Source: an uncultured Erysipelotrichaceae bacterium
GTDB lineage: Bacteria; Bacillota_I; Bacilli_A; Erysipelotrichales; Erysipelotrichaceae
DNA: 40,010 nucleotides
Assembly: GCA_945877405.1 (NCBI GenBank)
Contig: CAMCSA010000018.1
Coordinates: 1-40,010 of the forward strand
Reading direction: 5' to 3'
Below, one piece after another: positions 1-40,010 of this stretch (position 1 is the stretch's first letter; each line of letters opens with the position of its first letter). Under the pieces are notes generated by a model. That model saw only the letters and a program-made list of their open reading frames with translations. It had not been told where the DNA came from and did not search any database. The position numbers were made by a program, and so were the translations under genes.

Positions 1-155
1 TACACAGCAAAATATCTTCCCTGTTTTCCCGATTGATTAGCTGTCAGTCTTCCCCAACGGCTCGTTTATATTACCTCATGCCTTACCTTTTGGCAAGCAG
101 AATTATCATAAATTGTCAATCTTTTTTCTGATAGCGGTTTCATTATCTTATCAGT

Positions 156-183
156 AAAACCCGGGCTGTATCGCCCGGGTTTT
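156..183 (-). terminator. Rho-independent terminator after the first glucosidase
   Basis: An 11-bp perfect inverted repeat (156-166 and 173-183, arm AAAACCCGGGC) with a 6-base loop lies 13 bases past the stop codon of the minus-strand glucosidase. The A/T ends give a short U tract on either strand, so it may act in both directions. Confidence 0.8.
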
Positions 184-195
184 ATACAGATCAGA

Positions 196-1620
196 TTACT
201 TCAGATCTTCCAGGTTTTCGCCATTGGAAGCAATTACCTGTTTATACCAGTAGAAGGAATCCTTACGGTATCTTGCCATCGTACGGAGCTCAAATTCATC
301 ACGATCAACATAAATGAATCCATATCTCTTTCTCATACCTTCATGTGTGGAAATCAGGTCAATTGCAGACCATGGACAGTAACCCATCATTTCTACACCA
401 TCAGAAATAGCAAGTCTCATCTGTTCAATATGTGTACGCAGATAGTTGATTCTGTACTGGTCGTGTACTTTGCCATCTTCTGTCAGAGTATCGTATGCGC
501 CAAGACCGTTTTCAGTAATGATGATCGGCAGACGGTATCTGGAATATACTTCTCTTAATGTATTACGGTATCCGACAGGGTCAATTTCCCAGTTGAATTC
601 TGTACGAGGCAGATTCGGGTTGGCATATGCCTTGAACATGCCAGGGATATCTGTTCCAGACTGCTGGTCACCGCCCTGCTTAGCAACATCTTCTACGCCG
701 GAGTATTCAACCGTAGCTGTGGAATAATAGTTGAAACCGATGAAATCCGGATGACCGTTTGCCAGAGCTTCTGCATCTCCTTCTGCAAATACCGGAGTAG
801 CATCATTTTCTTCCAGGTACGCCCACACAAGATTATTATACTTTCCGAATACTGCCATATCCAGATACAACCAGTTACGGATTGCATTGAAGTTCTGTGC
901 AGCAAGAACATCTTCAGGCTTACATGTTGCAGCATAAACAAGAGAGATGTTTGGTGCTGGACCAATCTTTGCACCAGGCAGCATTTCATGGCATAAAGCC
1001 ATTGCCTTTGCCTGAGCGACAAGCATATGGTGGTTCTGCTGATAGATTTCTCTGATCACATTTTCTGTTCCTTCTGGAATTGTCAGTGTACCGATCAGTG
1101 GCCCTACCAGTGTCAGCATATTCTGTTCATTGATTGTCAGCCAGTACTTGACTCGATCACCGAAGTTTTCAAACATGACTCTGGAGAAGTTGACAAACCA
1201 GTCAACAGATTCCGGATTGGACCAGCTTCCTCTTTCATCCAGTGCTGCCGGCATGTCGAAGTGGAACATTGTAACAAGTGGTATCATGTCATACTTCAGA
1301 CATTCATCAATCAGGTTATTGTAGTATTCAATACCCTTTGGATTGATTTCACCTGTTCCCTGAGGGATGATTCTAGACCAGGAAATAGAGAAACGGTAAA
1401 CCTTGAATCCCATTTCTGCCATCAGCGCTACGTCTTCCTTGTAGTGATGGTACTGGTCTGCACAAACTGTCAGATCAGATGTTCCTTCCGGAACTACTTT
1501 AACGTCCTGGCAGGATGGGCCCTTGCCATCTTCCAGGTTTGCGCCTTCTACCTGATAAGCAGAAGTAGATGCACCCCAAAGGAAATCCTTTGGAAATGGT
1601 TTCAGTGTCTTATGGATCAT
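196..1620 (-). CDS. Glycoside hydrolase family 1, 6-phospho-beta-glucosidase
   Basis: A 474-residue family 1 enzyme that should hydrolyse phosphorylated beta-glucosides delivered by a PTS in the cytoplasm. Seen in the sequence: acid/base motif TINE (Glu165), nucleophile motif ITENG (Glu370), and the Ser424-Lys431-Tyr433 spacing that in LacG/BglA-type enzymes binds the 6-phosphate, followed by YGFIYVD. The full length matches the family. I chose the ATG at 1620 rather than an in-frame start at 1665 because GGAGGA sits just upstream at 1625-1630. It follows the AlaX gene by 41 bases but has its own -10 (1648-1653) and a cre-like site over the -35, so it is probably expressed on its own under catabolite control. 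Exact sugar preference (gluco or galacto) cannot be read. Confidence 0.93.
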   Translation of the reverse strand: MIHKTLKPFPKDFLWGASTSAYQVEGANLEDGKGPSCQDVKVVPEGTSDLTVCADQYHHYKEDVALMAEMGFKVYRFSISWSRIIPQGTGEINPKGIEYYNNLIDECLKYDMIPLVTMFHFDMPAALDERGSWSNPESVDWFVNFSRVMFENFGDRVKYWLTINEQNMLTLVGPLIGTLTIPEGTENVIREIYQQNHHMLVAQAKAMALCHEMLPGAKIGPAPNISLVYAATCKPEDVLAAQNFNAIRNWLYLDMAVFGKYNNLVWAYLEENDATPVFAEGDAEALANGHPDFIGFNYYSTATVEYSGVEDVAKQGGDQQSGTDIPGMFKAYANPNLPRTEFNWEIDPVGYRNTLREVYSRYRLPIIITENGLGAYDTLTEDGKVHDQYRINYLRTHIEQMRLAISDGVEMMGYCPWSAIDLISTHEGMRKRYGFIYVDRDEFELRTMARYRKDSFYWYKQVIASNGENLEDLK

Positions 1621-1647
1621 ATTTTCCTCCTGTTTTTTAATACCTGT

Positions 1648-1684
1648 ATTATAAAGGAGTTTCATGCCTTCGTAAACGTTTTCA
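1648..1684 (-). promoter_or_regulatory. Glucosidase promoter overlapped by a cre-like site
   Basis: On the minus strand a perfect TATAAT (1653-1648) is preceded by a 17-base spacer and TTTACG (1676-1671). The plus-strand sequence CGTAAACGTTTTCA at 1671-1684 matches the CcpA consensus TGWAANCGNTNWCA at all but the first base. It therefore covers the -35 box, where bound CcpA would repress. The whole element lies in the last codons of the AlaX gene. The promoter is seen directly; CcpA binding is inference. Confidence 0.6.
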
Positions 1685-2831
1685 CAAACACTTCACGGAT
1701 GGTTTGAATGTCACTTTGAAAGAAGCCCTGGATGTTATCCGGTCTGCCGCCACCTCTTCCATTCAGCTGGGTGTTCAACTGTTTTGAAAGAGCCGCAAGA
1801 TTCACTGTTTTTGAGCAGATGAAGTAGGCATAGCCATCCATCTGCTTGGATAGTACAGCAGCAACTTCTGTCCTCTTTTCATCCAGCATGCGTCCTGCCA
1901 TATGAATCATTGCAACCCGATCCATGTTTTCTTCCTCATCCAGCAGGAAGTCCTGATCTGTTTCAAAAGAAGCGAGTCTGTATTCCAGAAGCTGACTTTG
2001 CAGACTGCCGATCAGCTGATCCTTTTTCTGACTCTCCTGTTTTGTTTTTTCCACTGCCTCTGCTGTCTTCAGCATTTCAGCGCTTAAGGAAGCAGATATG
2101 GCACGGTTGTTGTTGTACACTTTACGCATCAGATTCAAGGCTCTGTTTCCACTGACCATCTCCACTCTGACCCCGTTTTTATACTTGGCAACAGAAAGAA
2201 TTTTGATCAGCCCAATTTCACCTGTACTTGCCACATGCGTTCCACAGCACGCACACAAGTCTGCTTCTGCCACTTCTACCAGTCGAACTGTTCCATTCAG
2301 TTCTTTCTTGCTTCGAAAATCAATCTGATCCAGTTCTTCTTTGTCAGGACACCATATATGCAGTGGCACATCATTCATGACAATCTGATTGGCTTTCAGC
2401 TCGATTCCCATCAGATCATCCCATGTTAAAGGGCCATTGAAATCTATCTGAATGATTTCCTTTCCCATGTGAAAACCGACATTATCATATCCGAATTCCT
2501 TATGAATCAGTCCGGATACAATGTGTTCACCAGTATGGTTCTGCATGTGATCAAACCTTCTGTCCCAGTCAATTCTGCATTCTAGATCCATCCCTGCTTC
2601 TACAGGTTCCTTCATATAATGCACAATCTTGCCGTCTTTGCGATGCACATCAAATACTTCAATTCCATTGATTGTTCCATGGTCTGCTTCCTGACCCCCA
2701 CCTTCCGGATAGAATGCAGTATCATCAAGAACGGTCAGCCACGCACCCTTATGTTCTATACAGCTCACTACAGTAGCTGAAAAAGATCTGATATACGGAT
2801 CACGATAAAACAGTTCACACATTTCTTCCAT
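1662..2831 (-). CDS. alaX: Alanyl-tRNA editing protein, AlaX-L type with DHHA1 domain
   Basis: A 389-residue stand-alone relative of the AlaRS editing region, expected to remove serine or glycine mischarged onto tRNA-Ala. The N-terminal part has FYPEGGGQ (residues 40-47). The zinc and catalytic site is visible as H99-x3-H103 (NHTGEH) and C195-x3-H199 (CCGTH). A central coiled coil leads to a DHHA1-type tail ending in GGGRPD, as in AlaRS. The length fits the long AlaX-L class. The ATG at 2831 has GGAG nine bases upstream; a second ATG three codons later is possible. There is no aminoacylation domain, so it is not a truncated AlaRS. Its neighbours give no functional link. Confidence 0.9.
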   Translation of the reverse strand: MEEMCELFYRDPYIRSFSATVVSCIEHKGAWLTVLDDTAFYPEGGGQEADHGTINGIEVFDVHRKDGKIVHYMKEPVEAGMDLECRIDWDRRFDHMQNHTGEHIVSGLIHKEFGYDNVGFHMGKEIIQIDFNGPLTWDDLMGIELKANQIVMNDVPLHIWCPDKEELDQIDFRSKKELNGTVRLVEVAEADLCACCGTHVASTGEIGLIKILSVAKYKNGVRVEMVSGNRALNLMRKVYNNNRAISASLSAEMLKTAEAVEKTKQESQKKDQLIGSLQSQLLEYRLASFETDQDFLLDEEENMDRVAMIHMAGRMLDEKRTEVAAVLSKQMDGYAYFICSKTVNLAALSKQLNTQLNGRGGGRPDNIQGFFQSDIQTIREVFVKTFTKA

Positions 2832-2862
2832 TGATTATTTCTCCATTACCTTCATCCTATAC

Positions 2863-2883
2863 AAAAAACCGGTTTCCCGGTTT
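2863..2883 (-). terminator. Terminator after the flavodiiron gene
   Basis: The minus strand reads AAACCGG, a GAAA tetraloop, CCGGTTT and then T's (stem 2866-2872/2877-2883, U tract 2863-2868). It lies directly past the flavodiiron stop codon and before the AlaX start. Confidence 0.88.
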
Positions 2884-2889
2884 CATATT

Positions 2890-4044
2890 TCATGCAGCAA
2901 GTTCTTCTGCCAGTGCTTCAATCTGTGCTCTGGACGCATCAGAAAGTCCACCAGTTACGGTTACCTGATGATCTGCATATGTGATATTCTTCATGCATTC
3001 CGTCATGGCCCTCATCTTTCTTGCAGCCATAGGACCCCATGTTCCATTTTCTACAAACGCAATCCGGCGGTTCTGATATGCATGATCCAGCAGTTCATTG
3101 ATGAAATGCTTCATTGTCGGGAACATGTCACCATTATAGGTTGTTGTTGCAAGAATCAGTGTACCATAGCGGAAAGCATCTTCAACTGCTTCCGCCATAT
3201 CACATCTTGCCAGGTCAGAAACATGCACTTCAACACCTTTTTCTTCCAGTTTCTCAGCAAGATATTCAACTGCCTTCTTCGTATTTCCATAAACAGAAGT
3301 GTAGCACAGTGCAATACCTTCACTTTCCACTTCATACTTTGTCCATGTGTTGTAAAGTCCAATGTAATAAGAAAGGTTTTCAGAAAGAACAGGTCCATGC
3401 AGTGGGCAGATCACATCAATCTGCAGAGCTGCTGCCTTCTGTACAACTGCCTGTGCCTGAGCACCGAACTTGCCGACAATACCAAAGTAATAACGGCGAG
3501 CTTCACATGCCCAGTCATCATCTTCACAATCCAGTGCGCCAAACTTTCCGAATGCATCAGCAGAGAACAGAACATGATCAGTTTCATCATATGTCATGAT
3601 GACTTCCGGCCAATGGACAAGGGCAGCACCGACAAACTTCAGCTTGTGCGCACCAAGATCCAGTACATCACCTTCTTTGACAATCTGTCTGTTTGGTGCA
3701 ACATCAGCACCATACAGATTCTTCAGCATGTTAAACGCCATGGCAGATGCCACAACAGTTGTTTCCGGATACTTTTCCAGGAAAGCCGCAACGCTTGCAG
3801 AGTGATCAGGTTCCATATGCTGCATGATCAGATATGCAGGTTTGTTATCACCCAGTACAGAAGCAATGTTACCAAGCCACTCTTCCGTAAAATGGCCATC
3901 AACCGTATCCATGACGGCAGTCTTTTCATCAACAATAACATAGGAATTGTATGCCATGCCTTCCGGTACGACATACTGACCTTCAAACAGATCGATATCA
4001 TGGTCATTGACACCGACATAACGAATATCCTTTGTGATTTCCAT
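2890..4044 (-). CDS. fprA: Flavodiiron protein, FprA family (A-type flavoprotein)
   Basis: A 384-residue protein of the class that reduces O2 to water or NO to N2O in anaerobes, using FMN next to a diiron site. The N-terminal metallo-beta-lactamase-like domain carries the full ligand set: H76-x-E78-x-D80-H81 (HMEPDH), H144, D163 (SADAFG) and H216 (PLHGP). The C-terminal flavodoxin domain begins near residue 245 with the phosphate-loop motif TSVYGNT. The length is typical of the two-domain form, with no fused rubredoxin or flavin reductase domain, so it needs an outside electron donor. A TATAAT on the minus strand at 4079-4074 is a likely -10; no good -35 is seen. It is probably monocistronic, with a terminator at 2863-2883. 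Confidence 0.95.
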   Translation of the reverse strand: MEITKDIRYVGVNDHDIDLFEGQYVVPEGMAYNSYVIVDEKTAVMDTVDGHFTEEWLGNIASVLGDNKPAYLIMQHMEPDHSASVAAFLEKYPETTVVASAMAFNMLKNLYGADVAPNRQIVKEGDVLDLGAHKLKFVGAALVHWPEVIMTYDETDHVLFSADAFGKFGALDCEDDDWACEARRYYFGIVGKFGAQAQAVVQKAAALQIDVICPLHGPVLSENLSYYIGLYNTWTKYEVESEGIALCYTSVYGNTKKAVEYLAEKLEEKGVEVHVSDLARCDMAEAVEDAFRYGTLILATTTYNGDMFPTMKHFINELLDHAYQNRRIAFVENGTWGPMAARKMRAMTECMKNITYADHQVTVTGGLSDASRAQIEALAEELAA

Positions 4045-4122
4045 GTTTTCTTCCCCTTTTCGATACGCTCACTATTATAGTACGCAGATCTCTTTTCTGC
4101 ATTCCTAACATCTTCAATTCCA

Positions 4123-4150
4123 CAAAAAAGACATCTTTTCTGAAAAGATG
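4123..4150 (-). terminator. Terminator after the DUF362 gene
   Basis: The inverted repeat CATCTTTT-CTG-AAAAGATG (4132-4150) is followed on the minus strand by a run of six T's (4124-4129). It lies 11 bases past the DUF362 stop and ahead of the flavodiiron promoter. Confidence 0.85.
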
Positions 4151-4160
4151 CCCTTATTGT

Positions 4161-5027
4161 TCAGGCAAGTTCGACCAGTTCGTAATCTCTGCTGCCATAG
4201 CCAAGAGCCACAGCTGCTTCGATTGTATGAACGCCGTTTCTGGATTCAATTCTTTCAATCAGATGATCTTTACCTGGATCATCGGAAGCATAAACAAGGT
4301 CAATACATGCCTGATCAATCGCAATCGGATCTTCCGAAATCAGAATACCGATATCCTTCATGCATGGATCTTCCGCTTTTGCACAGCAGTCACAGTCAAC
4401 AGACATGTTCTTCATGACATTAATATAGACTGTATTTCCGCGGAAATATTCATGGACTGACTTTGCTGCATCCGCCATGGATTCAAGGAACAGATCATGA
4501 TCTGCTGTCCAGATCTTTTCCACTTCCCCAGCACCGTGAATATATGCCTTACCATAGGCAGAAGCAACACCGATGGATAACTGCTTCAGTGCACCACCAT
4601 ATCCTCCCATCGGATGACCCTTAAAGTGAGAAAGAACAATCATGCCATCATAATTGACAAGATTTTTACCGACAAAGTTTTTCTGAATGACTTTTCCATC
4701 CGGGATGGAAAGTTCCATGTCCGGCCCTTCCCCATCCAGAAGATCCACATCAAACGCAACAGACCAGCCATGTTTTTTCAGTGTCTTGACATGTCTTTCT
4801 GTTGTATTTCTTGTTCCTTCGTATGCCGTATTGCACTCTACAACCGTACCGCCGATTGTATTGATCACCGGCTTCCAGAAATCCGGTCCAAGGAAATTCT
4901 GGTTTCCTTCTTCGCCGGAATGCAGTTTGAAGGCAATCTTTCCTGTCACCTTCTTACCAAGAGCTTCATACATTTCCAACACCTTTTCCGGTGTGATTGT
5001 GCGTGTAAACAGTACTTTGGATTTCAT
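4161..5027 (-). CDS. DUF362 domain-containing protein
   Basis: A 288-residue cytoplasmic protein of the DUF362 family, whose function is not established; some relatives carry ferredoxin domains. Seen here: the family's conserved LSHFKGHPMGGYGGALK stretch near the middle and the CDCCAKAEDPC segment followed by DIGILISEDPIAIDQA near the C-terminus. The cysteines of that segment could bind metal or Fe-S, but the classical CxxCxxCxxxC ferredoxin motif is absent. The gene stands alone between terminators, opposite in direction to the second glucosidase. A role with iron-sulfur chemistry or with the neighbouring flavodiiron protein would be speculation. Confidence 0.85.
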   Translation of the reverse strand: MKSKVLFTRTITPEKVLEMYEALGKKVTGKIAFKLHSGEEGNQNFLGPDFWKPVINTIGGTVVECNTAYEGTRNTTERHVKTLKKHGWSVAFDVDLLDGEGPDMELSIPDGKVIQKNFVGKNLVNYDGMIVLSHFKGHPMGGYGGALKQLSIGVASAYGKAYIHGAGEVEKIWTADHDLFLESMADAAKSVHEYFRGNTVYINVMKNMSVDCDCCAKAEDPCMKDIGILISEDPIAIDQACIDLVYASDDPGKDHLIERIESRNGVHTIEAAVALGYGSRDYELVELA

Positions 5028-5098
5028 TAAAATAATCCTCGCTTTCTGCCTATACTATACACCTCAAGCTGGCTTTATGAGCAACCATCTTTTCCTTC

Positions 5099-5149
5099 AT
5101 TTTTCACAAATTGGAAAAATCATGATTTCTGTTTTTACTACCATATAAT
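5099..5149 (+). promoter_or_regulatory. Glucosidase promoter with RpiR-type dyad (site C)
   Basis: A TATAAT lies at 5144-5149, with no good -35 at 16-18 bases. Centred about 35 bases upstream of it is the dyad TTTTC-ACAAATT-GGAAA (5101-5117, with extra symmetric A/T out to 5099-5120). It matches dyads at 22907-22925 and 26388-26406. A weak -35 plus an upstream operator suggests activation. A second palindrome, AAATCATGATTT, lies at 5117-5128 between the dyad and the -10. Confidence 0.5.
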
Positions 5150-5172
5150 ATCTGCGATGGAGGAATCAATAA

Positions 5173-6648
<1,476 letters not shown>

Positions 6649-6655
6649 AGGCAAC

Positions 6656-6683
6656 GGACTGTCGATTACGACAGTCCTTTTTT
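6656..6683 (+). terminator. Terminator shared by convergent genes
   Basis: A 9-bp perfect stem GGACTGTCG/CGACAGTCC (6656-6664/6669-6677) with loop ATTA is followed by six T's. The T tract runs into the stop codon of the minus-strand HD gene (6682-6684), so the two convergent genes are packed with no spare base. Confidence 0.93.
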
Positions 6684-7170
6684 ACAGCTGATAAATGGAA
6701 GTCAGCAGCTTTCTGCCTGACTCCGTTACAAACAACGCATCTTTTGCCTGATACAGAGCCTCCTTTGGATAACTGCTTTCATCCGCATTAACCAGATAAT
6801 CCGCTTCCAGAAGAATCTGATAATCCATTTCTGTACTCAGGTGATATGTATGATGATGGGATACAATCCAGGATATGCGTTCAATCATATCACCTTCCAC
6901 ATCAGTAACCGCAAAGAACCGCTCTACCAGCTCTGCGCTTTCCTTTTCCTGCAGATGTCCGTTTGTATTACCGTATTTCTCACGACATAACGGGCAGGCA
7001 ATATCATGTACCACAGCTGCCAGTTCCAGACACAGCTGTGTTTTTTCATCTAACTTTTCCATGTATCCAATCAATCGGGCATAGGCATGGACTTTTAGAA
7101 AATGGGCAATATCATGTAGATTCCCATCTGCTTCTTCAATCATCTTTACAATTGCTTCCTCTGCCGTCAT
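6682..7170 (-). CDS. HD-domain phosphohydrolase-like protein
   Basis: A 162-residue metal-dependent HD-superfamily protein of unknown substrate. Visible ligand candidates are an early H in LHDIAHFLKVH, the central HD pair in VVHDIACP, and a HHH cluster in SHHHTYH, in the order expected for HD hydrolases. I start it at the ATG at 7170 because GGAGG lies at 7176-7180; the longer in-frame GTG at 7182 would swallow that site. It begins 11 bases after the YitT stop codon, so the two form an operon. No fused domain or transmembrane segment is seen. It could act on nucleotides or phosphorylated metabolites. Confidence 0.8.
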   Translation of the reverse strand: MTAEEAIVKMIEEADGNLHDIAHFLKVHAYARLIGYMEKLDEKTQLCLELAAVVHDIACPLCREKYGNTNGHLQEKESAELVERFFAVTDVEGDMIERISWIVSHHHTYHLSTEMDYQILLEADYLVNADESSYPKEALYQAKDALFVTESGRKLLTSIYQL

Positions 7171-7181
7171 AACATCCTCCA

Positions 7182-8012
7182 CTATACCGCAGGCATCGTA
7201 TATCCTCTTCCTATAACTCTTCTGACATCACTCATTGTCACAAAAGCTTCTGGATCCACCTGAGCGATCAGCTTTCTGACCTCATATGCCTTTTCAAAAG
7301 GAACGATACTCATAACAGCCTGCGAAGCCGTATTTCTCATTCCGCTTACGGTTTCAAACAGTGTAACACCATCTGCCGTATGTAAAAGCTTTTCTCTGAT
7401 TTCCAAAGGATAATCAGTAAACACCAAGATCTGCACAACACCCGTTCCGGATGTCATCATTCTTCTGATCACTAAGGAAATCACCATTACTGTAATCAAT
7501 CCATATACAACAGAGATTGCAGAACCAGACACTCCCTGACAAAGTAGTACGACTCCATCACAGATTCCATTTGTCCAAGCAACAGGAATACCTGTTTTCT
7601 TTTCCAGTATGACGCCAATAACATCCAATCCTCCTGAAGATGCTTCCATCCGCAATACAAGACCTCCGCCTCCACCAATTAGAACACCTGCCATCACAGA
7701 AGCAATCAGTTTTTCTTCCATCAGGAATTCAACCACCGGCAGCGTCTGACAGATTTCCAGAAAGAATGGAAACAGCAGTGCACATACAAGAGACTTCATG
7801 ACAAACTGTTTTCCGACAAACACATATCCTGCCACAAACAGAAGTATATTGATTACCATAACCATCGCAGATAATGGTAATGGAATCAGTGTACACATGA
7901 TTCTGCTTAATCCGGTCACACCACCGGAAGCAAATCCGCACGGGATGATAACACAACCAAATCCTGCAGCCGTCATGAAACATCCGCCAATCATAAAGAA
8001 CATCTTTTTCAT
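7182..8012 (-). CDS. YitT family membrane protein (DUF2179 C-terminal domain)
   Basis: A 276-residue integral membrane protein. The N-terminal part has about five hydrophobic segments with glycine-rich turns (GCVIIPCGFASGGVTGLS, GGGGGLVLRMEASSGGLDV) that are typical of YitT proteins. The last 80 residues form a soluble DUF2179 domain ending near PEAFVTMSDVRRVIGRGY. The family is widespread in Bacillota, and its transport substrate is unknown. It uses GAGGTG upstream of the ATG at 8012, and is followed by the HD gene. It shares its upstream region with a divergent Crp/Fnr gene, so the dyad at 8060-8075 may also control it. A second YitT protein lies at 20004-20879. Confidence 0.9.
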   Translation of the reverse strand: MKKMFFMIGGCFMTAAGFGCVIIPCGFASGGVTGLSRIMCTLIPLPLSAMVMVINILLFVAGYVFVGKQFVMKSLVCALLFPFFLEICQTLPVVEFLMEEKLIASVMAGVLIGGGGGLVLRMEASSGGLDVIGVILEKKTGIPVAWTNGICDGVVLLCQGVSGSAISVVYGLITVMVISLVIRRMMTSGTGVVQILVFTDYPLEIREKLLHTADGVTLFETVSGMRNTASQAVMSIVPFEKAYEVRKLIAQVDPEAFVTMSDVRRVIGRGYTMPAV

Positions 8013-8047
8013 TCGTTTTCACCTCACAAAAAATCATAAACAGTTCT

Positions 8048-8077
8048 TTGACACAACTCTGTAGCATAAGCTACAAT
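8048..8077 (+). promoter_or_regulatory. Crp/Fnr gene promoter with internal dyad
   Basis: A perfect -35 TTGACA (8048-8053) is followed 18 bases later by TACAAT (8072-8077). The perfect inverted repeat TGTAGC-ATAA-GCTACA (8060-8075) fills the spacer and the start of the -10, a position where a bound regulator would block polymerase. The predicted transcription start coincides with the ATG at 8084. Half-site length and spacing fit a Crp/Fnr dimer, so autoregulation is likely. Confidence 0.68.
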
Positions 8078-8083
8078 TTCTTT

Positions 8084-8728
8084 ATGAAACTGAGTGAAAA
8101 GACGATTGCTTTACTGAAGGACCATGGAACACTCATCCACTGTCCGATGAATCACATACTCCAGCAGGCATCCGCAAATGCAAACAGGCTTTATATTGTC
8201 CAAAGTGGAAGAGTGCGTGTTTTTCTTTCTTCTTCTACCGGAAAGGAACTGACTGTTGATATCATTCACAAGGGATCGGTTTTCGGTACAAATTCGTTTT
8301 TGTATCATGGAACACATAAGGTATCGATTCAATCCGTAACTGAAGCACAGCTGATTGTCTGCAGCATGGATGTCATCAGCTCCCTTTCCATCTCTCATCC
8401 CGAACTCGCATCGGATCTTCTGCAGTATTTCATTGAAGAAAATAATCACCTTACACATCTTCTTGAAACAATTACACTTTACAGTGCTGCAGATCGTGTC
8501 ATGGATTTTCTTCTTGTCGCAACAGAAAACGGAACAAGGCAGATCCCGTACACACACGAAGATGTTGCGTTATGTCTATCTATGAACAGAGTAACAGTAT
8601 CCAAAATTCTAAGAAAACTGTGTGATCAGGGAATCATCAGAAGCAATTATGGACTTATATCAGTACTCAAGCCGGATGTACTGATCAGTAAACTGAAAAA
8701 AGAAGGATCATCCGAGCAGAGTAACTGA
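8084..8728 (+). CDS. Crp/Fnr family transcriptional regulator
   Basis: A 214-residue regulator. Residues 1-120 form the cyclic-nucleotide-type beta-roll (VQSGRVRVFL, KGSVFGTNSF), followed by a dimer helix and a C-terminal winged helix whose recognition helix reads SMNRVTVSKILRKL. There is no N-terminal cysteine cluster for an Fe-S centre, so it is not a true FNR oxygen sensor. The effector is unknown. I start it at the ATG at 8084; the longer frame would begin with TTG inside the -35 box. No ribosome binding site precedes the ATG and the -10 ends only six bases away, so the mRNA is probably leaderless. It is divergent from YitT-HD, which it may control through the shared dyad. Confidence 0.88.
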   Translation: MKLSEKTIALLKDHGTLIHCPMNHILQQASANANRLYIVQSGRVRVFLSSSTGKELTVDIIHKGSVFGTNSFLYHGTHKVSIQSVTEAQLIVCSMDVISSLSISHPELASDLLQYFIEENNHLTHLLETITLYSAADRVMDFLLVATENGTRQIPYTHEDVALCLSMNRVTVSKILRKLCDQGIIRSNYGLISVLKPDVLISKLKKEGSSEQSN

Positions 8729-8749
8729 TTCATATCCACTTTCAAGCAT

Positions 8750-8776
8750 AAAAAAACCCGATCATTTCTGATCAGG
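8750..8776 (-). terminator. Terminator of the rpsF-ssb-rpsR operon
   Basis: On the minus strand an 8-bp stem (8757-8764/8769-8776, one G-U pair) with a GAAA loop is followed by six or more T's (8751-8756). It lies just past the rpsR stop and also separates it from the convergent Crp/Fnr gene. Confidence 0.88.
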
Positions 8777-8784
8777 CTATCTGA

Positions 8785-9015
8785 TTAGTCAGCTACGTAT
8801 GGTAATAAAGCCATCTGACGTGCACGCTTGATAGCGGCAGCCAGCTGTCTCTGATACTTCGCACGAGTTCCTGTTACACGTCTTGGAGTAATCTTTCCGT
8901 TGGCGCTGATGAACTTCTTGAGGAGCTCAACATCCTTGTAATCAATGTACTTGATGTTATTCTTTGTGAAGTAGCAGACCTTTCTGCGGCCCATTCTCTG
9001 CTTTCTGAATGCCAT
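8785..9015 (-). CDS. rpsR: 30S ribosomal protein S18
   Basis: A 76-residue protein with the S18 signature: the basic N-terminus, [14 protein letters not shown], and [26 protein letters not shown]. It binds S6 and 16S rRNA in the small-subunit platform. The N-terminus has one cysteine (CYF), not the four-cysteine zinc form. The ATG at 9015 has AAGGAGA upstream. It is the last gene of the conserved order rpsF-ssb-rpsR, 24 bases after ssb, and ends at a strong terminator. Confidence 0.98.
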
Positions 9016-9039
9016 GTCTGTTTCTCCTTATTTTTCAAA

Positions 9040-9558
9040 TCAGAATGGAAGATCATCACTGGCAATATCCAGTGGTGATGCTCCAAACGGGTCATCCCCA
9101 GCACTGTTTGAAGGACCTGCAGGCTGGTATGGCTGTTGAGGCTGATACTGCTGCTGGTATGGCTGCTGGTATGACTGCTGGCCGTAACCGGAGTTGCTGT
9201 AGTCATTGCTCTGCTGAGCACGAGCCATTGACTGACTCTTGCTTTCAAGCAGGCTGACATTGTCACATACAACTTCTGTTACATAGCGGCGTTGACCCTG
9301 CTGGTCATCGTAAGATCTGGTCTGAATTCTGCCTTCTACACCAACCATTGCACCTTTACGTGCATACTGGCCGAGGAAATCAGCAGACTGTCTCCATGCT
9401 GTACAGTTGATGAAGTCCGCCTGGCTTGAGCCATCCGGATTCTTCTGTCCTCTGCGATCGCAGGCAACTGTAAATGATGCGACAGACAGACCGGTCGTTG
9501 TCTTACGGACTTCAACATCTTTTGTCAGTCTTCCGACAAGAACAACGCGGTTGATCAT
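9040..9558 (-). CDS. ssb: Single-stranded DNA-binding protein
   Basis: A 172-residue SSB that coats single-stranded DNA in replication, repair and recombination. It has an N-terminal OB fold (residues 1 to about 105, beginning MINRVVLVGRLTKDVEVR), a low-complexity linker rich in Gln, Tyr and Pro, and the acidic protein-docking tail DDLPF. Its ATG directly follows the rpsF stop codon (TAAATG), with AAGGAG inside the rpsF end, so translation of the two is coupled. The placement between rpsF and rpsR is the classical Bacillota order. Confidence 0.98.
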   Translation of the reverse strand: MINRVVLVGRLTKDVEVRKTTTGLSVASFTVACDRRGQKNPDGSSQADFINCTAWRQSADFLGQYARKGAMVGVEGRIQTRSYDDQQGQRRYVTEVVCDNVSLLESKSQSMARAQQSNDYSNSGYGQQSYQQPYQQQYQPQQPYQPAGPSNSAGDDPFGASPLDIASDDLPF

Positions 9559-9864
9559 TTACTTGGACTCCTTAGCCGGAGCTTCGTCTTTTGTAATCAT
9601 GAAACGAACAACATTCGGATTAATGCGCATCAGACGATCGAATTCCTTAACGCATGCATTGTCTGCTTCGAATGCGAGAACTACATAGTAGCCCTTTGTC
9701 ATGTCATCAATACGGTATGCGAAATCACGCATTCCCCATTCATCTGTCTTGTTGACCTTACCACCGTTGTCAGTGATGATCTTGGAAAGAGTTTCGATGA
9801 GCGCAGCTCTCTTTTCTTCCTCTACAGATGCATTGATGATGTACATTACTTCATACTTTCTCAT
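9559..9864 (-). CDS. rpsF: 30S ribosomal protein S6
   Basis: A 101-residue S6 protein (MRKYEVMYIINA at the start, the conserved DDMTKGYYVVL strand, and RINPNVVRFMITKDE near the end). It pairs with S18 on the platform. A longer reading frame upstream is non-coding: the ATG at 9864 carries a consensus GGAGG at 9873-9877. It is the first gene of the operon, with its own promoter at 9932-9960 and a structured leader that could bind the S6:S18 complex. Confidence 0.97.
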   Translation of the reverse strand: MRKYEVMYIINASVEEEKRAALIETLSKIITDNGGKVNKTDEWGMRDFAYRIDDMTKGYYVVLAFEADNACVKEFDRLMRINPNVVRFMITKDEAPAKESK

Positions 9865-9926
9865 TTTGTACACCTCCTTCTGGTCTAGCGGCCATTTCTG
9901 GCAAGGAGTGGATTTCCCCACTCGCC
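9865..9926 (-). promoter_or_regulatory. Structured rpsF leader, candidate S6:S18 autoregulatory RNA
   Basis: The roughly 60-base leader can fold into a stem GGCGAGTGG...CCACT-bulge-TTGCC, followed by a small TGG...CCA hairpin holding CCG and then the ribosome binding site. Leaders of rpsF in many bacteria carry an S6:S18-binding RNA with a conserved CCG. I see a compatible CCG and stem, but have not matched it to the published covariance model. Confidence 0.42.
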
Positions 9927-9931
9927 AAAAG

Positions 9932-9960
9932 AGTATAACAGAAAACACTGTTTGAAGCAA
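9932..9960 (-). promoter_or_regulatory. rpsF operon promoter
   Basis: The minus strand shows TTGCTT (9960-9955), a 17-base spacer and an extended -10, TGTTATACT (hexamer 9937-9932). Spacing is ideal for the housekeeping sigma factor. Confidence 0.8.
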
Positions 9961-10005
9961 TCAGAATCTGCTTCATTCACGTAAAATCTGCCTTGTTTGG
10001 TCTAT

Positions 10006-10362
10006 TTACTCCGTTTTCAGCCGGATGATATCATCTTCCATACAGATGATCCCCTGAAACGAACCTTCCTGTCCATTGACATTGATCGGATCTGACGCAT
10101 CTGAAAGAACAATATATTCCTGCAGATCTTTACCATACAGTGGATACAACATGTTTCCATTTTCATCCTGGATACCACTGTGCGGCATCACACCTGTCAC
10201 AAGAACTGATTTTCCAACATATACAGAAGGCTGTTCCAGCACTTCATCTACTGTGCACTTCACCACTTCATCACTGTCATGATCCGATACTGTCTGTACC
10301 TGACATGCAGACAATCCGATGGCAAAGGAAGCAATCAGAACAGATTTCATCAGCTTTTTCAT
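10006..10362 (-). CDS. Small lipoprotein with an OB-fold-like domain
   Basis: A 118-residue secreted lipoprotein of unknown function. It has a lipoprotein signal peptide with lipobox LSAC (Cys20), then a short polar linker. The remaining 80 residues resemble tRNA_anti-like/OB-fold domains: VDEVLEQPSVYVGKSVLVTG followed by beta-rich segments and a terminal GIICMEDDIIRLK. Its ATG overlaps the aminopeptidase stop (ATGA), so it is translationally coupled to that gene. The OB assignment rests on the YVGKSVLVTG pattern and is tentative. No clear terminator is seen downstream before the rpsF promoter. Confidence 0.7.
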   Translation of the reverse strand: MKKLMKSVLIASFAIGLSACQVQTVSDHDSDEVVKCTVDEVLEQPSVYVGKSVLVTGVMPHSGIQDENGNMLYPLYGKDLQEYIVLSDASDPINVNGQEGSFQGIICMEDDIIRLKTE

Positions 10363-11582
10363 TTTTCCTCCAGAACAAAATCGCCATGATCGAATACAAC
10401 TGCCTGCTGTCCATCTTCGGTTGTTCCAACAATCCGCATATCTTCCGTACCGATCATAAAATCGATATGAATGGAAGAATCATTGAATGTATACTTCGGA
10501 TCAGATGGCTTGCCTGTATTCAAACCTCTGCCAAGAGCCAGATGGCAGGAAGCATTTTCGTCGATCAGAGTTGTGTAATATACCTTTCCGCTCATCGAAA
10601 TCGGTGAGTGATACTCCACAAGTGCACATTCACCAAGATAGCATGCATTTTCATCTGTTGTGATCAGGTTTTCCAACATCTGCTTTCCTTTATCGCAGAT
10701 CACTTCGACTACCTTTCCTTTTTTAAAACGGAAACCGAAATGTTCAATTGCCTTGCCGCCAAGCACTAGTGGCCTTGATGCATAAACCACTCCTTCTGTT
10801 CCGAATTTTTCTGGTGTCGTGCAGATCTCTTCCGTCGGTATATTCGGTGTAAATGGGATGAATCCTTCCGGCATTTTTCTTTTACCCATACCAAAGAAGG
10901 AATCCGGTGTCAGTGTAACTGTCAAATCTGTGCCATTACCGGCTGTATAATGTAGCGTTCTGAAATGCCAGGAATCCATGATATCTCCACGTTTCCTTCT
11001 GTTTTCTGTTTTTTCCTTCCATGTCTTTTCAACATCATTGTTTTCATCGATATAACAAAGCTTCAATAAAAGTTTCCACAATGCTTCCAGTCTGTCTTTC
11101 CGGTCGACTTCCGGAAGTACCAGATCTGCCCATGGATCCGTTGGAATCATAGCAATCAGCCATTGACAGTGTTTTTCACGGGATGCTCTTCGCATGATAT
11201 TGCGCACTCCATCGATATGTGCAAACACAGCATTTGCTTTTTCTTCGTCCAGATCTTCCATCTGTTTTGGATTGACTCCTTCCAGTCTGACATAGCAGGC
11301 ACCTTCATCCAAATATTTCTGATTGGACATCACTTCCCAATCTTCAATTTTTTCAACTTCTGATAATGGTCGATGTAAAGCATCCACCTTCAGCATCGCC
11401 TCGTCCAGATAATGCACGACAACATTTCCCGCACCAATGCGATAACACGCTTCCGCAAAGACAGGTACAAAGTATGCTCCTTCCACAGCAGCCTCCACAA
11501 GCACAGTCTGACCTCTTTGAACGTTAAGTCCTACCTTCACCAGTGTATAGGCGTATTTTTCCATCATCTGCTTCATTTCCAT
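10359..11582 (-). CDS. Aminopeptidase, M29 family (AmpS/PepS type)
   Basis: A 407-residue cytoplasmic metallo-aminopeptidase. The C-terminal catalytic part shows the M29 signatures YYTTLIDENASCHLALGRG and HIDFMIGTEDMRIVG, which supply the metal-binding Glu and His residues. The length is normal for AmpS, AmpT and PepS. The ATG at 11582 is preferred because GGAGGG precedes it; an upstream in-frame ATG at 11597 overlaps that site. It trims N-terminal residues from peptides, in keeping with the amino-acid genes upstream (aminotransferase and Lrp regulator). It is the fourth gene of the run that starts with uvrB, separated from the Lrp gene by a large hairpin. Confidence 0.92.
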   Translation of the reverse strand: MEMKQMMEKYAYTLVKVGLNVQRGQTVLVEAAVEGAYFVPVFAEACYRIGAGNVVVHYLDEAMLKVDALHRPLSEVEKIEDWEVMSNQKYLDEGACYVRLEGVNPKQMEDLDEEKANAVFAHIDGVRNIMRRASREKHCQWLIAMIPTDPWADLVLPEVDRKDRLEALWKLLLKLCYIDENNDVEKTWKEKTENRRKRGDIMDSWHFRTLHYTAGNGTDLTVTLTPDSFFGMGKRKMPEGFIPFTPNIPTEEICTTPEKFGTEGVVYASRPLVLGGKAIEHFGFRFKKGKVVEVICDKGKQMLENLITTDENACYLGECALVEYHSPISMSGKVYYTTLIDENASCHLALGRGLNTGKPSDPKYTFNDSSIHIDFMIGTEDMRIVGTTEDGQQAVVFDHGDFVLEEK

Positions 11583-11601
11583 TGCGTTTCCCTCCATATA
11601 A

Positions 11602-11638
11602 GCATAACAGGCAGGGAATCCCTGCCTGATGTTTATGC
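11602..11638 (-). terminator. Intercistronic hairpin between lrp and the aminopeptidase
   Basis: A near-perfect palindrome (CAGGCAGGGA/TCCCTGCCTG, 11608-11628) is flanked by GCATAA (11602-11607) and TTATGC (11633-11638), which extend the stem across a short bulge. It overlaps the stop codon of the Lrp gene. There is no strong U tract, so it may attenuate, protect the upstream mRNA, or only partly terminate. Confidence 0.6.
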
Positions 11639-12124
11639 CGAAATGATCATTCTGTCATCCTGAATTTCAGGCTTAAGGTCCATGTTCTTTCCATTGACCT
11701 TGTATTTTTTCAGCACAAACATTGTGACTGTACCGGCAACGCCTTCAATCGGCGCCAGTTTTTCACCAACAAAGTCAGCTACTTCACGCATCGTCCGTGC
11801 ATTGATGAAAACAAGGAATTCAGAAGTACCAGACACCAGATACAGTGAAGAAACTTCCGGGAACCGACCGATCTTTTCTGCAATTGTGTCATAGCCGGTA
11901 CCGCGTTGTGTACTTGCCTTAACACCTATAATCGCATCGACATGATCCACATTTGCCTTATCCCAGTTGATGATGGTGTGATAGCCACAGATAATTCCAT
12001 CTGCTTCAAGCTGTTTTTTGGCTTTTTCAACATCTTCTTCTGTTTCATTCAGAATATCCGCCAGATCCGTTACGCTGGCGCGTGGATTCTGAAACAGAAG
12101 ATCCAAAAGCATTTTCGTATCCAT
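11633..12124 (-). CDS. Lrp/AsnC family transcriptional regulator
   Basis: A 163-residue feast/famine regulator with an N-terminal winged helix (MLLDLLFQNPRASVTDLADILNE) and a RAM/AsnC ligand-binding domain (DAIIGVKAS..., SLYLVSGTSEFLVFINA). The ATG at 12124 comes one base after the aminotransferase stop and has GAGGG upstream, so I discard the start at 12151. The pairing with an alanine/aspartate-type aminotransferase recalls B. subtilis AlaR-AlaT (YugG-YugH), where the regulator controls the transaminase. This role is inferred from context. Confidence 0.92.
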   Translation of the reverse strand: MDTKMLLDLLFQNPRASVTDLADILNETEEDVEKAKKQLEADGIICGYHTIINWDKANVDHVDAIIGVKASTQRGTGYDTIAEKIGRFPEVSSLYLVSGTSEFLVFINARTMREVADFVGEKLAPIEGVAGTVTMFVLKKYKVNGKNMDLKPEIQDDRMIISA

Positions 12125-12125
12125 C

Positions 12126-13313
12126 TTATTTACCCTCTTTCTGATAACCATGATCTTTCAGGAAGCGCTCAATTCTGCGCATTGCCTCCTGCAGATGTTC
12201 AATTGAATATGCATAGGAGATTCTCGCAAATCCCTCCCCGCTTTCACCAAATGCCGTACCAGGCACAATCGCAAGATTCTGTTCCTTCAGCAGTTCCATA
12301 CAGAATTCATCGGAACTCATTCCAAGAACAGAGATATTCGGGAATACATAGAATGCACCTTTTGGTTCGAAAGTATGCAGTCCCATTTCGTTAAGTTTTC
12401 GCACACAGTATTTTCTTCTGAAATCATATTCCTGGCGCATACGTTCAATGTCACTGTCACACTCACTCACAGCTGCCACAGCTGCATATTGAGAAGTTGT
12501 CGGTGCCGCCATGATACATGACTGATGAATCTTGATCATCGTATCAATTAACGGTTTTGGCCCAGCCGCAAACCCGAGTCTCCACCCGGTCATGGAGAAT
12601 GCTTTCGAGAAACCATTGACAACAATTGTTCTTTCCTTCATTCCTTCAATCTGTGCAATGGATGTGAATCCCTCTTCTCCATATACCAGCTCTGCATAGA
12701 TTTCATCTGCCAGAACGATAATATCGGTATCACGGATGACATCCGCAATTTCAATCAGATCCTGCTTTCTCAGTACTGCTCCAGTCGGATTATTCGGAAA
12801 GGAAAGGATCAGAAGTTTTGTTTTTTCCGTAATTGCTTCTTTGATCTGCCGGGCAGTAACGCGGAATTCATCTTCTTCTTTTGTCTGTATCGTTACCGGG
12901 ACACCACCTGTCAGTGTTGTGATCGGTTCATAGGATACATAACATGGCTGTGGAATGATGACTTCATCTTCATTTTCCACAAGCATGCGGATGGCAAGAT
13001 CAATTGCTTCTGAACCACCGACTGTCACAAAGATTTCCTTTGGATCATAGGAAAGCGAGTATCTTCTTTCCATGAATGCAGCAAGTGCTTCCCTCAGCTC
13101 TTTCAGACCGGCATTTGCTGTATATTTTGTTCTACCCAGTTCAAGAGAATGGATTGCAGCTTCACGGATTGCCCATGGCGTCTGAAAATCCGGTTCCCCG
13201 ACACCAAGGGAGATACAGTCCGGAATCTCCGCAGCAAGTTCGAAAAATTTTCGAATACCGGATGCCTTCATATCCAATGCTCTTTGAGCCTGTATTTTCT
13301 GATAATCTATCAT
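12126..13313 (-). CDS. PLP-dependent aminotransferase, class I/II (AlaT/YugH-like)
   Basis: A 395-residue fold-type I aminotransferase. Seen: GVGEPDFQTP near the N-terminus, FPNNPTGAV, the LADEIYAELVY segment, and the Schiff-base lysine in NGFSKAFSMTGWRLGF. The length and motifs fit the aspartate/alanine/aromatic aminotransferase group. The ATG at 13313 has AAGAGG upstream; a longer start at 13352 lies inside uvrB. It follows uvrB by 13 bases and the regulator follows it by one, so all three are co-transcribed. The adjacent Lrp-type gene favours an alanine transaminase role, but aspartate or aromatic acids cannot be excluded. Confidence 0.9.
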   Translation of the reverse strand: MIDYQKIQAQRALDMKASGIRKFFELAAEIPDCISLGVGEPDFQTPWAIREAAIHSLELGRTKYTANAGLKELREALAAFMERRYSLSYDPKEIFVTVGGSEAIDLAIRMLVENEDEVIIPQPCYVSYEPITTLTGGVPVTIQTKEEDEFRVTARQIKEAITEKTKLLILSFPNNPTGAVLRKQDLIEIADVIRDTDIIVLADEIYAELVYGEEGFTSIAQIEGMKERTIVVNGFSKAFSMTGWRLGFAAGPKPLIDTMIKIHQSCIMAAPTTSQYAAVAAVSECDSDIERMRQEYDFRRKYCVRKLNEMGLHTFEPKGAFYVFPNISVLGMSSDEFCMELLKEQNLAIVPGTAFGESGEGFARISYAYSIEHLQEAMRRIERFLKDHGYQKEGK

Positions 13314-13326
13314 GTTGTACCTCTTT

Positions 13327-15300
13327 TCAATCAGAAGTCTGGATTTCAGCAATCATGTCACGCAGCTCTGCAGCACGTTCAAAGTCAAGTACTGCAGCCG
13401 CTTCCTTCATCTGCTTCCGCAGATCTTCCACAAGTGCTTCCTTATCCTTTTTGGAGAACTTCTTCTTGCGGCTCATATATTTTGCCGCCATTTCCTTTGT
13501 TTCCTTGCCACGGATGACTTCATCCACACGCTTGACAATTGTCTTTGGAACAATGCCATGCTCTGTGTTATATGCTTCCTGAATTGCTCTTCTTCGTTTT
13601 GTTTCATCGATCGCAAAACGCATGGAATCCGTCATCGTATCCGCATACATATAAACTTCACCATGGGCGTTTCGCGCCGCTCGACCGATCGTCTGAATCA
13701 AAGAACGCTGAGATCTCAGGAATCCTTCCTTATCCGCATCCAGTATGCAGACAAGTGAACATTCCGGAATATCCAAGCCTTCTCTTAACAGGTTGATTCC
13801 GACAATCGCATCCACTTTACCAACACGAAGATCCTGAATGATTTGCGTTCTTTCCAGTGTCTTTGTTTCATGATGAAGATAGGCTATATGGAATCCCCTT
13901 TCCATCAGATATTCAGTCAGATCTTCAGCCATACGTACGGTCAGTGTTGTTATCAGCACCCTTTCCTTCCGCGCAATTCTTTCTTTCAATGCATCACAGA
14001 TATCATCAATCTGCCCTTTTGTCGGTTTGACAGTGATGACAGGATCCAGTAACCCGGTCGGACGGATGACCTGCTCTGTCACATGATGTTCCACCTGATC
14101 CAGTTCATAATCACCTGGCGTTGCAGAACAGTAGATGACCTGATTGGTCATGGATGTAAATTCATCAAATGTCATCGGTCGGTTATCCAAAGCAGACGGG
14201 AGACGGAAACCATATTCCACAAGCACCTGCTTACGCTGTCGATCACCATTATACATGCCACGGATCTGTGGCAGTGATACATGTGATTCATCCACAAACA
14301 ACAGAAAATCTTTCGGAAAGTAATCAAACAGGTTATATGGCCTTTGCCCAGGCACTCTGCCATCAATATGCATCGAATAGTTTTCAATACCTGCACAGTA
14401 CCCGTTTTCTCTTAAAGCCTCCAGGTCAAATCTTGTTCTCTGTTCCAGTCGTTCTGCTTCCAGCAGTTTCTGATGATCCTTGAAATATGCCAGCCTTTCT
14501 TCCAGCTCGGCCTCAATCGCATCGCATGCTTTCAACATCGTTTCCTTATTTCTGGCATAACCGGATGCAGGAAATATGTTGTAGAACTGATAGGCATTGA
14601 GTGTTCTGCCCGTCAATGGATCTACTTCCGATATACGATCCACTTCTTCCCCGAACATTTCAATTCGAATATTAAACTGATCCGTATAGGACGGGGTCAG
14701 ATCAATAACATCCCCACGCACACGAATCGTACCACGGCTCTGATCCATATCATTTCTTGTATACTGCAGTTCCACAAGTTTCCGCAACAGATCATTCCGG
14801 TTCCATGTTTCACCAACCCTGATGGTCATGAACATGTTTTTGTATTCCACAGGATCACTCGCCGCATAAATACATGCAACCGATGCAACAACAATCGTAT
14901 CTCTTCGTTCCAGCAGTGAATTCAATGTGGATTCACGGAACATATCCAATTCTTCATTGATCGCCGCGGTCTTTTCAATATACATGTCGTTTTTCGGCAT
15001 GTATGCCTCTGGCTGATAATAATCAAAGTTGGAAACAAAAAACTCCACTCTGTTATGTGGGAACAGTTCTTTAAATTCCGAATACAGCTGACCTGCAAGT
15101 GTCTTATTATGTGAGAAGACAAGCGTAGGTCTGTTTTCACGTGCAATGATATTCGCCATCGTAAAAGTCTTACCGGTACCGGTTGCACCCTGCAGTACCT
15201 GTACTTTCTTTCCTTCTTCAATACCTCTGCACAATTCATCGATTGCCTGAGGCTGATCGCCTGTGGGTCTGAATTCACTGATCAGTTCAAATTTATCCAT
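13327..15300 (-). CDS. uvrB: Excinuclease ABC subunit B
   Basis: A 657-residue helicase-like subunit of nucleotide excision repair, which verifies DNA damage delivered by UvrA and recruits UvrC. It shows Walker A GATGTGKT, the beta-hairpin region YYQPEAYMP, the DESHVS box, the C-terminal helicase motifs ([21 protein letters not shown]) and the UVR motif ([13 protein letters not shown]) at the end. The ATG at 15300 has GGAGTT upstream; the earlier in-frame codon at 15327 is unlikely. A TATACT sits at 15324-15319 as a possible -10. It heads the run uvrB-aminotransferase-lrp. Confidence 0.98.
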
Positions 15301-15339
15301 GTTCAACTCCGTAACGTCAGTATACACTCTTTAACATTC

Positions 15340-15369
15340 AAAAAAAAGGGCACGCATCATCACATGCCC
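15340..15369 (-). terminator. Terminator overlapping the CtpA gene end
   Basis: On the minus strand GGGCATG (15369-15363) pairs with CGTGCCC (15354-15348, one G-U pair) and is followed by eight T's (15347-15340). The left arm lies inside the last codons of the protease gene. Confidence 0.88.
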
Positions 15370-16922
15370 TGTAACACCTCAACTGCTCTTGCAAGCTGAG
15401 TATCCGTATCTGTTGTTGTCTGCCAATGATAGCGTGTCTGTCCATACAGCCGGTTGTAGGTATGGACATCCAGTTTTCCGGTTACTTCCAGACCATAATC
15501 ATGCTGAAACTGTTTCAGACTGTCAAAGAGCATCTGTGAAAAATACCCGTCACTCCTGTCTGTCTGATATCCTAGATAATCCAGACATAATGCCATATCT
15601 CCAACCGATGGCGATACGGAATCAACTTCGTATTCAATTTCATCCTGCATCTTTGTAAAGACATGATAGAACACCTCATGCAGGCGGACTTCAATATCCG
15701 GCTCGATTCCAACACCATTGACCCATACACCATCCGGTGAAAGCCAGCGCTGGGTTGTATAGTTCAAAGAAGATCCGTCTGAAAACTTTCTTTCCACCTG
15801 TACAGTGCCTTTTCCATAGGATGTTGTACCGATGATGGTCACATCATCTCTTAACTCAGATAGAGCCATTGTCAGCACCTCCGCAGCAGATGCCGTGTTT
15901 TCGTTGATCAGAATGACAATCGGACTGATCTGGCTGTACTGATCCTGACTTGTTTTTGAAACGGAAATATTACCTTCTTTATCTTCCCGTTGTAGAACCA
16001 CGGATCCTTTTGGAAGGAAAACAGAAGCAACATCTGTTACGGAAGTCAGGTAGCCACCACCATTGTCACGTAAATCCAGAATCAGAGACTTTACTTCTGC
16101 TTCCTTGAATGTATCCAGATACTGGCGGACAGCATCCCCACTGGAATCTCCAAACTGATACAGCTGCAGATATCCGATCTGACCATCAAGCACTGTACCA
16201 TCCGCAATATTGATCAGGTTTTTTCTCTCAACTGACAGACCGATGATCTTATCATCACGCATGATCTTCAGGGATACGATTGTTCCTTCTTCTCCCTGTA
16301 TGATTTCCTTAATTTCATCAGCGCTCTTTCCCGATAACAGTGTTCCATCCGCTTCATACAGAACATCTCCTACCTGCAGGCCTGCCTGTTGCGCCGGCGT
16401 ATTCTCCATGACTTTTGTTACGATGTTTGTACCATCTATTTCCAGATACTGAACACCAATCCCACAATAGTTACGGTTGATACTCTGACGGAAGTTTTCA
16501 CTCTCCTGTGCACTGAAATACAATGTATGGGTATCTTCACTGTTTGTTACAAGTCCTTCAATTGCCTGATCCGTCAGTCTTTCATCCAGATCTTCGATGT
16601 CCTTACCGAAATACCAGTCCTCTTCCAGCACTTCTTTGACCGCACCGATCTTATCCCCATCATCCAGACCAAGACTTCTTGAAATCATGGTACGAAGAGA
16701 AGTCGTGAAGCCATATGGCAGCACAGATCCTCCCAGCCATCCGAAAAGCAGAAGGAATACAAACATGATTCTTGCATAAATCTTATATTCCCGCAGTTCT
16801 TTCTTTGTTTTCTTCAGTTCTTTCTCTTCCGGATACAGGTGTCTGTGGACACGCAAGACAACCTCTTCTTCCTGCTGTTCTTCTGTTTCCTTTTCTTCTG
16901 CTGTTTCTCTGTTTTCTTCCAT
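15360..16922 (-). CDS. Carboxy-terminal processing protease (S41) with peptidoglycan-binding tail
   Basis: A 520-residue CtpA/CtpB-type serine protease. An acidic, Glu-rich cytoplasmic tail (1-45) precedes one membrane segment (about 49-72), so the body is outside the cell. A PDZ domain spans about 155-235. The Ser-Lys dyad is Ser345 (ENTASAAE) and Lys371 (SYGKGT). A peptidoglycan-binding-like domain closes the protein (SLKQFQHDYGLEVTGKLD). It follows ftsE-ftsX-PcsB in the same direction with a 45-base gap holding a hairpin. The context suggests that it processes cell-wall or division proteins, possibly the neighbouring hydrolase. The ribosome binding site is weak. Confidence 0.93.
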   Translation of the reverse strand: MEENRETAEEKETEEQQEEEVVLRVHRHLYPEEKELKKTKKELREYKIYARIMFVFLLLFGWLGGSVLPYGFTTSLRTMISRSLGLDDGDKIGAVKEVLEEDWYFGKDIEDLDERLTDQAIEGLVTNSEDTHTLYFSAQESENFRQSINRNYCGIGVQYLEIDGTNIVTKVMENTPAQQAGLQVGDVLYEADGTLLSGKSADEIKEIIQGEEGTIVSLKIMRDDKIIGLSVERKNLINIADGTVLDGQIGYLQLYQFGDSSGDAVRQYLDTFKEAEVKSLILDLRDNGGGYLTSVTDVASVFLPKGSVVLQREDKEGNISVSKTSQDQYSQISPIVILINENTASAAEVLTMALSELRDDVTIIGTTSYGKGTVQVERKFSDGSSLNYTTQRWLSPDGVWVNGVGIEPDIEVRLHEVFYHVFTKMQDEIEYEVDSVSPSVGDMALCLDYLGYQTDRSDGYFSQMLFDSLKQFQHDYGLEVTGKLDVHTYNRLYGQTRYHWQTTTDTDTQLARAVEVLQGM

Positions 16923-16944
16923 AAAATACCATTTTTACTGACAA

Positions 16945-16962
16945 GGAGCTCTGATGAGCTCC
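16945..16962 (-). other. Intercistronic hairpin before the protease gene
   Basis: The perfect repeat GGAGCTC-TGAT-GAGCTCC has no U tract. It sits between the hydrolase stop and the protease start and may be an mRNA-stability or attenuation element. Confidence 0.5.
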
Positions 16963-16967
16963 TGAAA

Positions 16968-18392
16968 TCAACCACCAAATACCGTTTCTGGACGAAGACG
17001 ACAAGGGGCACCATAGCCCGCATCACACTTACGGGCATAGGTATACCAGCCAGTGCCGAATGCTACATCACCATTCCATGTTGCGGCATAATTTGAGAAA
17101 TTGGATGCATCCCCAAGATAATAGACTTCTATATGACAATGAGGACCGCTGGAGTTTCCACTGGAGCCGACCATACCGATCTGTGTACCACTTGTGACGA
17201 TCGTACCAGTGGCGATGACGGAATTCAGCATCATATGGTTGTAGTTGACACCATATAAAGAGCCATTGATACTGACAAGAAGCTGAACCTGATTGCCACC
17301 ACCTGCAGCACCACCGATATTACTGCCGCATGTGTTGCCAAGTCCTCCATATGTCGGGCACCCGTTTGCACTATTCATGACAACGCCATTTCCAGCTGCA
17401 AGAACCGGAGTTCCAACAGAGGCCGCAAAGTCCATGCCAAGATGGATACCTCCACCTGGATAATACCATGTACCTGCAGAAATATATGCTCCAGGTACTG
17501 GATATGTCCAGCCACCCGCTGTAATGACATCATCCAGCGTACCTGCTTCTGCAAGTCTTTGCATTGCCTCACTGATCGCATCAATGTTGGAAGAAATGTT
17601 ATTGCTTTCAGCCTGCAGTTTTGCATACTGTTTCTGATATTCTTCCAGAATGACTTCCTGTTGTGCCTGCGTCAGAAGAAGTTCATTCTGCTGTTCAATC
17701 AGTGCCTGCTTTGCTTCTTCCATCTCTTTTTTCGCTTCTTCAAGTTCAGCCTTTGCTTTTTCCAGCTGTTTCTTTTCTTCTGAAAGCTGAAGACGTAACG
17801 CTTCCAGATCCTTCAATGTCTTTTCATCGTATTGTGTAATACTGATCAGACCACTGGCAATACGAAGCAGATCCTGGAAGGAGGAAGCTCCCATCAGAAT
17901 ATCCAGATACTGATTGAAGTGCATCGTCGACTGGGAAGCGACCATTCTTTTCTTGACTTTTTCTTCCAGGGCATCCACCTGTGCCTGGGTTTCGTCAATC
18001 TGAGCTTGTTTGGCATCAATTTCCGCCTGTTTGGCATTGATCCGTCCCTGCATCTCATCAATCTTTGCCTGCATCTCATCAATCTTTACCTGCATCTCAT
18101 CAATCTGGGTCTGCAGTTGTTTTAACTGGGCATCATATTTTGAAATATCTGCAGCAATCTGTTCACGTTCCGCCTCAATTTCATCCAGTCTGTTTTTTGA
18201 AGATTCGGATTGAGAAGACAGATATTCAATATATGCCTTACATGCGGAAGTAGATGTATTGCCTTTTGTGGTACAGTACTCATTCCAGTACCCGGAATCG
18301 CTGTATGGCGGGTCTTCGGCATGGATCATCTGAAATGGCATCATGGCAATTGTTACTGCCATTACCAGTATTGCCTTGCATAGCCGTTTCAT
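16968..18392 (-). CDS. PcsB/EnvC-like murein hydrolase or activator, coiled coil plus M23 domain
   Basis: A 474-residue secreted protein. A Sec signal peptide (1-25, ending MIHA) precedes a long coiled coil (about 60-280). The C-terminal M23 peptidase domain has zinc ligands H317 and D321 (HLGMD) and H418-C-H420, so the metal site is intact and it may cut peptidoglycan itself. The coil contains three tandem 7-residue repeats of the type KIDEMQA. The ATG overlaps the ftsX stop (ATGA), with GAGGTGG upstream. Such coiled-coil hydrolases are switched on by FtsEX during division; direct succession to ftsE-ftsX makes this the likely partner. Confidence 0.93.
   Translation of the reverse strand: MKRLCKAILVMAVTIAMMPFQMIHAEDPPYSDSGYWNEYCTTKGNTSTSACKAYIEYLSSQSESSKNRLDEIEAEREQIAADISKYDAQLKQLQTQIDEMQVKIDEMQAKIDEMQGRINAKQAEIDAKQAQIDETQAQVDALEEKVKKRMVASQSTMHFNQYLDILMGASSFQDLLRIASGLISITQYDEKTLKDLEALRLQLSEEKKQLEKAKAELEEAKKEMEEAKQALIEQQNELLLTQAQQEVILEEYQKQYAKLQAESNNISSNIDAISEAMQRLAEAGTLDDVITAGGWTYPVPGAYISAGTWYYPGGGIHLGMDFAASVGTPVLAAGNGVVMNSANGCPTYGGLGNTCGSNIGGAAGGGNQVQLLVSINGSLYGVNYNHMMLNSVIATGTIVTSGTQIGMVGSSGNSSGPHCHIEVYYLGDASNFSNYAATWNGDVAFGTGWYTYARKCDAGYGAPCRLRPETVFGG
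18051..18113 (-). repeat. Three tandem 21-bp repeats in the coiled-coil region
   Basis: Units 18051-18071, 18072-18092 and 18093-18113 each start CATCTCATCAATCT on the plus strand and differ at only a few bases. They encode heptads of the hydrolase coiled coil. Copy number may vary by slippage without breaking the frame. Confidence 0.88.
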
Positions 18393-19285
18393 CTTTTCCA
18401 CCTCAGATATCGTGTAACAGAAATCCACGAACCGATATAACCGACAACGACACCAATCACAACAAGTGCAATAGCCAGTCTGTAGATAAACGGATTGGGA
18501 GCAAGCAGATTGAACATGTTGGAAAGCATGTGCCCACCTGTCACCCTGTAAAGATATGTATAACCGACAATACTCAGTCCGATCGGAATGATGGATCCAA
18601 GAATGCCTGTAATGATTCCTTCAATCAGGAATGGCGAACGGATGAACCGGTTGGTTGCACCGACATTACGCATAATGGTAATTTCATCCTTACGTGAGGA
18701 AATCGTCAGCTTGATGGCATTCTGGATCAGCATGACTGCTAAGAATGTCATCGCAACAACAATCACAAATCCCACCTTACGAACCGAGGACATGGCACCA
18801 ACAAGATCAATCGTAGACTGACCGCCATAGCTGACCGTATCAACCCCTTCAATCGTCTTTGCCTGCTCAGCAACGCTTTCAATGACAGAACCTGATTTTG
18901 CCTCCAGATAGAACGCATTGTGCATCGGATTGTCATCACGGAAAGGTTCAAATGCACTTCTTGTTGTTTCATCCTCAAAGGAATTCAGATAAAAATCAAA
19001 TTCCTGTTCCTTATCAGAGAAAGTTACTTCTGAAACACCATCAATGTCATTCAGTTCGGTGGCAATACGATCAATCTGTTCCTGAGAATCATAGTCATAA
19101 TCAACAAGGACTGATATTTCCAGGGAGGATTCGATGTCCTTTGTGAAATTTTCCAGATTGAAACTGAAGATCATGAAGATGGAAATCATGACAAGAGTAA
19201 TTGTAACCGCAATGGCTGCGGATATGGACATGCCCCAGTGTCTTGCAACACCACGGAAGCCTTCTTTCAGTGGTCTACTGATCAT
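18389..19285 (-). CDS. ftsX: Cell division ABC transporter permease FtsX
   Basis: A membrane protein of about 298 residues with one N-terminal transmembrane helix, a large extracellular loop that contacts the hydrolase, and three C-terminal helices (VGFVIVVAMTFLAVMLIQNAI, GIITGILGSIIPIGLSIVGY, YRLAIALVVIGVVVGYIGS). I start it at MISRPLKEGFRG (19285). An ATG nine bases earlier (19294) lies only two bases from AAGGAGG, which is too close, although it cannot be ruled out. The start overlaps the ftsE end and the stop overlaps the hydrolase start, so all three genes are coupled. Confidence 0.93.
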   Translation of the reverse strand: MISRPLKEGFRGVARHWGMSISAAIAVTITLVMISIFMIFSFNLENFTKDIESSLEISVLVDYDYDSQEQIDRIATELNDIDGVSEVTFSDKEQEFDFYLNSFEDETTRSAFEPFRDDNPMHNAFYLEAKSGSVIESVAEQAKTIEGVDTVSYGGQSTIDLVGAMSSVRKVGFVIVVAMTFLAVMLIQNAIKLTISSRKDEITIMRNVGATNRFIRSPFLIEGIITGILGSIIPIGLSIVGYTYLYRVTGGHMLSNMFNLLAPNPFIYRLAIALVVIGVVVGYIGSWISVTRYLRWKR

Positions 19286-19967
19286 GGCGTACATATCCTC
19301 CTTCCGCAAGATCTGCAACAATATGACCGTTTTCCAGAACAATCGTTCTCTTGCGGTGCTTGTTGACAAGTGTCAGGTCATGGGTAACCATCAGAATGGT
19401 TGTACCATAACGTGCATTGATTTTTTCCAACAGATCCATGATTTCATCTGATTTTTCCGGATCAAGATTACCAGTCGGTTCATCAGCAATCAGAACCTTG
19501 GGCCTGTTGGCGATGGCACGGGCAATCGCTACACGCTGTTGCTGACCACCAGAAAGCTGATTCGGAAAACTTGCCGACTTTGACTGCAGACCTACAAGTT
19601 CCAGCACTTCACCGACTCTTTTTTGGATCGGCTTTTTTTTCATGTTAATCACTTCCAGTGCATAAGCGACATTTTCAAATACCGTTTTTGCGCGTAGAAG
19701 TCGGAAATCCTGGAAAACAACTCCGATGTTGCGACGATATAATGGAACCTGACGTGGACGCAACTTTCCGACATTAATCCCGACAACATTGACATCTCCC
19801 TTTGTCGGCGTCTCCTCTCCATCCAAAAGTTTGATCAGAGTGGATTTACCCGAACCTGTCGGTCCGATAATATACACAAACTCACCCTGCTCTACTGAAA
19901 TATTCAGATCATACAGAGCATTTGTTCCGTTTTTATACTGTTTGTAAACATGATTACACTCAATCAT
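19275..19967 (-). CDS. ftsE: Cell division ATP-binding protein FtsE
   Basis: A 230-residue ABC ATPase that powers FtsX-dependent activation of wall hydrolysis at the septum. It has Walker A (GPTGSGKST), Q-loop (VVFQDFRLL), signature [15 protein letters not shown], Walker B (VLIADEPTGNLD) and H-loop VTHD. The RLLRAKTVFENVA segment is typical of FtsE. GGAGG precedes the ATG at 19967. A TATAAT on the minus strand (19990-19985) is a likely -10 for the ftsEX-PcsB operon; no convincing -35 is seen. Confidence 0.95.
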   Translation of the reverse strand: MIECNHVYKQYKNGTNALYDLNISVEQGEFVYIIGPTGSGKSTLIKLLDGEETPTKGDVNVVGINVGKLRPRQVPLYRRNIGVVFQDFRLLRAKTVFENVAYALEVINMKKKPIQKRVGEVLELVGLQSKSASFPNQLSGGQQQRVAIARAIANRPKVLIADEPTGNLDPEKSDEIMDLLEKINARYGTTILMVTHDLTLVNKHRKRTIVLENGHIVADLAEGGYVRHDQ

Positions 19968-20003
19968 TGTTTTCCTCCTGAAGCATTATAATGCCACAAT
20001 TTG

Positions 20004-20879
20004 TCAGATGTTAGGTGAACTGTATGTGAATCCTTCGCCATGCATGTCCGCAGCATCGGTTGTAATGGTAAAGGCCTTCTCATCAATCCGTCGAATGATT
20101 TCAAGCAGATGGTTGTACTGGCGTGAGGATACAACGCAGAGAATGACTGTTTTTTCCTGTCTTTGATAACCGCCATATCCTGGAATCAGAGTCACGCCAC
20201 GATCCAGTTCACTCTGAATCGTTTGCATGATTTCCTCCCAGTGTTCAGAAATGATCTGTACGCTTTTCGCATTGGCACCTCCACCGATGGAAAGTACCTT
20301 GTCAATCGCCACACTGCATGCAAATACAGACACAAGTCCAAGCAGTGCAGCGTTGATATCATAGACAAAAATACCAAGCATGACCGTCAATGCATCCGTA
20401 ATCATCACACCCGATGATACCTTCAGTCCCGTCAGCTTATTGACAATTAAAGGCGGAACATCCATGCCACCGGTTGATGCATCTGCACGCATGACGATTC
20501 CAATTCCAATTCCACCAAGTAAGCCGGCATAGAAAGAAGCAAGCATCGGATGAATCGTAATCGGAACAACACCGACATATTTTTCCAACAGTGTTGTAAA
20601 AAGCGGATAACAGAGTGATGAAAGTATCGTATTCATCATAAATGTTCTGCCCAGAAATACGCCACCAACGATAAATAGCCCTACGGTCAGGCAGTTTGCC
20701 AGCAGTGTCGTATTAATATGTAACAAAGGCTCCAAGGCAACTGCGATACCTGCCACGCCACCGGACAGAATCCGGTAAGGAAGGATGAAAAATTCTACAG
20801 ATACGGCAAGAATGAATGTGCCGACGATGATCATCGCAATGTTCATCAATTTTGAAAGTTTTGTTTTACGTGTGCTCAT
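20004..20879 (-). CDS. YitT family membrane protein (second copy)
   Basis: A 291-residue membrane protein with the same architecture as the gene at 7182: glycine-rich hydrophobic segments (GGVAGIAVALEPL, GLLGGIGIGIVMRADASTGGMDV) and a C-terminal DUF2179 domain (RGVTLIPGYGGYQRQEKTVILCVVSSRQYNHL). The DASTGGMD and EASSGGLD motifs align between the two copies. I start it at the ATG at 20879, 50 codons inside the open frame, because the upstream part overlaps the divergent VanZ gene. There is no Shine-Dalgarno sequence and the -10 lies nine bases upstream, so the transcript would have almost no leader. Its substrate is unknown. Confidence 0.9.
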   Translation of the reverse strand: MSTRKTKLSKLMNIAMIIVGTFILAVSVEFFILPYRILSGGVAGIAVALEPLLHINTTLLANCLTVGLFIVGGVFLGRTFMMNTILSSLCYPLFTTLLEKYVGVVPITIHPMLASFYAGLLGGIGIGIVMRADASTGGMDVPPLIVNKLTGLKVSSGVMITDALTVMLGIFVYDINAALLGLVSVFACSVAIDKVLSIGGGANAKSVQIISEHWEEIMQTIQSELDRGVTLIPGYGGYQRQEKTVILCVVSSRQYNHLLEIIRRIDEKAFTITTDAADMHGEGFTYSSPNI

Positions 20880-20885
20880 ACGCGT

Positions 20886-20894
20886 TGTATTATA
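20886..20894. promoter_or_regulatory. Symmetric bidirectional promoter of yitT and vanZ
   Basis: The sequence TGTATTATA reads as -10 TATTAT on the plus strand (20888-20893) and TATAAT on the minus strand (20894-20889), the latter inside an extended form TGTTATAAT. One A/T block can thus drive both genes. The minus -10 ends nine bases before the YitT ATG. The plus -10 ends three bases before the first VanZ ATG and nine before the second. No clear -35 is seen on either side. Confidence 0.55.
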
Positions 20895-20896
20895 AC

Positions 20897-21382
20897 ATGC
20901 ATATGAAACAAATGCAGAACAACACATGGAAAGAAAAAGCTCACTGGGTGATCGTATTTCTTTATATCTTATGGATCTTTTCCAATTCTCTGATGAATGG
21001 AAATGTTTCTTCTGACACATCAGGCTCAATTACACGCCAAATTCTCGCATTTTTGGCATTTTTTGGCATCAATCCAACCTATGATGTGTTTCATCACTTC
21101 ATCCGTAAACTTGCTCACTTTCTGGAATATACACTTTTAGGATTGCTGACTACTTTTTCCATATTCCGCAAATCACTGTTTTCTTCAGAAAAAATGACAT
21201 GGGTTTTCATCTGTGTTCTGACACCATTATTGGATGAATGTCTGCAGCTGTTTGTCCCAGGAAGAAGCGGTGCTTTTACCGATTCACTGCTCGATCTTTG
21301 CGGATGTATTTTCGGAACGCTGTTTCTGCTGATGATCCAAAAACTGTTTTCCTGTTATTTCCAAAAGAAAACGGGAGATTAA
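20897..21382 (+). CDS. VanZ-like family membrane protein
   Basis: A protein of about 161 residues with four hydrophobic segments. It has the VanZ-like landmarks: a first helix ending WIFSNSLMNGN, HHFIRKLAHFLEYTLLGLL in the middle, and LLDECLQLFVPGRSGAFTDSLLDLCG before the last helix. The family is linked to teicoplanin resistance in VanZ itself, but for most members the role is unknown. Three ATGs (20897, 20903, 20912) are close together with no ribosome binding site; 20903 would sit where a leaderless transcript begins. It is divergent from the second YitT gene and convergent with the RpiR gene. Confidence 0.87.
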   Translation: MHMKQMQNNTWKEKAHWVIVFLYILWIFSNSLMNGNVSSDTSGSITRQILAFLAFFGINPTYDVFHHFIRKLAHFLEYTLLGLLTTFSIFRKSLFSSEKMTWVFICVLTPLLDECLQLFVPGRSGAFTDSLLDLCGCIFGTLFLLMIQKLFSCYFQKKTGD

Positions 21383-21388
21383 TCTCCC
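21362..21388 (-). terminator. Terminator of the RDD-rpiR operon
   Basis: On the minus strand GGGAGA-TTAA-TCTCCC (21388-21373) is followed by GTTTTCTTTT. It overlaps the stop codon of the convergent VanZ gene. Confidence 0.8.
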
Positions 21389-21397
21389 TGAAGACAA

Positions 21398-22201
21398 TCA
21401 TTCCTCATCCAGCATTGCCTGCTTCCTTCTGGCATAGCCTGAAGCAATCATGCCGGCAATCGCATTGAGCGGATATGGATGACTTGCATAATTTCCATCA
21501 CTGATGTAGCGGATATAATGATCAACGTATGGCTGACGGATTTTCTGATTGGAAGTGATGACATAGATCATCGGTTTATTACGTGGTGAAGTAAAGGCAT
21601 TACGGTTTGCAAAGGCTCTTCGGAAATAGGTGCCCGATTCAGAAAAAACGATGATCAGCTCCTTTTCATCCGCATTGCGGATATGCTCAATCTGATCCGC
21701 GAACTGCATGCATGTGAAGATGATCTTTCTGCTTGTCTGCAGATCGTACTGTAGATTCAGCGCAACATTTTCAGACTGCAGATAGCCAAAGGCAGATACC
21801 TTTTCATACCGGAAGATATCACTGATTAAAGAGTCAATTTCCTTATGATCCACGCTGTTTTTCATGGATGTCAGATTAGTAATGATCTGCTCTACATATG
21901 CATGATACGGATCTTCAGCATCCTCACCCGGATATCTGAATTTATGTGCTACCGTATACGGATGTTCCACCTGGTATTTCGCAACCTGATTACGCAACTC
22001 ATTATAGTCCTGCAACCCGATGGCACGGCAGAATCTAGAAATACTGGAATTGGATACATAACACTTTCGGGCAAGATCTGAAATGGATACATTTTCCAGC
22101 TCATCAATGTGTTCAAGAATATATTTGGCGATACGGTTGTTGTTGGAGTCAGCAGATTCACTGTTCATTAATGACAGAAGAATAATCGCAAGATTAAACA
22201 C
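21398..22201 (-). CDS. RpiR/MurR family transcriptional regulator
   Basis: A 267-residue regulator with the N-terminal RpiR helix-turn-helix (ISDLARKCYVSNSSISRFCRAIG, residues about 40-65) and a C-terminal SIS domain that senses sugar phosphates. The frame starts at GTG (22201), supported by GAGG at eight bases; no ATG fits better. It is co-transcribed with the RDD membrane gene. The YieK-like sugar-phosphate gene diverges upstream, with an operator-like dyad in between, and the same dyad recurs at a glucosidase and a PTS gene. It is therefore the prime candidate for regulator of that set. Members of this family can repress or activate. Confidence 0.9.
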   Translation of the reverse strand: MFNLAIILLSLMNSESADSNNNRIAKYILEHIDELENVSISDLARKCYVSNSSISRFCRAIGLQDYNELRNQVAKYQVEHPYTVAHKFRYPGEDAEDPYHAYVEQIITNLTSMKNSVDHKEIDSLISDIFRYEKVSAFGYLQSENVALNLQYDLQTSRKIIFTCMQFADQIEHIRNADEKELIIVFSESGTYFRRAFANRNAFTSPRNKPMIYVITSNQKIRQPYVDHYIRYISDGNYASHPYPLNAIAGMIASGYARRKQAMLDEE

Positions 22202-22233
22202 TTTTGGTTCCTCTCTTTCTCTTACAGCAGACC

Positions 22234-22833
22234 TTATAATGCCCGGACGACTACTGTACTGCCAATTTTATCATGAATTGCACGGCTTTTCTTATCAAAC
22301 ATTGCAACAATCATCGAAGCGACTGTCACAATATAGCTCAGATACTTTACCGGCGTGAATAACGATACAAATCCGAATAGAGGAAGCAGCTGTCGCAGAT
22401 ATGTACCGATGACAGAAAACCCACCTTCTACAATTCCCGCACCAATGACTTCACGCTTTATCATATCCCACAAAGATACCTCGTTACCATCCATGCGAAT
22501 GACCCGAATACCACAGATCTTTTTTCCAAGCGTCTGTCCCTGCCATATAAAACATGGAACAGCGACATAATACAGAAAAGCCAGAACAAAAACGATGCCT
22601 GCAAATATCAGTCCCTTTTCCATCCCGTATGTTGATAGTTCAAACGATCCGGTATGGATATTTTCTCCTCCACGTAACCAGAATGTTACCGGAATGGCTG
22701 CCAGTACACTGGCAACATACCAGTCAATGATGACAGCGCCTGCTCTACGCACTTTCAGCTTCAGCGGATCATACATTCCGATGGACAGTTCATTTGCTTT
22801 TTTCTGATGTTTCCCAGTCTTTTTCTTACCCAT
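22234..22833 (-). CDS. RDD family membrane protein
   Basis: A 199-residue protein with a basic N-terminus and the RDD signature: RRAGAVIIDWYVASVL in the first helix (Arg-Asp pattern) and GQTLGKKICGIRVIRMDG after the second. Three or four membrane segments are visible. The function of the family is largely unknown; some members are proposed ion antiporters. I use the ATG at 22833; an in-frame GTG two codons upstream is closer to GGAAG and may be used instead. It precedes rpiR by 32 bases, an unusual pairing. Confidence 0.86.
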   Translation of the reverse strand: MGKKKTGKHQKKANELSIGMYDPLKLKVRRAGAVIIDWYVASVLAAIPVTFWLRGGENIHTGSFELSTYGMEKGLIFAGIVFVLAFLYYVAVPCFIWQGQTLGKKICGIRVIRMDGNEVSLWDMIKREVIGAGIVEGGFSVIGTYLRQLLPLFGFVSLFTPVKYLSYIVTVASMIVAMFDKKSRAIHDKIGSTVVVRAL

Positions 22834-22906
22834 ATGCACTCATCTTCCTTTTTCGAGTTCATTATATGAAATGTTCGTTTTCAAAGCCTACCAGTCCCTG
22901 AAAATC

Positions 22907-22957
22907 ATTTCCACGTTATGGAAATCGCATTGATTTTACAATGAGAAATCCTATACT
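22907..22957 (+). promoter_or_regulatory. Promoter of the YieK-like gene with RpiR-type dyad (site A)
   Basis: TTGATT (22930-22935), a 16-base spacer and TATACT (22952-22957) form a good promoter. Four bases above the -35 lies the perfect dyad ATTTCC-ACGTTAT-GGAAAT (22907-22925), centred about 48 bases before the predicted start. This is a position suited to an activator touching polymerase. The dyad lies in the region shared with the divergent RDD-rpiR operon. Confidence 0.68.
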
Positions 22958-23009
22958 GAGGTTGTGTGTGTCGAAACTTTAAAATACAGATTAAAGGAGA
23001 CAAAAGAAA

Positions 23010-23738
23010 ATGAAACTGATCATCGAAAAAGACGAACGCGCAATGAGTGAAAGCGCAATGCAGATTATCCTTGGCACAATGATGCAGGATAAAAGAGTCA
23101 ACGTGTCCCTGACTTCCGGACGTTCCCCAAGAATGATGTACAAGATGATGGTACCTTATGTCAAGGATCAGAAGAAGTTCGAAGACATCAACTACTACCT
23201 GTTTGACGAAGCACCATATATCGGTGAACGTGCTGGTGAAAAAGGACCAAACTGGGTTGAAATGCAGGAACTGTTCTTCAAGGATGCAAATATCCCGGAT
23301 GAAAGAGTACACTGCCCTGATTTTGACAACTGGCAGACATGGGATGAAGATATCCGTCAGGCTGGCGGCATCGATGTCATGCTGATCGGTCTTGGATGGG
23401 ATGGCCACTTCTGTTCCAACTGCCCAAGATGTACACCAATGGACGGCTACACATATGCATGCGACAGAAAGGTCAAGAATGCTGTAAACCCAACATATCC
23501 TGACCGTCCACTGCAGCCGTATTCCATCACAATGGGTCCTAAGTCTTTGATGAGAGTCAAGCACCTTGTCATGATTGTCAATGGTAAGGAAAAGGCTGAA
23601 ATCTTCAAGAAATTCCTGACAGAACCGATCAGTGATGAAATTCCTGCAACAGTTCTGAGACTTCATCCTAACTTCACAGTCATCGCTGATGAAGAAGCAG
23701 CTTCCTTAATTACAGAAGAAGATCTTAAAGGTCTTTAA
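23010..23738 (+). CDS. NagB/6-phosphogluconolactonase-fold sugar phosphate protein, YieK-like
   Basis: A 242-residue member of the glucosamine-6-phosphate deaminase/6-phosphogluconolactonase fold. Seen: phosphate loop LTSGRSP, FDEAPY (Asp66), GLGWDGHF with Asp131 and His133, MGPKSLM, and PATVLRLHPN near the end. Against NagB, the catalytic Glu148 position is Cys138, so a standard deaminase reaction is doubtful; it also lacks the lactonase-type SLFP. The pattern recalls E. coli YieK, an uncharacterised protein near beta-glucoside genes (from memory, not searched). A cysteine run C135-x2-C138-x2-C141 borders the active site. AAAGGAGA precedes the ATG. It is monocistronic with its own terminator and shares an operator motif with a glucosidase and a PTS gene. 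Confidence 0.82.
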   Translation: MKLIIEKDERAMSESAMQIILGTMMQDKRVNVSLTSGRSPRMMYKMMVPYVKDQKKFEDINYYLFDEAPYIGERAGEKGPNWVEMQELFFKDANIPDERVHCPDFDNWQTWDEDIRQAGGIDVMLIGLGWDGHFCSNCPRCTPMDGYTYACDRKVKNAVNPTYPDRPLQPYSITMGPKSLMRVKHLVMIVNGKEKAEIFKKFLTEPISDEIPATVLRLHPNFTVIADEEAASLITEEDLKGL

Positions 23739-23757
23739 TTCACTTCAAACCAAAGCA

Positions 23758-23788
23758 AGATGCTGATCGTATTTCAGCATCTTTTTTT
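23758..23788 (+). terminator. Terminator after the YieK-like gene
   Basis: A 9-bp stem AGATGCTGA/TCAGCATCT (23758-23766/23774-23782) with a 7-base loop is followed by T's, 20 bases past the stop codon. Confidence 0.92.
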
Positions 23789-23853
23789 AATCGACCTATC
23801 TAAGTTCATGATCTGGAATCCTCGATGATTTAATGGTCGAGAAAGAGAAATGA

Positions 23854-24789
23854 TTACAGCACACAACCAAGCAGAAATGCCTGCTTTCTGACAGCATCCA
23901 CACTCATATGCAGAACAGCACAGATGCTTTCCACAGGAATATTCGCTTCAATCATTCCACGCAGATAAATATTTCTTTCCTGTTCTGCTTCCTGCCTTGC
24001 ACGTTCCAATTCCTTCTTCAAGCTTTCTGCTTCCTGATTCTGTCTTTCTGCTTCCTTCTTCTGTTCTTCAGCACGCTTATTCGCCTTCTCAATTTCCATC
24101 TTCAGCTTCTTTTCTCTTTGTGCTGCCCTGGCTCTTTCTTCTTTTCTTGTTTCTGCCTGCAACTGTCTGATCTTATCGCACATGATTTCTTTCCTGTCTC
24201 CTTTCTTTGTTCTTCTGCAGCTTTCCCGTAATACCGGATTGACGATCTTTCTGTAATCCTTCTGTACAAGATCTCTGCACAATACTGAAATCGGATCATT
24301 CCCCTGGTTTTCTTTGACATTGACATAGATGATTTCTCCATAAGGAATAACACCCTGATCCGTATTCTTCCACTTTGTTACTGAACGGGATAAAGACTGG
24401 CCTGTCTTTGCCCCATCTCCTCTTGTAAAGCATATCACAGTTCTATTTGGAATCTGCGAATACGTTGTGCCGGATTGTACAATGATATTTGATACCATAT
24501 CGCTGTAGTACTGCATCCTTGGAACTTTTGCACGGGTTGGATTGTTCTCTACTTCAATCACGTACACATTTCCATGATCATCTACAGCGAATACATCCAT
24601 GATAATCTTCTTACCTCGTGTATTCAGTACTGTTTTCTGTGTTGTGGCACTGATAATGGTAACTTTGCGCTGTAATACCGTACTGACTAGAATACTGATG
24701 GCTTCCGTATTGCCATCCAGAGCTACCGTCATAAATGTATCGTCCATAAGACACATGTTCTTGAGTATTTTTTCTTCTTTAGAAAGCAT
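23854..24789 (-). CDS. Rpn/PD-(D/E)XK nuclease-type transposase-like protein
   Basis: A 311-residue protein of the group annotated as Rpn recombination-promoting nuclease or PD-(D/E)XK transposase-like. The nuclease core is visible as KKIIMDVFAVDDHGNVYVIEVEN (Asp ... Glu-x-Glu) and RMQYYSDMV. Residues about 200-280 form a highly charged coiled coil rich in Glu, Lys and Arg, and the end resembles a small helix-turn-helix (VESICAVLHMSVDAVRKQA). I start it at the ATG at 24789, which has GGAGG ten bases upstream. There are no inverted repeats or target duplications around it, so mobility is not supported. Such genes are often multicopy in gut Bacillota. Confidence 0.82.
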   Translation of the reverse strand: MLSKEEKILKNMCLMDDTFMTVALDGNTEAISILVSTVLQRKVTIISATTQKTVLNTRGKKIIMDVFAVDDHGNVYVIEVENNPTRAKVPRMQYYSDMVSNIIVQSGTTYSQIPNRTVICFTRGDGAKTGQSLSRSVTKWKNTDQGVIPYGEIIYVNVKENQGNDPISVLCRDLVQKDYRKIVNPVLRESCRRTKKGDRKEIMCDKIRQLQAETRKEERARAAQREKKLKMEIEKANKRAEEQKKEAERQNQEAESLKKELERARQEAEQERNIYLRGMIEANIPVESICAVLHMSVDAVRKQAFLLGCVL

Positions 24790-24848
24790 AACTGATTTTC
24801 CTCCATTATACATATACGTAAAAAAATCAGAGATGATACATTTTTCCT

Positions 24849-24892
24849 AAAAAAAACAGTAAAAAACCGATCCATATTCAGCAGGATCGGTT
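24849..24892 (-). terminator. Terminator after the PTS EIIC gene
   Basis: On the minus strand ACCGATCC (24891-24884) pairs with GGATCGGT (24873-24866) around a 10-base loop, followed by TTTTTT and a further T run. It lies 40 bases past the EIIC stop codon. Confidence 0.9.
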
Positions 24893-24931
24893 CATTGGTG
24901 TGTGTTGTGTGTGTCGTTATTTCTAAGTTAA

Positions 24932-26308
24932 TTATGCTTCTGTGCCTTCTTCAGCAAGCTTGGACTTTTCCATCAGCTTGAAGAATGGATAGTACAGCAG
25001 CATATCCAGCAGGATCAGGCCTACAACCATGATACCAGCCTTGATATCCATGCAGCCAAGAGCTGCACCAAGTGGAGCCGGTGTTGTCCATGGTGTTTCT
25101 ACAACACCTCTGCCAATCAGATTTGTTGCCATACATGTGTAGCAGATAATGGAATTTACAACCGGTACAAATACGAATGGTACAAGCATCAGTGGATTCA
25201 ACACCATTGGAAGACCGAAGATAATCGGTTCATTGATATTGAAGATACCTGGCATGATGGAAAGTCTTCCCAGAGTCTTCAGTTCCTTTGACTTGGACAT
25301 CAGCAGCAGAATGCAAAGACCCAGTGTGGATCCGCCACCACCGATACAGATGACATAGGACCAGAATGGCTGTGTGAAGAAGTGTGTCAGAGCAGCACCT
25401 TCTGCATATGCAGAGATATTTTCAACCAGATACATCTGCATGAATGGCAGACGGATCGGCTGTGTGATGGATGCACCATGCAGACCGAAGAACCAGCAAG
25501 TTTGGGCAACGATTGTGATCAGGCAGATACCAACAAGGGAATCCAGACCGGATACTGCTGGTGCCAGAGCTGTCATGATCAGGCTTGGCAGAAGCTGACC
25601 GGACATGTTCTGAACAACAAGAGAAATGGAATAGAACAGAATAATGCAAACAAACATCGGAATGATTGCATCAAAGGAAGAAGCAATTGCCGGCGGTACG
25701 CTGTCTGGCAGCTTGATGCGGATGTTCTTCTTCAGCAGGAAGTTGATGATTTCTACGCATCCGATGGATACGATGATTGCTGTGAAGATACCCTTGGCAT
25801 CCAGATATGTTGTTGGAATGTAGGAAGCAGCACTTCCAAGAATTGTTTCAATTGTTGCACCTTCTGTGATAGCTGCTGTAGCAACTGCCTTTGTGACAGG
25901 AGATCCGACCATCAGGAATACGGCTACAGAAACAACAGCTGCGTTGAGTTCGTTAATGCCGTATCTCTTTGCCAGATGATATGCAATCGCAAAGCAGATG
26001 AACAGACCCATCAGAGCCATTGTCATGTTGTATGGCAGCTGCAGAACAGGCTTGTATGCCTGTGCCCAGTTATACCAGCCAAGCAGCATGTCACTGAAGA
26101 AGCCCCAGTCACCAAGTGTATCAGGCTTGAACGGTGGTGTGGAAATAATCAGACACAGACCACCCAGAATGGATAATGGAATTGCGACAACCATACCGTC
26201 TCTGATTGCGGACAGGTGACGTTGTGTAGCCACCTTGCTGGCAATCGGGACAAGAGTACGGTCAGCAATCTCATTAAACTTTTCCATGAATTTATCCATG
26301 AATTTCAT
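24932..26308 (-). CDS. PTS sugar transporter subunit IIC, Lac/cellobiose family
   Basis: A 458-residue membrane permease with about ten hydrophobic segments. It carries the family N-terminus (KFNEIADRTLVPIASKVATQRHLSAIRDGM), the conserved WFFGLHGAS segment and IFNINEPIIFGLPMVLNPLMLVPF, the sugar-binding loop of Lac-family EIIC. It should import cellobiose-like or aryl-beta-glucoside sugars while phosphorylating them. No IIA or IIB gene lies nearby, so it must borrow these from elsewhere. GGAGGGG precedes the ATG. It is monocistronic. The promoter carries the dyad shared with the glucosidase at 5173, the most likely downstream enzyme. Confidence 0.93.
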   Translation of the reverse strand: MKFMDKFMEKFNEIADRTLVPIASKVATQRHLSAIRDGMVVAIPLSILGGLCLIISTPPFKPDTLGDWGFFSDMLLGWYNWAQAYKPVLQLPYNMTMALMGLFICFAIAYHLAKRYGINELNAAVVSVAVFLMVGSPVTKAVATAAITEGATIETILGSAASYIPTTYLDAKGIFTAIIVSIGCVEIINFLLKKNIRIKLPDSVPPAIASSFDAIIPMFVCIILFYSISLVVQNMSGQLLPSLIMTALAPAVSGLDSLVGICLITIVAQTCWFFGLHGASITQPIRLPFMQMYLVENISAYAEGAALTHFFTQPFWSYVICIGGGGSTLGLCILLLMSKSKELKTLGRLSIMPGIFNINEPIIFGLPMVLNPLMLVPFVFVPVVNSIICYTCMATNLIGRGVVETPWTTPAPLGAALGCMDIKAGIMVVGLILLDMLLYYPFFKLMEKSKLAEEGTEA

Positions 26309-26335
26309 AAGGTTACCCCTCCTCTTTATGGGCTC

Positions 26336-26406
26336 ATTATAGGGATTCCCTATACGGAATTCAGCAGTTTTTCAGATGTGAAAAACCATTTCCACACATT
26401 GAAAAT
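26336..26406 (-). promoter_or_regulatory. PTS EIIC promoter with RpiR-type dyad (site B)
   Basis: On the minus strand TATAAT at 26341-26336 has no good -35. The dyad ATTTCC-ACACATT-GAAAAT (26388-26406) is centred about 56 bases above the -10, some 20 bases further than the equivalent sites at 5101 and 22907. Two helical turns of extra distance would keep it on the same DNA face, as seen with activators. Confidence 0.55.
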
Positions 26407-26504
26407 CATTATATTTCAAAGGAATGATCCATGTAGAATCAGGGCATATCATCAGACGTATATCCCCATGGTGATCGCCCTTTCCGACTTCTAAACGCAT
26501 GTTT

Positions 26505-26803
26505 TCAATCCTGTATGAACATGCCATCTTCAATATGCAGTACGATATCCGCACTTCTTGCGATATCAAGGTCGTGGGTTACCAGAATAATAAGAGGATT
26601 ACACTGATCCCTGACTTCCATAAGAAGATGCAGAACAGATATTCCGGCCTTGTCATGAATGCTCTACCGATTGCAGTTTTCTGCTGTTGTCCACCGAACA
26701 GCTGATCAGGATATTTATTTTCAATTTCTCTGATCTGCAGTCTGTTGAGAATCACACCAACCTGCATATTCTTTTCGCTCAAAGATTTACGGATGATATT
26801 CAT
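26505..26803 (-). pseudogene. Remnant of an ABC transporter ATP-binding protein
   Basis: The first part (26803 downward, ATG with AAAGGAGG upstream) encodes NRLQIREIENKYPDQLFGG and QQQKTAIGRAFMTRPEYL, a decayed ABC signature region. In another frame about 25 codons on, LIILVTHDLDIARSADIVLH and IEDGMFIQD end at a TGA (26507-26505), the H-loop region of a LolD/SalX-type ATPase. Walker A is missing, and Walker B (DEPTGNLD) has been deleted at the frame change. It therefore cannot bind ATP and is a relic. No partner permease remains nearby. The retained strong ribosome binding site means a 74-residue peptide could still be made. Confidence 0.75.
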
Positions 26804-26860
26804 GATGAAACCTCCTTTCCATAAAAGTACATCTGTAATCTTACAATCAGGTGAAAGAGG

Positions 26861-26887
26861 AAAAAAGCCATTGTGTACTTCACAATG
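26861..26887 (-). terminator. Terminator of the trpXYZ-ybaK operon
   Basis: On the minus strand CATTGTG-AAGTA-CACAATG (26887-26869) is followed by GC and six T's. It lies just past the YbaK stop codon. Confidence 0.88.
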
Positions 26888-26892
26888 ACCTG

Positions 26893-27378
26893 TTATTCCA
26901 CCGCAATCGCGGCATATTTTCCATCAATCAGTTCAATCAGATCAGACGGATTCAATTCCACCTGAAGTCCTACTTTACCACCGGATACACAGATCGTATC
27001 AAACAGCTGTGCTGTTTCATCAATCCATGTTGGAAACTGTTTCTTCATTCCAATCGGAGAACAGCCACCATGAATATATCCTGTTGTCGGCAACAGTGTT
27101 TTCTGCGGTATCATTTCCACACTTTTCACGCCTGCCGCTCTAGCGCAGGCCTTGAGATCCAGTTTCTGATTTCCAGGAACAACAAACACATAATGGTTTC
27201 TGTCGTTTCCAATTGTAACAAGTGTCTTAAATACCTGATCGGGATCCTGATTCAGTTTCTCTGCGACCGTTACCGCATCCAGTTTTCCATCTTCCGTATC
27301 ATACACATGCACCTGGTAGTCTATCCCTGCTTCATCCAGCATCCGCATGGCATTTGTTTTCGTTTCCTTCTTCGCCAT
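26893..27378 (-). CDS. ybaK: Cys-tRNA(Pro)/Cys-tRNA(Cys) deacylase, YbaK/EbsC family
   Basis: A 161-residue editing protein that hydrolyses mischarged Cys-tRNA(Pro). Features: KTNAMRMLDEAGIDYQVHVYD at the start, QVFKTLVTIGN with the conserved lysine, YVFVVPGNQKLDLKACARAAG, and GYIHGGCSPIGMKK, all typical of YbaK. The ATG at 27378 comes one base after the TrpZ-like stop, and the longer start at 27408 lies in that gene. It is the last gene of the T-box-controlled operon, so its level may follow tryptophan supply even though its substrate is unrelated. Confidence 0.93.
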   Translation of the reverse strand: MAKKETKTNAMRMLDEAGIDYQVHVYDTEDGKLDAVTVAEKLNQDPDQVFKTLVTIGNDRNHYVFVVPGNQKLDLKACARAAGVKSVEMIPQKTLLPTTGYIHGGCSPIGMKKQFPTWIDETAQLFDTICVSGGKVGLQVELNPSDLIELIDGKYAAIAVE

Positions 27379-27379
27379 T

Positions 27380-28168
27380 TTATTCACCAAGAAGAATTCT
27401 ATCATCATTCAAAGCTTTGTGGAACGTATGAATCAGAGTTTCCATGTCCATGCCTTCCTTATCTTTTTCAGAAAGATCACAGATGATTCTGCCATTGGAC
27501 ATGATCAGCGTACGATTTCCCATCTGCAGTGCATGATTCAGATTATGAGTAATCATCAGACATGTGGTATGGTTTTCTTCAACGATCCGCTTTGTCAGGT
27601 TCATGATCTTTTCTGCCGCAACCGGGTCCAATGCGGCTGTATGTTCATCCAGCAGAAGCAGTTTTGGAGGAACGATTGTCGCCATCAGAAGAGTTAACGC
27701 CTGTCGCTGTCCGCCAGACAGTGTTCCTACTTCTGTTTTCATGCGATCTTCCAGCCCCATATCCAGTTTTTTCAGCTCATCCGCAAACATTTCACGATCC
27801 TTCTTTGTAATATGTGAGAAGTCCGCTTTGTTGTCGGAGGCACGCAGATATGCCAGTGTCAGATTCTCTTCGATCGTCATGGAAGGAGCCGTTCCCTTTA
27901 AAGGATCCTGAAACAGCCTGCCAATCGACTGTGCTCTTTGATAATCCGGATCAAATGTGATATTTCTTTCATCCAGTTCAATTCTGCCTTCATCAATACG
28001 GAAGTTACCCGCAATCGCATTGAACAGTGTGGATTTTCCTGCCCCGTTGGAGCCAAGCAGGGTGATGAAATCACCATCCTGTACTACCAGATCCAAATAG
28101 TTGAGTGCCATCTTTTCATTGACTGTTCCAGGATTGAAGATCTTTGTCACATTTTTAATCTTCAGCAT
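27380..28168 (-). CDS. ABC transporter ATP-binding protein, TrpZ-like
   Basis: A 262-residue ATPase with Walker A (GSNGAGKST), Q-loop (RLFQDPLKGTAPSMTIEENL), signature LSGGQRQALTLL, Walker B (LLLLDEHTAALDP) and H-loop MITHN. The DEHTAALDP form and the FQDP segment are typical of the ATPase of the TrpXYZ-type importer group. Its ATG overlaps the permease stop by seven bases and uses AAGGAGA within the permease end. With the permease and binding protein it forms a complete importer. Confidence 0.9.
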   Translation of the reverse strand: MLKIKNVTKIFNPGTVNEKMALNYLDLVVQDGDFITLLGSNGAGKSTLFNAIAGNFRIDEGRIELDERNITFDPDYQRAQSIGRLFQDPLKGTAPSMTIEENLTLAYLRASDNKADFSHITKKDREMFADELKKLDMGLEDRMKTEVGTLSGGQRQALTLLMATIVPPKLLLLDEHTAALDPVAAEKIMNLTKRIVEENHTTCLMITHNLNHALQMGNRTLIMSNGRIICDLSEKDKEGMDMETLIHTFHKALNDDRILLGE

Positions 28169-29067
28169 TTCTTCATCTCCTTTCTTGCCTTATTCCGATA
28201 GGAAATGGAAGCTGATACAGTCGGGAAGGAAATAGCCGCAGCTACGATCACTGCTGTCATCAGTTTCAGACATTCAATCGGGATGACATGTGTTTTCAGA
28301 ATCAGTGCGTAAATCATACGGTAAATGATACTTCCAACTAGACACGCTGCAATATTAAGTGTCATGTTTCTTTTGCGATACAGCAGTGTTTCGCCGATGA
28401 TCAGACACGCAAGACCGACCACAACAATACCTGTGCCGGCATTGATATCAATCGATCTTTGCATCTGTGCTGCCAATGCACCGGAAAGGGCAGTTAAGGC
28501 ATTGGAAACAGCCAGGCCGATCATGACCATTCTGCCAGGATTAATGGAAGAAGCGGATACCATATCCGGATTATCACCCGTTGCCCGGATTGATAAACCA
28601 AGACGAGTGGAAAGAAACAGACGCAACAGTATCATTGCGACAATGACGACTACTGCAGACACAATAAGATCTGCATTCTTTCCAAAGATTCCCATCTTCT
28701 GAAATACAGAAAACACCGTTTCACCTTTCAGAAGAGACAGGTTGCTGCTGAAGCCCATCACCATCAGATTGATGGTATATAAACCTGTATTTGTAATGAT
28801 ACCGGCAAGGATGGAAGGAACTCCCATCCTTGTCTGTAATACTGCCGTAATCAGTCCTGCGCTGCTTCCGGCAAGCATTGCCAATATCAAACCAAGAAAA
28901 GGATGCCCGGTTAATGCGAATACCACCGATACTGCTCCACCAAGAATGAAACAACCATCCGTTGTCATATCCGCAATCTTCAGTATCCGAAAACTCATGA
29001 ACAGCGCCAGTGATACAAGGGCATAAATACACCCGAGTTTCATCGCCGTTTGTAATATATAAACCAT
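28162..29067 (-). CDS. ABC transporter permease, TrpY-like
   Basis: A 301-residue permease with eight or more hydrophobic segments, of the BPD-transp_2 (branched-chain amino acid permease-like) fold. Motifs: LRILKIADMTTDGCFILGGAV near the start and RATGDNPDMVSASSINPGRMVMIGLAVSNAL in the cytoplasmic loop that contacts the ATPase. GGAGAGGG precedes the ATG. It follows the binding-protein gene by 23 bases and overlaps the ATPase gene. Confidence 0.9.
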   Translation of the reverse strand: MVYILQTAMKLGCIYALVSLALFMSFRILKIADMTTDGCFILGGAVSVVFALTGHPFLGLILAMLAGSSAGLITAVLQTRMGVPSILAGIITNTGLYTINLMVMGFSSNLSLLKGETVFSVFQKMGIFGKNADLIVSAVVVIVAMILLRLFLSTRLGLSIRATGDNPDMVSASSINPGRMVMIGLAVSNALTALSGALAAQMQRSIDINAGTGIVVVGLACLIIGETLLYRKRNMTLNIAACLVGSIIYRMIYALILKTHVIPIECLKLMTAVIVAAAISFPTVSASISYRNKARKEMKKC

Positions 29068-29090
29068 AGCACCCTCTCCTTTGTTTTTTC

Positions 29091-30095
29091 TTATTCTTCA
29101 CTTGTTGTAACAGTGATAACTTCACCAAAGTCCGCAAATACCTGTGGATCAATACCAAGTACTTCTGCTGTTTCAGAATTGACTGTAACAATACCGCCAT
29201 CCATCAGGTAGAAGTCATCCATATTCTGTGTACCATTGACAATTGCTTCATAAGCAAGATCAGCTGTTTTTGTACCAAGATCTGTATAGTTGACACCACA
29301 TGTGACAAAACCGCCGTTTCTGACAAAGGAGTCCGCACCTGTATAATGTGGAATACCCTTTTCCGCAAGTACTGGTGCAATTGCCAGTTCACTTGCCATG
29401 ACGACATTATCCGTTGGTGTGAAAATCGCATCCACACCTTCGGAAATCAAAGATGTTACGGCAGAAATAATTTCATCATTTGTATTGCCCGTTGCCTGAA
29501 CGTATTCAATACCATTGGCATCACAATATGCCTTTGCTTCCCGTATCGGTTTTTCAGAGTTGATTTCCGATAAAGAATACAACAGACCGACTTTATCGAT
29601 ATCCGGATCTGCAGCCTTCATCATATCGAAAATGGCTTCAGTTGATAAGGCATCGGATGTACCGGTCACATTGTCAAAATCCACAAGTTCAGCACTTTCC
29701 GGATCCGATACAGCCGCAAAGACAACTTTTGTGTCTGTCCCAAGAGCACTTGTGACTGCTGTCTGAGCTGCCATAGTTGCGATCGGAATAATCACATCCG
29801 CATCTTCATTGACTGCCTGATCCGTGATCTGACGGATGGTTGCCTGATCATTCTGACCGGAATATACTTCACCATATTCAATGGTCACACCGTTTTCATC
29901 CGCAATCTGATCCAGTCTTGCGGTAATCGCATTGGCGATTTCATCCATGGATGCATGATCCAGCTGTTTGATGATGGTTACATGATAGGTATCAGACTGC
30001 GAAGATGATGCATATGAAGCCGATGTGGATGATCCACATCCAAGCAAAGATGTCATAAGAAGAGCTGCCATTGTGACTTTGAATTCCTTTTTCAT
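29091..30095 (-). CDS. ABC transporter substrate-binding lipoprotein, TrpX-like
   Basis: A 334-residue lipoprotein (signal peptide with lipobox LLGC) of the type I periplasmic-binding fold used by tryptophan/tyrosine importers. Typical segments are VTIIKQLDHASMDEI, GQNDQATIRQITDQAV, VVFAAVSDPESAELV and DAIFTPTDNVVMASELAI. The ATG at 30095 has GGAGG upstream; the longer open frame runs back into the T-box terminator and is not coding. The tryptophan assignment rests on the UGG specifier of the T-box just upstream and on the known link of this importer group with Trp T-boxes. Confidence 0.9.
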   Translation of the reverse strand: MKKEFKVTMAALLMTSLLGCGSSTSASYASSSQSDTYHVTIIKQLDHASMDEIANAITARLDQIADENGVTIEYGEVYSGQNDQATIRQITDQAVNEDADVIIPIATMAAQTAVTSALGTDTKVVFAAVSDPESAELVDFDNVTGTSDALSTEAIFDMMKAADPDIDKVGLLYSLSEINSEKPIREAKAYCDANGIEYVQATGNTNDEIISAVTSLISEGVDAIFTPTDNVVMASELAIAPVLAEKGIPHYTGADSFVRNGGFVTCGVNYTDLGTKTADLAYEAIVNGTQNMDDFYLMDGGIVTVNSETAEVLGIDPQVFADFGEVITVTTSEE

Positions 30096-30133
30096 AGTAC
30101 TTACCTCCAATTCTTCTGCATTCACCTTCGGAT

Positions 30134-30395
30134 AAACAAAAAACACCTGTCCAGAAAAGGACAGGCGTATAACCTGCGGTACCACCTTAATTAGCAGATG
30201 TTTCTGCTCACTCGAACGAAAATGCCATCACATTTTCTGTCTGTTAACGCTGACACTGCGTCCTGAGATACTCACAAAGCTGTTTTCATCAGGCCCTCAC
30301 GGGTCCATTTGCATACCGCACACCATCAGGATTCCACCATCCCCGACTCTCTTTGCGCTGCTGTTGTATGTTTGATCTCCCGCTCATCGGTTTAT
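30134..30395 (-). promoter_or_regulatory. T-box riboswitch, tryptophan (UGG) specifier
   Basis: The leader contains the T-box core AAGGTGGTACCGC (30188-30176), followed by a terminator (CCTGTCC/GGACAGG stem, 30146-30152/30159-30165, then T-rich 30143-30134). Stem I can be laid out: GATGAG kink, CGGG helix, AGATCAAA loop, CATAC helix; on the return strand GTATG, CAAA, then TGG (30307-30305), A and CCCG. This matches the arrangement in the O. iheyensis glyQ T-box (helix, four bases, codon, A, helix), so the specifier is UGG. The distal AGAGAG...GGTGGAA elements are also present. Uncharged tRNA-Trp would prevent termination and switch on the importer. Confidence 0.93.
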
Positions 30396-30401
30396 ACATG
30401 T

Positions 30402-30430
30402 ATCATATGCATCAAAATCAGCAATGTCAA
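30402..30430 (-). promoter_or_regulatory. Promoter of the T-box operon
   Basis: The minus strand reads TTGACA (30430-30425), a 17-base spacer and TATGAT (30407-30402). The start falls near 30395, just before Stem I. It begins three bases beyond the stop codon of the upstream flavodoxin-like gene. Confidence 0.88.
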
Positions 30431-30432
30431 CA

Positions 30433-31134
30433 TCATTCTGAAATATTTTCTTCTTTATCTAATTTATTTTCAGAAACATTTTCATCAGTTTTCTGTTTCT
30501 GTTGACTGGACGATCGGAACAGACGGGTGATTCTGGCATTCCACGTATCCGGTTCCACACCGTTTTCTTCCATCTTTGCATGATGCATGTTTTCCATATT
30601 TCTTCTGTACAGCATACGGTTTCCCATCGAGACGCAAAGAGAAGGAAGAATATTTCCCTGAATCAGGGAAGTCATGACATTGCGCATCCCCTCCTTCAGA
30701 TGTCTGTTCTCGAATCCGGCATCACTGACATAAAACTGATCACTGCCACCGATACCAAGACCATTACAGAACATCAGTCCTGTATGAGATGCCCAAGATT
30801 CCATCACCCCAAGAGCATTCAGACAGTCATCACTGTCAAATAGATCTCCATGAACAATCACACTGACCCTTGCTTTTCTTTCCATCATATGCATTTCCAG
30901 ATCAGAAAGAAAACCAAGCAGAACAGATGGAATCACCCCGGCATAGACAGGGGATACAATCACAATGCCATCTGCCATATTCATGATCTGCAGTGCCATA
31001 TTTCTGTCCATTTCCTCAGAAATATGGAGAATTCCATACTGCTGTCCCTTACAGAAAGGAATCAGACGGTCAATGATCTTCTGTGATACACTGGCATCTC
31101 CTTTTGGACTGCCATTAACAAATACGATCTTCAT
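30433..31134 (-). CDS. NAD(P)H-dependent FMN reductase-like flavoprotein
   Basis: A 233-residue protein with a flavodoxin-like fold: MKIVFVNGSPKGDASVSQ is the FMN phosphate-binding start, and VIVSPVYAGVIPSVLLGFLSDLE is the second flavin-contact segment. The last 40 residues are polar and probably disordered. The substrate is unknown. Its ATG overlaps the stop of the next upstream flavodoxin-type gene (ATGA), so the two are coupled and may form a two-part oxidoreductase. No terminator separates it from the T-box promoter. Confidence 0.8.
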   Translation of the reverse strand: MKIVFVNGSPKGDASVSQKIIDRLIPFCKGQQYGILHISEEMDRNMALQIMNMADGIVIVSPVYAGVIPSVLLGFLSDLEMHMMERKARVSVIVHGDLFDSDDCLNALGVMESWASHTGLMFCNGLGIGGSDQFYVSDAGFENRHLKEGMRNVMTSLIQGNILPSLCVSMGNRMLYRRNMENMHHAKMEENGVEPDTWNARITRLFRSSSQQKQKTDENVSENKLDKEENISE

Positions 31135-31616
31135 GACAGCCCTCCAATCTGCATGGCATCTGCCACAAACATGATTCTTCTGACCCTTCCGCCCAAACGC
31201 AGACTCAGTCTTCTGACAACAGACTGCGCATTCTTTCTTTCTGTTTCTTCCAGCTGGCCACCATAGAAATAAACAGATACACCGATTTTCCGATCCCCTC
31301 TGGTTTTATGTACCATGCAGCCTTCCTGCGTCTCATATTCCGGCAAGAAATACGGCATCATTCGTTCCAGTACTTTCTGCACAAAGCAACTGAAAGAACC
31401 ATAAAGACAGCAGCTGACAATCACAAGTTCATCTGTCTGCTCCAATAAAGATGAGATCTTCATCAGCGTATCTTTACGGCTGCATATACCAGGTGTCTTC
31501 CACCAACAGTCCATGCATCCGTTACATGCATGAATACTGCCGTTTTCCTGTATCAGCACATCTCCGCTTTTCAGTGTTCCAGGGTAGATTCCCGTATCTG
31601 TGATAATCATTTTCAT
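31131..31616 (-). CDS. Flavodoxin-family oxidoreductase with cysteine motif
   Basis: A 161-residue flavodoxin-fold protein. Near residue 30 it has C-x2-C-x2-C-x7-C (CNGCMDCWWKTPGIC), the pattern found in iron-sulfur flavoproteins and in related NADPH-dependent FMN reductases; whether it holds a 4Fe-4S cluster cannot be told. The flavin segment is VSCCLYGSFSCFVQKVLERM. The open frame begins with GTG at 31622; I use the ATG at 31616. There is no ribosome binding site, and TAGAAT (31629-31624) ends seven bases upstream, again hinting at a leaderless mRNA. It is divergent from tcdA and coupled to the next flavoprotein gene. Confidence 0.75.
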   Translation of the reverse strand: MKMIITDTGIYPGTLKSGDVLIQENGSIHACNGCMDCWWKTPGICSRKDTLMKISSLLEQTDELVIVSCCLYGSFSCFVQKVLERMMPYFLPEYETQEGCMVHKTRGDRKIGVSVYFYGGQLEETERKNAQSVVRRLSLRLGGRVRRIMFVADAMQIGGLS

Positions 31617-31629
31617 CCACACTATTCTA

Positions 31630-31677
31630 GCAAACTTTCACCAAAATGTTGTCAGTTTGCAACAATTCCTGTATCGT
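31630..31677. promoter_or_regulatory. Divergent control region of the flavoprotein pair and tcdA
   Basis: The inverted repeat GCAAACT (31630-31636) and AGTTTGC (31654-31660) with a 17-base centre lies between the divergent starts. A plus-strand promoter TTGTCA (31649-31654), 17 bases, TATCGT (31672-31677) overlaps the right arm. The arms are far apart for one dimer, so this may be two half sites or chance. Confidence 0.4.
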
Positions 31678-31711
31678 TAATCTGTTCTTAAGAAACACAG
31701 GAGATGAAGTC

Positions 31712-32434
31712 ATGCCATTGAGTCAATTTTCAAGAACAGAGCTTGTCATCGGTACAGAGGCTGTGGAAATACTGAACAACTGCCATGTAGCCTTATTCGG
31801 ACTTGGTGGCGTTGGAGGAAATGCAGGTGAAGCACTTGTACGATCAGGCATCGGTCATCTGGATCTGATCGATTTTGATCGTGTCAACCATACCAACCTC
31901 AACCGTCAGGTTATTTCTCTGCATTCCAACATCGGTCAATACAAAACCCAGGCTGCAAAGGCACGATTTCTTGATATCAACCCGAATGTCAGACTGACTC
32001 TGCACACATGCATGTATCTACCGGAAAAAGCACAAGAATTTGATTTTGACAGCTACGACTACATCATTGATGCCATCGATAATGTCACCGCAAAAACAGA
32101 TCTGATCTGTAAAGCAAAACAACATGATGTGCCGATCATCAGTTCCATGGGGTGTGGTAACAGAATGGATCCGACAAAACTGATCATCACGGATATCTAT
32201 CAGACACAGAATGATCCCCTGGCAAGAATCATGCGCCAACAGTGCCGAAAGCGCAATATTTCAAAGCTGACAGTGGTTACTTCCACAGAGCTCCCACACA
32301 AGCCATCTCAACAGCAGATTGATGCGATGGGGCAGCCTGGAAAAAAGGTACTTGGTTCAACATCCTTTGTCCCATCAGTTGCAGGTATAATGATTGCTTC
32401 TTATGTTGTACAACAGTTAATCCAATCCAGATGA
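31712..32434 (+). CDS. tcdA: tRNA threonylcarbamoyladenosine dehydratase (ThiF/E1-like)
   Basis: A 240-residue E1-like ATP-dependent enzyme that cyclises t6A37 of tRNA to ct6A. It has the nucleotide loop GLGGVGG (30-36), the DFDRVNHTNLNRQ segment that contacts ATP, DAIDN, SMGCGNRMDP, and the C-terminal SFVPSVAG and membrane-like helix expected for TcdA/CsdL. The ATG at 31712 has GGAGATG upstream; the longer frame to 31646 lies in the promoter. It is monocistronic with its own terminator. Confidence 0.93.
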   Translation: MPLSQFSRTELVIGTEAVEILNNCHVALFGLGGVGGNAGEALVRSGIGHLDLIDFDRVNHTNLNRQVISLHSNIGQYKTQAAKARFLDINPNVRLTLHTCMYLPEKAQEFDFDSYDYIIDAIDNVTAKTDLICKAKQHDVPIISSMGCGNRMDPTKLIITDIYQTQNDPLARIMRQQCRKRNISKLTVVTSTELPHKPSQQQIDAMGQPGKKVLGSTSFVPSVAGIMIASYVVQQLIQSR

Positions 32435-32454
32435 GCAGTCTCCCTGCTCATTTT
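32431..32454 (+). terminator. Terminator after tcdA
   Basis: The 8-bp stem ATGAGCAG/CTGCTCAT (32431-32438/32444-32451) with a 5-base loop overlaps the tcdA stop codon and is followed by a T-rich stretch. Confidence 0.82.
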
Positions 32455-32594
32455 CTGTTCTGTTTTCAGATCGTGCTACGGACTTATTCCTCCCCATCTT
32501 TTATATCAGTTTATCACGCAATTCATCCTGACAGAATGTCTTCAGACATATACCGGTTTTATCTGATTTCCGATAATTTCAACATTTCCGCACC

Positions 32595-32623
32595 AAAAAA
32601 GGAAGAAGCGATTCACTCCTTCC
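32595..32623 (-). terminator. Terminator of the amino-acid ABC operon
   Basis: On the minus strand a 10-bp stem (32623-32614/32610-32601, with two G-U pairs) and a 3-base loop precede six T's (32600-32595). It lies ten bases past the binding-protein stop. Between here and the tcdA terminator (32455-32594) I see no gene. Confidence 0.85.
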
Positions 32624-32633
32624 CGGTCTGCGA

Positions 32634-33419
32634 TTATTCCTGTGTCAGATCGCTGCCAAAATACTTTTCTGAGATTGCCTTTAATGTGCCATCTTCTCTC
32701 ATTTCCTGTAATGCCTTGTTGATGGCTTCTTTCAAAGATTCGTTGTCTTCGCCTTTCTTCATTGGAATGGCATATGGTACTGTATCAGATTCATCAACAA
32801 TCACAAAGCATGTTTCACCTGTTGTCTTGATGTAGTCATTGATGGATGTTGCCGCATTGATTGTTGCATCTACCGTACCGTTTTTAACAAGTTCCATACA
32901 TTTGGTCAGATCATCAACCCCCTGTACGGTTGCACCATATGTTTCTCCCATTTCCATATAGGAAGAGCCGATGGAATTGGCAGTTGTTCTGCCAGCCAGA
33001 TCTTCAAAGGATGTAATATCATCTGTTCCTTCCTTTACAACAAGAACAGTTCTGTCATAGACATATGGATCAGAGAAATCAAAAGTCTTCTGCCTGTCCT
33101 CTGTGATATCAACACCATTGACAACGATGTCATATGTTCCTGTAGAAAGACCTGTCAGAAGTCCGTCCCACTTACCTTCTACAATTTCAGCCTCCACGCC
33201 GATTCTTTCTGCAATACCTCTTGCCACTTCAACATCGACACCACATAACACATCATCTGCATCATGATAGGAAAACGGCTGCCAGTCTCCTTCCAGACCG
33301 ACCACAATCTTCCCTTCCGCTTTGATTCTTGCCAGATGATCATCTTCCGTCTTTGTTGTGCATGCAGTTGCTGTACATAACATCATAGCTACAAGACCTG
33401 TCTGAATCCATTTCTTCAT
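32634..33419 (-). CDS. Amino-acid ABC transporter substrate-binding lipoprotein
   Basis: A 261-residue family 3 solute-binding protein. The lipoprotein signal ends in ATAC (Cys20). Typical segments: GKIVVGLEGDWQPFSYHD, VDVEVARGIAERIGVEAEIVEGKWDGLLTGL and FDFSDPYVYDRTVLVV, with Arg and Asp residues that clamp the amino-acid backbone. The substrate (cystine, glutamine or another polar amino acid) cannot be read. GGAGG precedes the ATG; it is last in the order permease-ATPase-binding protein. Confidence 0.92.
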   Translation of the reverse strand: MKKWIQTGLVAMMLCTATACTTKTEDDHLARIKAEGKIVVGLEGDWQPFSYHDADDVLCGVDVEVARGIAERIGVEAEIVEGKWDGLLTGLSTGTYDIVVNGVDITEDRQKTFDFSDPYVYDRTVLVVKEGTDDITSFEDLAGRTTANSIGSSYMEMGETYGATVQGVDDLTKCMELVKNGTVDATINAATSINDYIKTTGETCFVIVDESDTVPYAIPMKKGEDNESLKEAINKALQEMREDGTLKAISEKYFGSDLTQE

Positions 33420-33437
33420 TTCCTTTTCCTCCGGTAT

Positions 33438-34178
33438 TCATCTTTCTTCCATTCGCAGAAATTCTCTTGTTCTTTCATTTTTTGGGTTTTCAAAGAAAGC
33501 ATGCGCATCGCCTTCCTCCACAATCACGCCATGTTCCATGAAGATGACATGATTGGATACATTTCTGGCAAACCCCATTTCATGTGTGACAACAATCATC
33601 GTCATTCCTTCTTCCGCCAGTTTCTTCATGACACCAAGCACTTCCCCAATCAGCTCTGGATCCAGTGCACTTGTCGGTTCATCAAAGAAGATGATTTCCG
33701 GATTGCCGGCAAGCGCGCGGGCGATCGCAACTCTCTGCTGCTGACCACCGGAAAGCTGTGAAGGGTAATAGGATGCCCGATCCTTCATCCCTACCTTTTC
33801 CAGCAGTTCCATACCGATCTGTTCTGCCTGTTTTTTCGGCATCTTTCCAGCTGTCATCAGCCCCAAAGTTACATTTTCCAGTGCTGTTTTATTGATGAAC
33901 AGATTATAGTTCTGAAACACGAAACCCGTATGCCTGCGGAACTGTGCAATCCGCTTATGATCCGTATCGGAAAGATCATATGTTTCATCTTTAAACTGCA
34001 TTGTTCCCTGATCTGCTGTTTCCAGATAGTTGATGCAACGTAGCAGCGTTGTCTTGCCAGAACCGGATGGGCCAAGAATGGCTACAACATCTCCCTTGTT
34101 CACACTCAGATCAACACCATTCAGGATATGAGCATCGCCGAATGATTTATGTATTCCACGTATTTCAAGCATTGCCAT
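33438..34178 (-). CDS. Amino-acid ABC transporter ATP-binding protein
   Basis: A 246-residue GlnQ-type ATPase with Walker A (GPSGSGKTT), Q-loop ([17 protein letters not shown]), signature [15 protein letters not shown], Walker B ([14 protein letters not shown]) and H-loop [11 protein letters not shown] start it at the ATG at 34178, with AAGGTG six bases upstream; the longer GTG start at 34184 overlaps the permease stop. It is coupled to the permease gene with a two-base gap. Confidence 0.95.
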
Positions 34179-34180
34179 GA

Positions 34181-34861
34181 TCACACCTTCTTTACATCAT
34201 AATAGCTGAGCTTCTTTTCTCCCCAACTCTGCACCCATGTCAGTATCGTGCAGAAAATCAGATAGACAAGCGCAACTTCCAGATACAGCTGCATGAAACG
34301 GTATGTTCTTCCTGCTATTCTTTCCGTTGTCATAAACATCTCCACTACCGTAATATTTGCCGCCAGCGATGTATCTTTGACAAGAGAAATCAGGTTATTG
34401 AACAAAGATGGAAAAGCCGTTCTGAATGCCTGTGGCAGAACAACATGAAACATGATCTGCATATAGTTCATTCCACTGCAGTACCCTGCCTCAAACTGCC
34501 CTTTTGAAACACCTTCAATCGAGCCTCTTACCGTTTCTGCACAATATGCTCCTGTATTCAATGAGAATACAATGATTGCTGCTGTTACAGCACTGATTCT
34601 GATACCGATCGACTGCATGCCAAAATACATGATAAACAGCTGAACAAGCATCGGCGTTCCACGGAACACCCATATATAAAACTGCACAATTCTTCTGATC
34701 ACAGGGATTCTGGCATACTGAACCATGGCACAGGCAACTGCGATGATCATCGCAAGTACAAAGGAAACAAGAGCCAATGGAATCGTAGCCGTGATTCCCG
34801 CCATGAACATCTTTGGAAAGGATTCCATTGCCAATGCGATCACTTCATTCCAGTCAATCAT
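34181..34861 (-). CDS. Amino-acid ABC transporter permease
   Basis: A 226-residue His/Glu/Gln/Arg-type permease with about five hydrophobic segments. Signatures: [19 protein letters not shown], the cytoplasmic EAA-like loop [21 protein letters not shown], and [33 protein letters not shown] precedes the ATG. It is first in the operon, whose promoter region carries the dyad at 34937-34956. It probably works as a homodimer, as only one permease is encoded. Confidence 0.95.
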
Positions 34862-34936
34862 AACTTCCTCCGTTTTTCCTTAACATCATACCTTTACTTC
34901 CACTTTCCCGCAATTTCTGTGCATGAGTACTGTAAC

Positions 34937-34959
34937 ACCTGAAGTCAGCTTCAGGTCAA
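34937..34959 (-). promoter_or_regulatory. Operator-like dyad at the amino-acid ABC promoter
   Basis: A perfect 8-bp inverted repeat ACCTGAAG-TCAG-CTTCAGGT (34937-34956) overlaps TTGACC (34959-34954), a good -35 on the minus strand. The -10 is uncertain (GTTACA or TACAGT around 34929-34936). A repressor here would shut the importer operon. It could also form an RNA hairpin ending chorismate mutase transcripts, but no U tract follows. Confidence 0.5.
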
Positions 34960-35001
34960 GAAAAAATCAAAAGAAAAGGTATAATTCTTTACCTGTTCCC
35001 A

Positions 35002-35277
35002 TCACTGTTCTTCCTGAATCTGTTTCTGATATTCCTTTGAAAGCAGAAGCAGTTCTTCATACCACACTTTGAAATATTCACGGATATCTTCATCCTGAAT
35101 CCGCGCAGTATTCTTTTTTGTAATCTCCGCTTCTCTTCCACTGTTGAGAATCGGAAGTCTGTTTTCGATCTTATATTCGATGACATCCCTCACTACTTCA
35201 AACCTTTTCTCAAACAGTTCTGCGATCTGACGATCAATCACATCAATCTTTTTTCTGTCTTCATCTAACCTGGACAT
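35002..35277 (-). CDS. aroQ: Chorismate mutase, AroQ type
   Basis: A 91-residue all-helical protein that converts chorismate to prephenate for Phe and Tyr synthesis. The three-helix AroQ pattern is present: RKKIDVIDRQIAELFEKRFEVV, a lysine in EYKIENRLPI, REAEI, and YFKVWYEELLLLSKEYQKQI. It lacks fused prephenate dehydratase, dehydrogenase or DAHP synthase domains and a signal peptide. GGAGGAG precedes the ATG, and TATAAT lies at 35310-35305 on the minus strand. The amino-acid importer operon follows at a distance of 140 bases. Confidence 0.88.
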   Translation of the reverse strand: MSRLDEDRKKIDVIDRQIAELFEKRFEVVRDVIEYKIENRLPILNSGREAEITKKNTARIQDEDIREYFKVWYEELLLLSKEYQKQIQEEQ

Positions 35278-35319
35278 GATTCTCCTCCTGGTTTCCGTCC
35301 TTCTATTATATGCAACTTT

Positions 35320-35340
35320 TTACATTTTCTGTTACATTTT
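35320..35340. promoter_or_regulatory. Direct repeats TTACATTTT upstream of aroQ
   Basis: TTACATTTT occurs at 35320-35328 and 35332-35340 (12-base period), with a partial third copy TTACAATTG at 35343-35351. They lie just above the aroQ -10 and between divergent genes. Regularly spaced direct repeats can bind a regulator on one DNA face, but the sequence is A/T-rich and may be chance. Confidence 0.3.
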
Positions 35341-35395
35341 TTATTACAATTGTTGTGTTTTTCCTGTTTCCGGTCACAAATTCAGAAGACAAGTA

Positions 35396-35404
35396 TGCTA
35401 AAAT
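35396..35404 (+). promoter_or_regulatory. Extended -10 of the ATP-grasp/esterase operon
   Basis: TGC-TAAAAT forms an extended -10 that puts the start near 35411. No good -35 is seen. The ribosome binding site AGGGGG follows at 35424-35429. Confidence 0.45.
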
Positions 35405-35434
35405 GTCCGAAACAGTAAAAAATAGGGGGAAAAT

Positions 35435-36643
35435 ATGGGAAAGAACTTTGTATTCATCTCACCGACTTTTCCAAAGAATTACTACCAGTTCCCACTTGCG
35501 TGGAAGAACTATGGAGGAAATTCACTATGTATCGGTGAAGACAGCTGGGAATCTCTGTCACCTGAACTGAAAGCAGGATGCACAGAATACTATCAGGTCA
35601 GATCAATGGAAAACTATGATGAAATGTACAGTGCAGTCGCATGGTTTGCACATAAATACGGCAAGATTGACTGGCTGGAATCCAATAACGAATACTGGTT
35701 GGAACAGGATGCACGTCTGAGAACTGACTTCAACATCACATCCGGTGACAAGACTGAATCCGTCATGCGCTTTAAGACAAAGGCCAACATGAAGGAATAC
35801 TATAAGAAAGCAGGTGTACCAGTCGCAAGATACCATCTGACAACTACTTATGAAGAGGGTAAGAAGTTTGTTGATGAAGTCGGCTATCCATTGATTGTCA
35901 AACCAAATGGCGGTGTCGGCGCAGCTGCTACATGGAAGATCAAAAATGAAGAACAGCTGAAGGATTTCTACAATCAGGATCTGCCATGCCAGTACATCAT
36001 GGAAGAATTTGTTCCTGGTAACATCGTATCCTTTGATGGTATTGTTGATCAGAACAACAACATCATTTTCAAGACATCTCATTCCTTCCCGGATCCGATC
36101 ATGGATATCGTTAACGGACTGAGTGAATGCTGGTATTACAGTGAACGTGTCATTCCAGAAGATCTGGATCGTATCGGTGAGGCTGTCATTCATGCATTTG
36201 ATGTTCGTGGCCGTTTCTTCCATACTGAGTATTTCAGACTGTATGAAGATAAGAAAGGCCTTGGTAAAAAGGGTGACATCGTAGGCCTTGAAGTCAACAT
36301 GCGTCCTCCGGGAGGCTATACTCCGGATATGATGAACTTTGCCAATGACATCAATGTCTATGACATCTATGCGCAGATGGCAATGTTCAATTCCGTTACT
36401 TATAATCAGGAACGTCCATATTCCTGTTTCTATGTCGGACGACGTGATGGCCTGGAATACGCAAATGATGACGCCGCAATGTATGCAAAATACGACAATA
36501 ACATCGTCATGCATTCCCGTATGCCGGAACTGTTCTCTGCAGCAATGGGTAATGAATTCTACGTTGCACGCTTTGCGGATAAGGAAGATGGCATGAAGTT
36601 TGTACAGGATGTATATGAAAAGGTTAAAGAGGTGAATGAATGA
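35435..36643 (+). CDS. ATP-grasp domain enzyme, carboxylate-amine/thiol ligase-like
   Basis: A 402-residue ATP-grasp protein of unknown substrate. An N-terminal pre-ATP-grasp domain (1-110) begins FVFISPTFPKNYYQFPLAW. The ATP-binding lysine is probably Lys156 in YPLIVKPNGGVGAA, the hinge is YIMEEFVPGN (Glu190/191), and the metal site is GLEVNMRPPGG (Glu286, Asn288, Arg290). This layout resembles biotin-carboxylase-like and dipeptide-ligase-like enzymes that join a carboxylate to an amine through an acyl phosphate. It is not CarB or PurK, whose other domains are missing. Its stop overlaps the esterase start (ATGA), so the two proteins are made together. Confidence 0.87.
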   Translation: MGKNFVFISPTFPKNYYQFPLAWKNYGGNSLCIGEDSWESLSPELKAGCTEYYQVRSMENYDEMYSAVAWFAHKYGKIDWLESNNEYWLEQDARLRTDFNITSGDKTESVMRFKTKANMKEYYKKAGVPVARYHLTTTYEEGKKFVDEVGYPLIVKPNGGVGAAATWKIKNEEQLKDFYNQDLPCQYIMEEFVPGNIVSFDGIVDQNNNIIFKTSHSFPDPIMDIVNGLSECWYYSERVIPEDLDRIGEAVIHAFDVRGRFFHTEYFRLYEDKKGLGKKGDIVGLEVNMRPPGGYTPDMMNFANDINVYDIYAQMAMFNSVTYNQERPYSCFYVGRRDGLEYANDDAAMYAKYDNNIVMHSRMPELFSAAMGNEFYVARFADKEDGMKFVQDVYEKVKEVNE

Positions 36644-37395
36644 AAGTAGAGTACTATAAGGAATATTCCAACAATCTGGGGCGTGACATGGAATTCAAAG
36701 TCTATGGTCATGCCGGAAGACCGTTTCTTGTCTTCCCATGCCAGGACGGTCGTTTCTTCGACTACGAAAACATGGGCATGATTGATGCCGCCAAGGATTT
36801 TATTGAAAGCGGTCGGATCCAGATGTTCTGCTGTGACAGTAATGACCTGGCTTCCTGGTCTTCCAAAAGCTGGGACAACAGAGCTCGTATTGAACAGCAG
36901 GAAGCTTATGTACGCTACATTACAAATGAACTTGCTCCACGTGTGTTTGATATCAATGCAGAAGCTAATGGTGGCGTTTATGCTGAAGGTATCATGACAA
37001 CAGGTAATTCCATGGGTGGTACACATGCACTCAATTTCCTGTTACGCAGACCTGATATCTTTGCAGGATGCATTGCGCTGTCCGGAGCATATAATGCACG
37101 CGAATTCTTCCCTGACTACTTCGATGATCTTGTTTATGCAAACTCTCCGGTTGATTACATCGAAGGTATGCCATATGATCATCCATATGTAGAGATGTAC
37201 CGTAACCGTCAGATCATCGTATGCTGTGGAAGAGGTGCATGGGAAAATCCGATGCAGGAAGATTCCGCACGAATGAAGGAACTGTTTGAACACAAGAACA
37301 TCCCGGCATGGGTTGACTTCTGGGGTTCAGATGTATGCCATGACTGGCCTTGGTGGAAAAAGCAGCTTCCTTATTATCTGAATTTTGTCTGCTGA
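36640..37395 (+). CDS. Alpha/beta hydrolase, putative esterase family
   Basis: A 251-residue cytoplasmic hydrolase resembling the esterase D family (PF00756 type). The nucleophile elbow is GNSMGG with Ser124, and a C-terminal His234 (VCHDWPWW) fits the triad; the acid is not certain. There is no signal peptide. Being translationally coupled to an ATP-grasp ligase, it may hydrolyse or transfer the product or substrate of that enzyme, but no reaction can be named. A strong terminator follows. Many tryptophan and tyrosine residues line the C-terminal segment. Confidence 0.86.
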   Translation: MKVEYYKEYSNNLGRDMEFKVYGHAGRPFLVFPCQDGRFFDYENMGMIDAAKDFIESGRIQMFCCDSNDLASWSSKSWDNRARIEQQEAYVRYITNELAPRVFDINAEANGGVYAEGIMTTGNSMGGTHALNFLLRRPDIFAGCIALSGAYNAREFFPDYFDDLVYANSPVDYIEGMPYDHPYVEMYRNRQIIVCCGRGAWENPMQEDSARMKELFEHKNIPAWVDFWGSDVCHDWPWWKKQLPYYLNFVC

Positions 37396-37399
37396 TCAC

Positions 37400-37427
37400 A
37401 GCTGTCAGGTTTCTGGCAGCTTTTTTA
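37400..37427 (+). terminator. Terminator after the esterase gene
   Basis: Stem AGCTGTCAG/CTGGCAGCT (37400-37408/37413-37421, one G-U pair), loop GTTT, followed by six T's. Confidence 0.92.
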
Positions 37428-37459
37428 TTTCAGCTATATAATGGTTCTGGAGGTCAAAC

Positions 37460-38131
37460 ATGACAAAGTGGCTTAAAAACACCATTTCCTTCCGTTATTT
37501 CCTGCCATGGCTGATTGTTACATTGGCTGATATTTTTGCCGTTCTGCTGGCATATGCATATCATTTTTCACTTGGATGGGCAATCTGTTTTTCTTCCATC
37601 ATCAGCTGTATTTTCCTGTATTTTTTCCTGAAAAATGACATCAGAAAGGAGCCTTCCATCCCACTGGGATATTCATTCAAAACGTTGTTCCGATATCTTC
37701 CCGTTCTGTTTCTGGCAAATGGACTGACCGGTATGCTGGTGAACGCGATACAGCAGGGACTGCTGAATGCCGGAATGCTTCAGGCTTCTGATCTACAGGC
37801 CACAAATCAGGCAGTCATTGATATACTGTATACCGAAAACATGCTCCCCGTCGCAATTTCCTGTTTGCTTGCCGGATACAATGAAGAAATGGTCTATCGG
37901 TATTCCACATACCATATGTTCCATCATCCCAAAGCCGCATTCTTTCTTTCCTGGTTCTTTTTTGGATATGCGCACGTTTCCTTTACTTCCATTGCATCTG
38001 TGATTTCCGGAATCACATACTTTACAATGTCCTTCATTCTGACTTATGTGTATCATCGCCATCGCGATATACGGGCAAACATTCTTCTTCACGCATCCAT
38101 GAATGCCATTGCGCTTCTGTTGATGGCCTGA
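37460..38131 (+). CDS. CPBP family intramembrane metalloprotease
   Basis: A 223-residue membrane protein of the CAAX protease/bacteriocin-processing group (Abi family), with six or so hydrophobic segments. The catalytic motifs are present: Glu142-Glu143-x3-Arg147 (NEEMVYR), FFGYAH with His172, and HASMN with His211 and Asn215. Bacterial members process peptides or give bacteriocin self-immunity; no bacteriocin gene is seen here. GGAGG precedes the ATG. TATAAT at 37437-37442 may be its -10. No terminator lies between it and the tRNA gene. Confidence 0.9.
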   Translation: MTKWLKNTISFRYFLPWLIVTLADIFAVLLAYAYHFSLGWAICFSSIISCIFLYFFLKNDIRKEPSIPLGYSFKTLFRYLPVLFLANGLTGMLVNAIQQGLLNAGMLQASDLQATNQAVIDILYTENMLPVAISCLLAGYNEEMVYRYSTYHMFHHPKAAFFLSWFFFGYAHVSFTSIASVISGITYFTMSFILTYVYHRHRDIRANILLHASMNAIALLLMA

Positions 38132-38146
38132 GTGTTGCAGTTCATC

Positions 38147-38174
38147 TTGCATTTAAATCTGTTTCTGTTAGAAT
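38147..38174 (+). promoter_or_regulatory. tRNA-Leu promoter
   Basis: TTGCAT (38147-38152), a 16-base spacer and TAGAAT (38169-38174) with an upstream TGT make an extended -10. The start is predicted within a few bases of the tRNA 5' end. Confidence 0.72.
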
Positions 38175-38183
38175 AATCGTATT

Positions 38184-38264
38184 GCGGGCGTGGTGAAACT
38201 GGCAGACACGTCAGATTTAGGATCTGATGCCTTCGGTGTGCAGGTTCGAGTCCTGTCGCCCGCA
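38184..38264 (+). tRNA. tRNA-Leu (anticodon TAG)
   Basis: The acceptor arms GCGGGCG (38184-38190) and CGCCCGC (38257-38263) pair perfectly, and the discriminator is A264. The anticodon stem TCAGA/TCTGA frames the loop TTTAGGA with anticodon TAG (38218-38220), reading CUA. A variable arm (TGCCTTCGGTG region) and the T loop GGTTCGAGTCC mark it as a type II leucine tRNA. CCA is not encoded. Confidence 0.96.
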
Positions 38265-38271
38265 CAAAGAA

Positions 38272-38297
38272 AACCGGATTGCAGTCCGGTTTTTTTC
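38272..38297. terminator. Bidirectional terminator between tRNA-Leu and the MATE gene
   Basis: Stem AACCGGA/TCCGGTT (38272-38278/38285-38291) with a 6-base loop has T's on the right for the plus strand and TTTTCTTT on the minus strand, so it can end both convergent transcripts. Confidence 0.88.
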
Positions 38298-38299
38298 AT

Positions 38300-39631
38300 T
38301 CAGTCTTTGATGTCCTTCATCGGATTCTGCCACATTAACAGACCAAGCGCAAGCAGTGCACTGAGCAGATCAGCTACAGCCTGGCTCATGATGACTCCCT
38401 GATAGCCTGATAATGATGCACACACAACAATCACACCAAGGAATACAACACCCTGTCTGCTGATGGAAAGGATAAAAGATGGGAATACCTTTCCTGTTGC
38501 CTGAAACAGTACGGTCAGAAGCTGTACGATACCAACACATACGGTACCACTGATCTGCCATCTGAGCATTTCAGATCCGATCTGAATCAAAGTAGCATCC
38601 TTCAGAAAGATACCGATTACCATTTCACTGGCAACAAACAGAATCACAGTCAGGCAAAAGGAAATAGAAGAAAGGAAACCAAGTACGAAACGGACCAGTT
38701 TCTTCAACTCCCTTTTCATACGTGCCCCATACAGATATCCAAATACCGGTACACCACCAAACGCAAATCCGACAATGATCAGTACAGCAATCATCGTAAT
38801 CTTCATAACAACGCCCATAGCAGCAATTCTTTCGTTTCCATAAGGCAGCAGATACTGATTCACCAGAATGACAGCTACACTTTGCATCAGGTTACTCAAC
38901 GCAGCAGTGCCACCGATTCCAAGTAGCTGCTGTAACTGACTTGTACCAATCCGGCAGTCAGATAATGAAAGTGAGATTCCTTTTGTTTTTGTTCTGACAA
39001 TATAAAGATAAAACACAACAGAACAGCAGTAACCAATCACTGTCGCAACTGCAGCTCCCATTGCGCCCATGCCAAGGCCTGAAATCAGAATCGGATCCAG
39101 GATGATATTCACCACCGCTCCTATGATCGTTCCCATCATCGATTCTCCCGCAAGACCTTCACATCGGATCAGATTCTGATGCACGAAGCTGACAACCATG
39201 ATCGGTGCACAGATTGCAAGAATGGAATAATAACTGTATGCATGTGGCAGAGTATCCGCATCTGCACCAAGAAGTGTCAATACCTGAGACGAAAATACAG
39301 TCAGAATCAGTGCCAGTACAGCACCTGTACCTAAAGCTCCATACAAGCAGAAGGAACTGACTCTTTTTGTACCGGCTGTATTGTTTTCACCAAGCAATCT
39401 GGAGATCAGAGAACTTCCACCCTGACCGAAGATATTTCCAAATCCCATTAATGCGGTGAATACAGGTGCACACAAAGATACACCTGCAATCAGGCTTGTA
39501 TTCTGTGTGCTTGAAATAAAATATGTGTCCGCCAGATTATAGACCAGTGTTACAACAAGGCCGAATACTACCGGTAGTGCCATTCTGAAATAACTCTTAT
39601 ACAGGTGTTCTGTATCAAAAATATGATCCAT
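38300..39631 (-). CDS. MATE family efflux transporter
   Basis: A 443-residue antiporter with about twelve hydrophobic segments in two homologous halves. Typical MATE landmarks: MALPVVFGLVVTLVYNLADTYFIS at the start, GFGNIFGQGGSSLISRLLGE in helix 2, and PVFGYLYGARMKREL in the second half. It exports drugs or metabolites using an ion gradient; the substrate is unknown. GGAGGTG precedes the ATG and TATACT lies at 39655-39650. An 18-bp palindrome overlaps the -35 region, and a Crp-like gene diverges from it, so it is probably under local control. Confidence 0.95.
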   Translation of the reverse strand: MDHIFDTEHLYKSYFRMALPVVFGLVVTLVYNLADTYFISSTQNTSLIAGVSLCAPVFTALMGFGNIFGQGGSSLISRLLGENNTAGTKRVSSFCLYGALGTGAVLALILTVFSSQVLTLLGADADTLPHAYSYYSILAICAPIMVVSFVHQNLIRCEGLAGESMMGTIIGAVVNIILDPILISGLGMGAMGAAVATVIGYCCSVVFYLYIVRTKTKGISLSLSDCRIGTSQLQQLLGIGGTAALSNLMQSVAVILVNQYLLPYGNERIAAMGVVMKITMIAVLIIVGFAFGGVPVFGYLYGARMKRELKKLVRFVLGFLSSISFCLTVILFVASEMVIGIFLKDATLIQIGSEMLRWQISGTVCVGIVQLLTVLFQATGKVFPSFILSISRQGVVFLGVIVVCASLSGYQGVIMSQAVADLLSALLALGLLMWQNPMKDIKD

Positions 39632-39675
39632 ACGTTCACCTCCGCATCAAGTATATGGGAAAGACTTGTAAAAGT

Positions 39676-39693
39676 TTGTGCCATATGACACAA
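39676..39693. promoter_or_regulatory. Palindrome between the MATE gene and a Crp-like gene
   Basis: TTGTGCCATATGACACAA is symmetric at all but one base pair. TTGTG...CACAA half sites resemble operators of Crp/Fnr-family regulators. It covers the likely -35 of the MATE promoter and the -10 region (CACAAT, 39689-39694, with TTGTAA at 39666-39671) of the divergent gene. Confidence 0.6.
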
Positions 39694-39711
39694 TGAGGAC
39701 AGGAAAATCAT

Positions 39712-40010
39712 ATGAAAACAGTAAAGAATCCCGCAAAACTTGAAGAAGTATGACAATCCCTTTCCTCCTTTTTCACAAGCCGTCCACCCATCATGCGTCT
39801 GCTTGCTTTCGAAAAAGCAGAACTTCTCAATCCACCTGATGAGAAACTGAACCAGTTTCTGATTGTCATTGAAGGAAATATAATCATCTACAGCCTTCTT
39901 CAGGATGGCAGTATGCGTCATCTTTCCATTCAGGGGCCAGGTGCATTGCTTGGCGATAGTCAACTACCCGGCAATGAATTGCCAGGCTTGAAGAGAATGA
40001 TCCAAGGATC
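39712..40010 (+). pseudogene. Crp-like regulator, interrupted by TGA and cut by the window edge
   Basis: The frame starts at ATG 39712 (MKTVKNPAKLEEV), meets TGA at 39751-39753, and stays open to the window end. The open part encodes a cyclic-nucleotide-binding-type beta-roll: FLIVIEGNIIIYSLLQDGSM and HLSIQGPGALLGD. The DNA-binding domain would lie beyond 40010. Because the residues before the TGA continue in the same frame, the stop looks like a point change. The protein could still start at ATG 39793, but no ribosome binding site is seen there. Other genes use TGA as a stop, so recoding is unlikely. A sequencing error is possible. Confidence 0.6.

Follow-up and report, generated by a model that had tools for sequence, protein, structure and literature searches.

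Three palindromes in the window (the whole stretch of 40,010 nucleotides that was analysed, contig C18 in a draft genome of 2.13 Mb) are, judging from sequence comparison, very probably operators of a single RpiR subfamily that would switch on the use of plant beta-glucosides. They would be the sites from which an RpiR-family protein acts as a promoter-proximal activator; the likeliest candidate, P0006, is encoded in the window itself, and we give this explanation as a whole a probability of about 0.8. The connection with an RpiR-type regulator, already proposed in the initial annotation, is now sustained by the conserved linkage of the operator to EIIC, yieK and rpiR, by the presence of the operator at the operons of a sister clade, by a spacing of 36-37 bp to the -10 box and by co-occurrence across genomes. 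Gut Firmicutes encode many RpiR proteins, few of which, to our knowledge, have a known operator, and the mode of action of the activating ones is unsettled. On the present reading, orphan cellobiose-type EIIC genes gain a regulator, and one switch is predicted to be common to DJ-1/PfpI, DUF1275 and MATE genes; with an operator defined at sequence level, a rigid geometry and cultured species (Longibaculum muris, Faecalibacillus intestinalis), the activation mechanism becomes directly testable.

The consensus operator is a 19-bp palindrome, ATTTYCA-N5-TGRAAAT, with arms of 7 bp and a spacer of 5 bp (Table 1). The initial annotation had described three 17-bp dyads, all of which are present where it placed them, and the 19-mer (7-5-7) register fits better than the 17-mer register. 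The degenerate partner dyad of operator 2 lies at a distance of 20 bp from it, matching the tandem operators of relatives. The generally known consensus sequences of CRP/FNR, CodY and CcpA do not fit an odd 7-5-7 palindrome with TTTCC/GGAAA arms. In the window, the pattern WTTTYCA-N5-TGRAAAW occurs three times against a shuffle mean of 0.02 (none of 100 dinucleotide shuffles reached three), an expectation that flatters the pattern, since it was fitted to the same three sites. Across the draft genome, examined by pattern search and in stretches, the pattern occurs eight times against 1-4 expected under Markov models of order 2-4. A scoring matrix trained solely on the sites of other genomes ranked the three operators 1st, 3rd and 4th among about 40,000 window positions (24.7, 14.4 and 14.2 bits, respectively); random sequence did not reach 24.7 bits in 10 Mb, and a score of at least 14.4 bits is expected 0.36 times per 40 kb. 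Position 21155, second in the window with 16.6 bits, was rejected for lying within a VanZ-like ORF. Elsewhere in the genome, the perfect dyads at C20:17491 and C62:216 were set aside for want of a convincing target, and C6:45419 (15.3 bits, upstream of a transketolase gene) was left uncounted, having no -10 box at the right distance.

Table 1. Positions of the operators, promoter elements and genes of the proposed regulon in the window.
Feature	Position	Strand	Remarks
Operator 1, TTTTTCA-CAAAT-TGGAAAA	5100..5118	+	Matrix score 14.2 bits
GH1 -10 box, TATAAT	5144..5149	+	35 bp from operator 1 centre; -35 poor (3/6)
P0001, GH1 6-phospho-beta-glucosidase-like gene	5173..6648	+	PF00232, 376.7 bits
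P0006, RpiR-family regulator, proposed activator	21398..22201	-	PF01418, 58.5 bits; SIS-like predicted fold; synteny
RDD-family membrane protein, gene 1 of RDD-rpiR unit	22234..22839	-	PF06271, 74.6 bits
Partner dyad, CCTACCA-GTCCC-TGAAAAT	22887..22905	+	Degenerate, 3 mismatches; alone weak
Operator 2, ATTTCCA-CGTTA-TGGAAAT	22907..22925	+	Perfect 7-5-7 palindrome; top window site, 24.7 bits
yieK -10 box, TATACT	22952..22957	+	36 bp from operator 2 centre; -35 TTGATT, 22930-22935
P0002, YieK/NagB-like gene	23010..23738	+	PF01182, 57.8 bits; NF009022, 239.5 bits (cut-off 247)
P0003, lactose/cellobiose-family PTS EIIC	24932..26308	-	TIGR00410, 377.8 bits (cut-off 236)
EIIC -10 box, TATAAT	26336..26341	-	35.5 bp below proximal dyad, 56 bp below operator 3
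Proximal EIIC dyad, TTTTTCA-GATG-TGAAAAA (7-4-7)	26368..26385	-	Tandem shared with relative G041
Operator 3, ATTTCCA-CACAT-TGAAAAT	26388..26406	-	Distal dyad of EIIC promoter

Operators 1, 2 and 3 precede P0001, P0002 and P0003, respectively. The best NCBIfam models for P0001 are 6-phospho-beta-glucosidases, with scores under the model cut-offs. The EIIC protein P0003 is an orphan, since the only lactose/cellobiose EIIA gene of the genome is situated on contig C6, with an EIIB gene adjacent; P0003 presumably borrows these EIIA and EIIB proteins, and no dyad was found at the EIIB-EIIA genes of C6. Contrary to the initial annotation, the rpiR gene, though near the middle site, does not adjoin it: in the divergent RDD-rpiR unit the RDD gene comes first and separates the two. 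The RDD-rpiR pair is kept in several relatives.

Loci of relatives were found by alignment-query search of genome contigs, many of the compared genomes being metagenome assemblies; with P0006 alone as query, none was found. In relative G041, EIIC (-) diverges from a yieK-rpiR unit (+) whose RpiR and YieK are 52% and 76% identical to those of the window; its EIIC/yieK gap contains the tandem TTTTTCACAACAGAAAAA GT CTTTCCATTTTTTGGAAAT (18-mer, 2 bp, 19-mer), and the window EIIC promoter carries the matching tandem TTTTTCAGATGTGAAAAA CC ATTTCCACACATTGAAAAT. Longibaculum muris, Ca. Stoquefichus, Faecalibacillus, Thomasclavelia and Erysipelatoclostridium display the order EIIC <- dyads -> yieK - [dyad] - RDD - rpiR, the dyads of the EIIC/yieK gap often being two and 20 bp apart, with some copies degenerate or missing. 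In L. muris a dyad is found at all three units, each with its -10 box at 36-37 bp; in Ca. Stoquefichus S9_Bin2, yieK and RDD-rpiR diverge from the dyads in the same orientation as in the window. Variants include an EIIC gene paired with GH4 and RDD-rpiR (L241) and a GH1 gene beside EIIC (L240). The conservation in relatives that the initial annotation had called for is hence strong, the palindromic operator being found at the linked EIIC, yieK and RDD-rpiR promoters. Given this conserved locus, the most suitable view of the window is that it contains the locus in rearranged form, with a PD-(D/E)XK gene between yieK and EIIC. Operator 1 is included on its sequence and spacing, as no orthologous GH1 promoter occurred among the examined loci.

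The palindrome also extends to a second type of locus. A sister clade of the P0006 RpiR subfamily, as placed by the tree, is encoded across the genus in pfpI-(pfpI)-rpiR operons, the promoters of which carry palindromes of the type ATTTCC-N7-GGAAAT. A composite search of 60 genomes (palindrome plus a -10 box at 35-37 bp) returned 65 matches in the 25 genomes with a P0006-type or pfpI-type RpiR versus 13 in the 35 genomes without it, and the reversed-pattern control gave 11 in each group. When the rpiR operons themselves were excluded, 34 versus 13 matches remained (P about 1e-5), with genome grouping and operon exclusions entered by hand and P values that ignore phylogeny. Further targets of this search were DUF1275 membrane proteins (divergent from pfpI operons), lone pfpI genes and MATE exporters; at L214, a single dyad separates a lone pfpI from a divergent GH1 gene, a pair that would join the two sister regulons. 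No operator was seen in the examined loci of the C10-type RpiR clade, close by tree, and G002 and G064, judged to hold RpiR of the C10 type only, had no composite match. Tentatively, and at less than even odds, two sister regulons may share one RpiR operator and one rigid promoter geometry in no fewer than two groups of Erysipelotrichales from the gut, the former regulon comprising the beta-glucoside PTS (EIIC, yieK, GH1/GH4), and the latter DJ-1/PfpI, DUF1275 (YoaK-type) and MATE proteins, which may handle toxic aglycones or glycating sugars from beta-glucoside use. Literature searches found no RpiR-PfpI regulon, nor any of the kind in Erysipelotrichaceae.

The distances of 35, 36 and 56 bp between dyad centres and -10 boxes, as measured in the initial annotation, proved exact, although at the EIIC promoter a nearer dyad, centred 35.5 bp from the -10 box, had been overlooked. 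The value of 56 bp is the sum of 35.5 and 20.5: the proximal dyad is canonically positioned and the distal one lies two turns above it, so the odd EIIC distance is that of a tandem operator, as at the tandem sites of relatives. Among 14 pfpI loci, picked by their dyad and not by their spacing, the dyad centre lies 36 bp from the -10 box in 12 and 35 bp in the other two; in 30 units outside this genome, TANNNT is found at 36-37 bp from the dyad centre 22 times versus 1.1 expected. The edge of the dyad is situated 3-4 bp from the -35 position, the dyad being wholly upstream of it. The -35 boxes of pfpI promoters match on average 2.8 of 6 positions versus 2.6 for random sequence, and those of GH1 and MATE promoters are likewise about as poor as chance; the EIIC, yieK and RDD promoters have fair -35 boxes (mean 3.9/6), and strict activator dependence may thus be absent there. 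A dyad upstream of -35, a single phased distance and a weak -35 box together point to the geometry of a promoter-proximal (class II-like) activator, with the site next to -35 at a fixed distance from -10, and the fixed spacing with poor -35 boxes suggests activation and not repression. The proposal of one activator acting from a constant position thereby gains comparative support from a spacing that holds across loci. The window RDD-rpiR promoter, with its -10 box 50 bp from operator 2, departs from the 36-37 bp rule. In relatives, a clear -10 box at 36-37 bp is also missing from certain promoters of EIIC and yieK (L242, L246, L247).

Which protein reads the palindrome admits more than one answer. 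On contig C21 the genome encodes another RpiR of the superclade, RpiR2, behind a perfect operator of its own, TTTTCCATGAAATGGAAAT, in a pfpI-rpiR unit, so that P0006 need not bind every site. The window sites could then be bound mainly by RpiR2, or by RpiR2 and P0006 together, with the beta-glucoside genes and the pfpI unit forming one regulon; the promoters of the RpiR2 clade carry the palindrome and L214 has one dyad common to GH1 and pfpI, but the EIIC-yieK locus of relatives is linked to P0006 orthologues and not to RpiR2 orthologues, and we consider this reading possible though doubtful. It is quite improbable that the palindrome is the target of some other, unlinked regulator and that the proximity of rpiR is incidental: only two of the 12 RpiR genes of the genome have a perfect dyad beside them, as such a regulator would allow, yet in two locus types of different gene content the palindrome and an RpiR of the one subfamily are all that is common, and genomes without that subfamily show no excess of sites. 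Regarding the three dyads as chance AT-rich inverted repeats would accord with the frequency of one-mismatch sites (50 genome-wide), which are mostly intragenic in the sample examined and for that reason unusable as regulon members. Their enrichment over the reversed-pattern control (58 versus 7) was rejected as compositional, since G041, without any perfect site, shows an equal one (40 versus 5). The initial annotation had held that many random hits inside genes would speak against the operators; such hits do occur among the one-mismatch sites, but all eight pattern-perfect sites of the genome are intergenic. Chance is contradicted by conservation, spacing and matrix ranking, is ruled out for operators 2 and 3 by their conservation in relatives, and is scarcely credible for the set.

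The sign of the regulation can also be argued both ways. Sites of the same RpiR subfamily might serve repression, an RpiR protein upstream of -35 blocking the polymerase until a sugar phosphate releases it; RpiR repressors that bind two adjacent sites are exemplified by MurR of Escherichia coli and NanR of Vibrio vulnificus (PMC12713135), and the fair -35 boxes of the EIIC, yieK and RDD promoters (3.9/6) would suit such a role. However, one phased distance of 36-37 bp over unrelated promoters, with dyads wholly above -35, would be superfluous for a roadblock, and the poor -35 boxes of the pfpI, GH1 and MATE promoters are near chance level; repression is hence unlikely, and activation by an RpiR-family protein, most likely P0006, is preferred.

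P0006 has an N-terminal HTH_6 (rpiR) domain (PF01418, 58.5 bits; cut-off 28.3). Pfam called no SIS domain at 0.001, a SIS-like domain being seen in the predicted fold only: the predicted model matches full-length NanR and RccR with E about 1e-13, and the SIS domains of MurR with a target TM of 0.7-0.8. A loop of the S-x-[ST]-G-[ST] type is retained in most of 14 homologues, and together with the SIS-like predicted fold it implies a sugar phosphate as the putative ligand. The inducer is likely a 6-phospho-beta-glucoside, given the gene set (cellobiose-type EIIC, 6-phospho-beta-glucosidase and YieK); of the two sugars suggested in the initial annotation, a beta-glucoside would be preferred over an amino sugar. 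In the proposed mechanism, a P0006 dimer would sit on the 19-bp palindrome, whose centre lies about 48 bp upstream of the inferred transcription start and whose edge comes within 3-4 bp of the -35 hexamer; from there the dimer would recruit RNA polymerase to promoters with a weak -35 box. At promoters of the EIIC/yieK type, the spacing of the tandem dyads by 20 bp (two turns) would allow two dimers or a tetramer to bind one face. Binding of a phosphorylated PTS product, e.g., cellobiose-6-phosphate, by the SIS domain would then turn on EIIC, 6-phospho-beta-glucosidase and YieK. P0006 or its Longibaculum orthologue would be expected to bind a ATTTCCACGTTATGGAAAT duplex in a manner dependent on the arms.

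Among described systems, ClaR of Lactococcus lactis IL1403 is an RpiR activator of celB (EIIC) and bglS that depends on cellobiose-6-phosphate, thus an activating member of the family whose targets are an EIIC apart from EIIA/EIIB and a 6-phospho-beta-glucosidase (PMC4286628, in the portions available). The window shares this arrangement, with an orphan EIIC and a 6-phospho-beta-glucosidase as targets and EIIA/EIIB encoded apart; by analogy of regulator family and targets, its system would work like that of ClaR as presented in those portions. RpiR activators of cellobiose PTS genes are therefore known already, and the same portions describe no operator, YieK, RDD or pfpI-type sister regulon (PMC4286628); measured against them, the new elements are a defined operator next to -35 at a rigid, fixed spacing, the YieK/RDD linkage and the DJ-1/PfpI-DUF1275-MATE sister regulon. 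SpNanR, the RpiR protein that activates nan operon-I and siaA in Streptococcus pneumoniae (PMC12713135), resembles P0006 in its overall fold (Foldseek E about 1e-12) and in recognizing a near-palindromic site, of 18 bp. A helper half-site has been proposed about 23 bp from the SpNanR palindrome (PMC12713135), just as the window system has tandem dyads 20 bp apart. The SpNanR consensus, TCTGAAACTACTTTCAAA, differs from the window palindrome. Furthermore, the SpNanR site is located about 55 bp above -35 (PMC12713135), while the window dyad nearly abuts -35 and keeps a single rigid spacing, an arrangement suggestive of direct recruitment. GlvR (Bacillus subtilis) and GlaR (L. lactis) are also RpiR activators of sugar genes in Gram-positive bacteria, for other sugars (PMC6528599). 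In E. coli, yieK (bglK) is presumed to be part of the aryl-beta-glucoside PTS bgl operon together with a phospho-beta-glucosidase, the control of which includes the BglG antiterminator and H-NS, with no part played by an RpiR protein (PMC2646131).

Several minor observations accompany these loci. The gene between yieK and EIIC (23854-24813, minus strand) belongs to a PD-(D/E)XK transposase family (Rpn-like, below the Pfam cut-off), and contig C28 has a near-identical copy (L231:2673-3656), with another dyad some 600 bp away. Degenerate remnants resembling an ABC-transporter ATP-binding gene are located above the EIIC promoter (26400-27000, minus strand). Two further yieK paralogues occur in the genome, on contigs C9 (L139) and C19 (L140), 68% and 62% identical, respectively; the former has a dyad (L139:9679-9697) about 92 bp above its start codon, and the latter has none. 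On contig C2, a perfect dyad, 57 bp upstream of a -10 box, is followed by an 84-aa ORF assigned to no Pfam family (L065:8481-8735) and then by a second GH1 gene, with which the ORF appears to form one transcription unit. A single 512-aa ORF on contig C23 (L059:6553-8091) has two RpiR-type HTH matches, possibly a fused RpiR regulator, and adjoins a PTS EIIC gene and an apparent 6-phospho-glycosidase gene. Finally, the DUF1275 genes of L198, L199, L200, L201 and L222 diverge from pfpI-containing operons across a single palindrome that is flanked on either side by a -10 box, each at 35-37 bp; this may be a symmetric promoter switch working in both directions.
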